Shown here: piece by piece, positions 1 through 62,683 of the stretch
Numbering within the stretch: the stretch's first letter is position 1
Layout of the letters: each line of letters opens with the position of its first letter
Assembly: GCA_019233975.1 (NCBI GenBank)
Contig: JAFALY010000023.1
Coordinates: 1 to 62,683, forward strand
Length of the DNA: 62,683 nt
Source: Alphaproteobacteria bacterium
GTDB lineage: Bacteria; Pseudomonadota; Alphaproteobacteria; UBA9219
Direction of reading: 5' to 3'
Made by a program: the position numbers and the translations under genes
Notes under the pieces: model-generated
The model's input: the letters and a program-made list of their open reading frames with translations, nothing else
Database searches by the model: none
Told to the model about the DNA's origin: nothing

Positions 1-140
1 AATGGTCATCTCAAATCTCCACGAAACTATTATTGCGGCTTACCTTAGTAAAATTACTTGCAGATAGTAAATGCCCGATTAATTTACATTTATAGTCGTA
101 TTTTATCAATCAATGATTTAGTTGCACAATAACGCACCCC

Positions 141-179
141 ATAAAAATCAAGGGGATACAGCATAAAGCTGTATCCCCT
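141..179 (-). terminator. Intrinsic terminator after rpoC
   Basis: A perfect 12-bp inverted repeat (aggggatacagc at 151-162, its complement at 168-179) encloses a 5-nt loop. Read on the minus strand it is followed by a T-rich stretch (tgattttt). It sits 27 bp past the rpoC stop and so should end the rpoBC transcript. The rest of 1-150 is AT-rich, and I see no gene in it. Confidence 0.85.
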
Positions 180-205
180 CAATAACTTCAGACTTGCGTT
201 ACGGC

Positions 206-4399
<4,194 letters not shown>

Positions 4400-4413
4400 T
4401 TATTGCCCGATGA

Positions 4414-7400
4414 TTACTCAGCCGATTCCGGCAGTGCCGCCGGCGGTTCGTTATCGTTGGTTCCCGTCGAAGCGTCTGACAACTTCTTTTGCTCCAACTC
4501 AACATTGAGGCCAAGCGAACGCAGTTCCTTGACCAAGACGTTGAAGGATTCCGGAATACCGGCTTCGAAATTGTCTTCGCCGCGCACGATGGATTCGTAA
4601 ACCTTCGTACGGCCGGAAACGTCGTCGGACTTAACCGTGAGCATTTCCTGCAGCGTGTAGGCCGAACCATAGGCTTCAAGCGCCCAGACTTCCATTTCAC
4701 CGAAGCGTTGACCACCGAACTGCGCCTTACCACCCAGCGGCTGCTGCGTGACGAGACTGTACGGACCGATCGAACGCGCATGGATCTTGTCGTCGACCAA
4801 ATGGTGCAGTTTCAGCATGTAGATGTAGCCGACTGTCACCTTGCGGTCGAACACTTCACCGGTGCGACCATCGATCAGCGTGGACTGACCCGACTTATTC
4901 AGACCGGCGAGTTCCAACATGGTTTCGATATCGCTTTCACGCGCACCATCGAACACAGGCGTGGCGACCGGAACACCGATGCGCAGGTTACGTGCGAGTT
5001 CCAGCACTTCGTCATCCGACAGGTCGTTGACGTCGCGCTTGTAGGTTTCTTCGCCATACGCGGTTTTCAACTGCGCACGTACGTCAACCAATGTGGCCTT
5101 CTTACCCTGCGCGATCTGCGCCTGATAAGCTTCGAGCACTTGCCCGATTTGACGGCCCAGGTTAGCGGATGCCCATCCCAGATGGGTTTCCAGAATCTGA
5201 CCCACATTCATACGCGAAGGCACACCCAGCGGGTTGAGCACGATGTCAACCGGCGTACCGTCTTCCAGATGCGGCATGTCTTCAACCGGAACGATGCGCG
5301 ACACGACGCCCTTGTTACCGTGACGACCGGCCATTTTGTCGCCAGGCTGCAGCTTGCGCTTCACAGCCACGAAGACCTTGACCATTTTCATCACGCCCGG
5401 GGGCAATTCGTCGCCGCGTTGCAGCTTCGACACCTTGTCTTCGAAACGTTTCTTCAGGGCATTGATCTGTTCGTCAAACACCCTGTTGACGCCTTCGACC
5501 TGCTCCATCACCTTGTCGTCCTTGACGCTGATCTGGCGCCACTGGCCGCGGGTGTATTCTTCCAGCACTTCCTCAGTGATTGTCTTACCGGTCGGGAAGT
5601 TCTTCGGACCACCGTCAGCCTTTTGGCCCAGCAGCAGATCCTTCAGACGCGCATAGAAGCTACGTTCGATAATCGCACGTTCGTCGTCGCGGTCCTTCGC
5701 CAGATGTTCAATTTCCGCGCGTTCGATCGCAATCGCACGCTGGTCCTTGTCCACACCCCGGCGCGAGAAAACGCGCACTTCGACGATTGTGCCCGAAACA
5801 CCCGGCGGCAAACGCAGCGACGTGTCGCGCACGTCGGCGGCCTTTTCACCGAAGATGGCGCGCAGCAGCTTTTCTTCCGGCGTCATGGGGCTTTCACCCT
5901 TCGGCGTAACCTTACCGATCAGGATGTCGCCCGGGTTCACTTCGGCGCCGATGTAAACGATACCGGCTTCGTCGAGGTTCTTCAGCGCTTCTTCACCGAC
6001 ATTCGGAATATCACGCGTGATTTCTTCCTGACCCAGCTTGGTGTCGCGAGCCATGACTTCGAACTCTTCAATATGGATCGAGGTGAACACGTCGTCACGG
6101 ACGATACGTTCAGAGATCAAAATCGAGTCTTCAAAGTTGTAACCGTTCCAGGGCATGAAGGCGCACAGAACGTTGCGGCCCAGCGCCAGTTCACCCAACT
6201 GCGTGGACGGGCCATCGGCGACGATATCGCCCGCCTTGACCACGTCCCCCACCTTCACCAACGGCTTTTGCGTGATGCAGGTGCTTTGGTTTGAACGTTG
6301 GAACTTCAACAGGTTGTAGATATCAACCGTCGGCTTGCTGGCGTCCATGTCTTCGGTCGCGCGCACAACGATGCGGGTGCCGTCAACCTGGTCGATGATG
6401 CCGGAGCGGCGGGCCGCAATGGCAACACCCGAGTCACGCGCCACGATGCCTTCCATGCCGGTGCCAACCAGCGGCGCATCGCTTTGCAGCAAAGGCACAG
6501 CCTGACGTTGCATGTTGGAGCCCATGAGCGCGCGGTTCGCGTCGTCATTTTCCAGGAACGGAATGAGCGCGGCAGCAACCGACACGATCTGCTTTGGCGA
6601 GACGTCGATGAATTCGACTTCCTCGGCCAAAACAACCGTGGTTTCACCGGCCTTGCGGACGATGATGGTTTCTTCGACGAACTTGCCAGCCTTATCGAGC
6701 GCGGCATTCGCCTGCGCGATCGTGAACTGACCTTCTTCCATTGCCGACAGATAAATGACTTCAGACGTCACCTTACCGCCCTTCACGCGACGGTACGGAC
6801 TTTCGATGAAGCCGTACTGATTGACGCGCGCATAGGTGGCGAGCGAGCTGATCAGACCGATGTTCGGACCTTCCGGTGTTTCAATCGGGCAGATACGGCC
6901 ATAGTGGGTCGGGTGCACGTCGCGGACTTCGAAGCCAGCGCGTTCACGCGTCAGACCACCCGGGCCAAGGGCCGAAACGCGACGCTTGTGCGTGATTTCC
7001 GACAGCGGGTTGGTTTGGTCCATAAACTGCGACAGCTGCGACGAACCGAAGAATTCGCGGACGGCGGCTGCGGCGGGCTTGGCATTGATCAGGTCATGCG
7101 GCATGACGGTGTCGATTTCGATCGAGCTCATACGCTCGCGGATCGCACGCTCCATACGCACCAGACCAATGCGGTATTGGTTTTCCATCAATTCACCAAC
7201 CGAGCGAACGCGGCGGTTGCCCAGATGGTCGATATCGTCGATTTCGCCGCGACCATCCTTCAGGTCGCACATGATGCGGACGATCTTTAAAATGTCTTCC
7301 TTGCGCAGAACGCGAACCTGGTCGTCCGTCTTGAAGCCAAGGCGCGAGTTCATCTTCACGCGGCCAACCGGCGACAGGTCGTAACGGTCCAGTTCAAAGA

Positions 7401-8697
7401 ACAGGCCATGGAACAACGCTTCGGCTGATTCAAGTGTCGGCGGTTCACCCGGACGCATAACGCGGTAGATGTCGATCAAGGCTTCTTCGCGCGTGGTGTT
7501 GCGGTCAGCCAGCATCGTGTTGCGGATGTACGGGCCGACATTGACATGGTCGATGCCGAGAACAGGCAATTCCTTCGTGCCCATTTCAACCAGCTGCGTC
7601 AGCATGTCCGTGGTGATTTCGTCACCGGCTTCGAACAGAACCTGACCATTGGCTTCGTCAATCACGTCGGCAGCCAGGTAACGACCCAGCAGTTCGGCGT
7701 CATCAACCTGAACGTCCTTCAGGCCGGCTTCGACCAGCTTCGCGATAACGCGCGAGGTCATCTTGGCACCCTCTTCGGCCACGACCTTACCGGTCTTGGC
7801 GTTCACGAGGTCATGAACCAGCTTCTGGCCCTTGATGCGCTCGGCATCAAATTCCGTGGTCCAGCCGCTCTTGGCGCGCTTGAAAATAACGGTGTCGTAG
7901 AAAGCCGACAGGACTTCTTCCTTCGACATACCCTGAATTTCGTAGGGCTGCAAAGTCTTGCCGTCCTTGGTGCGCTTGGCGCGCAGCTTTTCGGTTTCCG
8001 TGCTGTCGAGAGCGTACAACAACGACGTGACGGGCAGCTTGCGGCGACGGTCAATGCGGACGTAAACTAGATCCTTCGCATCGAATTCAAAGTCGAGCCA
8101 CGAACCGCGATACGGAATGACGCGCGCGGCGAACAGATACTTGCCCGACGAATGGGTTTTACCGCGATCATGGTCAAAGAATACGCCGGGGCTGCGATGC
8201 ATCTGGCTGACGATAACGCGTTCTGTGCCATTGATGATAAAGGTGCCGTTTGCGGTCATGAGCGGCATATCGCCCATGTAAACGTCCTGTTCCTTAATGT
8301 CGCGGATGGACTTCACGCCCGTCGCTTCATCAACATCGAACACGGTCAGACGCAGCGTCACCTTCAGCGGCGCCGCAAAATTCATGCCGCGCTGTTGGCA
8401 TTCTTCAACGTCATACTTCGGCTGTTCCAATTCATAGGACAGGAAGTCGAGGACCGCGCGACCCGAGAAATCGGAAATCGGGAAGGCCGACATCAACACA
8501 TCTTGCAAACCTTTGCGCTCGCGCTTCTCGACTGCGATGTCCATTTGCAGGAAGTCGTCGTAACTGCGACGTTGAACCTCAATCAGGTTCGGCATTTCTG
8601 CTACTTCGGGGATACGTCCAAAACTCTTACGGATTTTTTTGCGGCCGGTGAAGCTCTTGCTCCAATTGACATTGATCGATGCGCTGCTGCTCGCCAT
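4414..8697 (-). CDS. rpoB: DNA-directed RNA polymerase subunit beta
   Basis: Second catalytic subunit of RNA polymerase, about 1427 aa. Recognised by N-terminal [19 protein letters not shown], the rifampicin-pocket segment [21 protein letters not shown] region, and C-terminal [24 protein letters not shown] place the start at ATG 8697 ([10 protein letters not shown]), not at 8757, because gagggg lies 6 nt upstream of it; the extra 20 codons run back through a leader palindrome. The gene directly upstream is a divergent transporter, not rplL, which is unusual. It is co-transcribed with rpoC. Confidence 0.98.
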
Positions 8698-9031
8698 GCT
8701 ACCCCTCAAGTGCTTTGCCCGTTCGTTCATCACCGTGGAAAGGCCTTTCCACAGCAACCGACCGGGCGGTCTTGCCCCGAAGAATGTCGGGGCTTACATC
8801 GGAAGAAAAAAGTAAACAGCACCACGCAGCGACAGGTTTCCCGCCCCGTCGCCGAGCAGAGCTGATTTCAATCCAGCAATTTCGCCGGACAATATGCCGA
8901 CTGGTGTTAAGATATGCAAGTAGAAAAAAGACCATTATTTTCATAATCTTGTCACATAAAATTATGAAATAAGCCTGTGGATTAGTAGGTTTTTCTTATG
9001 TATTGTCTTAACCAATGCCCGGGGAGGCCAT
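8698..9031. promoter_or_regulatory. rpoB leader and divergent intergenic region
   Basis: A 334-bp gap between divergent rpoB and the TauE/SafE gene. The rpoB-proximal half holds an 18-bp perfect palindrome (gtggaaagg/cctttccac, 8735-8752) and a 7-bp GC-rich hairpin (gccccga 8774-8780, tcggggc 8787-8793). The distal half is AT-rich and contains an interrupted repeat (ttcataat...attatgaa, about 8939-8967). The rpoBC promoter must lie here because no co-directional gene precedes rpoB. Neither start site can be fixed by eye. Confidence 0.5.
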
Positions 9032-9778
9032 ATGACAGCGATTATCATCTATATAGTGGCCTCAGTTATAGCCGGGCTGATTAATACGCTGGCGGGTGGT
9101 GGATCGTTTGTTACCTTCCCCGCCCTGCTCTATACCGGGCTGGATCCGCGTGCCGCCAATATCACCTCGACCATTGCCCTGTTTCCCATGCAGGTCAGCA
9201 CAGGCTATGCAGGCCGCCACAAAGCCAGCGGCACGGAACGGGTCAGTTTGCGATTACTGACGATCATCAGCACCATTGGCGGAGCGATTGGTGCAGGGTT
9301 ACTTCTCCTTACACCGCCCGCCACCTTTGGCGTGATGGTACCATGGCTGATTTTGATTGCGACCCTGCTTTTTGCGTGGGGTTCTTTTTTTCGTCGACCA
9401 ACAACCGGAAAAGAAAAACCGAAGTTTGGTCAAACAGAAAGCATCATTGCCCAAACACTCATTGCTATTTACGGCGGCTATTTTGGCGGTGGCATCGGCA
9501 TCCTGATGCTCGCGGCCCTTACATTGGCAGGCCAGTCCATTCATAACGCCGCATCTACCAAAAATATTCTGGCCGGGATTATGAATGCCTCTGCTGTTGT
9601 CATCTTTCTGTTCTCTCCCGACATCGCGTGGACACAGGCCATTGTCGGCATGATGGCTTCCGTATTCGGCGGCTATATCGGTCATAAAATGCTGAATAAG
9701 GTGAACGAGAAATTTTTACGCATCGCCGTGGTGGCATGGGGCCTAGCTCTGACGATCGGTATGTTCCTACGCGGATAA
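9032..9778 (+). CDS. TauE/SafE family membrane permease
   Basis: Polytopic inner-membrane protein (248 aa) of the TauE/SafE (COG0730) family, whose members are implicated in export or import of sulfite, sulfonates and other organic anions. The N-terminal GLINTLAGGGSFVTFPALL and the second-half repeat GYFGGGIGILMLAAL are the two glycine-rich signature halves of the family. About seven to eight hydrophobic segments are visible. ATG 9032 follows ggggagg by 4 nt. It stands alone, divergent from rpoB and convergent with rplS, so the substrate cannot be guessed from context. Its stop codon overlaps the U-tract of the opposing rplS terminator. Confidence 0.88.
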   Translation: MTAIIIYIVASVIAGLINTLAGGGSFVTFPALLYTGLDPRAANITSTIALFPMQVSTGYAGRHKASGTERVSLRLLTIISTIGGAIGAGLLLLTPPATFGVMVPWLILIATLLFAWGSFFRRPTTGKEKPKFGQTESIIAQTLIAIYGGYFGGGIGILMLAALTLAGQSIHNAASTKNILAGIMNASAVVIFLFSPDIAWTQAIVGMMASVFGGYIGHKMLNKVNEKFLRIAVVAWGLALTIGMFLRG

Positions 9779-9808
9779 AAAAATGCCCCCGCCAAAGGCG
9801 AGGGCATT
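9775..9808 (-). terminator. Intrinsic terminator after rplS
   Basis: The stem aatgccctcgcc/ggcgggggcatt (9782-9808 read on the minus strand, one G-U pair, 3-nt loop) is followed by seven Ts (9783 down to 9777). It ends the rpsP-rimM-trmD-rplS transcript. The U-tract overlaps the stop codon of the convergent TauE/SafE gene. The stem may also slow plus-strand transcription, which continues into attctttct. Confidence 0.9.
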
Positions 9809-9829
9809 ATTCTTTCTACAAAGCAAATC

Positions 9830-10225
9830 TTAGCCTTCAGCCGAAGCCTTCGGCGCAGCCGCTTCGTAATCCGTACGTTCGGTGATACGGGCCGCCTTGC
9901 CGCGCAGCGAGCGCAGGTAGTACAGCTTCGAACGACGCACCGCACCGCGACGCACCAGATCGATCGATTCCAAACGCGGGCTGTACAGCGGGAACACGCG
10001 TTCCACACCTTCGCCATAGCTGATCTTGCGAACCGTGAACGAGGAGTTGCTGCCCGCGTTCTTGCGCGCAATGCAGACGCCTTCGTAGGCCTGCACGCGT
10101 TCGCGCGAACCTTCGATGACCTTCACGTTAACGCGCACGGTATCGCCAATGCCGAATTCGGCAACCTTGGCGTTTTCCTTCAGCTTGTCCAACTGGCGCT
10201 GTTCGATCTTTTGTAACAAGTTCAT
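9830..10225 (-). CDS. rplS: 50S ribosomal protein L19
   Basis: Large-subunit ribosomal protein near the 30S-50S interface (131 aa). The family core is visible: [23 protein letters not shown], then [30 protein letters not shown] and [14 protein letters not shown]. The start ATG overlaps the trmD stop (ATGA), so the two are translationally coupled. It is the last gene of the rpsP-rimM-trmD-rplS operon, followed by a strong terminator. A short alanine-rich tail ([10 protein letters not shown]) extends past the conserved domain, as is common in alphaproteobacteria. Confidence 0.98.
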
Positions 10226-10950
10226 GACTTTTTCTCCTTTACACTTTCCTTATGCCGCAATTGATACGCCTCGTACAAGTCCGGCCTGCGCGTGCGCGTC
10301 AATTCTTCCGCCTGCACCTGCCGCCAGTTTTTTACCCTGGCGTGATTGCCTGAAACCAGAACCTCCGGCACTTCCAATCCGTTCCAAACGGCGGGACGCG
10401 TATAGTGCGGGTATTCAAGCAACCCTGACTCAAAACTCTCTTCATCTGTGGTCGCCGCATTGCCCATAACACCGGGCAACAAACGCACACATGCCTCCAG
10501 CAAAACCATCGCCGCCAGCTCACCGCCGCCGAGGACGAAGTCGCCGATGCTGACTTCTTCCATCTGCTGCGCGTCCAGTACGCGCTGGTCTACCCCTTCG
10601 TAACGGCCGCAGAGCAAAAGCATCGACGGGCAAGCCGCCAATTCTTTCACCAGCGCCTGATCCAAAACCCGGCCACGCGGCGACAAGTATATCTTGCGCG
10701 CGAAGGGGCCGTTTCTGGACTCGGCGTCACGAATGGCCACATCAATGACATCCGGGCGCATAACCATGCCTGCACCACCCCCATAGGGCGTGTCATCAAC
10801 GGAGGCGTGTTTATTACTCGCAAATGAACGAATGTCCAGCACTTCCATGCGCCACAGGCCATCTTTTAGCGCTTTTCCCACTAAACTGCCACCCAAAGGC
10901 CCCGGAAACATGTCCGGGAAAATGGTTAGTATCTGGGCGGTTAAGGTCAT
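10222..10950 (-). CDS. trmD: tRNA (guanine37-N1)-methyltransferase
   Basis: SPOUT-class methyltransferase that makes m1G37 in tRNAs reading CNN codons and so prevents +1 frameshifting (242 aa). Diagnostic segments are [11 protein letters not shown] at the N-terminus, [17 protein letters not shown], the trefoil-knot SAM site [14 protein letters not shown], and [20 protein letters not shown]. It abuts rimM (stop and start adjacent) and overlaps rplS by 4 bp. The operon order matches that of most proteobacteria. Confidence 0.98.
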
Positions 10951-11514
10951 TTATCCCTCAGCCGCTTCGTTATCTGCTTCGTTTTCCGTCCCTTCAGGCT
11001 GGCGTTTATCAAGCCAACCATCCGGTACAGCAATCACCACCCTGCCCGCGGCCAGATCAACCTCTGGCACCTGGGCATCCTTAAAAGGCAGCATAAAGCT
11101 GTCTTTTTTATTGGTGCCGATTTCCAAAAATACGCCTGCTCCATAATCGTGCACGGCCATAACACGGCCATACGGCTTGCCTGCACTGTCCATCGCCGTC
11201 AGTCCGACAAGATCAGCATGGTAATACTGACCATCGTCAACTTCCGGCAGCGCGTCGCGATCCACATATAAGCGTGTACCGCGCAACGCTTCGGCCTGGT
11301 TCCGGTCTTTGACGCCATCCACTTCGGCCACAAAGAAATCCTTGATGGCTTTGTGGATGGTCAAGTCAAAAACACGTTTGCCATCCTCATCCGTCACCGG
11401 ATGGTAGGCGGCGACATCTTCCGGCTCTTCGGTAAAACTGCGCAGTTTGACGTAGCCGCGAATGCCATGGGCCCCCGCGATCATTCCCACACAAATGCGG
11501 CGTTCACCGGCCAT
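10951..11514 (-). CDS. rimM: Ribosome maturation factor RimM
   Basis: 30S assembly factor that binds S19 and helps mature the 16S 3' domain (187 aa). The N-terminal barrel starts with ICVGMIAGAHGIRGYVKLRSFTEEP. The PRC-like barrel carries DGQYYHADLVGLTAMDSAGKPYG and LEIGTNKKDSFMLPF. An acidic, low-complexity C-terminus (EGTENEADNEAAEG) follows. The gene lies 16 bp after rpsP and immediately before trmD, the classic arrangement. Confidence 0.97.
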   Translation of the reverse strand: MAGERRICVGMIAGAHGIRGYVKLRSFTEEPEDVAAYHPVTDEDGKRVFDLTIHKAIKDFFVAEVDGVKDRNQAEALRGTRLYVDRDALPEVDDGQYYHADLVGLTAMDSAGKPYGRVMAVHDYGAGVFLEIGTNKKDSFMLPFKDAQVPEVDLAAGRVVIAVPDGWLDKRQPEGTENEADNEAAEG

Positions 11515-11530
11515 CGGACGTCAAACCTTC

Positions 11531-11929
11531 TTAGGCCTGCGCTTCTGCTGCGGGCGCTTCAGCGGCCGGTGCGGCGGCAGCTTCGGCTGCTACCTTCGCG
11601 GCTTCTTCGGCCAGCTTGATGCGTTCCTGAGCCTTCGCCTTCGGCGCAGACTTCTTGGGCGATGCGCGGTGTTCGACCTTGGGACCGAGGTTCGCGGCAT
11701 GCAGGAAGCGAGCGACACGGTCGCTGGGCTGTGCGCCGACGCCGACCCAGTACTTCACGCGTTCTTCGATCAGCGTCACACGCTGCGGATTTTCACGCGC
11801 CAGCATCGGGTTATAGGTGCCGACCTTTTCGATGAAACGGCCGTCACGCGGGCTGCGGCTGTCGGCCACAACGATGTGGTAATACGGACGCTTCTTCGCA
11901 CCATGGCGCGACATACGGATAACTAACAT
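11531..11929 (-). CDS. rpsP: 30S ribosomal protein S16
   Basis: Small-subunit ribosomal protein (132 aa). The core [41 protein letters not shown] and [12 protein letters not shown] is typical. ATG 11929 is preferred over the frame opening at 11968 because aaggaga lies 6 nt before it and the protein then starts at the family's usual residue. About 50 residues beyond the ~80-residue core form an Ala/Lys/Glu-rich tail, a length seen in several alphaproteobacteria. First gene of the four-gene operon, 88 bp after ffh. Confidence 0.97.
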
Positions 11930-12017
11930 TGCACTTCTCCTTTTTTCTTCGGTTAATATAACGGGCACATTTTTTATAACGCCATCAGTCGCCCAGTACC
12001 GACAGCATCAACTCCAC

Positions 12018-13412
12018 TTAAAACTCTTTACCCCCCATCAGGTGCGAGAGGTCAGGCATTTCGCCACCCTTTAGCTTCGGCATCAGGCCGCCCAGCAGAC
12101 CGCCTTTGCCCATTTTCTTTACCTGCTTCATCACGCGCTGCATTTCCAGAAACTGCTTGATGAGCTTGTTGACTTCCGACACCTCAACGCCCGAACCTTT
12201 GGCGATACGGCGTTTGCGCGCAGCGCCCAATAAATCCACATCCTTGCGTTCCGCCGGGGTCATGGAGCGGATGATCGCTTCCTGACGCTTCAGCAATTTG
12301 TCGTCAACATTCGCGTCTTTCAGCTTGTCCTTCAGCTTGCCGATACCGGGCAGCATGCCCATCATGCCGCTGAGGCCACCCAGCTTCTGCATCTGCTGCA
12401 AATGTTTGGCGAGGTCGTCAAAGTCAAATGCCTTGCCGGACATAAATTTTTCAGCCATGTCACGCGCCTCGTTCGCATCGATAGCCGCAGCGGCTTTCTC
12501 GACCAAAGAAACAACGTCGCCCATGCCCAGAATGCGATTAGCCAAACGGTCAGGATGATAAACTTCGAGCGCCGCTGTTTTTTCACCGACGCCCAAAAAC
12601 TTGATCGGCTTGCCGGTCACAGCGCGCATGGAAAGCGCAGCACCACCGCGCGCATCACCGTCGATGCGTGTCATCACGATACCGGTAATACCGATTTGCG
12701 CATCAAAGCGGCGCGCGGTTTCGACGGCATCCTGACCGGTCATGGCGTCAACCACCAGCAACCGCTCATGCGGCCCTGTTGCGTCCCGCACCGATGCCGC
12801 TTCCGCCATCAGCTCTTCGTCAATCGACAGACGCCCGGCGGTATCGAGGATCAGAACATCAAACCCTTCCTTACGCGCCGTATCCAGCGCACGGCCTGCA
12901 ATCTGCACCGGCGTTTGGCCGGCGATAATCTGCAGGGAGACGACATTGATTTGCTGCCCAAGCACAGCCAATTGTTCCTGTGCGGCCGGACGTTGCACGT
13001 CGAGCGAAGCCAGCAAGACTTTCTTGCGTTCCTGTTCGGTTAAATATTTCGCCAACTTGGCCGAACTGGTGGTCTTACCGGAACCCTGTAGGCCTAACAT
13101 CATGATAACGGCAGGCGGCGTCACACCAACGTTCAACGGCTCCGCCGTACGACCCAACAGATCGACCAGATGGTCATGTACAATTTTGACGACCTGCTGC
13201 CCCGGCGTGATAGAGCGCATGACGTCCTGTCCCACGGCGGCTTCTTTCACGCGGGCAACGAAATCCTTGATAACAGGCAAGGCAACGTCAGCCTCCAGCA
13301 GCGCCACACGCACTTCGCGCATAGCCTCGGTAACGTCGGCTTCGTTTAACGCGCCCCGTCCCGTCAACCGGTCAAAAATGCCGGTAAGTTTGCTGCTCAA
13401 GCCTTCAAACAC
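12018..13412 (-). CDS. ffh: Signal recognition particle GTPase Ffh
   Basis: SRP54 homologue that binds nascent signal sequences and delivers ribosomes to FtsY (464 aa). The N domain opens MFEGLSSKLTGIFDRLTGRG. The G domain has P-loop GLQGSGKTTSSAKLA, DVQRPAAQEQL, DTAGRL and TRIDGDARGGAAL. The M domain is methionine-rich at the C-terminus (MQKLGGLSGMMGMLPGIGK; FLEMQRVMKQVKKMGKGG). It lies just upstream of rpsP on the same strand, the usual ffh-rpsP-rimM-trmD-rplS order. The 88-bp gap to rpsP could hold a separate promoter. Confidence 0.98.
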   Translation of the reverse strand: MFEGLSSKLTGIFDRLTGRGALNEADVTEAMREVRVALLEADVALPVIKDFVARVKEAAVGQDVMRSITPGQQVVKIVHDHLVDLLGRTAEPLNVGVTPPAVIMMLGLQGSGKTTSSAKLAKYLTEQERKKVLLASLDVQRPAAQEQLAVLGQQINVVSLQIIAGQTPVQIAGRALDTARKEGFDVLILDTAGRLSIDEELMAEAASVRDATGPHERLLVVDAMTGQDAVETARRFDAQIGITGIVMTRIDGDARGGAALSMRAVTGKPIKFLGVGEKTAALEVYHPDRLANRILGMGDVVSLVEKAAAAIDANEARDMAEKFMSGKAFDFDDLAKHLQQMQKLGGLSGMMGMLPGIGKLKDKLKDANVDDKLLKRQEAIIRSMTPAERKDVDLLGAARKRRIAKGSGVEVSEVNKLIKQFLEMQRVMKQVKKMGKGGLLGGLMPKLKGGEMPDLSHLMGGKEF

Positions 13413-13454
13413 GCCTTCGATACCCTTTCAAAACCGACAACCCAAACGCAAACG

Positions 13455-13483
13455 AGCCAGTGCTCGCAACGCGAGGACTGGCT
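13455..13483 (-). terminator. Hairpin between the Nudix gene and ffh
   Basis: The inverted repeat agccagt-ctcg/cgag-actggct encloses a 5-nt loop with one G/G mismatch. On the minus strand it is followed by cgtttgcgttt, only partly T-rich. It lies about 100 bp past the Nudix stop and upstream of ffh. It may be a weak terminator or part of the ffh leader. Confidence 0.4.
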
Positions 13484-13581
13484 TTACGCCCTATAAACTC
13501 AGGGTCGTATCCGCTGCCGAATTGGCCGGGATGGCGTGATCTATAACCGTAAAACAGCTTAAAACGCAAGAAATAAGTGTT

Positions 13582-14586
13582 TTATCCGTGTATGTGATCG
13601 CTGTTTTGGCCTGAAAATGGCACTGTTTGCCCTGCCTGCCATTCTGGTCTTTGGTCAATAGGGCGTGGATCAGCAATGGTTAACGCTTGTAGGTCGGTAT
13701 GATCCTGTGACGCAAAGCGTGCGGCAAAACGAGGATCATTGGCCAAACTCTGCAGCAGCATGACGCCCGAATTGGTTTTCCACTGCTCAGGATTGTCACG
13801 CAATGAAACCAATAATTGGTCTGGCGTCATCCATTGAAAGCGCTCCACCTCGCCATCGTTGGCAAATGGGTTGAAATCATTGGGGATCGTTACCTCCCAA
13901 TAAAACACTTCATCCCAATTCGTGCCACCATTTGTCTCAAACGGATAAGCTTTGGCTACGCCCGGTCCACGCACATCGCGCGCATAAGCAAGAACTTTTG
14001 CCTCTCCGGTCGGGCGTATAAGTTCGGCCGGAAGTTTGGCTTCCTGGTCAGCTTCGACTGCAACATGTGTCCAAGGGTCAGTGCCAGCAGGCAACCCACC
14101 ACCCACAGGCACATCATAACAACCAGGGAAAGTTTTGACTTTTTGCGGATCACGCGTTGCGATTAAGAAGTCGCCATTCTGCCTGCGAATGACGAGATGC
14201 ACACCCCAACTCTTCACGCCCAGAGGGAACAAAAGATTGCGGTCAATATTAAACAGAGTCTCATCCGGCAAATGTTCTTTAACCGCCATCAGTTCACCGG
14301 CCGGCTTGGGTAATTTTTTTTCTTCCGCCAATATTGTTTGGATAGCACTCAGTCTGGCCGTTATGGCATCGGCGGTCATGCCATCCGCCTGCATCACTAG
14401 TGAGCCAGCGCCCTCATCAACAACAAAGAAGTCGTTTGAAACAGGGTCGGTGGACAGCAGTTGCGCGATGTCGCCCCGCACATATCCCACATGCCTGCCA
14501 TGACAAACGAGCTTCAACAGCTCGCCGTTTTGTGCGTCAAGCAAAGGCTGCGCATTATTGCAATCCTGAATAAGCTTCAACGTCAT
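13582..14586 (-). CDS. Nudix hydrolase with DUF4743-like N-terminus
   Basis: 334 aa. The N-terminal 120 or so residues resemble the DUF4743 region that precedes the Nudix fold in the YJR142W / plant Nudix-20 group, a family linked to hydrolysis of damaged thiamine diphosphate. The Nudix domain spans about residues 135-290: WGVHLVIRRQNGDFLIATRDPQK, then the Nudix helix GGGLPAGTDPWTHVAVEADQ followed by EAKLP. The canonical REUXEE is here VEADQEA, so the helix is divergent; the related eukaryotic group also has an EA-x-EEA form. WDEVFYWEV and FQWMTPDQLL follow. It stands alone between the hem cluster and ffh. The thiamine link is family knowledge, not evidence from this sequence. Confidence 0.75.
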   Translation of the reverse strand: MTLKLIQDCNNAQPLLDAQNGELLKLVCHGRHVGYVRGDIAQLLSTDPVSNDFFVVDEGAGSLVMQADGMTADAITARLSAIQTILAEEKKLPKPAGELMAVKEHLPDETLFNIDRNLLFPLGVKSWGVHLVIRRQNGDFLIATRDPQKVKTFPGCYDVPVGGGLPAGTDPWTHVAVEADQEAKLPAELIRPTGEAKVLAYARDVRGPGVAKAYPFETNGGTNWDEVFYWEVTIPNDFNPFANDGEVERFQWMTPDQLLVSLRDNPEQWKTNSGVMLLQSLANDPRFAARFASQDHTDLQALTIADPRPIDQRPEWQAGQTVPFSGQNSDHIHG

Positions 14587-14652
14587 GGTTCAAACAATAG
14601 AATATAAATACAGCGCGTATATAAATCCTCGCGCGACCTGAAAGCAATTGCG

Positions 14653-15282
14653 TCACACAATAACCTTATGATTCAACAAGCTAAGCATCGCCAAATCATG
14701 CGGCGTATTACCATAGCCATAAGAGTCGTCGAAGGGGCCATGTTCTTCGATATAGGCCCTGACACGCTCCGCTTTGCGGTCATGGGTGCAGTTACCGCTG
14801 GTCATTTTGTCTGTCACCACGCCATCCACCACACCCATTTCCGTGCAGATGACGGCATGGTGCGGTACATGTGCCAATAGATTATATATATAGAGGTCAA
14901 GCGACCCGGTCGCGATAACGATGTGATGCCCGCGTACATGATGGTCGAGAAGTTTGTCGTGAATGGGGCGTTTCCATCGGCGCAGCTTATGCAGATTGCC
15001 GACATGCCCCCGCAATTCGTCGTGATGCCTGCCCGCCAGAATGGTTTTGATCAGATGATGCTTTACAAAGGTGCGCAGCGACGGATCAGGCAAGTTGGAA
15101 GGCAGTTTCTTCCACTTGGCATGACTAAAGCGGACAATCCCCTCTATCAGGCGCAAATAAAAAACTGGCGCGCTGGATAGCAAAGACAGAAACTGACCAA
15201 AGCTGTCATTCTCAACCAGTGTTCCGTCATAATCGAATACGGCAATAACGCGTGGGGCAATCGGGCTGTCCGGCGCGGTCAT
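14653..15282 (-). CDS. HAD superfamily (SerB-like, HAD-IB) phosphatase
   Basis: 209 aa from ATG 15282, whose ATGA overlaps the hemY-like stop and implies coupled translation. Motif I is FDYDGTLVENDSF (nucleophile Asp and acid/base Asp). Motif II is IVIATGSLDLYI. The acidic loop is GYGNTPHDLAML. The spacing and helical cap suit the HAD-IB subfamily, which includes phosphoserine phosphatase and many unassigned phosphomonoesterases. The gene is last in the hemC-hemD-mitofilin-hemY run, but a role in haem synthesis is only suggested by position. The longer open frame starting at 15402 lies wholly inside hemY and is not used. Confidence 0.8.
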   Translation of the reverse strand: MTAPDSPIAPRVIAVFDYDGTLVENDSFGQFLSLLSSAPVFYLRLIEGIVRFSHAKWKKLPSNLPDPSLRTFVKHHLIKTILAGRHHDELRGHVGNLHKLRRWKRPIHDKLLDHHVRGHHIVIATGSLDLYIYNLLAHVPHHAVICTEMGVVDGVVTDKMTSGNCTHDRKAERVRAYIEEHGPFDDSYGYGNTPHDLAMLSLLNHKVIV

Positions 15283-16622
15283 AAACGGCCCCAATCGCCA
15301 ATGGCCAGCGGCACCTGCGCCTGAAGCTTTGTCCGGCTGACGCCTAAGCTGCGCCATTCCAGCGTACCGAAGCTGCCGCAATGACCACACACCGCCTGCC
15401 ATGTTTCATGAACGCCGCCACAACTTGGGCAGACCCAAGTCGGGTCCTGTGGCGCGTCAATCGCCCGCGTCAGCCAGCGTGTGGCAGCGACCTCATCACC
15501 GCTTTCGCGGCGCTCCAAACGCGCCAATAAACGATACACGCCCTGTGTCGCATCCCCGGCCGAGATGAGCGCGATCAAATGACGGCGCGCTTCACCCCAT
15601 ATATCGGCAGACAAGGCGGCCTCAGCCAGCGCCAGACGCGCAGCCCCTGCGGGTTCCTTATCCTGCACCAGCTTCACAACACGTTTATAGGCATCCAGCG
15701 GGTCACCTTCGGCCTGACGATACAGGGCCGCCAATTGCGGATGTTTATGCTGGGTCCAATGGCGCTCAATTGTGCGATACGCAGCGCGACGATGCCCGGC
15801 ATTCACCTGCGCCTGCGCCAAATTCAAAAGAGCAGGTAGCCACTCGGCACGCTGGCGGGTTGCCTGTTCGGCAAATTGTAATGCCGATTGGTAACGCCCT
15901 TGCGCCGCTTCATGCTGTGACATGGCGACAAACAGCGCGGCGCGATATTGCCTCAGTTGTTCCGGTGGCAATAATTCTGTCTTTGCCAAACCTTGCAATG
16001 CCTGCGTCGCTTCCTGCCACGCCAACCGCCGTGTCGAAAGTTCAAAACGCATCAGGTTCAGCCATGGCGTATCCGGCTTGGCTCGTGCCAATTCACTCGT
16101 CAAACTTTCAACCTCACGCCAGTCACCAGCGCGGCGCGCCTCGGTAATGAGGCCGCGGTAGCCGAGCACGGCACTTTCACCCTTGGTCGTAAGTGCGCGA
16201 AACAGCGCGCGCGCCGTTTGATGATCGCCCGCCAATTGCGCGGCCTGCGCCTGCAACAACTGCGTGGCCGTTGTGACGCCCAGTCTTTTTCGCGCCAAAA
16301 CGGAAAACCGTCCGGCTTCGCCGGCGCTGCCGCCAGCAATGGCAACCAGACCGCGCGCCAGATCATCCTGCCCCTGACGCAGTTTGCGTAGTTGCCGCCC
16401 CATGCGCCACAAGCGAGGGCCGTGGCTAAGAAAATGCCAGATGCGAAATAGCAGATAAAAAACAAAGCCGACAGCAATGGCGGTAACCGCCAGAAACGCG
16501 GCCGAGGTTTCAATGACATAATCATGCCAGACGATCTTGGCAGTGCCCGGTTGATCTGCCAGCCACACAGCCAGCGCAATCAGTAGGGCCGCGCGTATAA
16601 TAAAGCTGACCAATTTGATCAT
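15279..16622 (-). CDS. hemY: HemY-like TPR membrane protein with C-terminal zinc ribbon
   Basis: 447 aa. Two N-terminal membrane segments (FIIRAALLIALAVWLA and AFLAVTAIAVGFVFYLLF) enclose the HemY_N region, as in the proteobacterial HemY family encoded beside hemC/hemD. A long alpha-helical TPR region follows (for example ATRQRAEWLPALLNLAQAQV). The C-terminus ends in a treble-clef-like ribbon, CPSCGGVHETWQAVCGHCG (about residues 395-415). The family's exact role is unsettled; it is not the oxygen-dependent protoporphyrinogen oxidase also called HemY. It overlaps its neighbours by 4 bp on both sides. Confidence 0.85.
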   Translation of the reverse strand: MIKLVSFIIRAALLIALAVWLADQPGTAKIVWHDYVIETSAAFLAVTAIAVGFVFYLLFRIWHFLSHGPRLWRMGRQLRKLRQGQDDLARGLVAIAGGSAGEAGRFSVLARKRLGVTTATQLLQAQAAQLAGDHQTARALFRALTTKGESAVLGYRGLITEARRAGDWREVESLTSELARAKPDTPWLNLMRFELSTRRLAWQEATQALQGLAKTELLPPEQLRQYRAALFVAMSQHEAAQGRYQSALQFAEQATRQRAEWLPALLNLAQAQVNAGHRRAAYRTIERHWTQHKHPQLAALYRQAEGDPLDAYKRVVKLVQDKEPAGAARLALAEAALSADIWGEARRHLIALISAGDATQGVYRLLARLERRESGDEVAATRWLTRAIDAPQDPTWVCPSCGGVHETWQAVCGHCGSFGTLEWRSLGVSRTKLQAQVPLAIGDWGRL

Positions 16623-17551
16623 CGCGCCCCTCCTGCCGTCATGGCCGCATGGGCCAGAATATCGCGCACAGCGTCATCCGTATCCCGCCGCACCGTCACT
16701 TGCAACGACCAGTCTCGCAAAACCTTGGACACACCATCCGGCAAATTACCGTATTCAGTAACAGCCGTAGCGGCATCGCCACGCTCCAGCGCACGCTCAA
16801 GTCCGGCAAATACTTTGTCCGTCGGCGCGTTAGCCGGACGTATCACAACAAAATGCCGCGCTTCAGCTTTTATTTTTTGCCAAAGGCCTTGCCACTGGTC
16901 AGCCTCAGTCGCCGGTTTTTCATCAACAATCGTTGCGGCACTTTCTCGCTTCCTCAAACGGTCCAACAAAGCTGTGCAAGTCGGGACACCTTCAGTTGAA
17001 ACATTTTGTAGCTTGGCAAGATCTGATTGTATCGCCAGATCATCCTTGGCCAACGCCTGCAACAAGGCAAGCTCACGCGCAAAGGAACGTCCGCTATCCA
17101 CTGCGGTACGAAACTCCATGGCGGCCATTGCAATCGCAATCTGTCCGTGCGTCGCATCACGGCTTTGTGTGGCAAGCACACTTGCCTGCTGCACATCTTT
17201 TTGCAGTTGATCAAGACGCGCATTCAACGCCTGCACATCGACCTTGGCCGTATTATCCGTTGCCTGCGGCGCGGGCTGAGTGACGGCAACCGTTGCCTGA
17301 TCAGCCTTCTTTTCCAGTGCGTCCACACGTTGTGTCAGGGCTTCGATTTCCACCTGCATGGCCGTGAGGTGCGTATCGTGCTGGGGCACGTAGTAGCGCA
17401 TAACCCAAGGGCAACGTGCCGCACCAAGGCCAGCACCAAATACCAACAGCAGCACGACCAGACAAACCCACCCTTTTTTGCCGCAACGCTTGCCTGACGT
17501 CGTGTCGCTGACGGCTGTCGTGTCTTTTTGGGTCTTATCGGCTTCAGTCAT
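16619..17551 (-). CDS. Mitofilin-like (COG4223) inner-membrane protein
   Basis: 310 aa. A short charged N-terminus is followed by one transmembrane segment (KKGWVCLVVLLLVFGAGLGA). A predicted coiled coil spans about residues 60-125 (MQVEIEALTQRVDALEKKAD; LNARLDQLQKDVQQA), and a helical C-terminal domain follows. This architecture and position between hemD and hemY are typical of the alphaproteobacterial mitofilin/Mic60-like proteins implicated in membrane shaping and outer-membrane contact. It overlaps hemD and hemY by 4 bp each. Confidence 0.78.
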   Translation of the reverse strand: MTEADKTQKDTTAVSDTTSGKRCGKKGWVCLVVLLLVFGAGLGAARCPWVMRYYVPQHDTHLTAMQVEIEALTQRVDALEKKADQATVAVTQPAPQATDNTAKVDVQALNARLDQLQKDVQQASVLATQSRDATHGQIAIAMAAMEFRTAVDSGRSFARELALLQALAKDDLAIQSDLAKLQNVSTEGVPTCTALLDRLRKRESAATIVDEKPATEADQWQGLWQKIKAEARHFVVIRPANAPTDKVFAGLERALERGDAATAVTEYGNLPDGVSKVLRDWSLQVTVRRDTDDAVRDILAHAAMTAGGAR

Positions 17552-18291
17552 GCATGATCCCCCTCACAGGCGGTGCAACCATCTTTCAGCGCCTGCACCA
17601 TTGCCGCATCCGACGGCTGCGCCGCAACCGCAACGCTGCGCCAATCTACAGGATTCAAAAGATTCGCGACAGTCTGGCTGATGGTCACAACATGTACGCG
17701 TTTCATCAATATCCGCAAGCCCGCTTTTTGTAGCAAATCCATATAATGTTGCGCCGTACGCGACGAATAAAGCATAACCGCATCAACTTCGCCCGCACCG
17801 ATTGCCGCCTGTACTTCTGGCGTTAGCGTTTCCGTCAGTTGCGCTTCGTAACGCACCCATGGAACGATGGTCAGGCCCGTGCTCATTAAAGCTTCTTTGG
17901 CACGCGCTGCCACATCACGTCCACACAAGTGCAAGATATTCACACCAGCGTGCGAATAATGGTCACGCAACAAGGTGGATAAGGCAGCGCCATCGCTGGC
18001 CCCCTCAATCACCTGAGTAAATCCTGCAGTTTTTGCGGCTTGGGCTGTTGACCCGCCGACGCAATAACACGGCAACCTCAGCAACGACATCGGCAATGGT
18101 TGTCCTGTAAAAGCATTAGCACTTGTCGCTACAACAACAGCGCAACTTATATCTGGCATCGGCAAGTTAGCGGGGACAATTTCAAGAACCGGCGCTCGAA
18201 TGACGCGATAGCCCTCTCTCCGCAATATATGAATAAGATTGTCCGCCTGAACGATGGGGCGCGTGACGATGACGCTCCGCATGCCCGCCAT
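17548..18291 (-). CDS. hemD: Uroporphyrinogen-III synthase
   Basis: 247 aa, the usual size. It cyclises hydroxymethylbilane to uroporphyrinogen III, inverting ring D. The sequence is divergent, as is normal for HemD, but shows the N-terminal MRSVIVTRPIVQADNLIHIL region, VGGSTAQAAKTAGF in the second domain, and the AVMLYSSRTAQHY segment. Position confirms the call: it starts 2 bp after hemC and overlaps the mitofilin-like gene by 4 bp. Confidence 0.9.
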   Translation of the reverse strand: MAGMRSVIVTRPIVQADNLIHILRREGYRVIRAPVLEIVPANLPMPDISCAVVVATSANAFTGQPLPMSLLRLPCYCVGGSTAQAAKTAGFTQVIEGASDGAALSTLLRDHYSHAGVNILHLCGRDVAARAKEALMSTGLTIVPWVRYEAQLTETLTPEVQAAIGAGEVDAVMLYSSRTAQHYMDLLQKAGLRILMKRVHVVTISQTVANLLNPVDWRSVAVAAQPSDAAMVQALKDGCTACEGDHA

Positions 18292-18293
18292 CC

Positions 18294-19235
18294 CTAGGCA
18301 GCAAAGAAGTTAGGCGGCAATGCCTGCTTCATCTGCAGCGCCAACTGCCCACCAAGACTTTCTGCCTCGTCGGTTTTGCCCACGATTTCCAGGCGCGTAA
18401 TCTGCGAACCATTGGGTCGCGCCGCCATGCCGCGTAGACGCAGCCCACCATCGCCCACCGAATGCGCCAAGGCACCAATTGGCGTGTGGCATGAACCATC
18501 CAACACACGTAGGAAGGCGCGTTCAGCGATAACGGCATGCCATGACGCCATGTGGTTGGCATTGGCCACCATGGGAACAATGTCGGCATCATCCTTACGG
18601 GTTTCGATGGCAATCGCGCCCTGTGCCGCCGCTGGCAACATAACGTCTGTAGAGATGACAGACCCCGCCCTGTCTTCCATGCCCAGGCGCTTTAACCCCG
18701 CCATAGCCAGAATAGTGGCATCAGCCAAACCTTCGGACAATTTACGCAACCGCGTTTCAACATTACCGCGGATACTGACAATCTTAAGGTCGGGTCTGTA
18801 TGCCAGCAATTGTGCGTGACGGCGTAGGCTAGCCGTGCCGACAATCGCCCCCTTCGGTAATTCTTCGAGAGTCTTAACGTCGCGGCCGATAAAGGCGTCC
18901 TGAACATCCGCGCGTTGAAGTGTCGCGGTTATTGTTAATTGATCGGGCAGTACGCTTGGCACATCTTTCATGGAATGGACGGCCAGATCGATGTGTCCTT
19001 CTATTAACGCTTCGTCGATCTCTTTGGTAAACAGCTCTTTGCCCGCGCCAATGTCACGAAACGTTTGTTCTTTATGTTGAGGTTGCCAATCACCCGATGT
19101 GCGCATCGGCACAATCTCTATCTCCACTTCGCGGTCCAGCCCGTGATTGTGTTGGAAAATACTGCGGCGCGCTTCTTCTGCCTGCAACAAAGCAAGCGGG
19201 CTGCCGCGCGTACCTAGCCGGATAATCTTTTTCAT
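18294..19235 (-). CDS. hemC: Hydroxymethylbilane synthase (porphobilinogen deaminase)
   Basis: Polymerises four porphobilinogens into hydroxymethylbilane (313 aa). RLGTRGSPLALLQA opens the protein. DVPSVLPDQL and TASLRRHAQLL bind substrate. The cofactor-anchoring cysteine is in LDGSCHTPIGA. I choose ATG 19235 (MKKIIRLGTRG), the usual family start; a TTG seven codons earlier is possible. Neither has a clear ribosome-binding site. A terminator-like hairpin with a T run ends about 20 nt before the start, which suggests attenuation. First gene of the hem run. Confidence 0.96.
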   Translation of the reverse strand: MKKIIRLGTRGSPLALLQAEEARRSIFQHNHGLDREVEIEIVPMRTSGDWQPQHKEQTFRDIGAGKELFTKEIDEALIEGHIDLAVHSMKDVPSVLPDQLTITATLQRADVQDAFIGRDVKTLEELPKGAIVGTASLRRHAQLLAYRPDLKIVSIRGNVETRLRKLSEGLADATILAMAGLKRLGMEDRAGSVISTDVMLPAAAQGAIAIETRKDDADIVPMVANANHMASWHAVIAERAFLRVLDGSCHTPIGALAHSVGDGGLRLRGMAARPNGSQITRLEIVGKTDEAESLGGQLALQMKQALPPNFFAA

Positions 19236-19253
19236 TGAACAACCAAAGGAATC

Positions 19254-19287
19254 CAAAAAAAGAGGGGGAATGACTCGACACCCTCTT
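19254..19287 (-). promoter_or_regulatory. Terminator-like hairpin in the hemC leader
   Basis: On the minus strand aagaggg (19281-19287) pairs with ccctctt (19260-19266) across a 14-nt loop, followed at once by a run of Ts (to 19256). It is either the terminator of the upstream 80-aa gene or an attenuator for hemC, since it lies inside the short leader of hemC. A possible promoter upstream is TTGAAA (19324-19329) and TATAGT (19303-19308) with 15-bp spacing. Confidence 0.55.
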
Positions 19288-19381
19288 GTTAACAGATTTT
19301 TTACTATAGAATCAATGTTTTAGTTTCAAGATTTCGCTGTACACTACTCTCAAGGCAGCAAACAATGGAACAAACAAAATG

Positions 19382-19624
19382 CTATATGCGGATATTCAGA
19401 TTGCTACCACGGCCGCCACGGTCGCCGCCGCTGCGGTCTCCGCCCTTAGCGCGATCACCGTTACCACGTGCCTTGTTGCCACCGTACGCTTTGGAACTCG
19501 GGTCAATGGCACGCTGGGTTTGTGGGCTCACAGCCTGAGCCTGAATTTGGGGCAACGTTCTCACGACAGCATCCTGAGCCAGGGCGCTGGGCATGATTGG
19601 AACTTGAACGGGCGTAACCTGCAT
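19382..19624 (-). CDS. Small Gly/Arg/Asp-rich disordered protein
   Basis: 80 aa, not recognised. The first half is hydrophobic-polar (PSALAQDAVVRTLPQIQAQ). The second half is a low-complexity Gly-Asp-Arg-Lys tail (GNKARGNGDRAKGGDRSGGD) that is likely disordered. GAGAG lies about 7 nt before ATG 19624. A hairpin with a T run lies downstream, supporting a real transcription unit. The tail has the look of a nucleic-acid-binding extension, but that is inference. The overlapping plus-strand frame at 19379-19804 reads less like a protein. Confidence 0.5.
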   Translation of the reverse strand: MQVTPVQVPIMPSALAQDAVVRTLPQIQAQAVSPQTQRAIDPSSKAYGGNKARGNGDRAKGGDRSGGDRGGRGSNLNIRI

Positions 19625-19779
19625 GGTATGCTCTCAGTTATCCCCAGAACTATACAGTCAATGTTAGCGTTACGAAATAAAAAATTCGTTAACCATTTGG
19701 TAGCCTATAAGCTGTTCAATATAGTGCCCAAAAATTCTGTGGAATCCGCCACTTACAACCTTTCAAAGGGGTCGACGCA

Positions 19780-20931
19780 ATGGTCGGGTATGCTAACACA
19801 ATGAGCCGGTTACAGAAAAATCTTCCGGCCATGTATGTACTGGCCCACAAACGCGATGACGAGTCGCGCCTTGAACTGGCGACCCTGCTCGCCGAAATTT
19901 TCACCACGGGTGAAGACAGATTGTCACTACGCGAAGAAGAAATGGTCAACGAATTGATCGATCGCCTGCTTTCTTCACAGTCGCCCACCGTGCGCCGCGC
20001 TTTGCTGAGCAAATTTGCCAATGCGCATCACATGCCGCGCAAGATCGCTCGCGAAGCCGCAAACGATGACATCACGGTTGCCCGCGATGTTCTGATGAAC
20101 TGTGAAAGCCTGACCGACGAAGATCTGATCGAAGTCGTGCACGTCAAGGGCTCCACTTACGCCGAAGCTGTCGCCACCCGTCGTCAAATCAATGAAGCAG
20201 TTGCCGATGCCCTGGTCACAACTGGCGACCTGAAGGTCATGCAGCTGGTTGCTGAAAACATGGGCGCGAAACTGAGCCCCAAGGCGGTTGACGTTCTGGC
20301 CCGCAGCGCGCGCTTCACCGCCGAACTGCGCCGTCCGATCATGAAGCGCCCGGAATTGACTGAAGAAGTTGCCACCCGCATGTACTGGTGGGTGTCTCAG
20401 GAACTGCGCCGCGAAGCGCTGAAGCAGTTTGCCATTCCGGCCGCGCAGATCAACGCTGCCCTGTCCGACACCATCGAAGAGCTGTTAAACCAGCACAAGA
20501 CGGACATGAACGACGACGACGTGATGGGGCAGATCGCCGATTGGCTGGCCGAACGTCAAGCCGTGTCGGTTCGCATTCTGCCGCAGGTGCTGCGCCTGGG
20601 TCACTTCCGCCTGTTCAATATCCTGTTGGCCCGCTTGTCGCATCTTGACCTGCCGATGGTTGACGCGATTGTGAATGAAACCGGCGGCCGCAGCTTGGCC
20701 GTTCTGTGCCGCGGTATTGGCATCGACAAGTCCGGCTTTGTGTCTATCTTCCTGCTGTCACGCGGTTCACGCCCCGGTGAACAGATTGTTCACCCCCGTG
20801 AATTGAGCTTTGCGATGGCTGCGTTCGACCGTATGTCGACCAACCTCGCCCAGGACCTGCTGATGACCTGGAAGAAGAATCCGTCCTTCTTGCTGAACCG
20901 TCAGGAAAGCGACCTGGCGCTGGAAGCCTAA
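19780..20931 (+). CDS. DUF2336 domain-containing protein
   Basis: 383 aa of alpha-helical, HEAT-like repeats, as in the alphaproteobacterial DUF2336 family (for example LREEEMVNELIDRLLSSQS; SPTVRRALLSKFANAHHMP; DDITVARDVLMNC). No transmembrane segment. A caulobacterial DUF2336 protein has been tied to cell-cycle or motility signalling, but I cannot assign a function here. ATG 19780 has aaagggg about 9 nt upstream; ATG 19801 is an alternative start. Codon use is strongly GC3-rich in the second half. Single-gene unit, with ccmG 50-70 bp downstream. Confidence 0.85.
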   Translation: MVGYANTMSRLQKNLPAMYVLAHKRDDESRLELATLLAEIFTTGEDRLSLREEEMVNELIDRLLSSQSPTVRRALLSKFANAHHMPRKIAREAANDDITVARDVLMNCESLTDEDLIEVVHVKGSTYAEAVATRRQINEAVADALVTTGDLKVMQLVAENMGAKLSPKAVDVLARSARFTAELRRPIMKRPELTEEVATRMYWWVSQELRREALKQFAIPAAQINAALSDTIEELLNQHKTDMNDDDVMGQIADWLAERQAVSVRILPQVLRLGHFRLFNILLARLSHLDLPMVDAIVNETGGRSLAVLCRGIGIDKSGFVSIFLLSRGSRPGEQIVHPRELSFAMAAFDRMSTNLAQDLLMTWKKNPSFLLNRQESDLALEA

Positions 20932-21002
20932 ACCCGGCCAGGATTTTCAGTTCAGCGCAGGCCAAAGTTTGACAACCTAAACAAAAAATGAGAGGCAGGC
21001 GT

Positions 21003-21545
21003 ATGATGAAACGCCTGCCTACTTCATTTATACCCCTGCTCCTCTGCGCCGGATTATTTGCCGCGCTCGCATTCTCTTTGCTACGGGGCCCGTCAGAGCA
21101 AAACAAGTTCGCCCAGCATGTTGGCGAAAAAGCAAGCCCGACAACACTGCCACTTCTCGACATGGCTGATACACATTTCGATACAGCCGAATGGATAGGG
21201 CGGCCTTATATTATCAATTTCTTCGCCAGTTGGTGCGTGCCCTGTCAGGCCGAGCATGAAGTCCTGTCGGATCTGCAGAACCATTTGCACCTGCCTGTTA
21301 TCGGCATAGCCTATAAGGACAGACCTGAATCCCTGCATCGCTTCCTGAACAAGGCGGGCAACCCATATCTGGCCGTGGCCGATGATAAGGACGGACATAC
21401 AGGCATTGATTGGGGATTAACCGGTGTGCCGGAAACCTTCGTCATCGACGCGCATGGCGTCATACGCTATCATCTGGTTGGCCCTATGACTGAGGAAACC
21501 GTCATGGACGACCTGCTTCCTGCATGGAAAGAGGTCAGCCAATGA
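21003..21545 (+). CDS. ccmG: Thioredoxin-like cytochrome c maturation protein CcmG/DsbE
   Basis: Membrane-anchored periplasmic thioredoxin (about 180 aa) that reduces apocytochrome c haem-binding cysteines. One N-terminal membrane anchor (FIPLLLCAGLFAALAFSLL), then the thioredoxin fold with active site FFASWCVPCQAEH, the cis-Pro loop TGVPETFVID and the CcmG-type GPMTEETV end. The start is ATG 21003 or 21006, with gagagg upstream; the frame opens at 20988. It overlaps ccmH by 4 bp. The other ccm genes are not in this window. Confidence 0.92.
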   Translation: MMKRLPTSFIPLLLCAGLFAALAFSLLRGPSEQNKFAQHVGEKASPTTLPLLDMADTHFDTAEWIGRPYIINFFASWCVPCQAEHEVLSDLQNHLHLPVIGIAYKDRPESLHRFLNKAGNPYLAVADDKDGHTGIDWGLTGVPETFVIDAHGVIRYHLVGPMTEETVMDDLLPAWKEVSQ

Positions 21546-21943
21546 AACCTCTGCTGTTTGTCCTGATCGCCTTATGCCTGATAAGCATGACAACGGTCCG
21601 CGCCGCCGAAAGCACCCTGCCCGATCTTGCGCAAGAACAACGCGCCGTTGCCCTCGGCAACCTGTTCCGTTGCGTCGTCTGCCAATCGGAATCCATCAAT
21701 GACTCGCAAGCCGATATGGCGCGCGATCTGCGGCAGTTGGTGCGCGACAAGGTAGCTGCCGGGTGGAGCGACCGGCAGATCATCGACTATGTTCGCGCGC
21801 GCTACGGTGACTTCATCCTTCTGAACCCGCCGATGCAGGTCAACACGTGGTTACTGTGGGGCGCGCCCGCCCTATTCCTGCTTATTGCCAGCAGCGGCGC
21901 TGCGGCTTTCATACTACGTCACCGTAAAGGCAGGCCGACATGA
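21542..21943 (+). CDS. ccmH: Cytochrome c-type biogenesis protein CcmH
   Basis: 133 aa. A signal peptide (LLFVLIALCLISMTTVRAAE) is followed by the redox motif LFRCVVCQSESINDSQADMA, which matches the RCxxCQ active site of CcmH/CcmL, then the family core LRQLVRDKVAAGWSDRQII and YGDFILLNPPM. It ends in one membrane helix (TWLLWGAPALFLLIASSGAA). It acts with CcmG in reducing apocytochrome c. The start overlaps ccmG by ATGA and its stop overlaps the next small gene by ATGA, so all three are coupled. Confidence 0.95.
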   Translation: MKPLLFVLIALCLISMTTVRAAESTLPDLAQEQRAVALGNLFRCVVCQSESINDSQADMARDLRQLVRDKVAAGWSDRQIIDYVRARYGDFILLNPPMQVNTWLLWGAPALFLLIASSGAAAFILRHRKGRPT

Positions 21944-22125
21944 GCCATCTTCACGCTCTGCTTTTTTGGCCGCTTATCGGTGCGCTGACAGCCGTGGTTG
22001 CTGCGTTTACCAGCACACCGCTGTGGCAAAAGAACAGAAAAATTGCCTATCTTATCGCCATTGCTTTGCCGTTGGCCGGTGTTGGCCTTTATCTGTGGGG
22101 CGGCAACCCGGAGCTAATCCGCTAG
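21940..22125 (+). CDS. Small two-helix protein, probably truncated CcmI
   Basis: 61 aa with two hydrophobic segments (LLFWPLIGALTAVVAAFTST; KIAYLIAIALPLAGVGLYLW) joined by a short basic loop. Position after ccmH with a 4-bp overlap, and the YLWGGNPEL end that resembles the Y-x-x-x-G-x-P end of the CcmI membrane domain, suggest the N-terminal part of CcmI without the TPR domain that holds apocytochrome c. It may be a reduced functional subunit or a relic. The sequence directly after it is a pseudogene, so truncation by a rearrangement is possible. Confidence 0.55.
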   Translation: MSHLHALLFWPLIGALTAVVAAFTSTPLWQKNRKIAYLIAIALPLAGVGLYLWGGNPELIR

Positions 22126-22132
22126 GGAGGAG

Positions 22133-22512
22133 GTGCTATATCTGACAAGCTCATTTCCACTAATCCCGCCAAGGAAGGGGGACGCCGTCATCGGCGAAGT
22201 CGATATCAGCACGACACACGACATTGAATCCGCCGTCGCCGCCACGCACAAGGTCAAGGCAGGGTGGCAAGCGTTAGGACTGACAGTCGCATTGTCGTGC
22301 TTAGGAAACTGGTAACGATTTTTGAAAAGCATCGGCAGGAAATTGCGTTGCTGCCGACCTAACATACGGGCATGGTTCAGATCAACCAATCGGTCGGCAC
22401 ACGTCCTTGTAATCCATTCGGGGGCTGTGGATTATCCGGCCTTGGTATGGAAAACGGGCCCTACGGCTTCCATGATGTGTATCGTCGCAAGCTCGTAACG
22501 CGAATGCTTTAG
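22133..22512 (+). pseudogene. Aldehyde dehydrogenase relic (internal deletion and frameshifts)
   Basis: Three reading frames each carry recognisable aldehyde dehydrogenase pieces in the right order. An N-terminal part (SDKLISTNPAKEG, then after a one-base shift in a run of five Gs DAVIGEVDISTTHDIESAVA) ends in AGWQALG. A further shift gives DSRIVVLRKLVTIFEKHRQE. A stop then precedes the C-terminus HTGMVQINQSVGTRPCNPFG plus GCGLSGLGMENGPYGFHDVY, ending at 22512. The middle, including the catalytic Cys and Glu, is gone. An intact enzyme would be near 460 aa; only about 125 codons remain. The ribosome-binding-site-like agggaggagg at 22124-22133 also survives. Confidence 0.85.
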
Positions 22513-22738
22513 GAGGTGTTTTAGGATCGTTAAGATAGCGAATCTGTCCAGAAATCAGCCATAAGTTAACCATTTGGGTCATTTTCTGCTGATGTTTTTT
22601 ATCAAAATAACCATGCAGTACCATGAATTTACAAGAAAATTGGCTTTTTAAACCGTTTTGTTCTTGTTTATCGCCCTTTAACACCTAATATATGCCCCAT
22701 AACAGCAATCTTCTCGATTGCGAAATGATGGGGGATAC

Positions 22739-23512
22739 ATGGCCGTTGTAAAGAAGACCACCAAAGCCGCCAAACCTGCTGGCAAACCCGCCAAGGCCAA
22801 ACCGGCCGCCAAGGTTACTCCCAAGCCCCCTGCCAAAAAATCGAGCAATGTTACGCTTCTAAAACTGCCGCGCCCCAGCTTGGTGTCACAATTGGCATCA
22901 TCCGCGAATGATAAGCTGCCGCCGCGCCTGCAGGCCGTTGTCGATAAAACAGAAATTCAGCATGTCCTGTCCACGCATGTCCGCGGCATTGACCGCGCGG
23001 ACGAAAACCTTCTGCGCTCCGTTTTTCATCCAGATGCAACGATCGACCTGGGCCCCGGCGTGTTTCAGGGAACAGGCAATGACTATGTGCATTGGGTCAT
23101 GGGCGTGTTGCAGGGGCTGAAATCCACGCATCACACGCTCGGCCAGTCGCATGTCGAAGTCAGCGGCGATGTCGCGTTGGTTGAAACCTATTTCAACGCC
23201 CATATCCGTGTTGATAAGCCGGTAGGCCGCGAAGATGTCTTTATGGGCGGCCGTAATCTGGACCGTCTGGAGCGCCGCCCCTCTGGCGTGTCAGGCGTTT
23301 GGAAGATAATTCACCGCAAGCAGGTTCTGGATTGGGTACGCACCGAGGCGGTTTCCGATATCTTCTATCACCAGAACCCCGATGGTTTGTGGAGCAGCCG
23401 TTCCAAAACCGACCTTTCATACCAGATGGCACAATTCCCGGGCAGCCAGAATGCAGGCAAACTGCCCGCCTTCCTTGGCCGCCGCTACGAAAGCAAAAGC
23501 GTAAAATTCTAA
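22739..23512 (+). CDS. NTF2-like (SnoaL-type) protein with Lys/Ala/Pro-rich N-terminus
   Basis: 257 aa from ATG 22739. Residues 1-45 are a lysine/alanine/proline tail (TTKAAKPAGKPAKAKPAAK) like histone H1 tails. The rest is a SnoaL-type nuclear transport factor 2 fold: IQHVLSTHVRGIDRADENLL, FHPDATIDLG, GLKSTHHTLGQSHVEVSGDV, VETYFNAHI and WKIIHRKQVLDW. Such proteins are often ketosteroid-isomerase- or dehydratase-like, but the substrate is unknown. The basic tail could bind nucleic acid or polyanions. The 226 bp before it contain no gene that I can support. Confidence 0.75.
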   Translation: MAVVKKTTKAAKPAGKPAKAKPAAKVTPKPPAKKSSNVTLLKLPRPSLVSQLASSANDKLPPRLQAVVDKTEIQHVLSTHVRGIDRADENLLRSVFHPDATIDLGPGVFQGTGNDYVHWVMGVLQGLKSTHHTLGQSHVEVSGDVALVETYFNAHIRVDKPVGREDVFMGGRNLDRLERRPSGVSGVWKIIHRKQVLDWVRTEAVSDIFYHQNPDGLWSSRSKTDLSYQMAQFPGSQNAGKLPAFLGRRYESKSVKF

Positions 23513-23555
23513 TTCCATCTGTTTATTCCTGTAGAATCAGCGTTATGGTGGCGTC

Positions 23556-24101
23556 ATGAAACTCAAACCCCCTGAACTCCTCTACCTGCCCCGCATTGGC
23601 CTGCTGTTGCTGCTCGCGTCCGCCGCCAGCCTGACCTTCGCCTTCATCCTGCAATTCGTCTATGGCGTGGCGCCCTGTATCCTGTGCCTGGCGCAACGCG
23701 TCCCCTTCGCCTTTGGCACCATTCTGGCCGCAACATTGGTGGCAGCGCGCCCTTTCGGCAAGCACAGTACGGCGCTTTTGCTGGTCATTGCGTTCGTCTA
23801 TCTGGTCAACACCGGCATCGCAATTTTCCACACCGGCGTTGAACAGCATTGGTGGATGGGTACGGCGAGCTGCTCAACACAACCGCTCGCTGGCGACAAC
23901 GCCGATGATCTACGCGAAGCTTTGCTCAACACAACGCTAGCCCGCTGTGATGAAATCAGTTGGACCTTCCTCGGTTTCTCTATGGCTAACTGGAACATCC
24001 TGCTGTCCGGCGCACTGGCCGTTTTCGCAGGCCTTGGCGCACAACGTCAGCACGACCAGAGCAAAGGCATCTGGCACGCGCTGATGAGCCTGTTTTCATA
24101 A
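23556..24101 (+). CDS. dsbB: Disulfide bond formation protein B
   Basis: Inner-membrane quinone reductase (181 aa) that reoxidises DsbA. Four membrane helices. The first periplasmic loop carries the CxxC pair APCILCLAQR and the second loop carries the other pair (TASCSTQPLAG and LARCDEISW). The latter loop is longer than in E. coli DsbB, as is common in alphaproteobacteria. No dsbA is in the window. Its 3' end overlaps the convergent znuB by 6 bp. Confidence 0.93.
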   Translation: MKLKPPELLYLPRIGLLLLLASAASLTFAFILQFVYGVAPCILCLAQRVPFAFGTILAATLVAARPFGKHSTALLLVIAFVYLVNTGIAIFHTGVEQHWWMGTASCSTQPLAGDNADDLREALLNTTLARCDEISWTFLGFSMANWNILLSGALAVFAGLGAQRQHDQSKGIWHALMSLFS

Positions 24102-24968
24102 CGGTTTGCGGATAGCCGACAGGCAGCTGCCGTGCTTGCCAACCAGAACAGACCCCAGACACAATGTCCCGCACAGCAAAACCACAACCGGCCCTGAGGG
24201 CGTGTTGGTAAAGTAGGACAGCAGCAACCCCGCATAAGATGAAAAGATCGCAAGGCCCAGCGCGAATCCAATCGCGCGGTCCACCTGACGCACCCAGAAT
24301 TGGGCCGCAATGGACGGCAACAGGATAAGCCCCAACGCCATGAGCGTACCGAGCGCCTGAAACGCCGCCACCAGATTAATGACAAACAACACGAAAAAGG
24401 CCGGACGCACCAAACGTATAATCGGACGTTTGGACGCCGCCGCCATCAGAAAATCAGGATCAAAGCAGTCCAGCACCAACCCGCGATAAATAAATGCCAG
24501 CACAAAGAGTGTCAGAACCGCGACGATACCGATGAACAAGAGCGCGTCATTATCGATCGCCAAAATGTCACCGAACAGCATATGCAAAAGGTCGATATTA
24601 CTGCCTTTCAGCGACAAAAGAACAATCCCGCTGGTCAGGGACAGGAGGAACAGCAGCGTAAACACGCCATCCTCCTTGATTTGCGTATAGCGGCTTAGAA
24701 ACACCGACAACAGCGCGATCAGAATACCGGCGGTTAGCCCGCCCGCCGTCATCGACCAGACGCTGAGTCCGGAGACCAGAAAAGCCACAGCCACGCCCGG
24801 GAAAATGGCATGAGACATGGCATCCGATACCAAAGCCATACGCCGCTGGTTCATAAAGAACCCCAACGGCGCGCCGCTGATGGCCAATACGATGCAGGCC
24901 AGCAACGCACGGCGCATAAAGCCATAATCCAGATAGGGCGACAGCAGATAATGCGTAACAATGTTCAT
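24096..24968 (-). CDS. znuB: Zinc/manganese ABC transporter permease
   Basis: 290 aa, ABC-3 family permease with about eight membrane segments. Family marks are RRALLACIVLAISGAPLGFF, RMALVSDAMSHAIFPGVAVA, the SNIDLLHMLFGDILAI loop and LVAAFQALGTLMALGLILLP. It pairs with the ATPase upstream (4-bp ATGA overlap) and with the divergent binding protein. Zinc is favoured over manganese because Zur-type operators lie in the shared promoter region. Its stop overlaps the end of convergent dsbB. Confidence 0.9.
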   Translation of the reverse strand: MNIVTHYLLSPYLDYGFMRRALLACIVLAISGAPLGFFMNQRRMALVSDAMSHAIFPGVAVAFLVSGLSVWSMTAGGLTAGILIALLSVFLSRYTQIKEDGVFTLLFLLSLTSGIVLLSLKGSNIDLLHMLFGDILAIDNDALLFIGIVAVLTLFVLAFIYRGLVLDCFDPDFLMAAASKRPIIRLVRPAFFVLFVINLVAAFQALGTLMALGLILLPSIAAQFWVRQVDRAIGFALGLAIFSSYAGLLLSYFTNTPSGPVVVLLCGTLCLGSVLVGKHGSCLSAIRKPL

Positions 24969-25771
24969 GCGTGATCCCCGGGGCCATGTTTGTGATGGCC
25001 ATGGTCGTGATTGTGTCCGTGATGGTCGCGGTGTGTCTGATGATGGAGCGGGTCCTCTGGTGGAACCAATTCGGCCATATCCAGATCAAACGACAAAAGT
25101 TTTTGTTCAAACATCTGATGTGTATGACCGCTGCCCAAGCATTTGCCCTGCAACACCATGGATTCAGGAAAATACTTTTTGATCAGCAGCAGATCATGCA
25201 AAACGCAAATGATCGTCCGCCCTTCCTCATGCCATTTCAGCAAAAGCTGGATCAGGCGCGCCGTGGTCGCCGCATCGACGGCAGAAAATGGCTCATCCAG
25301 CAAAATGACATTGGCATTCTGAACAATGACGCGGGCAAACAAGGTACGTTGCAATTCACCGCCGGACAGTGCGTTGATCTGCCGCTTTTCAAACCCGCCC
25401 AGCCCAACTTCACCCAAAGCCTTGCTGGCCGCCTGCTTCTGCGCTTTTGATAAGCCCCCTGCCTCACCCGCTTCCGGATAAAAACCGGTCAGCACAACAT
25501 CAAAGACTGATAATGGAAAGTCGCGCTGTAAATGTGCAACCTGCGGTAAATAGGCCATAGACGGGCGCACATTGTCGGCAAAGGCAATGGTTCCACGCGT
25601 GGGGTGCAAAACACCGGCGATGGCTTTCAGTAGCGTGCTTTTGCCGGAACCGTTCGGCCCCGCGACCGCTGTCAATGACCCGCACGCAAACTGCCCCGAA
25701 ACGCTTTGCAGGGCTACATGGCGACCATAAGAAACGAAAATGTCATTGAGCGTTATCAAAGGATGGGTCAT
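24965..25771 (-). CDS. znuC: Zinc ABC transporter ATP-binding protein
   Basis: 268 aa from ATG 25771, which has ggggacgg upstream. Walker A is GPNGSGKSTLLKAIAG, the Q-loop is MAYLPQVAHLQRDFP, the signature is LSGGELQRTLFARV, Walker B is VILLDEPFSAVD, and the H-loop is IICVLHDLL. The last 25 or so residues are histidine-rich (HHQTHRDHHGHNHDHGHHKH), suiting metal buffering or sensing. The start overlaps the stop of a 32-codon ORF. The frame continues upstream to 25801 without a better start. Confidence 0.93.
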   Translation of the reverse strand: MTHPLITLNDIFVSYGRHVALQSVSGQFACGSLTAVAGPNGSGKSTLLKAIAGVLHPTRGTIAFADNVRPSMAYLPQVAHLQRDFPLSVFDVVLTGFYPEAGEAGGLSKAQKQAASKALGEVGLGGFEKRQINALSGGELQRTLFARVIVQNANVILLDEPFSAVDAATTARLIQLLLKWHEEGRTIICVLHDLLLIKKYFPESMVLQGKCLGSGHTHQMFEQKLLSFDLDMAELVPPEDPLHHQTHRDHHGHNHDHGHHKHGPGDHA

Positions 25772-25866
25772 ACCGTCCCCGATAAAACAGCATATACGCA
25801 CAGGCCAACAAACGCACTAAGCGCCGCAGCCAAAGCCAGTCTTTGCATAAGTGACCAGTGATACAT
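25768..25866 (-). CDS. Candidate 32-aa single-helix membrane protein upstream of znuC
   Basis: ATG 25866 to TGA 25768 encodes 32 residues, mostly one hydrophobic helix (LALAAALSAFVGLCVYAVLS) after a short MYHWSLMQR start. Agagg lies about 6 nt before the ATG. Its TGA overlaps the znuC ATG (ATGA), the same coupling used by the other genes of this unit. It lies directly after the Zur-type operators, so it would be the first gene of the regulated transcript. I know no named family for it. It could be a small regulatory subunit of the transporter or a leader peptide. Confidence 0.55.
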   Translation of the reverse strand: MYHWSLMQRLALAAALSAFVGLCVYAVLSGTV

Positions 25867-25881
25867 CGCAACCTCTATAAA

Positions 25882-25896
25882 CGTTATAATATATCA
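25882..25896. promoter_or_regulatory. Second, imperfect Zur-box-like site
   Basis: cgttataatatatca matches the perfect palindrome at 25916-25930 in 12 of 15 positions, with one half-site altered. It lies nearer the small ORF/znuC side, 34 bp centre to centre from the better site. It may serve the minus-strand promoter or act cooperatively. Confidence 0.6.
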
Positions 25897-25915
25897 AAGA
25901 GCTTGACGTCCACAA

Positions 25916-25930
25916 TGTTATAATATAACA
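25916..25930. promoter_or_regulatory. Zur-type operator (perfect palindrome)
   Basis: tgttataatataaca is a perfect 15-bp palindrome around a central A and matches the core of the known proteobacterial Zur box (TGTTATANTATAACA). It lies 32 bp before the znuA ATG and between the two halves of a divergent zinc-uptake locus, exactly where a zinc-responsive repressor should bind. Contains a TATAAT that may be part of a promoter. Confidence 0.88.
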
Positions 25931-25962
25931 CATGATACAACATACCGTTAAATGAGGATAAA

Positions 25963-26856
25963 ATGCGCTTTGTAAAAACAGTTTTGACCCTTGCCGCCAT
26001 TGCGCTCGCCCCCGTTACAGCCCATGCCACACCGCTTAAGGCGGTCGCCACAATCAGCATATTAGCGGATATAACGCATCAGGTAGGCGGTGATCTGGTC
26101 AACGTAACACCCATTGTCGGGCCCGATGGCGATGCGCACACCTATAAACCAACGCCGCAGGATGCCAAGGCGTTAGCCGAGGCGGATGTTATCATTACAA
26201 ATGGTTTGGGACTGGAAGGCTGGCTGTCGCGCCTGATCAAGGCCTCAGGCACCAAGGCGATAATCGCGGTCGCCAGCACTGGTGTCACGCCACGGCAAAT
26301 GGTCGACGACGGCAGAAAAATTACCGACCCGCATGCGTGGCAAAACGTTGCCAATGCCAGAATCTATGCCCACAACATTGCGTCCGCACTGACCAAGGCG
26401 CTGCCTGACCAAACGACCGTTATTCAACAGCAAGCAGCTGCTTATGACGCACAATTGGCGGATCTGGATAGTTGGGTCAATGGACAGCTTGCTGACATAC
26501 CTGCCGCGCAGCGCAAGATTATCACCAGCCACGACGCGTTCGGTTATTACGGCGCCGCTTACAACGTAACGCTGCAGGCCCCACAAGGCATGAGTACGGA
26601 AGGCGAGCCCACTGCTGCGCAGGTGGCCAAACTGATAACACAGATGAAGTCCGAGAAAATTCACCGCGTCTTTTTTGAAAACATGGCCAGTCCCAAGGTT
26701 GTGCAGCGCATAGCCGAAGAAGCAAACGCAAAAGTTGGCGACGCCGTATATTCGGACGCGCTGTCCAAGGCCGACGGCCCGGCCGCAACCTATACGAACA
26801 TGATTCGTCACAACACAACCCTGTTCCGCGAAGCCATGCTGATGAACGGGAAATAA
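25963..26856 (+). CDS. znuA: Periplasmic zinc-binding protein of the Znu ABC transporter
   Basis: 297 aa cluster A-I metal-binding lipocalin-like binding protein with a cleavable signal (VLTLAAIALAPVTAHA). Predicted metal ligands are His59 (GDAHTYKP), His124 (DPHAWQ), His190 (TSHDAFGYYG) and Asp265 (YSDALSKADGPA). It lacks the long His-rich loop seen in many ZnuA proteins, so by sequence alone manganese is not excluded; the operator favours zinc. Gaggataa lies before ATG 25963. Divergent from znuCB and followed after 47 bp by DUF1007. Confidence 0.92.
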   Translation: MRFVKTVLTLAAIALAPVTAHATPLKAVATISILADITHQVGGDLVNVTPIVGPDGDAHTYKPTPQDAKALAEADVIITNGLGLEGWLSRLIKASGTKAIIAVASTGVTPRQMVDDGRKITDPHAWQNVANARIYAHNIASALTKALPDQTTVIQQQAAAYDAQLADLDSWVNGQLADIPAAQRKIITSHDAFGYYGAAYNVTLQAPQGMSTEGEPTAAQVAKLITQMKSEKIHRVFFENMASPKVVQRIAEEANAKVGDAVYSDALSKADGPAATYTNMIRHNTTLFREAMLMNGK

Positions 26857-26869
26857 TCGTAGAACTGCC

Positions 26870-26903
26870 TTACATTGGCCTGAAATGCGATTATACTGCC
26901 TGC
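26870..26903 (+). promoter_or_regulatory. Possible promoter giving a leaderless DUF1007 mRNA
   Basis: TTACAT (26870-26875) and TATACT (26892-26897) are separated by 16 bp. The ATG of the next gene starts 7 bp after the -10 box, so transcription would begin at or next to the start codon. No Shine-Dalgarno-like sequence is seen in between. Confidence 0.4.
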
Positions 26904-27638
26904 ATGCGGATTCACTTACCCCTGCTTGCCAGCTTGCTCTGCGTCCTGCCGTTTACGGCATCGGCGCACCCGCATGCATGGATTTCTGTGCGGACAACCG
27001 TCATTCTGAACGATAAGAACGAAGCGATCGCCATTCGCGAACATTGGCTGTTCGACAAAATGTACAGCGCCTTTGCCGCCCGCGACCTGAACCCCAAGGG
27101 TGACGGCAAGTTTAAGAATGATGAGCTCATCCCCCTGGCGCAGCAAAACCTGGAAAACCTGTCGGCGTTTCATTACTTCACGGTGTTTGAGAAAGAACCG
27201 CAGCATCCCATCACGCTGGGCAAGCCAGAAAATATCGCCAGCATGTTCGAAGACGCCCCCGCGACTGAGAAAAAGAAAGTCGTCGTCTACGCAACACCCA
27301 ACGGTGCCAGTGCGGATGATGTTCCGCCGGACGCCAAGCAAATCGCTATGGAGTTTACGTTGCCGCTGGCCGCACCGGTCAGCCTCGCCTCAGGCAAAGT
27401 AACTTATCGCATTTTTGACCCCACTTATTACGTGGATATGACGCATTATGAACAAGCGCCCGTCGCCTTTGCACGGCAGGGCAGCATGGACCCCATCACA
27501 TCCTGCAATGGCAAGGTTGAATTGCCCAAGATAGATAGCGCCATGATGTTGCGCGCCGCCGCGCTGGATAAAAGCGCCAAGGCGCAGGAAGATTACGGCT
27601 ACTACTTTTCGGAAAAAGTGACCCTGTCATGTTCATAG
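26904..27638 (+). CDS. DUF1007 family periplasmic protein
   Basis: 244 aa with a signal peptide (LPLLASLLCVLPFTASA) followed immediately by AHPHAWISVRTTVIL, the histidine-containing mature N-terminus of the DUF1007 (COG3683) family. Members are usually encoded beside NicO-type Ni/Co or other metal transporters, as here, and are thought to bind metal in the periplasm. Two cysteines near the C-terminus (ITSCNGK and VTLSCS) may pair. It may be co-transcribed with znuA or use its own promoter. The stop overlaps the NicO start by 10 bp. Confidence 0.85.
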   Translation: MRIHLPLLASLLCVLPFTASAHPHAWISVRTTVILNDKNEAIAIREHWLFDKMYSAFAARDLNPKGDGKFKNDELIPLAQQNLENLSAFHYFTVFEKEPQHPITLGKPENIASMFEDAPATEKKKVVVYATPNGASADDVPPDAKQIAMEFTLPLAAPVSLASGKVTYRIFDPTYYVDMTHYEQAPVAFARQGSMDPITSCNGKVELPKIDSAMMLRAAALDKSAKAQEDYGYYFSEKVTLSCS

Positions 27639-28546
27639 ACAATTTAGTTGTCACGCTCAGTCAGGCCCAACATTCCTTTAACGACAGCATTCTGTCGCAA
27701 CTGCAAAGCATACGCGACGCGCACAGTCTGATCGCCTATGCCGGGTTGATGGCCGTCGGTTTTGTGTACGGCATTTTACACGCGGTTGGCCCGGGGCATG
27801 GCAAGGTCGTGGTTTCCGGTTACATGCTGGCGAATGAAAACAGCCTGAAGCGTGGCATTGTGATTGTCGCATTGTCCTCGCTGATGCAGGCACTGACGGC
27901 GATTGTTCTGGTTGAATCTTTCTTTTTCATTTTGCATATGCCGCAGGCGCAGGCTGAACATTGGGCCGGGCTGCTGGAACTGGTTAGCTATGGCGGTATT
28001 GGCTGCATTGGCTTGTACCTTATGGTACAGGGGCTGTTGACGCTGCGCCCACGCAAGACACAGCATGCGCACGCCCATAACGAGCATAATCAGGCGCATG
28101 AACATGAACACCACCACCATCATGATCACGACGGGCATTGCTGTCATCACGCGCCGGTACCGACAGAAGGAAAGAACTATTCGCTGACGGCCATTGCGGG
28201 CATGATTGTGTCGATCGGTATTCGCCCCTGCACAGGTTCGCTGTTGCTGTTATATTTCGCCTGTTTGTTCGGGTTGGGGTTTGCGGGCGCGCTTGCGACA
28301 CTCGCCATGGGCGTCGGCACGGCGATCACAACCGGATCACTAGCGATCTTGGCGGTTAAATCGCGTTCGCTCGCCATGAAATTCGTCAATAAATCCGACC
28401 GCGCTCTGACGCTCGCACACGGTTTTCTGCGTCTGGCGGGCGGCGGCTTCATTTTGTTGCTGAGCGTCCTGTTCGCCCTGCCGCACCTGCAAGACACCGC
28501 CCCACCGGCGGTTGAGCAACACCCGTTGTTTAAATCAATCCAATAA
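27629..28546 (+). CDS. NicO/RcnA-like nickel-cobalt family metal transporter
   Basis: 305 aa, six-helix NicO superfamily protein (COG2215). The motif ILHAVGPGHGKVVVSGY in helix II is the family metal site. A cytoplasmic histidine-rich stretch (about residues 145-172, HEHEHHHHHDHDGHCCHH) separates the two halves. IGIRPCTGSLLLLYFACLFG follows. RcnA-type members export Ni/Co and other members import. Here it sits downstream of znuA with its DUF1007 partner, so zinc transport is possible. The substrate cannot be read from the sequence. Confidence 0.85.
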   Translation: MFIDNLVVTLSQAQHSFNDSILSQLQSIRDAHSLIAYAGLMAVGFVYGILHAVGPGHGKVVVSGYMLANENSLKRGIVIVALSSLMQALTAIVLVESFFFILHMPQAQAEHWAGLLELVSYGGIGCIGLYLMVQGLLTLRPRKTQHAHAHNEHNQAHEHEHHHHHDHDGHCCHHAPVPTEGKNYSLTAIAGMIVSIGIRPCTGSLLLLYFACLFGLGFAGALATLAMGVGTAITTGSLAILAVKSRSLAMKFVNKSDRALTLAHGFLRLAGGGFILLLSVLFALPHLQDTAPPAVEQHPLFKSIQ

Positions 28547-28613
28547 AGCCCTGACAGGTAAGGACTTTTTATGCTTGCCCCGGGGGCAAAAAAAGTGTTT
28601 GTTCTTCCCCTTC

Positions 28614-28704
28614 GGAGAGGTGGCTGAGCGGTCGAAAGCGGCGGTCTCGAAAACCGTTGTAGGGCAACCCCCTACCGAGGGTTCGAATCCCTCCTTCTCC
28701 GCCA
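28614..28704 (+). tRNA. serU: tRNA-Ser(CGA)
   Basis: 91-nt class II tRNA with encoded CCA. The acceptor ggagagg pairs with cttctcc, discriminator G. The anticodon loop ctCGAaa (anticodon at 28648-28650) sits on a 5-bp stem. There is a long variable arm (gtagggcaaccccctac) and the T loop gttcgaatc. It reads UCG. An orphan gene with unusual composition follows it. Confidence 0.95.
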
Positions 28705-28746
28705 TTGATGCAATGACATCGATGGGTTGTAGTTGATTTTCTCGCC

Positions 28747-28769
28747 AACCCCACAAACAACCCCACAAA
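28747..28769. repeat. Tandem 11-bp repeat behind tRNA-Ser
   Basis: aaccccacaaa occurs at 28747-28757 and again at 28759-28769, 43 bp past the tRNA 3' end. Short GTGGGGT-type tandem repeats next to tRNA genes resemble integrase arm-type sites of integrated elements. No integrase gene is present, and I found no repeated copy of the tRNA 3' end downstream, so an attachment-site scar is only inferred. Confidence 0.4.
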
Positions 28770-28834
28770 AAAATCGTGGTAGGACGATGTGCTACAGATT
28801 TATTTCTGCGAGCGCACTCTAACTGGGGCATAAA

Positions 28835-29995
28835 ATGAGAGAAAAAATCCGAGCATTGTATTACCCAGATTTCTGGGTAAATCCCCAAACGCTTTACAAA
28901 TCCATCCTGTTATTTGACGAACTCCATTTCATGGATCGTCCATCCATGATGCTGAGAACTAAGAACGGTCAGGTCGGAACGATTGGAGCCGCATCACCCC
29001 TTCGCCAATTTGAAGCATCTTTCAGAGCCGAAGGCATACCGTTCTACGTGCACAATGCAGGCGGTGGATCGCTTGAGGGTGAGAGGTATGATCAAATAAA
29101 AGCAGACATTGATCAACCAGATTTCTTATCGCGCTATCAGAATGGGCTTAAAACTTCAAAAGCATTTTGTAATTTGCAGATACCTCAAGGCAACTATGGC
29201 CCCGCAGGTAATCAGGATGACGTTGCCAAAGCTTTATCATCAGTTGACTACCAAGCCATCTTGCAACGAGTGGAGGCAGCTCACACTCTACTTGAAGATG
29301 ACACAATCAAACCGTTCGACACATCCGAAGCTTCTGGGCAGGCCAAACAACTCATTACAGGAGCTATGTTCTGTTCTGCGAAGACGAATTTTGCTCTCGG
29401 CATTGCTGCTTCCGAAGGATTTCATCCCTTGGCCGACGCCGCTCCATACGGAGACCTCCTGGGCGCAAAACATATACGAGCCGTTTCAGCTTTTCAGCCA
29501 GCCGCTAAACAAGTCCAAATAACTGACGTGTCTTTTGCTATTTTTGATGAACTGATTTCAAGCGAACGGCTTCAACAGCTCGATATCAAAACTGTGGTAG
29601 CTTATAGAAAAGCATCGGAAAAAGCTCGAGAGCAGTTCCTTGAACACCTTGCTGCAATCCAAGCAAAGCAATCGACGATTGGAGCTGATGGTGACTATCA
29701 AGGAGCATTAGAAAAAATTATCGCTACGGAAATTAGACCTGCCGTTACAGCATTTCGCAATCAATTGACGACAATAGATGAAAAGTTGTCTGGCTCAATT
29801 GCAAAAGGCGCTGTTGGTGCACTTGGGGGTTCATCAGCTCTCAACATCTTCGGCAATCTGTCTTTACCACAAACATTGTTACTTGTGGGAACAGCCGCAG
29901 CATATGTAGCAAAGGAAACCATAGATGCGATTGTAGCTGAACGCGCTCTAAAGCGAGACTGTAGCATATCCTACATTCTCTCCTTGGATGATTAG
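28835..29995 (+). CDS. Orphan protein of unknown function behind tRNA-Ser
   Basis: 386 aa, not assigned. It opens IRALYYPDFWVNPQTLYKSI and LLFDELHFMDRP, is mostly alpha-helical and acidic to neutral, and carries a weak hydrophobic stretch near residues 345-370 (LPQTLLLVGTAAAYVAKE). No catalytic motif is obvious. Its opening resembles the YYP start seen in proteins of integrated islands. Codon use is clearly more AT-rich than the neighbours (many AAA, GAA, CAA, ATT). Together with its position behind a tRNA and the nearby repeats, this suggests horizontal transfer. No ribosome-binding site is strong; ATG 28835 has aactgggg upstream. Confidence 0.7.
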   Translation: MREKIRALYYPDFWVNPQTLYKSILLFDELHFMDRPSMMLRTKNGQVGTIGAASPLRQFEASFRAEGIPFYVHNAGGGSLEGERYDQIKADIDQPDFLSRYQNGLKTSKAFCNLQIPQGNYGPAGNQDDVAKALSSVDYQAILQRVEAAHTLLEDDTIKPFDTSEASGQAKQLITGAMFCSAKTNFALGIAASEGFHPLADAAPYGDLLGAKHIRAVSAFQPAAKQVQITDVSFAIFDELISSERLQQLDIKTVVAYRKASEKAREQFLEHLAAIQAKQSTIGADGDYQGALEKIIATEIRPAVTAFRNQLTTIDEKLSGSIAKGAVGALGGSSALNIFGNLSLPQTLLLVGTAAAYVAKETIDAIVAERALKRDCSISYILSLDD

Positions 29996-30006
29996 TTGCT
30001 TCTCAT

Positions 30007-30138
30007 TTAGCCGGTGACAATTTTGTTTGCGTTTAAATCGGGCACGGCATCTGGGGGAGATACACGCTGTTCCCACGCACGCTTAAAGCGTGCAACCATA
30101 TCTTCGGCTGGATGAGGCACCCTAGGATTGAGTGCCAT
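30007..30138 (-). other. ORF fragment downstream of bdhA
   Basis: A 43-codon frame from ATG 30138 reads MALNPRVPHPAEDMVARFKR then AWEQRV..., like the tail of a real soluble protein. The frame remains open upstream through the end of bdhA (to 30234, preceding residues RELWQQHV), so this may be a C-terminal remnant left by a deletion. No Shine-Dalgarno sits close to the ATG. It lies between bdhA and the orphan gene. Confidence 0.3.
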
Positions 30139-30164
30139 AACATGTTGCTGCCATAGCTCTCTCC

Positions 30165-30953
30165 CTACTGCGCGGTCCAACCACCATCCACAGGCAGCAT
30201 GGCGCCTGTAATGTTGTCGGCGGCGCTGCCACACAGAAAGACGGCCAGTTCGCCCAGTTGCTCAACCGTTGTGAATTGGCGGGTCGGCTGCGCGGCGAGG
30301 ATGACCTTAGCCTTCACTTCATCTTCGCTCATGTTGCGGGCCTTGGCGGTATCGGCAATCTGTCCGGCGACCAGCGGCGTCCAGACGTAGCCCGGGCATA
30401 TGGCGTTGCAGGTGATTTTGTTTTCCGCAACCTCCAGCGCCACGGTCTTCGTCAGCCCCGCAATGCCGTGTTTGGCCGCGACATAGGCGGATTTAAACGG
30501 CGAAGCCACCAGCGCGTGCGCCGACGCGATTTGTATAATACGGCCCCAGCCCTTTTCACGCATATGCGGCACGACGGCGCGGATGGCATGGAAGCTCGCG
30601 CTCAGGTTAATGGCGATGATCGCATCCCATTTATCAATCGGGAACTGGTCGATAGGCGACACATGTTGAATGCCCGCATTGTTAACCAGAATGTCGACGC
30701 TGCCGAATTTTGCGGCAGCCGTGTTCACCATGTCGGCAATTTCGGCGGGCTTGGTCATGTCGGCGGGGTGATAGGCCGCACGCACATTGTAATTTTTTTC
30801 GAATGCGACACGTTGCGCCTCAATCTTCGCAGCGTCGCCTAGACCGTTCAGCATGATGTTCGCGCCGGACTTCGCCAATGCTTCGGCAATGCCCTGCCCG
30901 ATACCGCTGGTTGAACCCGTGACGATTGCGGTCTTGCCCTGTAAATTGGCCAT
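30165..30953 (-). CDS. bdhA: 3-hydroxybutyrate dehydrogenase
   Basis: 262-aa short-chain dehydrogenase that oxidises (R)-3-hydroxybutyrate to acetoacetate with NAD, in polyhydroxybutyrate or ketone-body use. Motifs: TAIVTGSTSGIGQGIA (nucleotide binding), NNAGIQHVSPI, the catalytic IQIASAHALVASPFKSAYVA region with Ser and the YxxxK as AYVAAKHG, and the family signature NAICPGYVWTPLV. C-terminal GAMLPVDGGWTAQ is typical of the PHB-linked subgroup. It appears to be a single gene, with no PHB synthesis genes nearby. Confidence 0.95.
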   Translation of the reverse strand: MANLQGKTAIVTGSTSGIGQGIAEALAKSGANIMLNGLGDAAKIEAQRVAFEKNYNVRAAYHPADMTKPAEIADMVNTAAAKFGSVDILVNNAGIQHVSPIDQFPIDKWDAIIAINLSASFHAIRAVVPHMREKGWGRIIQIASAHALVASPFKSAYVAAKHGIAGLTKTVALEVAENKITCNAICPGYVWTPLVAGQIADTAKARNMSEDEVKAKVILAAQPTRQFTTVEQLGELAVFLCGSAADNITGAMLPVDGGWTAQ

Positions 30954-31052
30954 GCGCTGCTCCCTCGGTTATGAACGGTTGATGTGCGACACCTTATGCC
31001 GCCCGTTGGGGCTTGGCAATATCTGCTTTCAGCCGTATTTGCTTGGTTATCT

Positions 31053-31751
31053 TTACTTGGCAAAGGCCTTGCGCAAAGCCTGAATAATATGGTCCGGGTC
31101 AGCCTCTTCGGAGAAGGTCTGGACCAGCTGACCGTCCGTGCCCATCAGGTAGATGAGGGATGAATGATCCATCACATAATCATGTTCATCCACCTGTTCA
31201 CCCCTGGCATAGTAAACCTGATATTTCTTGGCGACATCGGCGATTTGCTGCGCCGTTCCCGTCAAGCCCGCCACCGCCGGATGAAAGCTGGAGATATATT
31301 CCTTTAGCTTCTGCGGCGTGTCGCGTGCCGGGTCGATGGTGATAAACAATGGCTGCACCTTTGCAACTTCTTCCGCTTGCATATGGTCCAGCGCCTTTGA
31401 AATGCTCTGCAACCCCGTGGGACATAAATCGGGGCAATAAGTGTAGCCGAAATAGACCAGTAGCAGCTTGCCCTTATACGCCGCATCGGTTACCGGCGTT
31501 CCGTCCTGATTGGTTAGTGAAAACGAGCCACCAATTGCGCCAGTGCCCGGCGGCACTGCGGTTTGCGTTGTGACCTGCGCCGCCTGACGTTGCAGGTCGG
31601 CCACGCGAGCGCGGTCTTTGCCTGCCTGCCACACCACCAAAAATCCAGCCATCAGAATGCCCAGCGCGACGACAATCAAGGTTTGCAACGCGCGCTTCTC
31701 GGCCAACTGCACAAACCGGTCGGATATTTTCTTACGAAACAGTTTGCGCAT
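31053..31751 (-). CDS. SCO1/SenC family copper chaperone
   Basis: 232 aa from ATG 31751, with GGAG 7 nt upstream. One N-terminal membrane anchor (ALQTLIVVALGILMAGFLVV) and a periplasmic thioredoxin-like domain. The copper site is YFGYTYCPDLCPTGL (CxxxC) and the distal His is in VMDHSSLIYLM. It inserts copper into, or maintains thiols of, the CuA centre of cytochrome c oxidase. No oxidase genes are nearby. The start lies 20 bp inside the 3' end of the upstream glycan synthase, so translation is probably coupled. Confidence 0.92.
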   Translation of the reverse strand: MRKLFRKKISDRFVQLAEKRALQTLIVVALGILMAGFLVVWQAGKDRARVADLQRQAAQVTTQTAVPPGTGAIGGSFSLTNQDGTPVTDAAYKGKLLLVYFGYTYCPDLCPTGLQSISKALDHMQAEEVAKVQPLFITIDPARDTPQKLKEYISSFHPAVAGLTGTAQQIADVAKKYQVYYARGEQVDEHDYVMDHSSLIYLMGTDGQLVQTFSEEADPDHIIQALRKAFAK

Positions 31752-34323
31752 GTGGAACTCCATCCTCAGTTGTCTTTTCCGGTTTGGAAGGCAATGCATT
31801 CACCCAGGCAACACCCAATGCCGCCCAATAGGGCAATGTTTGCACCAGCAACATGCCCGCCCATAGATTGGCATCTAAATTCAAAGTTGTGAACTTCCAT
31901 AATACAGCGATAGCGCAAATAAGGAGTGTCGCCAGCAAGGTTATTTCTTCACGTGCCATCAGGAACGCCTGAATGGCGGCCCGCTTATCGTCGCATTTGG
32001 GTGTGCGGAAAAACGGCTTGCCGGACGTAAAGATGCCTTGCCAAACCGCCCGCGCCACCGCATGCGACAAGGCCATACCTGCAATCGCGGCATAGAAACG
32101 GTCCACAAAGCCGCATTTCACCCGCGCGCGATATAACCAGAAACCAGCCGTGACCTTGAACACAAAAACGCTGAGCGTCGGCACCAGAAAAACTGCAGGC
32201 GGGAATTCAACCCATTTGAGCATCAGCAGGATTGACCAAAAAACTGCCGCAACCGCAAACACAATATGGGCCGCATCGGCAAACCATGGCAACCAGCCAG
32301 AAATGAAGTGATAACGCTGCCCCTTGGAAAGTTGGTCATCATCCATAAGTGCCCGCCAGTGGCGTTTCAGGATTTGAACTGCGCCATAGGCCCAACGGAA
32401 ACGCTGCGTTTTATAGGCACTAAAATTATCAGGGATAAGACCGCGCCCAAAGGAATGGTCCAGATAAACCGAGTCATAGCCCTTTTCAAAAAGGCGCAAT
32501 CCAAGTTCGGCATCTTCGCAGATACACCACTCCGCCCAACGTCCGACGCCCAGCAACGCTTCCTTGCGGATCAGCGTCATCGTGCCATGCTGGATGATGG
32601 CGTTGCGTTCGTTACGTTGCACCATGCCAATATGGAAAAACCCAGCATATTCCCAGTAGCACATGCGCTTAAACAGGTTTTCACCGCCATCTCGGTAATC
32701 CTGCGGCGCCTGCACAAAAGCGACATCCTGCTTTTCAAAATACGGAATGGTTGAACGCAACCAGTCGGATGACACGATGTAATCACTGTCGATGACGCCG
32801 ACGATAACGGCGTCCGGTGCAGTCTGATCCAACCCAAAATTCAACGCACCCGCTTTATACCCCGGCCATTTCGGCAAATGGAAGAAGCGGAAACGTTCAC
32901 CCAGTTTGGCGCAATGCGCCTCCAATGGTTTCCAAACCGCTTCGTCTTTTGTGTTGTTGTCGATCACCAACACTTCGAAGTTAGGATAATCCAATTGCGC
33001 CAGCGCGTTCAGTGTTTCGATCACCATATGCGGCGGCTCATTATAACAAGGCACATGGATGGATACTTTGGGTGCATTGGCATCCGGCACCCAATCCTGT
33101 CGCGGCGCAAAGGGACGACGACGTTCGTTTGTCCACAACACTTCGGTCAACTCAAACCCGTCCACCAGCAACAACGATAACAAGACAATTTGCGCGCCAA
33201 TAAGTGCGATCCACGCAATCGTGGTGCTGTTGATGATCTTTTCGGCCATCGCCGCCATGATCGCCCAGACAAGGAATGAGGCCACCGCCTGTATCAACCC
33301 TGCGTAAAAGAGCTGGCCACCGAACTTTAGGTCGCGCCTGCGGCGCACGAACCATTGAATGGGACCAATCGCCATCAAGGTTGCGATCAGATACCCCTGT
33401 AGCCAGCGCGTTGACTCGGCGATCGACCCGCTCATGGAAAATTTGGGTTGCCGATCAGCATTCCACAATCCCCAATGCGCGCCAACCGTGCCTTCGATAT
33501 TACGCTTCCATGGCGCGTCAAAAGCTTCAACGATTGAATAGTCAATTCGCTCCTCGCTCGCCATATTCAGGAAGTCACGCACAAACCGCGCTTCGTTAAT
33601 TAAGGAAGGTTCAGCCCCCTTAACCCACTGCCCTTCACTCGGCCATCCTGCTTCGCCGATATAAATATGCTTGGATGGAAACGCCGCAACCAACTGTTGA
33701 TACCGGTAACGCACATAAGAAACTGCGCCGTCTATAGGCACACCTTCCCAATAAGGCAGAATATGCACGGCGATAAAATCAACCGCGTCGGCCAGTTCCG
33801 GATATTTCAACCAGATATGCCACGGTTCCGCCGTTGTGACGGGAATATCAACCTGACGCTTCACGCGTTCGATAAAGCCGATGAGGTCGGTGACAGAAAT
33901 ATCGTCACGCAGTAAAGATTCGTTGCCGATGATGATGCGTTTCACGTTCGGGTTATTGTGCGCAACCTCTATCGCCTGCGCAATCTCACGCTCATTGGCA
34001 ACCGGGTCACGTGATATCCATGCGCCCAGATTGACCATAATGCCATGGCGCGCCGCGATGGCCACAATCCGGTCAAGACCGGAACCGACGCCATAGATAC
34101 GGACGGCGATGGTATGCCCGGCCAGCGCCTGCATGTCTTTGTCGATATCTTCGTCGGAACGATAGGTTGAGCTGTCTGACGCCTGATACGCACTGTAGGA
34201 CAGGCCATTGATAACGCCGCCCCAGGCGCGTTCGCTCACGCTCTGGTTCACGAGCGCCCATATCGAAAAATTCGCCAATAAAATCAGCGCTAGAATTACA
34301 GTGACACGCCTGAGTATCTGCAT
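31732..34323 (-). CDS. GH17-GT2 fusion, beta-1,3-glucan synthase type
   Basis: 863 aa. After a signal anchor (VTVILALILLANFSIWALV), residues 35-300 form a GH17 glucanase-like domain with the acid/base in IGNES (Glu135) and the nucleophile in YIGEAGWPS (Glu224). Two or more membrane helices follow. The GT2 domain (about 410-660) shows VSIHVPCYNEP, VIGVIDSDYIVSSDWL (DxD) and the QRFRW product-binding motif. It ends with several more membrane helices. This is the layout of NdvB/NdvC-like enzymes making beta-1,3 (1,6) glucans, where the GH17 part acts as a transglycosylase. Probably makes a periplasmic or surface glucan. Confidence 0.88.
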   Translation of the reverse strand: MQILRRVTVILALILLANFSIWALVNQSVSERAWGGVINGLSYSAYQASDSSTYRSDEDIDKDMQALAGHTIAVRIYGVGSGLDRIVAIAARHGIMVNLGAWISRDPVANEREIAQAIEVAHNNPNVKRIIIGNESLLRDDISVTDLIGFIERVKRQVDIPVTTAEPWHIWLKYPELADAVDFIAVHILPYWEGVPIDGAVSYVRYRYQQLVAAFPSKHIYIGEAGWPSEGQWVKGAEPSLINEARFVRDFLNMASEERIDYSIVEAFDAPWKRNIEGTVGAHWGLWNADRQPKFSMSGSIAESTRWLQGYLIATLMAIGPIQWFVRRRRDLKFGGQLFYAGLIQAVASFLVWAIMAAMAEKIINSTTIAWIALIGAQIVLLSLLLVDGFELTEVLWTNERRRPFAPRQDWVPDANAPKVSIHVPCYNEPPHMVIETLNALAQLDYPNFEVLVIDNNTKDEAVWKPLEAHCAKLGERFRFFHLPKWPGYKAGALNFGLDQTAPDAVIVGVIDSDYIVSSDWLRSTIPYFEKQDVAFVQAPQDYRDGGENLFKRMCYWEYAGFFHIGMVQRNERNAIIQHGTMTLIRKEALLGVGRWAEWCICEDAELGLRLFEKGYDSVYLDHSFGRGLIPDNFSAYKTQRFRWAYGAVQILKRHWRALMDDDQLSKGQRYHFISGWLPWFADAAHIVFAVAAVFWSILLMLKWVEFPPAVFLVPTLSVFVFKVTAGFWLYRARVKCGFVDRFYAAIAGMALSHAVARAVWQGIFTSGKPFFRTPKCDDKRAAIQAFLMAREEITLLATLLICAIAVLWKFTTLNLDANLWAGMLLVQTLPYWAALGVAWVNALPSKPEKTTEDGVPHAQTVS

Positions 34324-34368
34324 AAGCTCCCCTGCCCGACCCGCCTATGGGTACGGCAAGGTGCTCTT

Positions 34369-36195
34369 TTACTCTACTGTAACGCTTTTGGCCAGATTGC
34401 GCGGCTGGTCCACATCCGTCCCCTTAGCCACCGCCGTATAATAGGCCAAAAGCTGTACGGGAACGGCATAAAGTATAGGCAGAACCGCAGGATCAGCCGA
34501 TGGCAATGCCATACCCCAGAAGGGTTTCAGGCCGGATTTCTGCAGCCCTTCCTTATCGCTGAGAAATACCACCTTACCCCCACGCGCCATGACTTCCTGT
34601 ACGTTCGAGGCTGTTTTTTCAAATAAGCCGTCACTGGGGGCCAACACCACAACCGGCATATTTTCATCAATCAGGGCGATGGGGCCATGCTTCATTTCAC
34701 CTGCGGCATAGCCTTCGGCGTGAATGTAGGAAATTTCTTTCAGCTTTAACGCGCCTTCCAGCGCCAGTGGGTACAGAAGGCCGCGTCCAAGATACAGGAC
34801 GTCGCGCGCTTCGGCTACATGATGAGCCAATTCCTGAATATGATGCTCATCACGCAGGACATGGTTAATCATCGACGGCACTTCGCGCACACATTGCATA
34901 ATGGCATCGGCACGTTCAGCAGACAAAACGCCACGTGCCAGACCCGCCGATACGGCAAGACACAGCAAAACCGTCAATTGCGTCGTGTAAGCCTTGGTTG
35001 ATGCAACGCCAATTTCCGGTCCGGCCAGCGTCGGGAGCACGACATCCGACAGACGCGCAATGGAGCTTTGCGGCACATTAACGACCGCGACGATTTTCTG
35101 GCCCTGCGCCTTGGCATAATGCAGCGCGGCCAGCGTATCCGCCGTTTCACCCGATTGCGAAACAGCAAGCGCCACGCCGCCTTCGGGCATTGGCGCTTCG
35201 CGGTAACGGAATTCCGAGGCAACATCCACCTCAGCCGACAAACGCGCCAATTGTTCAAACCAGTACTTGGCGACAAGGCCAGCATAATAGGCTGTGCCAC
35301 AGGCGACAATGGTCACACGCGGCACCGAATTCCAGTCAAACGGCAGATCATTAAGTGCCACACGCCCCTGCCCGTCCACCAGCGAAGCCAATGTTTCACC
35401 GATAACGGCGGGTTGTTCAAAAATTTCCTTCAACATGAAATGGCGATATTGCCCCTTGCCAATCATGGCACCGGACAAAGCCGTCACATGAATCTTGCGC
35501 TCTACGACCACGTCGCTCGCGTTATGAACGATGGCCTTGCCGGGTGACAGTTCCACCCAGTCGCCTTCTTCCAGATAGCTGATGCGGTTTGTCAGCGGCG
35601 CCAGCGCGAGCGCGTCAGAGCCCAGATACATTTCATTGTCATTGGCGCCATAACCGACTGCCAGCGGGCTGCCGCGACGTGCGCCGATCAGCAAATTTTT
35701 ATGACCGACGAAAATGACGGCGATAGCAAAAGCCCCCTCCAGCCGTTTCAGCGCGGCAGCGGTGGCTTCCTGTGGTGACATGTTCTGGTTCAAATAATCG
35801 GTAATGAGGTGCGCGATCGTCTCAGTATCCGTTTCGGACTGGAACCTGTGTTGCTTTTCCTCCAGCTCGCGCCGCAATTCACGATAATTCTCGATAATGC
35901 CGTTATGCACAACGGCCACCTTGTCCGTCACATGCGGGTGCGCGTTTGTTTCCGTGGGGCGCCCATGGGTGGCCCAACGGGTATGGCCGATGCCGACCGT
36001 CCCCGGCAACGGTTCGCGCTCCAATCGACTGGCCAGATTATCGATTTTCCCCTCTGCACGACGGTTTTCAATGTGCCCGTTGACCAAAGTTGCCAGCCCT
36101 GCGCTGTCATAGCCGCGATATTCCAGACGGCGCAGACCGTCCAGCAACAAAGGCGCTACCTGACGCTCAGCCAAAATACCAACGATGCCGCACAT
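34369..36195 (-). CDS. glmS: Glutamine-fructose-6-phosphate aminotransferase
   Basis: 608 aa, first enzyme of UDP-GlcNAc synthesis. Nucleophile Cys2 in MCGIVGILAE, the N-terminal glutaminase with RWATHGRPTETNAHPH, and two SIS domains (VACGTAYYAGLVAKYW; SQSGETADTLAAL; EISYIHAEGYAAGEMKHGPI). The C-terminal KSVTVE is typical. GGAG lies about 9 nt before ATG 36195. It is 45 bp upstream of the glucan synthase on the same strand. I see no glmS ribozyme in the leader, as expected outside Gram-positives. Confidence 0.98.
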   Translation of the reverse strand: MCGIVGILAERQVAPLLLDGLRRLEYRGYDSAGLATLVNGHIENRRAEGKIDNLASRLEREPLPGTVGIGHTRWATHGRPTETNAHPHVTDKVAVVHNGIIENYRELRRELEEKQHRFQSETDTETIAHLITDYLNQNMSPQEATAAALKRLEGAFAIAVIFVGHKNLLIGARRGSPLAVGYGANDNEMYLGSDALALAPLTNRISYLEEGDWVELSPGKAIVHNASDVVVERKIHVTALSGAMIGKGQYRHFMLKEIFEQPAVIGETLASLVDGQGRVALNDLPFDWNSVPRVTIVACGTAYYAGLVAKYWFEQLARLSAEVDVASEFRYREAPMPEGGVALAVSQSGETADTLAALHYAKAQGQKIVAVVNVPQSSIARLSDVVLPTLAGPEIGVASTKAYTTQLTVLLCLAVSAGLARGVLSAERADAIMQCVREVPSMINHVLRDEHHIQELAHHVAEARDVLYLGRGLLYPLALEGALKLKEISYIHAEGYAAGEMKHGPIALIDENMPVVVLAPSDGLFEKTASNVQEVMARGGKVVFLSDKEGLQKSGLKPFWGMALPSADPAVLPILYAVPVQLLAYYTAVAKGTDVDQPRNLAKSVTVE

Positions 36196-36386
36196 ATTAA
36201 CAACTCCGGATCAACAGATAGGGTACGCATAAACATAAGCACAGCCATACAGGCGGCAAAATTCAATTTTGGCAACATATTGTTACCCTGTACGGAAAGG
36301 CTCGACAGAATAGGGCATTGCTTGCATAAATATTGCCACAGAATCATTCGGCTGGCACTGGCGCCCCGTTATTAGGAGAGTTGGCT

Positions 36387-37268
36387 ATGAAGCGTTTTTC
36401 CCGTTTATTGATCGCGTTGACGACAGTCACAAGTCTGATCGCCTTCGATGCGGCAACCGCGCCCGTGCACGCCGCCACGCACAAACACAGCCACCATTCC
36501 AAAAAACACAAAAAGTCGAAGAAACATGCCGCCGTGAACAGCAAGAGCCGCATGCGGCAAGCGCAGGAAAGCCTGTCACACCTTGGTTATTATCACGGCA
36601 AGGTTGACGGCATTTATGGTTCGCGTACAAAAACGGCGATCAAGGAATTCCAGCGTGACCATGAGCTTCGCGTAACAGGTACGCTGACAGACGCGACCTA
36701 TCGCGCTATTTTGAAGGCTGACGGCCGTGAAGATGGCGTCAGCGGCAGCCTGGGCACCATGGGGCAGATGAACGTCCGCCATGATTTCTACGCCGAACAT
36801 CCTGATTTTTACGGCCACACAAACCAGCAATATGCCGACCCGTTGATGATGAGCGGCGCCACAGGTCAGGCCACACAAAGCCTGCCTAACCGTTTTTCAC
36901 ACGTGGAATTCAGCGAAGTCGAAGGTTCCAGCTACCACCGCTATAATGTCAGTGTGAACGGTATTCCTGTTCTGCAGGCGGAAAATCAACCCTCGGTCGT
37001 CGGTCTTTCGAAGACCTATGAGCTGGATAACGAGGATGCCATCATCATCTCCGCCTACCAGCCGAACGATGCGACATGCCAGTACCGACACTATGTGCTG
37101 GCGCTCAGCAACGGTAAGAATGAGCTGCATCGTATCGACAGCTGCACACGCGGATTTCAGGCGCGTGTGCTGAACGGCTCGCTGTTCGTTGAATTCCCCG
37201 AAGTGGACGATGCGCGCGCTATCGCCTCAACATGGCGCTACGACAACGGGCAGATGGTTAGGCTATAA
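36387..37268 (+). CDS. Peptidoglycan-binding domain protein, secreted
   Basis: 293 aa from ATG 36387 with aggagag 7 nt upstream. Signal peptide (LLIALTTVTSLIAFDAATAP), then a very basic His/Lys stretch (HKHSHHSKKHKKSKKHA), then one PG_binding_1 domain (about residues 55-115: MRQAQESLSHLGYYHGKVDG, YGSRTKTAIKEFQRDHEL). The C-terminal 150 residues are unrecognised and beta-rich, with two cysteines (DATCQYRH and IDSCTRGF) that could pair. The basic stretch may bind anionic wall or membrane polymers. Function unknown. Confidence 0.8.
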   Translation: MKRFSRLLIALTTVTSLIAFDAATAPVHAATHKHSHHSKKHKKSKKHAAVNSKSRMRQAQESLSHLGYYHGKVDGIYGSRTKTAIKEFQRDHELRVTGTLTDATYRAILKADGREDGVSGSLGTMGQMNVRHDFYAEHPDFYGHTNQQYADPLMMSGATGQATQSLPNRFSHVEFSEVEGSSYHRYNVSVNGIPVLQAENQPSVVGLSKTYELDNEDAIIISAYQPNDATCQYRHYVLALSNGKNELHRIDSCTRGFQARVLNGSLFVEFPEVDDARAIASTWRYDNGQMVRL

Positions 37269-37272
37269 GCGC

Positions 37273-37620
37273 CTAGCGCGGCAACAAATGATAGAAAAAG
37301 GCCTGCGCGAAATTGGCCCGGCCTCTGCCCCAAGGTGTGACGAGAATAGTTTTGTGCGTTTCCCTATCATAAATCACCTCATCCGCCGGACCTGATACTG
37401 GTGCAATGATAGTCTTTGCAGTCGCTATGGCGGCATAGCCGGCCACACAGGCCACAGCGCCAATTAGACCCAAACCAAGACCGTGTGGGATGAGAGAAGC
37501 CACAAGCAATGCCGCAGCTCCCCACTGCGCCGCCAGCGCCCCTCTGTACAGCCATTTATGAGACACTTTGTGACTCGCGGGATATCTGCATATAATTTTA
37601 GAGTACGTTGGCAATGTCAT
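37273..37620 (-). CDS. Small membrane protein, unknown
   Basis: 115 aa with two hydrophobic segments (GALAAQWGAAALLVASLIPH; GLGLIGAVACVAGYAAIATA) and a polar C-terminus (RETHKTILVTPWGRGRANFA). No family recognised. Aggtgg lies about 10 nt before ATG 37620. It converges on the peptidoglycan-binding gene with a 4-bp gap. A real coding gene is likely from the membrane pattern and ribosome-binding site. Confidence 0.55.
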   Translation of the reverse strand: MTLPTYSKIICRYPASHKVSHKWLYRGALAAQWGAAALLVASLIPHGLGLGLIGAVACVAGYAAIATAKTIIAPVSGPADEVIYDRETHKTILVTPWGRGRANFAQAFFYHLLPR

Positions 37621-37733
37621 TTAAAAAATCCACCTGAGTGCACAGTAATAGTTAATAATTAATGGCAATGGTTATACATAATCCATAAAGGTGATGCACG
37701 CCAATACTAACAATACTGGATAATGGCTGTTTA

Positions 37734-38666
37734 TCAGCGTTTTCTGGCTATCTGCGCATCTAAACGCTCTTCTTCCAGCCCTTCCGGGTCCATGTGGACC
37801 AGCACATCCGCATGCGGGTAAGCCTTCATGATATCTGTCGTGATGGCATCCGTTATTTCATGCGCAGCCGCCAACGTTATACCGGGCTCCATTTCGATAT
37901 GCAGTTCGACAAAAATATGATCGCTGTCATAACGGGTACGCATGTCGTGTACCCCCAGCGCCTTGGGGTGACGTTGCACTATTGCCTTGATGCCTGCCCG
38001 GTCTGCTTCGCCCAGTTCCTTATCCATCAGCATGTCGATCGAACGCAGGGCGATTCTGACCGCCGTCGCTGACAAAGCTCCTGCGATCGCGATGCCGAAC
38101 AGCGGGTCAAACCACGTTATACCCGTCACGCGATATAGCGCGAGCGAAACGATAACCGCAATGTTGACGCCAAGATCACCCATGTAATGCAAATGATCGG
38201 CGCCAATGGCAACAGACCGGGTGCGCTTGACGACAACATACTGAAATAAAACCAGCACGATTGTCAGAACAATGGCCAGCAGCATCGAGCCATAACCAAC
38301 AACCTCGTTCTGTAAAGCGTGCGGGTGAAATAAACGGCTGATTGCTTCATAACCCAGTAAAATGGATGAACCGATGATGAACCCCGACTGCGCCAGCGCC
38401 GCAAGAGGTTCCGCCTTGCCATGGCCGTAACGGTGTTCACGGTCCGGCGGCTCCAACGCGGTGGCAACGCCATAGGCAGTGACCAACGAAGCAACCAGAT
38501 CAATGGTTGAGTCCAATAGTGATGACAAGACCGCAACGGAGTCCGTCATCAGGTAGGCAACCAGTTTGGCGACAATCAGGATGCTGGCCACCGTAATGCT
38601 GGCATAGGTTGCCAGCCGGCGTAGTCGATCATTGCCAATGGATAATAGCTGTTCTTTCTCAATCAC
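37734..38666 (-). CDS. fieF: Cation diffusion facilitator transporter (FieF-like)
   Basis: 310 aa from GTG 38666, whose GTGA overlaps the pdxH stop; aaagg lies about 9 nt upstream. Six helices and a cytoplasmic ferredoxin-like domain. The tetrahedral site Asp pair is in SLLDSTIDLVAS and the His/Asp pair is in ADHLHYMGDLGVNIAV, the D-D/H-D pattern of FieF/YiiP that exports Zn(II) or Fe(II). HRYGHGKAEPLAAL is also typical. The longer frame from 38711 would sit in pdxH. The symbol is tentative. Confidence 0.88.
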   Translation of the reverse strand: MIEKEQLLSIGNDRLRRLATYASITVASILIVAKLVAYLMTDSVAVLSSLLDSTIDLVASLVTAYGVATALEPPDREHRYGHGKAEPLAALAQSGFIIGSSILLGYEAISRLFHPHALQNEVVGYGSMLLAIVLTIVLVLFQYVVVKRTRSVAIGADHLHYMGDLGVNIAVIVSLALYRVTGITWFDPLFGIAIAGALSATAVRIALRSIDMLMDKELGEADRAGIKAIVQRHPKALGVHDMRTRYDSDHIFVELHIEMEPGITLAAAHEITDAITTDIMKAYPHADVLVHMDPEGLEEERLDAQIARKR

Positions 38667-39313
38667 GGGTAAAGCCTTTCCGTTGCCCAGTTTGTCGCGC
38701 CCGGCGCACAAGTATAAACAAGCCTGTCATGCAGGCGCGAGGGTTGATCTTGCCAAAATTCTACTCTGTTCGGTGTCAGCCTGTACCCGCCCCAATGCGG
38801 TGGCCGCGGCACTGCGCGCCCTTCGAACTGGTGTGTGCAATCGGCAATGCGTTTATCGAAATCAGCACGCGCAGGCAGATGCTGCGACTGTAACGATGCC
38901 CACGCGCCAATCTGGCTGCCGCGCGGACGCATAGCAAAATAGGCATCGGACTCCGTGTCCGAAACCATGGCAATACTCCCTTCGGCACGCACCTGACGGC
39001 GCAAGGATTTCCAATGCCAGCACAACGCACCTCGCGCGTTTGCGGCCAGGTCGTCCCCCTTCCGGCTTTCGCGGTTTGTAAAAAAGCAAAAACCACGCAT
39101 ATCATAATCTTTTAAAAGAACGATCCTGACGGACGGCGCACCAGCGGCACTGACGGTTGCCAGGCTCATGGCGTTGGGGTCGTTGACCTCCGCTGCCTCT
39201 GCCTCAGCGAACCAGTCCCTGAATAACGCCCAAGGCGTCACAGCAATCTGAATACCGCTTTCCATGCCATTTGCCCCTACAAAACCGGCTTTGCGCCATG
39301 CTTGCGACATCAT
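38663..39313 (-). CDS. pdxH: Pyridoxamine 5'-phosphate oxidase
   Basis: 216-aa FMN enzyme that makes pyridoxal 5'-phosphate. Family segments are DPNAMSLATVSAAGAPSVRI, LLKDYDMRGFCFFTNRESRK, ALCWHWKSLRRQVRAEG, SQIGAWASLQSQ, PPHWGGYRLTP and the C-terminal signature around WATERLYP. ATG 39313 and ATG 39265 are both possible starts. It is divergent from the lipoprotein gene and translationally coupled to the cation transporter. Confidence 0.96.
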   Translation of the reverse strand: MMSQAWRKAGFVGANGMESGIQIAVTPWALFRDWFAEAEAAEVNDPNAMSLATVSAAGAPSVRIVLLKDYDMRGFCFFTNRESRKGDDLAANARGALCWHWKSLRRQVRAEGSIAMVSDTESDAYFAMRPRGSQIGAWASLQSQHLPARADFDKRIADCTHQFEGRAVPRPPHWGGYRLTPNRVEFWQDQPSRLHDRLVYTCAPGATNWATERLYP

Positions 39314-39375
39314 TGTCTTATTTAATGAAATTGACTAGCATGAATCATATTTCAACCGCTACCCAAGAGGTTTAC

Positions 39376-39879
39376 ATGTTCCGCAAATCAGTCCTTGCCC
39401 TCCTCGCAGGATCACTTCTTCTGACCGCCTGCCAAAATGGGCCGAACGGTCGCGCACAAACAGACAGCTGGGGCGGTGGCGAAACCATCGGCACGCTGGG
39501 TGGTGCCGCGGCAGGCGGTCTGCTCGGCAACGCGCTGGGTGGCCATACAGCTACAGGTAAGGCTGCTGGCACCTTGACGGGCGTCCTGCTGGGCGGCTTC
39601 CTGGGTAACCGCGCCGGCGCCATGATCGACGAGAGTGATCGCGCAGCTGCCGCCAAGGCCGAACAACGCGCCTACACAGCACCAGTTGGCCAGCAAATCA
39701 CTTGGAACAACCCGCAAAACGGCAACTCCGGCGTTATTACACCGACCCGCGATGGGTATGACCAAAGTGGCGCCTATTGCCGTGAATTCCAACAAACCAT
39801 CACTGTCGGCGGCAAGCAGCAGCAAGGCTATGGCAAGGCCTGCCAACAGCCGGACGGCAGCTGGAAGATCGTTCAGTAA
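39376..39879 (+). CDS. Glycine-zipper lipoprotein (17 kDa antigen-like)
   Basis: 167 aa from ATG 39376, agagg 6 nt upstream. The lipoprotein signal peptide ends at LLLTAC (cysteine at residue 19). A glycine-zipper 2TM segment follows (TLGGAAAGGLLGNALGG; LTGVLLGGFLGNRAG). The C-terminal domain has YCREFQQTITVGGKQQQGYG, as in the Rickettsia 17 kDa surface antigen family. Probably anchored to the outer membrane. Single-gene unit with its own terminator. Confidence 0.9.
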   Translation: MFRKSVLALLAGSLLLTACQNGPNGRAQTDSWGGGETIGTLGGAAAGGLLGNALGGHTATGKAAGTLTGVLLGGFLGNRAGAMIDESDRAAAAKAEQRAYTAPVGQQITWNNPQNGNSGVITPTRDGYDQSGAYCREFQQTITVGGKQQQGYGKACQQPDGSWKIVQ

Positions 39880-39895
39880 AGCTTGATTGTTGAAC

Positions 39896-39937
39896 AGGAT
39901 TGGTGTTGTCATAGCGGCACCAATCCTTTTCTTTTTA
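39896..39937 (+). terminator. Intrinsic terminator after the lipoprotein gene
   Basis: aggattggtg (39896-39905) pairs perfectly with caccaatcct (39918-39927), followed by ttttcttttt. It lies 17 bp past the stop of the glycine-zipper lipoprotein and ends just before the CbpA-like gene. Confidence 0.9.
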
Positions 39938-39949
39938 TAGCAATCATCC

Positions 39950-40888
39950 ATGTCAACGCGTGACCCGTACGATGTCTTGAATGTCAGCCGCTCGGCTACG
40001 GCGGATGAGCTTAAAAGCGCCTATCGCAAGCTTGCGAAAAAACTGCACCCCGACGTCAATCCCGGGCGCAAGGATATTGAGCAGAAATTCAAAGAAGTAA
40101 CGGCTGCCTATGATCTGTTGTCCGATACGGACAAGCGCGCCCGTTTTGACAGGGGAGAAATTGACGCCTCAGGACAAGAGAGGGGTTTTGGCGGGGGCTA
40201 CGGTGGGCGGAGCAGCAGTGGCGGACAAACACGCTGGCGCACGCATTCACAGGCAGGCGGTGATCCCTTTGCCCAGTTCGGCGGCATGGATGGGATGGAA
40301 GATATTTTCGCCGAATTTATGGGCGGCACACAAGGCAAGCGCGGGCGTCAAAGCCAAAGCCGTGGCAGTGATGCAAATTACGCCCTGACCATACCGTTTG
40401 TGGAAGCCTGTTTGGGCGGCAAGCGCCGCGTGACATTAAGCAACGACAAAACCATCGATATCACCATCCCGCCCGGCGTGAATGACGGGCATAAAATGCG
40501 CCTGCGCGGCCAAGGTATGCCGGGTGCCACAGGCCCCGGCGACGGGATTGTCGAGTTGCATATTGAACCGCATCCCTATTTTACGCGCAAGGATAACGAC
40601 CTGACGCTGGAAGCGCCGATCAGCCTGCCCGAAGCCATTCTAGGCGGCACGATCACAGTCCCGACTTTGACAGGTCCGGTTGCCGTCAAGGTACCAAAGG
40701 GCGCCAATAACGGAACGTCATTACGCCTGAAAGGTAAGGGCGTTCCCCATGGCAAGGATCAGAAAGGCGACATGTTTGTCAAACTGCGCGTCGTCCTGCC
40801 CGACAATGTGGATGATGAGCTGGCTGAGGCCGTTGAGAAATGGTCGAAAAAGCACAGTTACGACCCGCGCAAGAATACGGGCTGGTAA
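39950..40888 (+). CDS. DnaJ-class (CbpA-like) co-chaperone
   Basis: 312 aa. The J domain (residues 4-70) includes [20 protein letters not shown] and the HPD in [11 protein letters not shown] Gly/Ser-rich linker follows, then two C-terminal substrate-binding barrels ([40 protein letters not shown]). There is no Cys-rich zinc domain, so it is the type II CbpA form, not DnaJ. It stimulates DnaK. Its own transcription start is expected after the terminator at 39896-39937. Confidence 0.93.
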
Positions 40889-40918
40889 GCCAGCCCCCCT
40901 TCTTACAGGTCCATAGAA

Positions 40919-41458
40919 TTACAGACCCAGAAAACCGCTTTCCTGATGCTCGATGATCGGCGTTGCCGTCTGGTTGATCGCTTCGCCTTTTTCCTTCGCT
41001 TGCTTCAGGCGTTCGGCTTCGGCAGCGGCGTCAACGACGTTATCGCCATTCTTGTCAGATGACAGCAGGTCGCCGATCAGATGGTCGGACACATCCGTCT
41101 TTTGTGCAGATTCACGGTTGATAACATCGCGAATATTAGGGTCGGCATGATCCGCCCCCATTTGCAGCAACAGTGTCTTTTCAAGCGGCGATACGGCTGG
41201 CGCCTTGCCAGCAGGCGTATTGCCGTTAAACAGCGACGCATAAGCCGTTTGAGAAATATCCGCATCCTGTGGACGTGGCGCACCCGGACGCGGCGGCCGC
41301 AGCGAGAAATCAGGCGGCATAGCCAAAGGCGGCCGGTCGATAACAGCAAATTCATCCGGCGAGCTGCGCCCCAAACCAAGGCTTTCGCGGACACTGCCGC
41401 ACGCCGTCAGGCTGAGCGCCATAAGGGCCATTAAAATGATGGGACGCGTTGCGTTCAT
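40919..41458 (-). CDS. DUF3035 lipoprotein
   Basis: 179 aa from ATG 41458. Signal peptide ending in the lipobox ALSLTACGS (Cys at about residue 20). The middle DEFAVIDRPPLAMPPDFSLR then PPRPG is the core of the alphaproteobacterial DUF3035 family. The rest is polar and likely extended. Function unknown; position after lspA, the lipoprotein signal peptidase, is common in alphaproteobacteria. Confidence 0.85.
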   Translation of the reverse strand: MNATRPIILMALMALSLTACGSVRESLGLGRSSPDEFAVIDRPPLAMPPDFSLRPPRPGAPRPQDADISQTAYASLFNGNTPAGKAPAVSPLEKTLLLQMGADHADPNIRDVINRESAQKTDVSDHLIGDLLSSDKNGDNVVDAAAEAERLKQAKEKGEAINQTATPIIEHQESGFLGL

Positions 41459-41507
41459 AAATACCCTACCCGTCTGATTCACTATTCCAAGCCCAAGACT
41501 AGCGGTT

Positions 41508-41984
41508 TCAGGGAGCCCTGACCAGACTGTCGATGGTCAACAAGCCAACCCCTGCCACAATGGCGGCATCGGCCACATTAAACGTGTACCAATGGTAATT
41601 GCCGTAATAGAAGTCCAGAAAGTCGATAACGGCCCCGAACCGGACGCGGTCAAAGATATTGCCGATGGCACCGCCCATAATCAGCCCCAGAGCCGCCGTC
41701 ACCAGTTTAGAATTTGTGCGCAGGAGCCAGCGCGTCAGCAACGCAATCACGGCCACCGCAATACCCACCATCACAAACGGCATATAGGCGTGGTTGATGT
41801 TGTTCAGCAGACCGAACGTCATCCCACGGTTATGCATGAGGATAATGTTAAAGTAAGATGTCACTTCAACTTTGCTGGTTTCTGCCAGCGTCTTGTTGAC
41901 GACCCACCATTTGCTGAGCTGATCGACTGCAGCAACCAGGCCCATTAGATACAGCGCCAGTTGCGCACGCATATGCCTGCTCAT
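41508..41984 (-). CDS. lspA: Lipoprotein signal peptidase (signal peptidase II)
   Basis: 158-aa inner-membrane aspartyl protease that cleaves prolipoproteins. Four helices. Motifs are NRGMTFGLLN, GGAIGNIFDRVRFGAVIDFL (first catalytic Asp) and FNVADAAIVAG (second catalytic Asp). Its ATG overlaps the ileS stop by 4 bp, the conserved ileS-lspA pair. The next gene encodes a lipoprotein. Confidence 0.96.
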   Translation of the reverse strand: MSRHMRAQLALYLMGLVAAVDQLSKWWVVNKTLAETSKVEVTSYFNIILMHNRGMTFGLLNNINHAYMPFVMVGIAVAVIALLTRWLLRTNSKLVTAALGLIMGGAIGNIFDRVRFGAVIDFLDFYYGNYHWYTFNVADAAIVAGVGLLTIDSLVRAP

Positions 41985-44893
41985 GCTGCCACCTTTCCGG
42001 GTTTGGTCACAACGTCATGGCAACGGTGACAGAGGCCCGGGTGGTCGGCGTGATGCCCAACCTCCGGCAGGACTTGCCAGCAGCGTTCGCACTTGTCGCC
42101 TTTGGCCAGTTCGACAACCACACCCACACCCGTAACATCGGGCAACGTAAAGGCATTGGCCGGAACCGCACCAACCGTCAGGGTCAGTGATGACGCAATG
42201 CAGAGTTCCGCAAAGTCGATTCCTGACAACAGTTTGTTCTGTTCATCCGTTAGATACAAAACAGGATGCGCCTGCAGGCTGGAGCCGATCTTCTTGGTAT
42301 TACGCTCCACCTCAATCGCCCCTGTAACAACGCGACGCAGATCACGCAATTGCTGCCACTTGGCAGCCAGCGCATCATTCTGCCATTGCGCAGGAACCGG
42401 CAAAAAGTCATGCAGGTGGATGCTGTCCGTCATCGCTTCGCCGGAGACACCCAGACGCGCCTGCCACGCTTCCTCAGTCGTAAAGACGAGGATAGGCGCC
42501 AGCCAGCGCACGACATGTTCAAACACATGATGCATGGCCGTACGGGCTGCACGGCGACGTTCGCTGTCCGTCGCGTCGCAGTACAGGCTGTCCTTGCGAA
42601 TATCGAGGTAGAAGGCCGACAAATCCGCATTACAGAAGTCATGCAGGATGGTCAGCAGACGGTTATAATCAAACGCCGCGATGGCTTCACGTACCGCACC
42701 GTCGACTTCGTGCAGGCGATGCAGGACCCAACGTTCCAGTTCAGGCAATTGCTGATCCGGCAATGCTTCGGCAGCCGTAAAGCCGTCCAAAGCCCCCAGA
42801 AGGTAGCGTAACGTATTACGGAAGCGGCGGTACAGATCGCCGATCTGCTTCAGGATTTCAGGGCCGACGCGTTGATCTTGTACAAAGTCGGACGACACAA
42901 CCCACAAACGCAGGATATCCGCACCCAGCTTGTTATAGATTTCCTGAGGCTCCACAACATTGCCCAAGGATTTGGACTGTTTACGCCCCTGCTCATCCAG
43001 CGTAAAGCCGTGCGTCAGAACGGCATTATAGGGTGCACGACCACGCGTCCCGCAAGCCTCCAGCAAGGATGAGTGGAACCAGCCGCGATGCTGGTCCGAC
43101 CCTTCCAGATACAAATCCGCCGGCCATTGTTGGTCAGGCCATTCGCTGGCGCTTTCGTTCTGATCGATACAGAAAGCATGTGTTGACCCGGATTCAAACC
43201 ACACATCGACGATGTCGAATACTTGCGTATAATCTTCGGTTTTGTAGGCGCTACCAAGGAAATCGGACGGCGGGTGACTATACCACGCGTCTGCGCCTTC
43301 CTTTTCAAAACTGTCAGCGACACGCTTCAGGACCGCAGGATCTTTCAGAATCTCGCCCGTCGTCTTGTTCAGGAACAGCGCAATCGGCACACCCCAGGCA
43401 CGCTGACGGCTGATGCACCAGTCGGGGCGCGTTTCGATCATGCCGCGGATGCGGTTTTCGCCGACGCCGGGAACCCAACGCGTTTCGCCGATGGACTGTA
43501 ACGCCACTTCACGTAACGTTTCCTTGCGTCCGGCGATAGGTTGATCGAGCGCGATAAACCATTGCGGCGTCGTGCGGAAGATCAACGGTGCCTTTGACCG
43601 CCATGAATGCGGATAGGAGTGCGTGATGTTCTGCTTTGCCAGTAACGCGCCAACTTCGCTTAGCGCTTTCATGACCGCGCCATTGGCTTCGCCAACCTTG
43701 CCGTCCGGTTTATAAACCGCCAACCCGGCAAATCCCTTCACGTTCGGCAGATAAATGCCGTCATCCCCAACCGTTTCATCGAACTTGATTTTGTATTGCT
43801 GGCCTAGGTTAAAGTCATCCTCGCCATGGCCGGGCGCGATATGCACAAACCCCGTACCCGCTTCTGTCGTAACAAACTCACCGAAATACATCGGCACGTC
43901 GTAGTCATAATAAGTCTGATAGGCGGCACCACCACGCCACGGATGGCGGCATACGGTACCGGCAAAGTCTGTGCCTTTAATTTCGGCGACAAGGCTCATC
44001 TGCCCCTTGCCGTCTTTCAGAACCATCTGTTCGAACTGGCTTCTCAGCGCGGCGGCTACAACATATTTTTGCCCGTCAAAAGCCGTGCCACTGTCACGGC
44101 ATTCAAGGACAGCATAATCAAAATCGCCATAGGCGATGGCGCGGTTCGCAGGAATGGTCCATGGCGTCGTCGTCCAGATGACGATGTTCGCGCCCGTTAA
44201 AGCTGCGGCCTTGGTGTTCACGACCGGGAAGGCAACCCAGAGTGTCGTGGATTTATGGTCATGGTATTCGATTTCCGCTTCGGCCAGCGCGGTCTTTTCA
44301 ACCACCGACCACATCACGGGCTTCACACCTTTATAGAGCAAGCCGTTATCGACGAATTTGTAGATTTCCCGCAGGATCTGCGCCTCGGCGCGCTTTGTCA
44401 TGGTCGCATAAGGATGCGCCCAATCGCCGATAACGCCCAATCTTTGGAACTGTGTGGACTGGATGTTTTTCCATTCATCGGCAAATGCGCGGCATTCATC
44501 GCGGAATTGCAGAACGGGAACTTCGTCCTTGTTTTGTCCTTTGGTGCGATAACGCTCTTCGATCTTCCATTCGATGGGCAGACCATGGCAATCCCAGCCA
44601 GGTACGTAAGGGGCGTCTTTCCCCTGCATCTGTTGCGTGCGGACCGTGATGTCTTTCAAAATCTTGTTCAGCGAATGGCCAATATGGATGTTACCATTCG
44701 CATAGGGGGGGCCGTCATGCAGGATGAACTTAGGCCGACCCTTTGACTGCGCGCGCAGGCGGTTATAAAGGCCAATGCGGTGCCAGTAATTGATCCATTC
44801 CGGCTCCTGCTGCGGCAAATTGCCGCGCATGGGAAAATCGGTCTTCGGCAAAAAGACGGTTTCGCGATAATCGGCTGTGGGCTTGTCTGACAT
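41981..44893 (-). CDS. ileS: Isoleucyl-tRNA synthetase
   Basis: 970-aa class I synthetase. HIGH motif in DGPPYANGNIHIGHSLNKI. The editing domain shows TTTPWTIPANRAIAYGD and GTGFVHIAPGHGEDD. WFESGSTHAF is intact. The KMSKS loop reads GRKQSKSLGN, with Gln for Met. The C-terminal zinc finger has CERCWQVLPEVGHH and CHRCHDV. The eubacterial layout and length are normal. Cotranscribed with lspA (4-bp overlap). The 110 bp before it hold several hairpins. Confidence 0.98.
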   Translation of the reverse strand: MSDKPTADYRETVFLPKTDFPMRGNLPQQEPEWINYWHRIGLYNRLRAQSKGRPKFILHDGPPYANGNIHIGHSLNKILKDITVRTQQMQGKDAPYVPGWDCHGLPIEWKIEERYRTKGQNKDEVPVLQFRDECRAFADEWKNIQSTQFQRLGVIGDWAHPYATMTKRAEAQILREIYKFVDNGLLYKGVKPVMWSVVEKTALAEAEIEYHDHKSTTLWVAFPVVNTKAAALTGANIVIWTTTPWTIPANRAIAYGDFDYAVLECRDSGTAFDGQKYVVAAALRSQFEQMVLKDGKGQMSLVAEIKGTDFAGTVCRHPWRGGAAYQTYYDYDVPMYFGEFVTTEAGTGFVHIAPGHGEDDFNLGQQYKIKFDETVGDDGIYLPNVKGFAGLAVYKPDGKVGEANGAVMKALSEVGALLAKQNITHSYPHSWRSKAPLIFRTTPQWFIALDQPIAGRKETLREVALQSIGETRWVPGVGENRIRGMIETRPDWCISRQRAWGVPIALFLNKTTGEILKDPAVLKRVADSFEKEGADAWYSHPPSDFLGSAYKTEDYTQVFDIVDVWFESGSTHAFCIDQNESASEWPDQQWPADLYLEGSDQHRGWFHSSLLEACGTRGRAPYNAVLTHGFTLDEQGRKQSKSLGNVVEPQEIYNKLGADILRLWVVSSDFVQDQRVGPEILKQIGDLYRRFRNTLRYLLGALDGFTAAEALPDQQLPELERWVLHRLHEVDGAVREAIAAFDYNRLLTILHDFCNADLSAFYLDIRKDSLYCDATDSERRRAARTAMHHVFEHVVRWLAPILVFTTEEAWQARLGVSGEAMTDSIHLHDFLPVPAQWQNDALAAKWQQLRDLRRVVTGAIEVERNTKKIGSSLQAHPVLYLTDEQNKLLSGIDFAELCIASSLTLTVGAVPANAFTLPDVTGVGVVVELAKGDKCERCWQVLPEVGHHADHPGLCHRCHDVVTKPGKVAA

Positions 44894-44972
44894 GATAAAT
44901 CCGTTTCAAAGGGTTAATGTTTTTAACGCTGGGACCAGCGGGGCGCAAGGGCCTGCCGCAAGGCCTGAAATG

Positions 44973-45004
44973 GGCCTTTGGTGCCGTCTGGCGGCACCAA
45001 GGCC
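44973..45004. other. GC-rich hairpin overlapping the ribF stop
   Basis: The arms ggcctttggtgccg and cggcaccaaggcc pair over 13 bp with one bulged T and a 5-nt loop (tctgg). Two smaller hairpins follow toward ileS (ggcct/aggcc near 44951-44965; cgctgg/ccagcg near 44929-44942). No T run follows on the minus strand, so this is not a standard intrinsic terminator. It may stabilise the ribF 3' end or modulate ileS. Confidence 0.4.
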
Positions 45005-45960
45005 TACATAATTCGGCTGGCGTGATAGGTACGGGCAGCGTCAACATCCAGCGTGATCTGCTGTTTTAACGCCTCTAGTGAGCCAAAGCTCTGCTCATCC
45101 CGCTGAAAATGGCACAGGTATACTTCCCATTCCTGCCCATACACTTCTTGATGAAAATCGAACAAATGCGCTTCCAGAAGCTCTGTTTTACCGTCAACGG
45201 TCGGGCGCAATCCCAGATTGGCAATGCCTGCATACTGACGCGCGCTGCCGACCGGGCTCGCTGTAATCGTGTAAACGCCAAAGCGTGGGCGCATATACTC
45301 ACCCAATGGAATATTCATGGTCGGGAAGCCCAGTTGCCGCCCACGCTGGTCACCCTTCACAACCATACCCGCGATTGACCAAGGGCGGCCAAGGATATGC
45401 TCAGCCAGCGCTACATCACCCGCCTTGAGCGCGTCGCGCGTGCGCGAGGATGACATAACTTCCCCGTGCGAGTCGCGGAACGGCGTGACTTCGGTTACAG
45501 ACACACCCTGCGGGGCAAGCCATTCACGCAATTGCGCCATCGTACCGCTGCGCCTGTGCCCGAATACGTAGTCAAAGCCCGCAACAACATGCTGCGCCCC
45601 ATAGGTGCCGAGGAGAACCCTTTGCACGAAATCCTGCGCCGACAGGTCCGAAAACCCAGGCGTGAATGGCAGCACAACAACATCATCCAGACCAAGCTTG
45701 CGCAGCAGTCGATCCTTGGCCGCAGCAGGCGTCAGGCGAAACGGCGGGATATCCGGCTTCAGAACAGACCGCGGATGCGGTTCGAAAGTCATGGCGCGCG
45801 CGGGAACGCCAAGGCCGCGTGCTTTCTCAATCGCCAGCTTTAAAACGGCCTGATGTCCGCGATGAACCCCATCGAAATTACCAAGCGCAAAGACGCCGCC
45901 TTTTTGCGGAACATTCTGCGCCGTTTGCTGATCAGTGGCCGAGGCCATGACGTGGTCCAT
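45004..45960 (-). CDS. ribF: Bifunctional riboflavin kinase/FAD synthetase
   Basis: About 318 aa. The N-terminal nucleotidyltransferase has VFALGNFDGVHRGHQAVL and the ISSTRIR-like SSSRTRDALKAG. The C-terminal flavokinase has GMVVKGDQRGRQLGFPTMNI and FGVYTITA. It makes FMN then FAD. The start is uncertain: ATG 45960 or ATG 45948 fit, and neither has a strong ribosome-binding site; the frame extends to 46038 without conserved residues. Upstream of ileS-lspA, a common order. Confidence 0.95.
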   Translation of the reverse strand: MDHVMASATDQQTAQNVPQKGGVFALGNFDGVHRGHQAVLKLAIEKARGLGVPARAMTFEPHPRSVLKPDIPPFRLTPAAAKDRLLRKLGLDDVVVLPFTPGFSDLSAQDFVQRVLLGTYGAQHVVAGFDYVFGHRRSGTMAQLREWLAPQGVSVTEVTPFRDSHGEVMSSSRTRDALKAGDVALAEHILGRPWSIAGMVVKGDQRGRQLGFPTMNIPLGEYMRPRFGVYTITASPVGSARQYAGIANLGLRPTVDGKTELLEAHLFDFHQEVYGQEWEVYLCHFQRDEQSFGSLEALKQQITLDVDAARTYHASRIM

Positions 45961-46055
45961 ATTCGCCCAAAAAACTATACTTCCCCGGAATGGGTCGTCA
46001 TGATAACGGAAAAAGCACCGCAGACTCAAGAAAATCATGGAGATATTACACGCCG

Positions 46056-46610
46056 ATGCTGAAACGAATGAAATCTGAGAACTGGGGCGGCATCGCCAGC
46101 CTGTGCGGTAGTCTGTTATTTATGCTGGCGGGTGACAGCGCCGGAATCACTGCAACAGGCATTTGCCTGGCGGCAGAGTTTATATTTGCAACGCGCGGAC
46201 ACCGCACATGGGGTTATTCGCTTGGTTGCGCCCTTATCAGCCTATGCGGCTTCTTTCTGACCGCCTCACGCCTAATGGATGGCAACGACCTGCTGCGCCA
46301 TTTGACGATGGTCATGATGGTGGTCTGGGCCTTCGCAGCGATACGATGGCCGGTTGAAATCCTATCCAACTTTACGGCAACGAAAAACGAAGTGCTGGCA
46401 CAAATACTGCGCAAACTTGCCGATTATATCCCCCGTATTGCCAGTATCATCAGCATCACCATGCGTCTGCCCATGCTGGTAACCGCGGCATTTGCCGGTG
46501 AACATTTCAGCGGGCTGATGTTCAGTGCGTTGACATGTTATTTGATCGCGGATGTCTTGCTGGGCCGATTGCAGACTTTGCTGAAGCGTGGTGGGCCCGG
46601 TAGGACTTGA
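46056..46610 (+). CDS. Multi-helix membrane protein, unknown
   Basis: 184 aa from ATG 46056, GGAGA about 11 nt upstream. Five or so hydrophobic segments (for example GGIASLCGSLLFMLAG; WGYSLGCALISLCGFFLTAS; LTMVMMVVWAFAAIRWPVEI; FSALTCYLIADVLLG). I recognise no family. The last seven codons and the stop (46589-46610) lie over the opposite-strand tRNA gene. The frame could be opened further upstream to 45990 but that part is not membrane-like. Confidence 0.6.
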   Translation: MLKRMKSENWGGIASLCGSLLFMLAGDSAGITATGICLAAEFIFATRGHRTWGYSLGCALISLCGFFLTASRLMDGNDLLRHLTMVMMVVWAFAAIRWPVEILSNFTATKNEVLAQILRKLADYIPRIASIISITMRLPMLVTAAFAGEHFSGLMFSALTCYLIADVLLGRLQTLLKRGGPGRT

Positions 46611-46665
46611 ACCTACAACCAGACCGTTATGAGCGGCCTGCTCTAACCAATTGAGCTACGGGCCC
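46589..46665 (-). tRNA. tRNA with anticodon CAT (elongator Met or Ile2)
   Basis: 77 nt with encoded CCA. The acceptor gggcccg/cgggccc, D loop agctcaattggtta, anticodon loop ctCATaa (anticodon at 46629-46631 of the plus strand) and T loop gttcaagtc are all in place. A CAT anticodon on a non-initiator body can be elongator Met or lysidine-modified Ile2; acceptor identity cannot settle it by eye. It overlaps the convergent membrane-protein ORF by 22 bp. Confidence 0.92.
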
Positions 46666-46714
46666 GAAGGCCATCACCATCACTTACATGAACGCATTTG
46701 GATGCGCAAGCGGG

Positions 46715-47215
46715 CTAACGTTTATCCATAACGCCTGTCAGTGCGCGATAAAATTCCTGCGGATTGGCAACACCATAAATCGGGGTCGTATCCCCGCCTG
46801 CGCCATGCACGACCAAAGTACCGTAGCCAAGAACGCGCTCCAGTGCCGATTGTTGCAGCGTGGCGCCTGTGATGCGGTTAATCATCAGCTCATAGGACGC
46901 ACGGGAGATAAACCCATATTTGGTAATCAGCCGCGAACTGGTGACCACAATTTCGGTCGATGTCTGCCGCACGTAATAGAGAACAAGCAGGCCAATACCA
47001 ATCAACACGGCAATGAGCGCCAGAAAGGCCAAGGGCCGCGCGTATAAATCAGCCAGATCACTGCCGATCAAAAACGTAAGTAGCGGGTGGCTTAGCGCAC
47101 CAACCAGGCCGCCGCCAATCGTTAGAACCAGCCCGCGTATGTACATCATCCAATGCAGTGACGCGACATACACGACGCGTTCATTGGGCAACAATATGGA
47201 CTGGACGTAGGACAA
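46715..47215 (-). CDS. PH domain-containing membrane protein (YdbS-like)
   Basis: 166 aa. Two N-terminal hydrophobic segments (IRGLVLTIGGGLVGALSHP; LAFLALIAVLIGIGLLVLYY) precede a bacterial pleckstrin-homology (bPH2) domain: TEIVVTSSRLITKYGFISRA then SYELMINRITGATLQQSALERV. Function unknown. It lies 10 bp downstream of trxB on the same strand and so may share its transcript. Confidence 0.8.
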   Translation of the reverse strand: MSYVQSILLPNERVVYVASLHWMMYIRGLVLTIGGGLVGALSHPLLTFLIGSDLADLYARPLAFLALIAVLIGIGLLVLYYVRQTSTEIVVTSSRLITKYGFISRASYELMINRITGATLQQSALERVLGYGTLVVHGAGGDTTPIYGVANPQEFYRALTGVMDKR

Positions 47216-47225
47216 GATGATCCTC

Positions 47226-48203
47226 CTACGCGGCGGCGCTGTTATGCGCCGTGCCTGCGGCGAGCCAGCGTTCGGCTTCCAGTGCGGCCATGCACCCCAT
47301 ACCTGCCGCCGTTACCGCCTGACGGAATACTTTGTCTTTCACATCGCCTGCCGCAAAGACCCCCGGAATGTTGGTCGCCGTCGAATCCGATTTGGTCAGA
47401 ATGTAACCTTCGGGGTCCATGTCGACCTTGCCATTAAAGATTTTGGTGGCCGGGTCATGGCCGATCGCGACAAACAGGCCCGAAGTCGGCACAACACGCG
47501 TTTCCTGCGTGACCAGATTGCGCAGCTTAAGGCTGGTGACGGAAAGCGCCGGTGTTTCCGCGCCCTGCACTTCTTCGACGACGCTGTTCCAGATCACTTC
47601 GATATTCGGATGGTTGGCAATGCGGTCGTGCAAAATCTTTTCGCCGCGGAATGAATCACGGCGATGGATCATGGTCACCTTGGACGCGTGATGCGTGAGG
47701 TACAGCGCTTCTTCCATCGCCGTATTACCGCCGCCCACGACACAGACTTCCTTGCCGCGATAGAAAAAGCCATCGCAGGTGGCGCAACCTGAAACGCCGA
47801 ATCCCTGAAACTTCTTTTCGCTCGGCAGACCAAGCCAACGTGCTTGCGCACCGGTCGCGATAATCACCGTGTCGGCTTCGAACACGTCGCCGGAGTCGCC
47901 TTTGCAGATAAAGGGACGGCGCGAGAAATCGACTTCCTGAATAACATCAAAAATGATTTCGGTGCCGACCTTGGCAGCCTGCGCCTGCATTTGCTCCATC
48001 AGCCACGGACCCTGAATGGCGTCGGCAAAGCCGGGATAATTTTCCACATCGGTTGTGATAGTCAACTGCCCACCCGGCTGCATCCCCTGTACGAGAATGG
48101 GCTTCATATTGGCGCGCGCAGCATAAATAGCCGCCGTATATCCCGCAGGCCCGGCGCCGATAATCAAAACTTTTGTGCGATAGGTTTGGGGCATTCCGTC
48201 CAT
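47226..48203 (-). CDS. trxB: Thioredoxin-disulfide reductase
   Basis: 325-aa FAD enzyme that reduces thioredoxin with NADPH. FAD site VLIIGAGPAGYTAAIYAAR, redox motif GVSGCATCDGFFYRG, NADPH site VCVVGGGNTAMEEALYL with HRRDSFR, and the C-terminal GVFAAGDVKDKVFRQAVTAA. ATG 48203 or ATG 48194 can serve as start. Same strand as the DUF1476, ferredoxin and FNR-type genes, together a redox-related group. Confidence 0.96.
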   Translation of the reverse strand: MDGMPQTYRTKVLIIGAGPAGYTAAIYAARANMKPILVQGMQPGGQLTITTDVENYPGFADAIQGPWLMEQMQAQAAKVGTEIIFDVIQEVDFSRRPFICKGDSGDVFEADTVIIATGAQARWLGLPSEKKFQGFGVSGCATCDGFFYRGKEVCVVGGGNTAMEEALYLTHHASKVTMIHRRDSFRGEKILHDRIANHPNIEVIWNSVVEEVQGAETPALSVTSLKLRNLVTQETRVVPTSGLFVAIGHDPATKIFNGKVDMDPEGYILTKSDSTATNIPGVFAAGDVKDKVFRQAVTAAGMGCMAALEAERWLAAGTAHNSAAA

Positions 48204-48263
48204 CCATAAAAGGGTACCTGATGACCCCTTTCAGATGGCGGCGCGCCCCCGACCCGGAAGGGA

Positions 48264-48587
48264 TCAGCCCTGTCCCATGACCTGGGAAAGAGCCACACCC
48301 ATCGCATCATCAAATTGTCTTTCAATCAGATAATGCGAGTGGTTGATGCCTCTATCATGGAGGTCTTTTTCTATCTTGGCAATGATATGTTCATGGCCGG
48401 AATGCGCGATAACGTCGTCAATAAACGACAACGCGTAATTCTCAACCTCGGTTTCAGCCAGCCCAAGTTCGTGCGCGGCCCAGACACCCAACAGGTGTGC
48501 GGCCCGGCTCGAAGCTTTGAACTTCAGCTCTTCATCCAGTTTGAATTTTTGTTCGAATGCCCGTTCACGATCGTCGAATGCAGCCAT
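48264..48587 (-). CDS. F1-ATPase inhibitor subunit zeta (DUF1476)
   Basis: 107 aa. The sequence AFDDRERAFEQKFKLDEELK and FKASSRAAHLLGVWAAHELG is that of the alphaproteobacterial DUF1476 family, whose Paracoccus member is the zeta subunit that blocks reverse rotation (ATP hydrolysis) of the F1Fo ATP synthase with its N-terminal helix. The IAKIEKDLHDRGI end is also typical. No atp genes are in the window. Same strand as trxB, 60 bp upstream of it. Confidence 0.93.
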   Translation of the reverse strand: MAAFDDRERAFEQKFKLDEELKFKASSRAAHLLGVWAAHELGLAETEVENYALSFIDDVIAHSGHEHIIAKIEKDLHDRGINHSHYLIERQFDDAMGVALSQVMGQG

Positions 48588-48679
48588 GATAACCCCCTTT
48601 ACTCAACACTGTTGGGACGAGCAAAGGGCGCGGGCTTCTGGGCATCTGGCGAAGACGCCAGCGCGAAGCGGGCGATTCG

Positions 48680-49000
48680 TTAGACGGAGCCGGGAGCGAG
48701 GGTGACCTTCAACCCATCCAGTTCTTCATTGAAGATAATTTGACACGAAAGGCGTGAATTTTCCGTTACCTCGAACGCGCCATCGAGCATACCGACTTCT
48801 TCTTCGTTGGGTTCAGGCAGCTTGTCCTTCCATGCCGGATCCACATAAACATGGCATGTAGCGCACGCACAAGAGCCACCGCACTGGGCCAAAATGGGCA
48901 ATCCGCCTTCGCGAATAATTTCCATAACGGTCCATTCGTTGGTAGCCAGCAATTCGCGTTCCTTGCCTTCGGTGTCTGTGCACAAAATACGCATCTTCAT
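48680..49000 (-). CDS. [2Fe-2S] ferredoxin, adrenodoxin type
   Basis: 106 aa. Cluster ligands are in QCGGSCACATCHVYVD (C-x5-C-x2-C) and later SRLSCQIIF. EPNEEEVGMLDGA and the acidic surface are typical of vertebrate-type/Isc-related ferredoxins used by P450s or Fe-S assembly. An extra cysteine (CGGSC) sits inside the loop. It lies 23 bp downstream of an FNR-type reductase on the same strand, its likely electron donor. No isc or P450 genes are visible here. Confidence 0.92.
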   Translation of the reverse strand: MKMRILCTDTEGKERELLATNEWTVMEIIREGGLPILAQCGGSCACATCHVYVDPAWKDKLPEPNEEEVGMLDGAFEVTENSRLSCQIIFNEELDGLKVTLAPGSV

Positions 49001-49023
49001 TTACCTTCTGTTAAGCTTGTTAG

Positions 49024-50082
<1,059 letters not shown>

Positions 50083-50227
50083 CTAATACCTACGATATTT
50101 GTTGCCCGAGGGGTTTAGCGAAGTTGCCGCCCCACTTCAAGCATTTCGCCTAAAAATAATGCCGGAAAAGCTACTCAAGCCTTGAAGCGCTTGGGAAAAT
50201 CCGGCACATTAGCCTCTAACACACCCT

Positions 50228-50302
50228 GTCGCGACTGGCGTATAAGTGGTTTACCACAAGGAAGCGATAGCGGCAAAGCCGTACGCCTGGGCATCGCGTG
50301 TC
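50228..50302 (+). promoter_or_regulatory. ZTP (pfl) riboswitch in the glyA leader
   Basis: The core of the pfl-type ZTP riboswitch is complete. P1 pairs tcgc (50229-50232) with gcga (50264-50267). P2 pairs gtgg (50246-50249) with ccac (50254-50257). ggcg (50237-50240) pairs with cgcc (50284-50287) as the pseudoknot. P3 is cggc/gccg (50271-50274, 50278-50281). The conserved gcctgggca ends at 50293. It binds ZTP/ZMP, a signal of formyl-tetrahydrofolate shortage, and so should raise glyA expression. How the expression platform acts on gggagg at 50315-50320 is not clear by eye. Confidence 0.9.
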
Positions 50303-50328
50303 TGACCATAAACTGGGAGGTTAATACC

Positions 50329-51639
50329 GTGACCAATTTTACCTACTCCGCCGCAGCCCTTGACCGCCTGAAAGCTAATGATAGCGACGTTTTCAAGGCC
50401 CTGATGCAGGAAGAAGTGCGCCAGAGCGAAGGCATTGAGCTGATCCCCTCTGAAAATTACTGCTTTCCGGAAGTTTACGCCCTGCTCGGCTCTGTTTTTA
50501 ACAATAAATATTCCGAAGGTTACCCCGGCCGCCGTTACTATGGTGGACAGGAAAATACGGATATAATCGAAAATCTGGCCCGCGACCGCGCCAAGAGCCT
50601 GTTCCGCGCCGAATATGCGAATGTTCAGCCGCTCGGCGGCTCTGCCATGAATCAGGCCATCTATTTTGGCCTGCTACAACCGGGCGACACCATTCTGGCC
50701 ATGGACCTGTCGCATGGCGGGCATTTGACCCATGGCGCCCCCGTTTCGCACATGAGCAAAGTATTCAATTTCGTCCGTTACAAGAGCGAAGTCCCCACCG
50801 GTAATATCGACCTTGCCAAGGTGCGCGCGCTTGCACTCGAACATAAGCCCAAAATGATCATCTGCGGTTTTTCTTCCTACCCGCGTGAGCTGGATTACGC
50901 AGGTTTCAAGAAAATTGCCGATGAAGTCGGCGCACTGACCTTTGCCGATGTCAGCCATATTGGCGGCCTGATCGCCGGTGGCGCATTGGCCAACCCGATG
51001 GATTTTGGTTTCGACGTCATGTCGACCACCACGCATAAATCGTTGCGCGGCCCGCGCGGCGGCATGATCCTTGCAAAAAAGCAATATGGTCAGGCACTCG
51101 ACAAGTCGGTGTTCCCCGGCCTGCAAGGCGGCCCGCACATGCACCAGGTAGCCGCAGTCGCCACAACACTCAAGCTGGCTGCCGAAGAGCCGTTCAAGAA
51201 ATACGCACGCGATGTCATCGCCAACGCCAAAACATTGGCGCAAACCTTGCTGCAACAAGGGGCCGAGCTGGTCACCGGCGGCACTGACAATCACATGATG
51301 GTCGTCAACACGATCAATTCCTTCAACATCAACGGCACAGTAGCCGAGCATGTTCTGGACGCCGCAGGCATCACGCTGAACAAGCAAATGGTACCTGATG
51401 ACCCGAACCCGCCGTTGAAGCCGAGCGGCATTCGCCTCGGCACGCCTGCAGCAACCGCGCGTGGTATGGGCGAGAACGAAATGAAGCTGCTGGGTAACAT
51501 TATGGTCCGCGCTCTGCGCAGCCATGAAGACACCGTCGCTCTGGAAAAGCTGCGTGATGAAACACGCGCAATCTGCTCACGCTTCCCGGTGCCCGGCGTT
51601 TCCAACGATGGCAAAAGCCATTCTTCGGCAGCCGCTTAA
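50329..51639 (+). CDS. glyA: Serine hydroxymethyltransferase
   Basis: 436-aa PLP enzyme converting serine and tetrahydrofolate to glycine and 5,10-methylene-THF. The substrate site is GIELIPSENYCFPEVYALLG. YYGGQENTDIIENLAR follows. The PLP lysine is in STTTHKSLRGPRGG. GTG 50329 is chosen, with gggagg 8 nt upstream and an N-terminus that fits the family; the frame stays open back into the riboswitch. The ZTP riboswitch just upstream controls it. Its end overlaps the convergent rpiA stop by 4 bp. Confidence 0.98.
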   Translation: MTNFTYSAAALDRLKANDSDVFKALMQEEVRQSEGIELIPSENYCFPEVYALLGSVFNNKYSEGYPGRRYYGGQENTDIIENLARDRAKSLFRAEYANVQPLGGSAMNQAIYFGLLQPGDTILAMDLSHGGHLTHGAPVSHMSKVFNFVRYKSEVPTGNIDLAKVRALALEHKPKMIICGFSSYPRELDYAGFKKIADEVGALTFADVSHIGGLIAGGALANPMDFGFDVMSTTTHKSLRGPRGGMILAKKQYGQALDKSVFPGLQGGPHMHQVAAVATTLKLAAEEPFKKYARDVIANAKTLAQTLLQQGAELVTGGTDNHMMVVNTINSFNINGTVAEHVLDAAGITLNKQMVPDDPNPPLKPSGIRLGTPAATARGMGENEMKLLGNIMVRALRSHEDTVALEKLRDETRAICSRFPVPGVSNDGKSHSSAAA

Positions 51640-52337
51640 AGCTTGATAGACTGAACCCCGTCCGGTGAGGCAAACAAAGCCTCATCGGTCAGGCCTATAA
51701 AGAGGCCGTGTTCAACAACGCCTGTAACTGCCTTGAGCGCTTGCGCGAGCGCATTCACATCCTTGATGACGCCACAAGGCAGGTCATAGATGACGTTCCC
51801 GCCATCCGTTACGACCACACCGCCTTCCTTATTCAACCGCAGTGTTGGCGGCACATCGTCATAACCAAGTTTCTGCAGAACGGCACGCAGCCGCGCCGCC
51901 GTTGTGACATGACCAAAGCGCACCACCTCGACCGGCAACGGGAACTGCCCCAGACAGGAAACCTTCTTGCTTATGTCGGCGATGGCCACGCAGTATCGCG
52001 AATATTCCGAAACCAGCTTCTCACGCAAATGCGCAGAACCGCCGCCCTTGATCAAATTCAGATTGCCGTCACATTCATCTGCGCCATCAACCGTCACATC
52101 AATATAGGAAACAGTGTCAAGCTCAACGACTTTCAGTCCCAGTTTCTGTGCGAACGCCGCCGTTGCAACAGATGTTGCAACACACGTTATGAGTAAATTC
52201 TCATGACGCACACGTTCAGCCAAAGCCTCGACAAAACAGGCCGCCGTTGATCCCGTACCCAATCCAACAATCATATTTGTCTTAATCAATCGTGATGCTG
52301 CGATGCCCACTTGCTGTTTTTGTTGATGAACGTCCAT
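51636..52337 (-). CDS. rpiA: Ribose-5-phosphate isomerase A
   Basis: 233 aa, interconverts ribose-5-phosphate and ribulose-5-phosphate. Motifs are MIVGLGTGSTAACFVEAL, TVDGADECDGNLNLIKGGG and the REKLVSEYSR segment, plus KLGYDDVPPTLRLNKEGG. The canonical KGGGA is KGGGS here, a mild change. The catalytic Asp (DGADE) and Glu (LREKLV) are kept. The stop overlaps the end of glyA, so the pair converges. ATG 52337 is a reasonable start. Confidence 0.95.
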   Translation of the reverse strand: MDVHQQKQQVGIAASRLIKTNMIVGLGTGSTAACFVEALAERVRHENLLITCVATSVATAAFAQKLGLKVVELDTVSYIDVTVDGADECDGNLNLIKGGGSAHLREKLVSEYSRYCVAIADISKKVSCLGQFPLPVEVVRFGHVTTAARLRAVLQKLGYDDVPPTLRLNKEGGVVVTDGGNVIYDLPCGVIKDVNALAQALKAVTGVVEHGLFIGLTDEALFASPDGVQSIKL

Positions 52338-52548
52338 GGGCAGGCCTCGGTAAGTCAGGAAAGAAGGAAAACAGAACCCGTTTACAAAAGCAGATTCCGG
52401 CCGTTAAAAAAAGATAAAATACGAGTTAATTTCTTGATAAATCATCTCTATCGTCAACAAGAGGTTAATGTGATTCTTGTACGATGGTGACATGGATTAG
52501 ATCAATGGGACCTCCGTCACGGCGGAGCGGTAACTGGTCGGAGCGCGC

Positions 52549-52998
52549 ATGAGAAACTGGAAGACAAAACATTTTGTCATCGCCTACCTGGTTGGCTTGT
52601 TCGGGCTAGCCGTCCTCGGATACTATTTTGCCGACTACGCCTTGGAAAAAGTTCAAGCCAAGAAAACAGTTATCAACGATAAATTCCAGACCGACCTGTC
52701 CTACGTCGAGCTGCCACGTATGAACGTCACGCTGACATCGGCGCACGCGGATTTCAGCGGTCGAGTCAGAATGGACATCAGTCTGGTGGTTGAGAAAAAA
52801 TACGCCGACCGCCTGGAAGGTTTCAAGCCGCGCATCAATGATAGGTTGATGAGCTTCGCCAGCCATATGGATCTGGACACCATATCAAGACCGCAGGCCA
52901 GCGCCCTATTGCGCCATTACATTCTGAAGGAAGTGAACGCCGCCAGCTTCCCGGTACCAGTCATTGATGTCGTCTTCCGGCAATTCGCCGTTATGTAG
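52549..52998 (+). CDS. FliL-like single-pass membrane protein
   Basis: 149 aa. An N-terminal membrane segment (FVIAYLVGLFGLAVLGYYF) precedes a small domain with VELPRMNVTLTSAHADFSGR, RINDRLMSFASHMDL and the end VIDVVFRQFAVM. This order (an ELP segment, a paired beta hairpin, an I-x-D-x-L helix, then an end of the VYF-x-x-F type) resembles FliL of the flagellar basal body. No flagellar gene is nearby, so it may be an orphan paralogue. GGAG lies 7 nt before ATG 52549. Confidence 0.6.
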   Translation: MRNWKTKHFVIAYLVGLFGLAVLGYYFADYALEKVQAKKTVINDKFQTDLSYVELPRMNVTLTSAHADFSGRVRMDISLVVEKKYADRLEGFKPRINDRLMSFASHMDLDTISRPQASALLRHYILKEVNAASFPVPVIDVVFRQFAVM

Positions 52999-53008
52999 GC
53001 CGCACGGC

Positions 53009-55231
53009 CTACCTGCCCTTTGTACGCTCGACCGAATTGATGCATGTATTGGCGCGTAACGCGGCAATGATGTTGGTCAGTTGCACAAGATCACGCACTT
53101 CGACGTCCACCAGAACATCAAAGAATTCCGGCGTACGGTTGATAATTTTCAAATTGATGATGTTACCGCCATTCTTGCCGATAACAGTCGTCAACGCGCC
53201 AAAGCTCGTGCTGCGGTTAATCAGAACGACGCTGAGACGCCCCACCAGATGCGTGGTGTTCTTGTCGCCTGAATCCTCCCAGCCGACGTCAATCCACCGC
53301 TCCGGCATGCGCGAGAAGCTTTGCAGTGTTTCGCAGTCAGTCGTGTGAATAGTCACGCCTTTGCCGGTTGTCACAATCCCCACGATGGCATCGCCGGGCA
53401 ACGGATGGCAGCACCGCGCATAATGCACCGCCATGCCGGGGATAAGCCCTTTGAGCATCAACGGCGCGGCGCCGGGCTTGCCTTTGGGTTTGGTGATCAG
53501 GCCGCGATCAACGATCTTCTCAACCTTTTCAGGCTGTCTGGCCTTATGTTGCGGATAGGCAGCGTTAAAGACTTCACGCACAGGCTGCAGGGATGAGCCG
53601 ACATTGGCCAGAAGATCTTCAAGGTTGGAGCTTTGGAAATTCTTAGCGATCGCTTCAAACGCTTTTTCTGAAAATTCCACGCCCTCTGCCCGGCATAGCT
53701 TGTCGATCATCGACTTGCCGAGCATGATAAACTCGGTACGCTGCTGCGTGCGGATAAATCGGCGAATACATGAACGCGCCTTGCCGCTGACCACAAACCG
53801 GTCCCACGCAGGCGAAGGCGAACTGCCTTTCTGCGTGACAATATCGACCTGATCGCCGTTTTTCAGGACCGTACGCAACGGCACCATGCGTCCATTGACC
53901 TTGGCCCCCACGCAGGTATCGCCAACGCCGCTGTGGATCGCGTAAGCAAAATCAACCGGCGTCGCACCACTGGGCAACGCAATCAAATCACCCTTCGGCG
54001 AGAAGCAGAACACCTGATCCTGGAAAAGTTCCAGCTTGGTGTTTTCCAGAAATTCTTCGGGCTTCTGCGCATGTTCGACGATATCCAGCAATTCGCGCAA
54101 CCATCGGTACTGCATACCATCCGTGCGCTGCTCACCCTGCTTGTAGGCCCAATGCGCCGCGACGCCGAGTTCCGACACTTCATGCATGTCGCGGGTGCGG
54201 ATCTGTATTTCAATGCGTTGCTTTTCGGGGCCGATAATGCCCGTGTGCAAGCTTTGATAATCATTCGGTTTGGGCGTTGAGATATAGTCTTTGAAACGCC
54301 CCGGCACCATGGAATAGCGGCTATGGATCAGGCCCAGCACCTGATAGCACTGCTCCACTGAGTCAACCAGAATACGGAACGCCATAATGTCGGACAATTG
54401 TTCAAACGCGACATTCTTGCTCTGCATCTTGCGCCAGATGGAATAAGGCGATTTCTCGCGCCCGCTGACATCCGCCGGCACGCCGGATTCCTTTAACACA
54501 TGGCGCAATTCATCCAGAATGCGATCGACAATCCCGCCGCCTTCGTTACGCAGATATTTCAGGCGCGCGATGATACTGCTGCGCGCATCCGGGAACAGTT
54601 CGGCGAAAGATAAGTCTTCCAGCTCCATCTGCATTTTCTGGATACCGATACGCTGCGCCAGCGGCACATAGATTTCCATCGTCTCGCGCGCAATGCGGCG
54701 ACGCTTTTCCGGGTCTTTGATGTAATGCAGCGTCCGCATATTGTGCAGCCGGTCCGCCAACTTAACCAGCAGGACGCGAATGTCTTCGGACATGGCGAGC
54801 ACAAGCTTGCGGAAATTCTCCGCCTGCTTGGCCTGATCATTCTGAAATTCGATACGCGATAATTTGGTAACGCCATCCACCAGACGCGCCACGCTGGGGC
54901 CAAATTGCTTTTTAATGTCGTCGAGCGTCGCCAGCGTATCTTCGACCGTATCGTGCAACAAGGCGGTCGCAATGGTCGTGCTATCCATCTTCATGTCGGT
55001 CAGCAGACCGGCGACTTCCAGCGGATGCGAAAAATACGGGTCACCCGAGGCGCGCAATTGCATGCCGTGCGCCTGCATGGAAAAAACATAGGCGCGGTTC
55101 AGAAGGTCTTCGTTGACATCAGGGTCATAAGCGCGCACGCGCTCCACCAGTTCATACTGGCGCATAAGGCGCGTGGGCTTAGCGGCTACTGGCGCGGTTT
55201 CGTTGGAGGTATTGGCAGCATCGGTAGACAT
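53009..55231 (-). CDS. rsh: (p)ppGpp synthetase/hydrolase, RelA/SpoT homologue
   Basis: 740 aa. The HD hydrolase domain has YFSHPLEVAGLLTDMKMDST and LLHDTVEDT, all needed residues present. The synthetase domain has GREKSPYSIWRKMQ, MVPGRFKDYISTPKPNDYQS (RFKDYI) and LHTGI. TGS (VFCFSPKGDLIALPSGATP), a Cys/His-rich conserved segment (HYARCCHPLPGDAIVGIVT) and a C-terminal ACT domain follow. Alphaproteobacteria often have this single bifunctional Rsh. It lies downstream of rpoZ on the same strand, as in many relatives. Confidence 0.96.
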   Translation of the reverse strand: MSTDAANTSNETAPVAAKPTRLMRQYELVERVRAYDPDVNEDLLNRAYVFSMQAHGMQLRASGDPYFSHPLEVAGLLTDMKMDSTTIATALLHDTVEDTLATLDDIKKQFGPSVARLVDGVTKLSRIEFQNDQAKQAENFRKLVLAMSEDIRVLLVKLADRLHNMRTLHYIKDPEKRRRIARETMEIYVPLAQRIGIQKMQMELEDLSFAELFPDARSSIIARLKYLRNEGGGIVDRILDELRHVLKESGVPADVSGREKSPYSIWRKMQSKNVAFEQLSDIMAFRILVDSVEQCYQVLGLIHSRYSMVPGRFKDYISTPKPNDYQSLHTGIIGPEKQRIEIQIRTRDMHEVSELGVAAHWAYKQGEQRTDGMQYRWLRELLDIVEHAQKPEEFLENTKLELFQDQVFCFSPKGDLIALPSGATPVDFAYAIHSGVGDTCVGAKVNGRMVPLRTVLKNGDQVDIVTQKGSSPSPAWDRFVVSGKARSCIRRFIRTQQRTEFIMLGKSMIDKLCRAEGVEFSEKAFEAIAKNFQSSNLEDLLANVGSSLQPVREVFNAAYPQHKARQPEKVEKIVDRGLITKPKGKPGAAPLMLKGLIPGMAVHYARCCHPLPGDAIVGIVTTGKGVTIHTTDCETLQSFSRMPERWIDVGWEDSGDKNTTHLVGRLSVVLINRSTSFGALTTVIGKNGGNIINLKIINRTPEFFDVLVDVEVRDLVQLTNIIAALRANTCINSVERTKGR

Positions 55232-55282
55232 GGGCCAAAACTATCCCGCCTACCCTTTCCAGAAGGTAAAGATCGGGGCTGA

Positions 55283-55699
55283 TTAGTCCTGAACTTCGGC
55301 GTCTTCGAATGAACCGCCCATATTGTCGGTCATTTCGCCTTCGCCTTCCAGGCCTTCTTCTTCATCGTCGCCGAAATCTTCGTCGTCGGCTTCGGCTGTA
55401 TCGGCGGCGCCGATCCAGTTCTGCTGTTCACCGGCCATCAGCTCAGCCACTTCTTCTTCCGGCTGGTCGCGTTCAATACGCTTCTGCAGACCCTTGATCA
55501 GGCTTTCTTCGAGCGTCGAGAGGTTCAGCTTTTCTTCGGCGATTTCACGCAGGGCGACAACCGGGTTTTTATCGCGGTCGCGTTCGACTTGCAGTTCAGC
55601 ACCTGAACCCAAGCCGCGGGCGCGGTGCGCCGACAACATAACCAGTTCGAAACGGTTCGGGATCTGTACAATGCAATCTTCGACGGTAACGCGTGCCAT
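55283..55699 (-). CDS. rpoZ: RNA polymerase subunit omega
   Basis: 138 aa. [22 protein letters not shown] and AHRARGLG are the omega core that clasps the beta' subunit. [17 protein letters not shown] follows. The last 50 residues are acidic ([20 protein letters not shown]), as in many alphaproteobacteria. The rpoZ-rsh order is conserved; rsh starts 51 bp downstream. The 342 bp between rpoZ and the divergent NYN gene hold no gene I can support. Confidence 0.96.
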
Positions 55700-56041
55700 C
55701 CGATATTCCTTTGTTAGGGTCTGTCGTCCAAACTACCCACGGGCCAGACCAACCCAGCGGGCGAAAAATGAAGGCGCAATCTAGCCCCGTTGCCCCCCAA
55801 AAGTAAAGCCTTGTGAACAGTCCTATTAGGCTTCTTCCCTATCCGGATATGAGCCAGTACCAGCCCTTGGCAGAAATGGAAAGCTTGTAATAAAGACTAA
55901 CTTCGAGTATATTAACCTTCCTTAAAGGTGTGACGTCCCCTTGGGTTTAGTAATTTTTTGAAAGAAGTAGCTAAACAAAATGGTGCGAATCAATTACCCC
56001 TTGCGACTTTCACACTCAACCCAGAATTATCCGAGGTTCCT
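55700..56041. promoter_or_regulatory. Divergent rpoZ / NYN promoter region
   Basis: 342 bp with no convincing coding sequence. The part next to the NYN gene is AT-rich (attaaccttccttaaagg near 55912-55929; attttttgaaagaag near 55950-55965), suiting promoter elements. Divergent transcription of rpoZ and NYN must start here. The open frame from TTG 55958 to the NYN ATG is read as leader, not protein. Confidence 0.4.
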
Positions 56042-56671
56042 ATGATTTTTTATAAAGAAGAACGCGCCGCTATGTTTATTGATGGTGCCAATCTTTATGC
56101 CGCCGCCCGCGGTCTGGGCTTTGATATCGACTATAAGCGCCTTCTGGAAGTGTTCGCGGGTCGCGGTCGCCTTGTGCGCGCCTTTTATTATACAGCACTG
56201 ATCGAAAACGAAGAATATTCACCGATCCGTCCGCTGGTCGACTGGCTGGACTATAACGGCTATTCCATGGTGACCAAGCCGACCAAGGAATTCACGGACG
56301 CCTTTGGCCGCCGCAAGATTAAGGGCAACATGGATATCGAACTGGCCATCGACGTGATGGAAATGTCCGAACATGTTGACCATATCATCCTGTTCTCGGG
56401 CGATGGCGATTTCCGCCGTCTGGTCGAAGCCGTGCAACGCAAGGGCGTGCGCGTCAGCGTCGTCAGCACGATGCGTTCATCGCCGCCGATGGTTGCCGAC
56501 GAACTTCGCCGTCAGGCCGATAATTTCATCGAGCTGCAGGATTTGATGCCTTACATTTCCCGTGCGCGCACTGATGCGCCGCAGACGGGCAATACGCAGC
56601 CGCAAATGTCGATGAAAGACGTGGCGCAAAGCCTCGCCTCGACACAGGAACAGATCCAAGACGTTGCTTGA
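56042..56671 (+). CDS. NYN domain protein (LabA/DUF88-like)
   Basis: 209 aa from ATG 56042 with GAGG 7 nt upstream. PIN-like NYN nuclease fold: RAAMFIDGANLYAAARGLGF, GNMDIELAIDVMEM and IILFSGDGDFRRLVEAVQRK carry the usual acidic residues (Asp in FIDGANL, GNMDIE, SGDGDF). LabA-type proteins are predicted ribonucleases. The C-terminus is a polar tail. The open frame 28 codons upstream lacks family residues. A hairpin and the alaX gene follow. Confidence 0.88.
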   Translation: MIFYKEERAAMFIDGANLYAAARGLGFDIDYKRLLEVFAGRGRLVRAFYYTALIENEEYSPIRPLVDWLDYNGYSMVTKPTKEFTDAFGRRKIKGNMDIELAIDVMEMSEHVDHIILFSGDGDFRRLVEAVQRKGVRVSVVSTMRSSPPMVADELRRQADNFIELQDLMPYISRARTDAPQTGNTQPQMSMKDVAQSLASTQEQIQDVA

Positions 56672-56737
56672 CTGAATACCCGAGAACCGGTTGACGGTTG
56701 ACAGTCAGGAATACCTTTTTAAAGTTTGTTATAGATC

Positions 56738-56766
56738 ACAGCCCCAACCCCGCAGGTTGGGGCTGT
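56738..56766 (+). terminator. Hairpin between the NYN gene and alaX
   Basis: acagccccaacc (56738-56749) and ggttggggctgt (56755-56766) form a perfect 12-bp stem with a 5-nt loop. It is followed by cttcatagg, so the T tract is poor. It ends 6 nt before the aggagg of the next gene. It may act as a terminator for NYN or shape the alaX leader. Confidence 0.55.
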
Positions 56767-56783
56767 CTTCATAGGAGGGCTTG

Positions 56784-57521
56784 ATGCAGACAACCACGCT
56801 CGCTTATATGGACGACCAGCATTGCACGACAGGCACGTCAACCGTTCTGGCCGTGACAGATGATGCCAAAGATGGCATGGCCTGCGTCGTATTGGATGCC
56901 ACCTGCTTTTATCCGCAGGGCGGCGGCCAGGCGTGGGATACAGGCAGCATGACAGCGCCAGGTGCGCGCTTTGCGGTTCAGGAAGTGCGCTTTGTCGATG
57001 GATACGTCCATCATTATGGGCGCTTTGAAGAAGCGCGCTTCGCGGTCGGCACATCGATCTCATACGCCATCGACGCAGAGCGACGCACCATGAACGCACG
57101 GTTGCACAGCGCGGGGCATTTGCTGGACGAGGCCGTGAAAAACCTTGGTTATGGCTGGGCGCCGACCAAAGGCATTCATTATCCCGGCCAAGCCGCCGTT
57201 GAATACACGGGCGCAGTTGAAGATTGCGAAGCCGCACGACAATCGATTGAAGCAGAAGCCAATCGCCTGATCTCAACCGGCCATCCGGTATCCGCAGCGC
57301 TGGTCAGCGCCGAGGCTTTGCCCACTGTCAGCAGCTTTGTGCCGCCCAATTTACCTGAAAACAAGCCGATACGCGTTGTAACCATGTGGGGCGATAAGGG
57401 CACCCCCTGTGGTGGCACACATGTCAAAGACATTACCGATATCGGCACCATGGCCGTGCGTTATGTGAAAGCGAAAAAGGGCCAGATCAAGGTTGCCTAT
57501 GAACTGGAGGGCTGCGCCTAA
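56784..57521 (+). CDS. Alanyl-tRNA editing protein AlaX
   Basis: 245 aa free-standing editing domain homologous to the AlaRS editing domain; it hydrolyses Ser- or Gly-mischarged tRNA-Ala. Zinc-binding motifs are RLHSAGHLLDEAV (HxxxH) and TPCGGTHVKDI (C-x3-H). CFYPQGGGQAWDTG is also typical. ATG 56784 has aggagg 6 nt upstream. Its end overlaps the convergent NlpC/P60 gene by 4 bp. Confidence 0.93.
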   Translation: MQTTTLAYMDDQHCTTGTSTVLAVTDDAKDGMACVVLDATCFYPQGGGQAWDTGSMTAPGARFAVQEVRFVDGYVHHYGRFEEARFAVGTSISYAIDAERRTMNARLHSAGHLLDEAVKNLGYGWAPTKGIHYPGQAAVEYTGAVEDCEAARQSIEAEANRLISTGHPVSAALVSAEALPTVSSFVPPNLPENKPIRVVTMWGDKGTPCGGTHVKDITDIGTMAVRYVKAKKGQIKVAYELEGCA

Positions 57522-58387
57522 ACCTCGGGCCGGCCAAACCCGGTCGGTTCGCCGCGCGTTTGGATGATCTCTTCAATCGTATTGGTGACAACCTTCATAC
57601 GGAACCCGCACGCATGAACGGCATGTTCCGTTCCGGTCATGATGACGATGTGACGCGGGCGCGGCAGAAAAACCAGATCGCCCCGCTTCCACCGCATATC
57701 ACGCCAATGAACGGGCAAAGGCTGGCCATAGCGCTCTTCCTGCAAATCAGTGTCGCGCGGGCTATCGATGCCCGCCATAGTCAGTGCCAACTGCACCAGA
57801 CCGGAACAGTCGATGCCGTCCGGCGTCCGCCCACCCCAAAGATAGGGCATGTTCAGGAGCCGCCCGGCAGTATAAGTGTAATCCCGCGTACGTACCTGCT
57901 CAGTTGGCAGAACATGCTCGGCATAAACATAACCGCCGCTTGCAAGCGCGTAAAAATCGCCCTCCTGCCCGGTGACGCTCACATAACTGCCGAGTGTAAG
58001 CACATCAATTGGTGGAACTTTCATGCTGGGCGTTGGGTAAACAAACGTCCGCAACACATTGACCTGATTTGATAAAGCGGCGATCTCTTCACTCAATGCA
58101 TGAGGATCATAGGGGATATAGCCTACGTAACGGTCTGTACGATTTTGCACCCATGCGAAGCCATCACTGATATCAAATACATCCAAAAATTCGCCATAGC
58201 GCACTTGGGTGACCATCTGGCTGGCCACATCCGGCTTTTCAAACACAGGCAACAAGCCGCGTACACACTGTCGCAGGACAGGTTCCACGTATTTGGCCGC
58301 AGGAATATCGTTCGACAAAGCCACGTCGACTATGTCCGAACGGTAGGCGTTGGTACGCGGATCAGGTTGGCTCGGGGTATAGGTCAT
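57518..58387 (-). CDS. NlpC/P60 family cysteine peptidase with SH3-like domains
   Basis: 289 aa. The N-terminal 170 residues look like one or two bacterial SH3-type domains (VFEKPDVASQMVTQVRYGEF; FAWVQNRTDRYVGYIP). The C-terminal peptidase has the nucleophile in GIDCSGLVQLALTMAG, the catalytic His in PRHIVIMTG, and PYLWGGRTPDG. Family members cut gamma-D-Glu-diaminopimelate bonds in muropeptides. No signal peptide is evident, which suits a cytoplasmic recycling role like dipeptidyl-peptidase VI. Confidence 0.9.
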   Translation of the reverse strand: MTYTPSQPDPRTNAYRSDIVDVALSNDIPAAKYVEPVLRQCVRGLLPVFEKPDVASQMVTQVRYGEFLDVFDISDGFAWVQNRTDRYVGYIPYDPHALSEEIAALSNQVNVLRTFVYPTPSMKVPPIDVLTLGSYVSVTGQEGDFYALASGGYVYAEHVLPTEQVRTRDYTYTAGRLLNMPYLWGGRTPDGIDCSGLVQLALTMAGIDSPRDTDLQEERYGQPLPVHWRDMRWKRGDLVFLPRPRHIVIMTGTEHAVHACGFRMKVVTNTIEEIIQTRGEPTGFGRPEV

Positions 58388-58416
58388 GCGGGCACTATAC
58401 CACGGTATTTACCGGA

Positions 58417-58842
58417 TTATACAGTGGCCCACTGTTCAGCAGGGCGCGCTTCGGGGGGCTGAACGGTGGTTTCAGCCACCAGTTCCACCATACGCGCAGG
58501 CTGCGTGGCGACATGCGCCTTGGCATCGTCCACCATGCCGGCGAACGCCGTCAGGAAGATGGCGCCATTTTGCGTGCGCTGAACCAGAACATTGCGGCGG
58601 TCCAGATCATCGCGTTCGCGACGGACATAGCCAAGTTCACCCAGACGGTCGAGCGCACGGCTAACCGCCGGCTTGGAAATACGCAGATACTGCGCCAATC
58701 CGCGCACAGTATGCGGGCCGTCGGACAGGTAAACGCAAAGCATCAGCGCCATCTGACGGGCTGACAAATCAGGTGCTTCACCGCGCACGCTGGAAACAAG
58801 GGCATGACGCCATAATTCAAGAGAATGAAACTGAACCGGCAC
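58417..58842 (-). CDS. MarR family transcriptional regulator
   Basis: 141 aa winged-helix protein. LSARQMALMLCVYLSDGPHT starts the core, VRGLAQYLRISKPAVSRALD is the helix-turn-helix, and LGELGYVRRERDDLDRRNVL is the wing. The C-terminus is short and polar. The gene is 29 bp upstream of the NlpC/P60 gene on the same strand; 109 bp separate it from the upstream PIG-L gene. Its ligand and targets are unknown. Confidence 0.88.
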   Translation of the reverse strand: MPVQFHSLELWRHALVSSVRGEAPDLSARQMALMLCVYLSDGPHTVRGLAQYLRISKPAVSRALDRLGELGYVRRERDDLDRRNVLVQRTQNGAIFLTAFAGMVDDAKAHVATQPARMVELVAETTVQPPEARPAEQWATV

Positions 58843-58951
58843 GGATCACTCCACAGAGAGAGAACGGAGAATCGTTGAATGAAGCGATCATGTGTCAGTG
58901 CCTTACGATTCGCAAGGCATCGCGTGGAAAAATATTTTCGCCTGCATAACG

Positions 58952-59722
58952 TTATGCGCTTGCACGACTCAGAAATGTCGTGATGGCAGCCGCCACATCG
59001 GTTGGATTCGTAAAATCCACCTGCGGATGCCTGAAGGGCACCCACTGAAACCGCGCATACCACAAGACACCGGGATGTGCGGGCTTGCTGTAGTCATAAT
59101 CACCAAGCGGCCTGTAAACTTCACGCTCGCATTTCACATAACTGAGATTGAGATTCTCGGACGGATAACGCGACAAAGCTTCGCGCTTGGCCGCCTGCTC
59201 GGCGGCGCTCAGCAATATCACCGTTTCTTGCCCGTTCGGAAAAGGAAAGGCATGTGAATGCGCGCGACCATCACTGTAATTATATTCGGCAAATTCGAGG
59301 ACACTCAGCCCCGGCTTGAAAAGCTGCGCCACGGCGTTAATCGCGTCATGATCGGCGTTTCCACCTTCAAAGGCGGGGACCCACAACTGGTCTATATCAT
59401 GTTGCGCCACAGCCTGTTCAATCTCTGCACGCACACGCGGCAAATCACGCCACACATGACGCGCGGGGCGGTCCAACCAGCCAGCCGGTCGTATATCCAG
59501 AAACCGCGCGACATCTTCGGCCTCCGCACGGCGGCGCGCCACCACAAGCGGATAAGCACGGCGTCGCCACGGCCACATAGTTTCACGCGAAACGCAGCCA
59601 TGCGTCAGATAAAGGGAAAAAATCTCGGCACCGGCCTGCCTGGCGCGGCCAATCGTGGCCGCGCACGCTACAATCTCATCATCCGGATGCGGCACAAGGA
59701 TCAGGATGCGACGACCGAACAT
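58952..59722 (-). CDS. PIG-L family N-acetylglucosaminyl deacetylase-like protein
   Basis: 256 aa from ATG 59722, ggagg 6 nt upstream; it overlaps the preceding gene (TGATG). The zinc motif is LVPHPDDEIVACAATIGRA, with the second ligand region AFEGGNADHDAINAV. The fold matches PIG-L/MshB/BshB deacetylases acting on GlcNAc-containing lipids or thiol precursors. Its coupling to a GT4 enzyme suggests that the enzyme pair makes and then de-acetylates an amino-sugar product. No further pathway gene is next to it. Confidence 0.87.
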   Translation of the reverse strand: MFGRRILILVPHPDDEIVACAATIGRARQAGAEIFSLYLTHGCVSRETMWPWRRRAYPLVVARRRAEAEDVARFLDIRPAGWLDRPARHVWRDLPRVRAEIEQAVAQHDIDQLWVPAFEGGNADHDAINAVAQLFKPGLSVLEFAEYNYSDGRAHSHAFPFPNGQETVILLSAAEQAAKREALSRYPSENLNLSYVKCEREVYRPLGDYDYSKPAHPGVLWYARFQWVPFRHPQVDFTNPTDVAAAITTFLSRASA

Positions 59723-61011
59723 CAGGCCTCCTTTTCCACGAAAGACTTTTGCCAGATGGCAAAGAGATCCTCGGCCAGCACCTGCCGCCATTCGGCAAGC
59801 TTGGTGCGACCATACTCCGCAGCGGCGTCTCGCATGACCTGCTGATGCTGCTTATCCTCGATGAAGGATCGCACCACGTCGCGCCAGCAATCAACGCCAC
59901 TGTCAACCACCTGCATGGCTGTCGTGTGATCGAACAGTTGTGCGATGCCGCTGTTTCTGGATACCAACACCGGACAGCCCGAGGCCATTGCCTCTACCCC
60001 CGCCATGCTGCGGATCTCCACTTCGGAACAGAGCGCGAGCGCATCAACGCTGGCGTACAAACGCGCCAGCTCATCCGGCGCCACGAAGCCCGGACTGGTC
60101 ACATGGTCGCCCAGACGCCTTTGCACCTCTTCACGCGCGGGGCCAACACCGGCAACAATCAAATGCGCCGGCACACCTGCGGCAATAATCTGCTCAAGGG
60201 CCGAAGTCAGCGTATAAATATTTTTGCCCACATCCACACGCCCGACAAACAGGAAGACGCACCTGTCGGCGGGGATGTTGTAATCACGCAGAATACCGGC
60301 ACGATCGCAGCGATGTAGTCCGAACATCTTTTTATCAATGCCAAGGCGCAAATGCGGCACACGCGCGGTGCCTATCTGCTCTGCTGCCAGAAGCCTGTCC
60401 TCTTCGCGCGTCACGAGGGCATAACGGCAGGTTTTGACATGCTGCCGTAAACGTTTCTCCATGGCGCGGCCCTGACGTTCCGGCACATCCAGCGTGTCCA
60501 GCAGCAAATGACGCAGCCACGGCATTTTAGCCGTCAGCTTCTCAATCGTCTGACGCGTGAAAATACGCGTGTAGGACGGCGTGTCTGTATGAAAAGAAGT
60601 CACCATAGGCACACCTGCGCGCTGCGCGATTTTGGTGGCCGTCTGTGAAAAAGCAAAAAAGCCGTCGGTCGTATGAATAACGTCAAAGGCGCGGAGTTCT
60701 CGCGCCAGCGCAGGATGCCAGGAGGCAAGATCCGTATGATCCGGAACATAGGGCAGAAATTTCAGGCGGGCCGTGCTGAAGACCGGCGGCAAGTGCCGCA
60801 AGCGCACAGTTGGCGACAAGATCTCATCCGGCGCATTGCCGGAAAAATAGACGCAGAGGTTAATCGGCAGATCACTGTCCACCGCCGCATGCGCCAAACG
60901 CTCCCAACACTTCACATGCCCGCCTGATTGCGCCGAGCGCGGCAGATCAACTAAAACCGCCACACGTAGGCGTTCATCGGCCGGTTTGGTCACGGGGTTG
61001 GGTTCAGTCAT
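59722..61011 (-). CDS. GT4 family glycosyltransferase
   Basis: 429 aa GT-B enzyme. The N-terminal acceptor domain has SGGHVKCWERLAHAA and PMVTSFHTDTPSYTRIFT, the latter like the MgtA/SqdX/PimB group that glycosylates lipids. The donor domain has VFLFVGRVDVGKNIYTLTSA, IVAGVGPAREEVQ, and the EX7E-like ALCSEVEIRSMAGVEAMASG plus CPVLV. The expected E-F-G-x-x-x-x-E is degenerate (SEVEIRSMAGVEA). The stop shares an A with the PIG-L start. Substrate unknown. Confidence 0.87.
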   Translation of the reverse strand: MTEPNPVTKPADERLRVAVLVDLPRSAQSGGHVKCWERLAHAAVDSDLPINLCVYFSGNAPDEILSPTVRLRHLPPVFSTARLKFLPYVPDHTDLASWHPALARELRAFDVIHTTDGFFAFSQTATKIAQRAGVPMVTSFHTDTPSYTRIFTRQTIEKLTAKMPWLRHLLLDTLDVPERQGRAMEKRLRQHVKTCRYALVTREEDRLLAAEQIGTARVPHLRLGIDKKMFGLHRCDRAGILRDYNIPADRCVFLFVGRVDVGKNIYTLTSALEQIIAAGVPAHLIVAGVGPAREEVQRRLGDHVTSPGFVAPDELARLYASVDALALCSEVEIRSMAGVEAMASGCPVLVSRNSGIAQLFDHTTAMQVVDSGVDCWRDVVRSFIEDKQHQQVMRDAAAEYGRTKLAEWRQVLAEDLFAIWQKSFVEKEA

Positions 61012-61059
61012 GGATGGCTCTCGCTTTCTTCGCGCGGCATGTTAGACTTCACTCCCATC

Positions 61060-62178
61060 ATGCGCAAGAAGCTCTCCACACTTATAATATGCATCGCCCT
61101 GTTATCCGGGTTCACCCCGGCACGGGCCGAGGATGCCCTTGCCGACGCGTCATCCCTTACGGCAGCGGTCCCGGCGTCCATCTTTTTCCCCATATTTCCC
61201 GAAGGCGCTGGTGACGACACGCCGCCCGCCTATATTCCGGTCGCCAGCAACCAGCCACTGGACCAAACCCACCCGGATGTGCGGCGCGCTGTTATTATTA
61301 TTCATGATTTTTCACGCGACGCGAGCAAGAGCCTGTCGGTGCTCAGCACGCTGGCGAGTGGCGCCAACGACACAACGATCATCATAGCCCCTCAATTTCT
61401 GACCCAGTCGGACATTACCCGCTTCGCCGATCACTTGCCGGAAAAAGGGCGTGATTTTGCGCGCTGGTCACTGGCTGGTTGGGCAAGTGGTGAAGAGTCG
61501 GTTGAGGTGCCAGGCCATAAGGGGATCAGCTCCTTTACCACTCTCGACCTGCTGATGATGTTGCTGGCTGACCGCGCCAATTTTCCTGACCTGCGTGAGA
61601 TCGTTTTAGTCGGACACGGCATGGGTGGTGATTTTGTGCAACGCTACGCCGCCGTGGGCCGCGCCCCCGATATTATGGCGCAGCAAGGATTAGAAACGGG
61701 CTACATCGTCGCCAACGCATCATCCTACCTTTATCTGACGGGCACGCGCGCACGCGGCAATAAAAACGGTCTTGGTAACACGGCGGGCTATGCCTGCCCC
61801 CACTTCAATCAATGGCCGTATGGTCTTGATGCCCTGCCCCCCTACGCCAAACATACAGGGGCAAATGCCATTAAAATGACCTATCCCGCCAGACGTATAA
61901 TCTTTATCGACGGTGAGACAGCGGCACAGGCAGACCCTGCGCCCGACACTAGTTGCGGCGCACTGGTAGAAGGTCAGGATCGCGTCAAACGATTGATAAC
62001 CTATGATGGCTACATCCACACGCTTTACGGTGCCGAAATAGCAGATAATCAGCGCAGCGTTATTTTATCCAAGGCAGGTTTTGATGCCGCCGCAACACTG
62101 GGTTCCCCCTGCGGCGTGTCGCTGTGGCTGGATGGGCAGTATGACCCAAAAAAATGCGGCGCTGGCCTCAGTGAATAA
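61060..62178 (+). CDS. Secreted alpha/beta-hydrolase-like protein lacking the nucleophile
   Basis: 372 aa from ATG 61060 (signal peptide LIICIALLSGFTPARAE); ATG 61039 is also possible. The nucleophile elbow reads LVGHGMGGDFVQRYA where GHSMGG is expected, so Gly187 (GGC) replaces Ser. Other expected parts are visible: VIIIHDFSRD near the oxyanion hole, VANASSYLYL after the elbow, an Asp in IFIDGETA and a His in GYIHTLYG. Related proteins act on esters or peptides. With the nucleophile missing, it may bind and not cut. Divergent from the GT4/PIG-L pair. Confidence 0.75.
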   Translation: MRKKLSTLIICIALLSGFTPARAEDALADASSLTAAVPASIFFPIFPEGAGDDTPPAYIPVASNQPLDQTHPDVRRAVIIIHDFSRDASKSLSVLSTLASGANDTTIIIAPQFLTQSDITRFADHLPEKGRDFARWSLAGWASGEESVEVPGHKGISSFTTLDLLMMLLADRANFPDLREIVLVGHGMGGDFVQRYAAVGRAPDIMAQQGLETGYIVANASSYLYLTGTRARGNKNGLGNTAGYACPHFNQWPYGLDALPPYAKHTGANAIKMTYPARRIIFIDGETAAQADPAPDTSCGALVEGQDRVKRLITYDGYIHTLYGAEIADNQRSVILSKAGFDAAATLGSPCGVSLWLDGQYDPKKCGAGLSE

Positions 62179-62190
62179 GCGCCACAACGG

Positions 62191-62683
62191 TTAAGATAAA
62201 AACGCCTGTATCCCGTCTATCTGTGCAGCATCAACCAAAGCGGGCGCATGCCCGACATTCTGCCATTCCACCAGTTTTGCCATCGGGCCACGCCGCGTCA
62301 TTTCCGTTGCGGTTTCTGCCGACAGGACATCGGAATTGACGCCACGATACAAAAGGACGGGACATGTGATGTGATCATAAATCGGCCAGAAGCTGGCATC
62401 ATCGGTCAGATTGCGGAAATTCGCGGCAATACCCGGATCATGTCCCAAAGCCAACTTGCCATTCGGCAATGTGCGTAATCCATATTCGATATAATGCTGC
62501 CACACGGCCTCATCCGTAATGCCAAACGGGGCGTATATCTGGCGCAAGTGGCGTTCTGCTTGTGCCCTGTCTGCAAATTCAGCGACAAAGCCAACATAAT
62601 CCGCAATGCGCTTGAGGGCGGCAAGGGGAATAACAGGCCCCACATCATTGATGACCAGCCGCCTGATGGGGGTATTTGGCATG
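62191..62683 (-). CDS. Alpha/beta hydrolase, C-terminal part
   Basis: At least 163 aa; the window edge cuts the N-terminus, and the codon at 62682 is probably internal because RRLVINDVGPVIP lies downstream of the nucleophile in this fold. The end carries HITCPVLLYRGVNSDVLSAE, with the expected Asp, and the catalytic His in WQNVGHAPALVD. It looks like a mid-size lipase/esterase or haloalkane-dehalogenase-like member. The substrate is unknown. Confidence 0.8.
   Translation of the reverse strand, partial: MPNTPIRRLVINDVGPVIPLAALKRIADYVGFVAEFADRAQAERHLRQIYAPFGITDEAVWQHYIEYGLRTLPNGKLALGHDPGIAANFRNLTDDASFWPIYDHITCPVLLYRGVNSDVLSAETATEMTRRGPMAKLVEWQNVGHAPALVDAAQIDGIQAFLS

Follow-up and report, generated by a model that had tools for sequence, protein, structure and literature searches.

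The window analyzed here, a stretch of 62,683 nucleotides (contig JAFALY010000023.1 of the alphaproteobacterial assembly GCA_019233975.1), contains on its minus strand an ORF of 32 codons followed by TGA (25768..25866, read from 25866 to 25768) that encodes a small membrane protein, MYHWSLMQRLALAAALSAFVGLCVYAVLSGTV, as judged from the reading of the ORF, its homologues, a profile and a helix model. The Shine-Dalgarno motif that the first-pass annotation had noted is AGAGG (25872..25876, minus strand), 5 nt ahead of the ATG. The TGA and the start codon of the next gene (ATG, 25771-25769) overlap to form ATGA (25768..25771, minus strand), an arrangement suggestive of translational coupling; the same 4-nt overlap is present in 45 of 116 homologous loci. 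The next two genes, which encode an ATPase and a permease, share an ATGA-type overlap as well (24968/24965), so that the small gene is indeed coupled in the same manner as the genes around it. A start at Met7 is rejected because homologues from the same order begin at the position of Met1 (mostly with M-F) and because the Shine-Dalgarno motif suits Met1. An RNA element in place of a protein is rejected as well, the only two Rfam matches being at chance level, far below the gathering score and within the ATPase gene.

The genes downstream of the small ORF encode an ABC ATPase (24965..25771, minus strand) and an ABC-3 permease (24096..24968, minus strand), and a divergent gene encodes a substrate-binding protein (25963..26856, plus strand). 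The nearest NCBIfam models are AztA, AztB and AztC, with scores of 204, 224 and 268 bits against cut-offs of 220, 280 and 350, respectively; all three scores are below the cut-off, that of the ATPase just so. The match of the ATPase to the ZnuC model yields 92 bits (cut-off 306). The ZniC proteins of Enterobacteriaceae behave in the same way as the window ATPase, with 199 of the 220 bits required by AztA. Because of the near-cut-off AztA score and the low ZnuC score, the ATPase is denoted AztA/ZniC type here; thus, the overlap previously reported between the small ORF and "znuC" stands but the gene name does not. The binding-protein gene is followed (26904-28546, plus strand) by one gene for a putative periplasmic protein resembling DUF1007 and one for a permease of the nickel/cobalt type that contains a His-rich loop; beside aztA in a Paracoccus locus (L202), there is likewise a DUF1007 gene, with a membrane protein gene next to it.

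The divergent promoter region contains a Zur-like palindrome, GTTATATTATAAC (25917..25929, an exact match, 51 nt upstream of the small gene), and a second Zur-like box with one mismatch, GATATATTATAAC (25883..25895), identified by motif search. The window as a whole includes 5 matches to this motif (both strands counted) versus 0.47 expected, and no further Zur-like boxes beyond these two are found in the part of the window near the small gene. Beyond the boxes, the binding-protein gene is oriented away from them, on the plus strand. Given this arrangement, the minus-strand transcript behind the Zur-like boxes begins with the small gene, in agreement with the first-pass annotation.

Conservation and genomic context of the small gene

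The ATPase is found in 31 of the 33 genomes of the order, and a small ORF of about 28-38 codons ends near the ATPase start in 25 of the 32 loci (e.g., MFHFSAIQRLALATTVSLALIALVALVVR, MFNFSLMKRLLVAAAVSILLVVLVYQVMG and MFYMSLAQRLALAALLAGCAVLLALWALS), a count in which three members (L077, L078 and L080) are assigned more by position and hydrophobicity than by the profile. Because homologues occupy the same place in most relatives, the small ORF is a real gene and not a chance reading frame. The window protein matches the profile in a search of its own genome with an E-value of 1.8e-10, being itself the first row of that profile. A six-frame search of 385 genomes of the class with the first profile yields 16 matches, 12 of which are outside the order, and 7 of these 12 are located directly upstream of an independently found ATPase gene. 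Among the 12,517 ORFs of 139 loci, the iterated profile has 94 significant matches, of which 93 are just upstream of the ATPase gene; the only one that is not is a displaced copy (L173, genome G047), where the small ORF is retained about 1.1 kb upstream of the ATPase with a gene for an EamA-type transporter in between. Altogether, the small ORF is present in 92 of the 105 class loci, including this displaced copy and one about 140 nt upstream of the ATPase (L162). A second profile, built from 77 sequences, matches ORFs in 65 of 398 genomes of the phylum Pseudomonadota, 38 of them outside the class, and inspection of 28 matches, those with the highest scores, shows the ATPase gene immediately downstream in every case. 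The inspection of relatives for the same ORF upstream of the ATPase, proposed by the first-pass annotation, thus finds it conserved at the level of order, class and phylum alike, the opposite of the non-conservation named there as a refutation.

Loci of the class that are nearly identical to records from Bradyrhizobium and Methylobacterium suggest that this class is Alphaproteobacteria. Homologues can be traced to well-known organisms. In Enterobacteriaceae, the zni locus, with the small gene within it, is located between mltB and pncC. The report on Klebsiella zniCBA places the genes at the same mltB/pncC site, where the authors infer an insertion (PMC10797113). In a K. pneumoniae record, a small ORF, MFTSIFMASGAVRAAIAGVLLAALWLATWWAVTLP, follows a Zur-like box and overlaps the start of zniC but is absent from the gene table; in one of K. 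aerogenes, the protein is annotated as "Uncharacterised protein" (VDZ62730.1). The ORF before the AztA-like ATPase in a record of N. gonorrhoeae, a locus taken to be znuCBA/mntABC, reads MTPSLLLSGLTFRLFLALIAVFLLWGVYLWAVSV. Records of Skermanella, Thioclava and Comamonas list the small protein as "hypothetical protein". In the available parts of their descriptions, both zniCBA and znuCBA/mntABC are named as three genes, with the small one omitted (PMC10797113, PMC12183173, PMC9280163). For R. leguminosarum, the published account places a Zur box 153 bp before zniC, a distance that leaves room for the small gene. No zni locus was found in E. coli at megablast sensitivity.

A Zur-like box (at most 2 mismatches, within 250 nt upstream) precedes the small ORF in 62 of 115 homologues, compared with 6 expected from shuffles, at a median distance of about 30 nt. 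The remaining small ORFs may have other forms of the box or a promoter further up, e.g., where a gene of the Fur family precedes. In eight loci (L054, L055, L057, L061, L072, L073, L074 and L076), the divergent binding-protein gene is replaced upstream by a Fur-family gene, probably zur, which has the same orientation as the small gene and immediately precedes it; the small ORF is kept in these loci as well.

On a tree of the ATPases from 162 loci, the small gene is present in 137 and absent from 25 (136 and 26 before the L162 copy was re-counted), and presence and absence change 7 times versus 24.5 with shuffled labels. The loci without it comprise a clade of lower-identity ATPases, interpreted as ZnuC proper; four AztABCD-type loci (L202, L204, L205 and L207) nested among carriers; a five-member subclade of the same family; and a few more, including the singletons L053 and L071, which are close to the ATPase of the window itself. 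These scattered absences indicate that the small gene can be dispensed with and that its loss occurred on more than one occasion. In genomes with a locus that lacks the gene, a convincing homologue elsewhere is found only in G275 (same locus, further upstream), G047 (the displaced copy) and G318 (its other locus). AztD is encoded nearby in three of the four AztABCD-type loci without the small gene, as if it were a replacement. The five relatives of the subclade (L066-L070) possess a second ATPase subtype (42-45% identity); in most of them, a Zur-like box immediately precedes the ATPase start, and the upstream neighbor, on the opposite strand, encodes a membrane protein.

The window protein combines a predicted single helix, an N-side invariant arginine and a gene directly upstream of an AztA/ZniC-type ATPase, the features of the entire family. 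Its relatives, each with a single membrane helix, occupy the first gene position in a large group of bacterial zinc importers, among them the importers of Klebsiella, Bradyrhizobium and Neisseria.

Sequence constraint and predicted topology

The window protein contains one hydrophobic segment, and its AlphaFold2 model is a single helix spanning residues 3-29 (mean pLDDT 87), compatible with the single membrane helix proposed earlier. Selection at the protein level is apparent: dN/dS is below 1 in all close pairs compared, mostly 0.1-0.5. Common descent makes some of these pairs non-independent, but the outcome is the same in each of about twenty disjoint pairs. In 22 aligned sequences of the order, Arg9 and Ala13, at the start of the helix, do not vary. 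Across the larger set, the arginine is present in all 143 sequences, an invariance that is partly built in because the profile itself served to collect the loci, apart from a few chosen by eye; alanine reaches 90%, and two tryptophan columns, which the window protein lacks, are conserved at 80% and 87%. Lysine and arginine residues average 1.29 on the N-side of the helix versus 0.12 on the C-side, and positive charges are N-side in 107 loci and C-side in 2, so that the N-terminus is predicted to face inside. The conserved positions do not significantly cluster on one face of the helix (p 0.28).

A subset of the loci includes His-rich ends, either at the N-terminus of the small protein (14 of 116 loci) or in the tail of the ATPase (20 loci); by the predicted topology, both are cytoplasmic. 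The two never occur together, versus 2.4 loci expected under independence in a count that treats loci without correction for relatedness, and 82 of the 116 loci have neither. In the window, the His-rich tail HHQTHRDHHGHNHDHGHHKHGPGDHA is at the C-terminus of the ATPase (24968-25045), and the likely metal ligands of the small protein are limited to one His and one Cys. Further cases of His-rich ends are seen at L032, L107, L130, L102 and L079. No fusion of the helix to the ATPase is seen in loci that lack the small gene, nor any fusion to the permease, where the comparison is crude, with frames picked by a short motif, and is given no weight.

Possible functions of the small protein

The predicted features of the small protein are best compatible with an accessory subunit of the AztA/ZniC-type permease complex that contributes to its assembly, stability or activity. 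This function, which we consider probable, is to be expected of the product of a coupled first gene that is fixed beside one type of transporter, is present within its transferred locus and is subject to protein-level selection. The copy kept in L173 despite the intervening gene points in the same direction. Under zinc starvation, repression by Zur would be lifted and the small protein would be made first, in step with the ATPase and the permease owing to the overlapping start and stop codons. Its single helix would then cross the inner membrane with the N-terminus on the inner side, which would place the conserved arginine at the cytoplasmic face of the membrane and, in most members, the tryptophans at the periplasmic end. 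The helix would most likely pack against the permease and affect transport, helping the complex to assemble, remain stable or reach full activity. KdpF, CydX and AcrZ are known analogues that aid their partner complexes in this fashion. Against a subunit function, relatives of these importers (the AztABCD loci, true ZnuC, the five-member subclade, L053 and L071) work without the small gene, and neither fusions to the ATPase or the permease nor a significantly conserved helix face are seen.

A more specific version of the subunit hypothesis is a zinc-responsive gate, whereby the small protein would sense cytoplasmic zinc and throttle import by trans-inhibition, via its own His-rich N-terminus where present or via the His-rich tail of the ATPase; being a special case, it shares part of the confidence assigned to the subunit. 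The never coinciding His-rich ends, both cytoplasmic by prediction, are suggestive, and trans-inhibition is known for MetNI and ModABC (PMC10710835). However, the majority of the loci have neither end, the exclusivity is weak and takes no account of the kinship of the loci, and the window protein has few likely ligands, so that gating appears unlikely. The same degree of doubt applies to the general form of this proposal, namely that in a large group of Zur-controlled zinc ABC importers throughout Pseudomonadota, import would be gated by a fourth membrane subunit in response to cytoplasmic zinc, with the His-rich sensor located on the subunit or on the ATPase tail.

Alternatively, the ORF could be a leader cistron, the translation of which anchors ribosomes and mRNA at the membrane or, through coupling, determines how fast the ATPase is translated, with no later role for the peptide. 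A peptide that is little beyond a helix and precedes the ATPase gene, often with the ATGA overlap, is what such a leader would look like. This is nevertheless rather improbable: the invariant arginine, the conserved tryptophans and the low dN/dS speak for the peptide itself, as do the 14 His-rich N-terminal extensions, and the small gene is maintained where the EamA-type gene separates it from the ATPase or where as much as about 140 nt separate its stop from the aligned start of the ATPase.

We assign a low probability also to a starvation-induced modulator of a different membrane protein, e.g., a zinc exporter, that merely shares the importer promoter. The upstream Zur-like box is compatible with such a role, and MntS and MgtS act in this way, inhibiting or stabilizing another transporter (PMC10710835). 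However, a modulator of another protein has no reason to stay beside the importer, and the near-perfect synteny with one ATPase group across many families, together with the presence of the small gene in the transferred zniCBA locus, counts against it. Finally, short ORFs are common in the window sequence, but a spurious ORF has next to no probability in the face of same-place homologues, profile matches and dN/dS, that is, all the conservation evidence.

If the small protein is an accessory subunit, three genes do not give the full composition of ZniCBA and ZnuCBA/MntABC, and complexes reconstituted or studied structurally without it may be inactive or unregulated. The family is mostly missed by annotation pipelines and may represent an overlooked fourth part of these zinc importers. 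It provides a testable handle on the assembly or shut-off of cluster A-I zinc importers, for which mutants exist.

Relationship to known transporters and small membrane proteins

A search of Pfam, NCBIfam and the PDB with the 77 family members detects no significant match, and no name or mention of the small protein was found in the open-licence papers searched, a scope that would miss reports in subscription journals; the earlier statement that the protein has no known name thus holds for these sources. Single-helix partners of transporters are a known kind; no description was found of this particular family or of its position in ABC-3 zinc importers. The transporter itself is of the same type as ZniCBA of Klebsiella pneumoniae and Rhizobium leguminosarum and ZnuCBA/MntABC of Neisseria, and the Klebsiella and Neisseria loci include a homologous small ORF that overlaps the ATPase start. 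AztABCD of Paracoccus denitrificans is the nearest curated family for all three transporter proteins of the window; in a Paracoccus sp. locus of the AztABCD type, AztD is present and the small gene absent.

One analogy is with KdpF, a tiny single-helix protein whose coupled gene opens the operon of a primary ion importer (kdpFABC). The small protein resembles it in size, in the predicted helix and in gene position, but Kdp is a P-type ATPase/channel complex, whereas the small family belongs to ABC-3 zinc importers, can carry His-rich extensions and has no sequence relationship to KdpF: the window protein matches no family, a single homologue of 77 hits the KdpF model (E 0.048, not significant), and the neighbors are an AztA-type ATPase and an ABC-3 permease, not kdpABC. 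FixQ/CcoQ and FixS/CcoS are single-helix proteins of similar size, but from oxidase operons. Their Pfam matches are weak (1 of 77 members with a best E of 0.004 and 3 of 77 with a best E of 0.044, not significant for 77 queries); the FixS match of L057 scores 14 bits against a gathering score of 23.1, and the window protein has none.

AcrZ, MgtS and MntS, which are not homologous to the window protein, are not known to be encoded as coupled first genes of the operons of their partners. These small membrane proteins, under about 50 aa, modulate transporters, and MntS and MgtS respond to metal status (PMC10710835). Another precedent is LucB, an overlooked small membrane subunit of the Mce1 ABC importer (PMC9882608). 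LucB differs from the small protein described here in that it has several helices, was found by cryo-EM and acts on lipid transport, but its case indicates that ABC importers can hide small parts.

Follow-up and report, generated by a model that had tools for sequence, protein, structure and literature searches.

A glycosyltransferase and PIG-L deacetylase gene pair in Micavibrio-like Alphaproteobacteria as a probable route to an amino-sugar hopanoid

The window examined here, that is, the whole stretch of 62,683 nucleotides of alphaproteobacterial DNA that was analysed, carries a GT4 glycosyltransferase gene followed without a gap by a PIG-L family deacetylase gene, and the question is which molecule such a pair would make. 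An earlier note on this DNA had recognised in it the logic of GlcNAc transfer followed by removal of the acetyl group, and had suggested the core of a thiol pathway or of an undescribed amino-sugar lipid pathway. The features concerned are the following.

59722-61011, minus strand: GT4 glycosyltransferase gene, 429 amino acids, PF00534 match

58952-59722, minus strand: PIG-L family deacetylase gene, 256 amino acids from the ATG at 59722, PF02585 match

59720-59733, minus strand: junction of the two genes, read from the sequence, with Shine-Dalgarno-like AAGGAGG at 59727-59733 and a TGATG stop/start overlap at 59720-59724

The junction reads AAGGAGGCCTGATG. The TGA stop of the GT4 gene and the ATG of the PIG-L gene have one A in common, 4 bases past the Shine-Dalgarno-like stretch, and the combination of TGATG and AAGGAGG suggests that translation of the two genes is coupled. 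The longest open reading frame of the PIG-L gene, 58952-59791, overlaps the GT4 gene by 70 bases. The gene itself is most likely 58952-59722, since several relatives (for example, L083, L091 and L094) start in the alignment exactly at MFG(K/S)RILIL..HPDDE. It is the sole match to PF02585 at E <= 0.001 in the source genome of 1.88 Mb.

Both proteins are readily assigned to their families. The glycosyltransferase scores 72.3 bits against PF00534 (Pfam cut-off 26.4), contains an EX7E motif and matches a GT-B fold. E332 and E340 of EX7E, H141, R258 and K263, which we take to be the catalytic motifs of the GT4 family, are invariant in all 22 aligned sequences, and so are S139, H141, T142 and D143 of the FHTDTP segment, to which attention had already been drawn and which is indeed present. 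The predicted structure (pLDDT 91.5) has MshA chains as its four best matches, followed by GlgM and BshA, with MshA 3c4q_A as the nearest solved fold (TM 0.73/0.79). MshA and BshA use UDP-GlcNAc. The deacetylase reaches 71.2 bits against PF02585 (cut-off 28.2), and HPDDE (12-16) and the later H125, presumably the catalytic motif of the family, are invariant in 18 of 18 aligned sequences; together with the fold matches, these characters place it in the PIG-L/LmbE-like superfamily. Its model (pLDDT 84.8, with two short segments below 50) is closest to teicoplanin-type pseudoaglycone deacetylases and then to diacetylchitobiose deacetylases, with MshB and BshB lower; the nearest solved folds are thus N-acyl or N-acetylglucosamine deacetylases. 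For both proteins, sequence profiles indicate relatives similar to those found by structure comparison. The predicted folds, one MshA-like and the other GlcNAc-deacetylase-like, are compatible with GlcNAc transfer and de-N-acetylation, which supports the transfer-then-deacetylate logic of the earlier note. The same logic is known from the PIG-A and PIG-L steps of the GPI anchor, in which GlcNAc is added to a lipid and then de-N-acetylated by a PIG-L enzyme, but GPI is eukaryotic and another lipid is involved.

In their GT4 and PIG-L families and in their closest solved folds, the MshA/MshB and BshA/BshB systems resemble the pair: MshA and BshA stand nearest to the glycosyltransferase, and BshB and MshB are found among the folds of the deacetylase. 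A thiol pathway resembling that of mycothiol or bacillithiol, with the pair as its core, would account for this. However, the scores are far under the cut-offs of the respective models, with 44.6 against 462.5 bits for MshA, 35.4 against 273.7 for BshA and 23.4 against 195.25 for BshB2. Moreover, BshC was found in none of the 33 genomes of the Micavibrio-like order to which the source genome belongs, in a search of which the control was positive in 3 of 14 named genomes, and no ligase was recognised as a third gene or among the recurrent neighbours in 43 clustered loci. On account of the missing BshC and the low scores, the thiol pathway was rejected, and we consider it highly improbable.

Within the order, GT4 relatives of at least 249 bits occur in 31 of 33 genomes and PIG-L relatives (best E 1e-52 or better) in 30, and the same number, 30, have both; the counts include G030, where the PIG-L gene consists of two fragments at contig ends. 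Neither gene was found in G017 (82% complete) and G024 (69% complete), and in G003, which has a divergent GT and a squalene-hopene cyclase (SHC), PIG-L was not found. In 23 of the 30 genomes the genes adjoin each other on one strand, and in G019 a distance of 1.1 kb separates them; G002, G010, G013 and G021 have them on different contigs, and both are at contig ends in G023. The GT is situated just upstream of PIG-L in 15 of 17 close PIG-L loci (L062-L078), the exceptions being a 3-kb contig (L064) and the unlinked case of G010 (L075); loci L079-L082 were left out because of a weak match to only part of the query.

When profiles from the GT4 and PIG-L alignments were run against a sample of 385 alphaproteobacterial genomes, a strong PIG-L (at least 280 bits) was found in 18, the GT in 19 and both in 18. 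G060 alone has the GT without PIG-L, and no genome has a strong PIG-L without the GT; G171 and G178, with a PIG-L near 100 bits and no GT, were not taken as pair genomes. Of the 13 pair genomes outside the order, 11 have the two genes side by side, and the other two (G179 and G356) have them on separate contigs. The pair or its GT is spread over ten families of the sample (f1, f2, f3, f11, f18, f31, f82, f90, f129 and f130), and co-occurrence across such scattered families speaks for a joint action of the two genes. The GT4/PIG-L pair is a genuine, conserved two-gene module. The direct succession of the genes described in the earlier note and their conservation as a pair, on which it had made its reading depend, are both borne out. 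In a plasmid collection, no match to the GT was found, and the one PIG-L match, in Skermanella rosea, has 26.8% identity.

When the open reading frames of the 43 loci were clustered, the recurring partner with an informative identity was cluster c3, a PF03706 membrane protein. As c3 looked like a GpgF-type flippase, our working view was initially that of an analogue of gpgSDF. In Pseudomonas aeruginosa, according to PMC12713373, gpgSDF makes glucosaminyl-phosphatidylglycerol by means of a GT4 enzyme, a deacetylase of COG3233 and a protein predicted to be a flippase. The pair would then produce glucosaminyl phosphatidylglycerol or another glucosaminyl glycerolipid, in the manner of gpgSDF or of hexSDF of Clostridioides difficile, with which it shares a GT4 enzyme followed by a deacetylase and a PF03706/YbhN-type membrane protein as recurrent partner. 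Indeed, the order GT, PIG-L, PF03706 protein in L076, L078 and family f11 mirrors that of synthase, deacetylase and flippase, and the window GT4 has its best NCBIfam match in GlcN_PG_synth (NF053787). This match, however, amounts to 64.9 bits, far under the cut-off of 480 for the GpgS family, and covers the C-terminal half only, and the gpg deacetylase belongs to COG3233 (PMC12713373), unlike the PF02585 PIG-L of the window. Furthermore, c3 is named HpnL by NCBIfam (TIGR03476; 274.6 bits in the source genome and 304.4 in G012, cut-off 195.65), SHC co-occurs, and the relatives of the pair are found in a hopanoid rather than a phospholipid gene context, the hpn islands of G261, G111 and G060 containing either the pair or the GT. 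The naming of c3 and the co-occurrence of SHC led us to demote the glycerolipid to a rival explanation, and it now seems an unlikely one.

HpnL orthologues were found by BLAST in all 33 genomes of the order, and in 11 of these HpnL adjoins the GT or PIG-L with at most one open reading frame between; in one of the 11 (G031), it is a fragment at a contig end, after PIG-L. Family f11 and the loci L076 and L078, which represent a separate lineage, have GT, PIG-L and an HpnL-like gene in this order on one strand, the f11 copies scoring 157-165 bits, under the family cut-off of 195.65. With HpnL or HpnL-like proteins counted from 120 bits upwards, a threshold set for this analysis, they are present in all 18 pair genomes of the class sample versus 64 of 367 others; 14 of the 18 have an HpnL over the curated cut-off. 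Since 64 sampled genomes have HpnL and no pair, it is not specific to the pair. Among the 19 genomes with the GT, 10 carry HpnL no more than 10 kb away from the GT or PIG-L (G004, G040, G060, G111, G173, G179, G261, G271, G351 and G356), and in G179 and G356 the GT adjoins HpnL. In a GT tree of 51 rows, the rows nearest to the window GT4 are G011, G012 and G025, in the latter two of which HpnL adjoins the pair. The hpn-linked and PIG-L-linked GTs do not form two clean clades in this tree, and several deep forks are open. Four genomes have two GT copies each: G001 (L104, L105), G031 (L106, L107), G111 (L184, L185) and G158 (L197, L198). In G001 and G111, one copy accompanies PIG-L and the second HpnL; this could reflect two acceptors or a split module.

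Hopanoids are bacterial relatives of cholesterol. The name of HpnL comes from its association with hopanoid genes, and SHC was searched for this reason. It was found in 32 of 33 genomes of the order, in 30 over cut-off, the only exception being G023 (63% complete), in which it was not found. In the class sample, 15 of 18 pair genomes have SHC versus 92 of 367 others; outside the order, the count is 10 of 13 versus the same 92 of 367. The Fisher p values, which ignore relatedness, are 8e-7 for SHC, 2e-4 for SHC outside the order and 2e-13 for HpnL. In nine of the ten families, at least one of the genomes carrying the pair or its GT also has SHC. The tenth is f129, represented by G158 alone, a genome 74% complete in which SHC was not found; nor was it found in G173 and G351 of f11, a family in which G040 and G271 have it.

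The linkage is physical in several genomes. One contig of G261 carries hpnL, hpnA, hpnN, PIG-L, GT, hpnM, ispH, hpnH, SHC and hpnD, so that the pair lies within an hpn island, flanked by hpnM and hpnN. On one contig of G111, hpnD, hpnE, SHC, an hpnG-like gene (177.4 bits, cut-off 187.1), hpnH, hpnL, GT and hpnM are found, with hpnB upstream; PIG-L and the second GT copy are on a different contig from this island. In G060, where PIG-L was not found by the class-wide profile search, the GT adjoins hpnM in a stretch also containing SHC, an hpnG-like gene (163.1 bits), hpnH, hpnL and hpnA. HpnH was confirmed with NCBIfam in G000, G004, G025, G040, G060, G111, G179 and G261, and was not found within the bases examined in the SHC stretches of some other pair genomes. 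Contig C29 of the source genome encodes SHC (815.3 bits), HpnH (538 bits) and an hpnG-like protein (183.6 bits, just under cut-off), so that, judged from genes and not from product, the source organism has the SHC and HpnH of an extended-hopanoid host.

It could be imagined that the pair modifies a sugar of LPS, capsule or another polysaccharide, and that envelope regions with a common ancestry account for the association with hopanoid genes. In its C-terminal half, the window GT4 is matched weakly by several polysaccharide GT4 models, and neither gene is near HpnL or SHC in genus g102, G008, G010 and G013, as such an explanation would have it. Nevertheless, six families of the class sample (f2, f11, f18, f31, f82 and f130) and two of the order (f1 and f3) show linkage to HpnL or to hpn islands, and no polysaccharide cluster was recognised around the pair, most neighbours of which are without annotation. 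A role in polysaccharide modification is, in our opinion, improbable, even more so than that in a glycerolipid.

Because the recurrent partner is HpnL and some relatives are found with hpn islands, a hopanoid is the more likely acceptor, as compared with a thiol precursor or an undescribed glycerolipid. Judged from gene content and context, the pair probably makes an amino-sugar hopanoid, acting as a non-homologous stand-in for HpnI and HpnK. We infer the donor, the acceptor, the product, the order of the steps and the role of HpnL as follows. The GT4 enzyme would attach GlcNAc, with UDP-GlcNAc as the presumed donor, to a bacteriohopanepolyol, of which bacteriohopanetetrol (BHT) is the most likely; the PIG-L enzyme would then take off the acetyl group, giving BHT-glucosamine with a free amine; and HpnL, a multi-span flippase-like PF03706 protein encoded elsewhere in the source genome, is a candidate for handling the product. 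The glycolipid side of the original proposal thus survives, with a hopanoid taking the place of an undescribed glycerolipid, and the proposed comparison of neighbours in relatives yielded HpnL and some hpn islands in the place of BshC or a ligase. Some points count against a hopanoid: the window copy is away from HpnL and SHC, which the source genome has on contigs C16 and C29, respectively; genus g102 has both the pair and HpnI; and G060 and G003 have the GT without PIG-L.

In the known route, as described in PMC12583986, HpnI adds GlcNAc to BHT, HpnK takes the acetyl group off and HpnJ converts the product of HpnK to BHT cyclitol ether. The proposed logic of the pair, the presence of some relatives in hpn islands and the hopanoid-making hosts are alike, whereas the proteins belong to other families: neither the window GT4 nor the window PIG-L matches the HpnI (TIGR03472) or HpnK model at E <= 0.001. 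HpnI over cut-off was found in 0 of 26 genomes of the order examined, the source genome included, and not in G060. Outside the order, 3 of 13 pair genomes have it (G119, G231 and G399), all of genus g102, in which the pair is not near hpn genes. For comparison, 40 genomes were hand-chosen from the 92 SHC-positive genomes without the pair (G060 included), one per family, with SHC over cut-off and a completeness of 90% or more, to which G171 and G178 were added; 11 of them have HpnI over cut-off and 29 do not. The pair is therefore mostly found where HpnI is missing, with one genus as exception, and a hopanoid producer can do without both systems, given that 29 of the 40 have neither.

Another difference from the known route concerns HpnJ. 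The reading frames of 111 stretches were searched for two motifs, radical SAM as a mark of HpnJ and YdjC-like as a mark of HpnK, and nine other stretches for the former (seven flanks of hpn islands and two stretches beside the islands of G004 and G000). Apart from HpnH, the matches in SHC stretches are two open reading frames, in L214 and L215, presumably lysine-aminomutase-like; two long ones matching the radical SAM motif in L234 and L235 look spurious. Since the motif screen of the hpn stretches near relatives of the pair gave no candidate for HpnJ, BHT-glucosamine may be the end product.

Composite hopanoids, BHT-glucosamine and its cyclitol ether among them, serve as biomarkers, and their producers are predicted from hpn genes. 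PMC12583986 states that hpnI, hpnJ and hpnK were not detected in four alphaproteobacteria among the producers of BHT-cyclitol-ether-type compounds; their absence is called unexplained there, with genome incompleteness put forward as one possible cause, and hpnL is described as having no established function. If it makes the same first product, the pair would allow both puzzles to be addressed directly. We incline slightly towards the view that it represents a second, independently evolved amino-sugar hopanoid route in which HpnL is the translocator, one that is general within the Micavibrio-like order and occurs sporadically in other Alphaproteobacteria. If so, gene-based prediction of composite-hopanoid producers is incomplete, Micavibrio-like bacteria have amino-bearing hopanoids in their envelope, and producers without detected hpnI, hpnJ and hpnK could be explained. 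A literature search, with most subscription journals outside it, gave no work linking Micavibrio with hopanoids, and no PIG-L or LmbE in the bacteriohopanetetrol literature among the matches listed.

The other recurring neighbours, namely an alpha/beta-hydrolase-like protein, an alpha/beta hydrolase, a penicillin amidase-family protein and an inositol monophosphatase-family protein, gave no hint of a pathway. The penicillin amidase-family cluster c5 (L083:14566-17019 and relatives; PF01804, 705.8 bits) occurs at nine loci in the vicinity of the pair or its GT. In the window, the gene at 61039-62178 on the plus strand, divergent from GT4, encodes a probably exported alpha/beta-hydrolase-like protein that has no Pfam or NCBIfam match at E <= 0.001. 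Relatives of it are present at 18 of 43 loci, usually divergent from the GT, and it contains GHGMGG in place of GxSxG, so the usual serine may be missing. Downstream of the pair, 57518-58842 on the minus strand encodes a MarR-family regulator and an SH3-NlpC/P60 protein, an order seen again among the clustered loci only in G011 (L116). Finally, 56781-57521 on the plus strand resembles the editing part of alanyl-tRNA synthetase (PF01411 54 bits, PF07973 under cut-off), and its product is perhaps an AlaX-type trans-editing protein.
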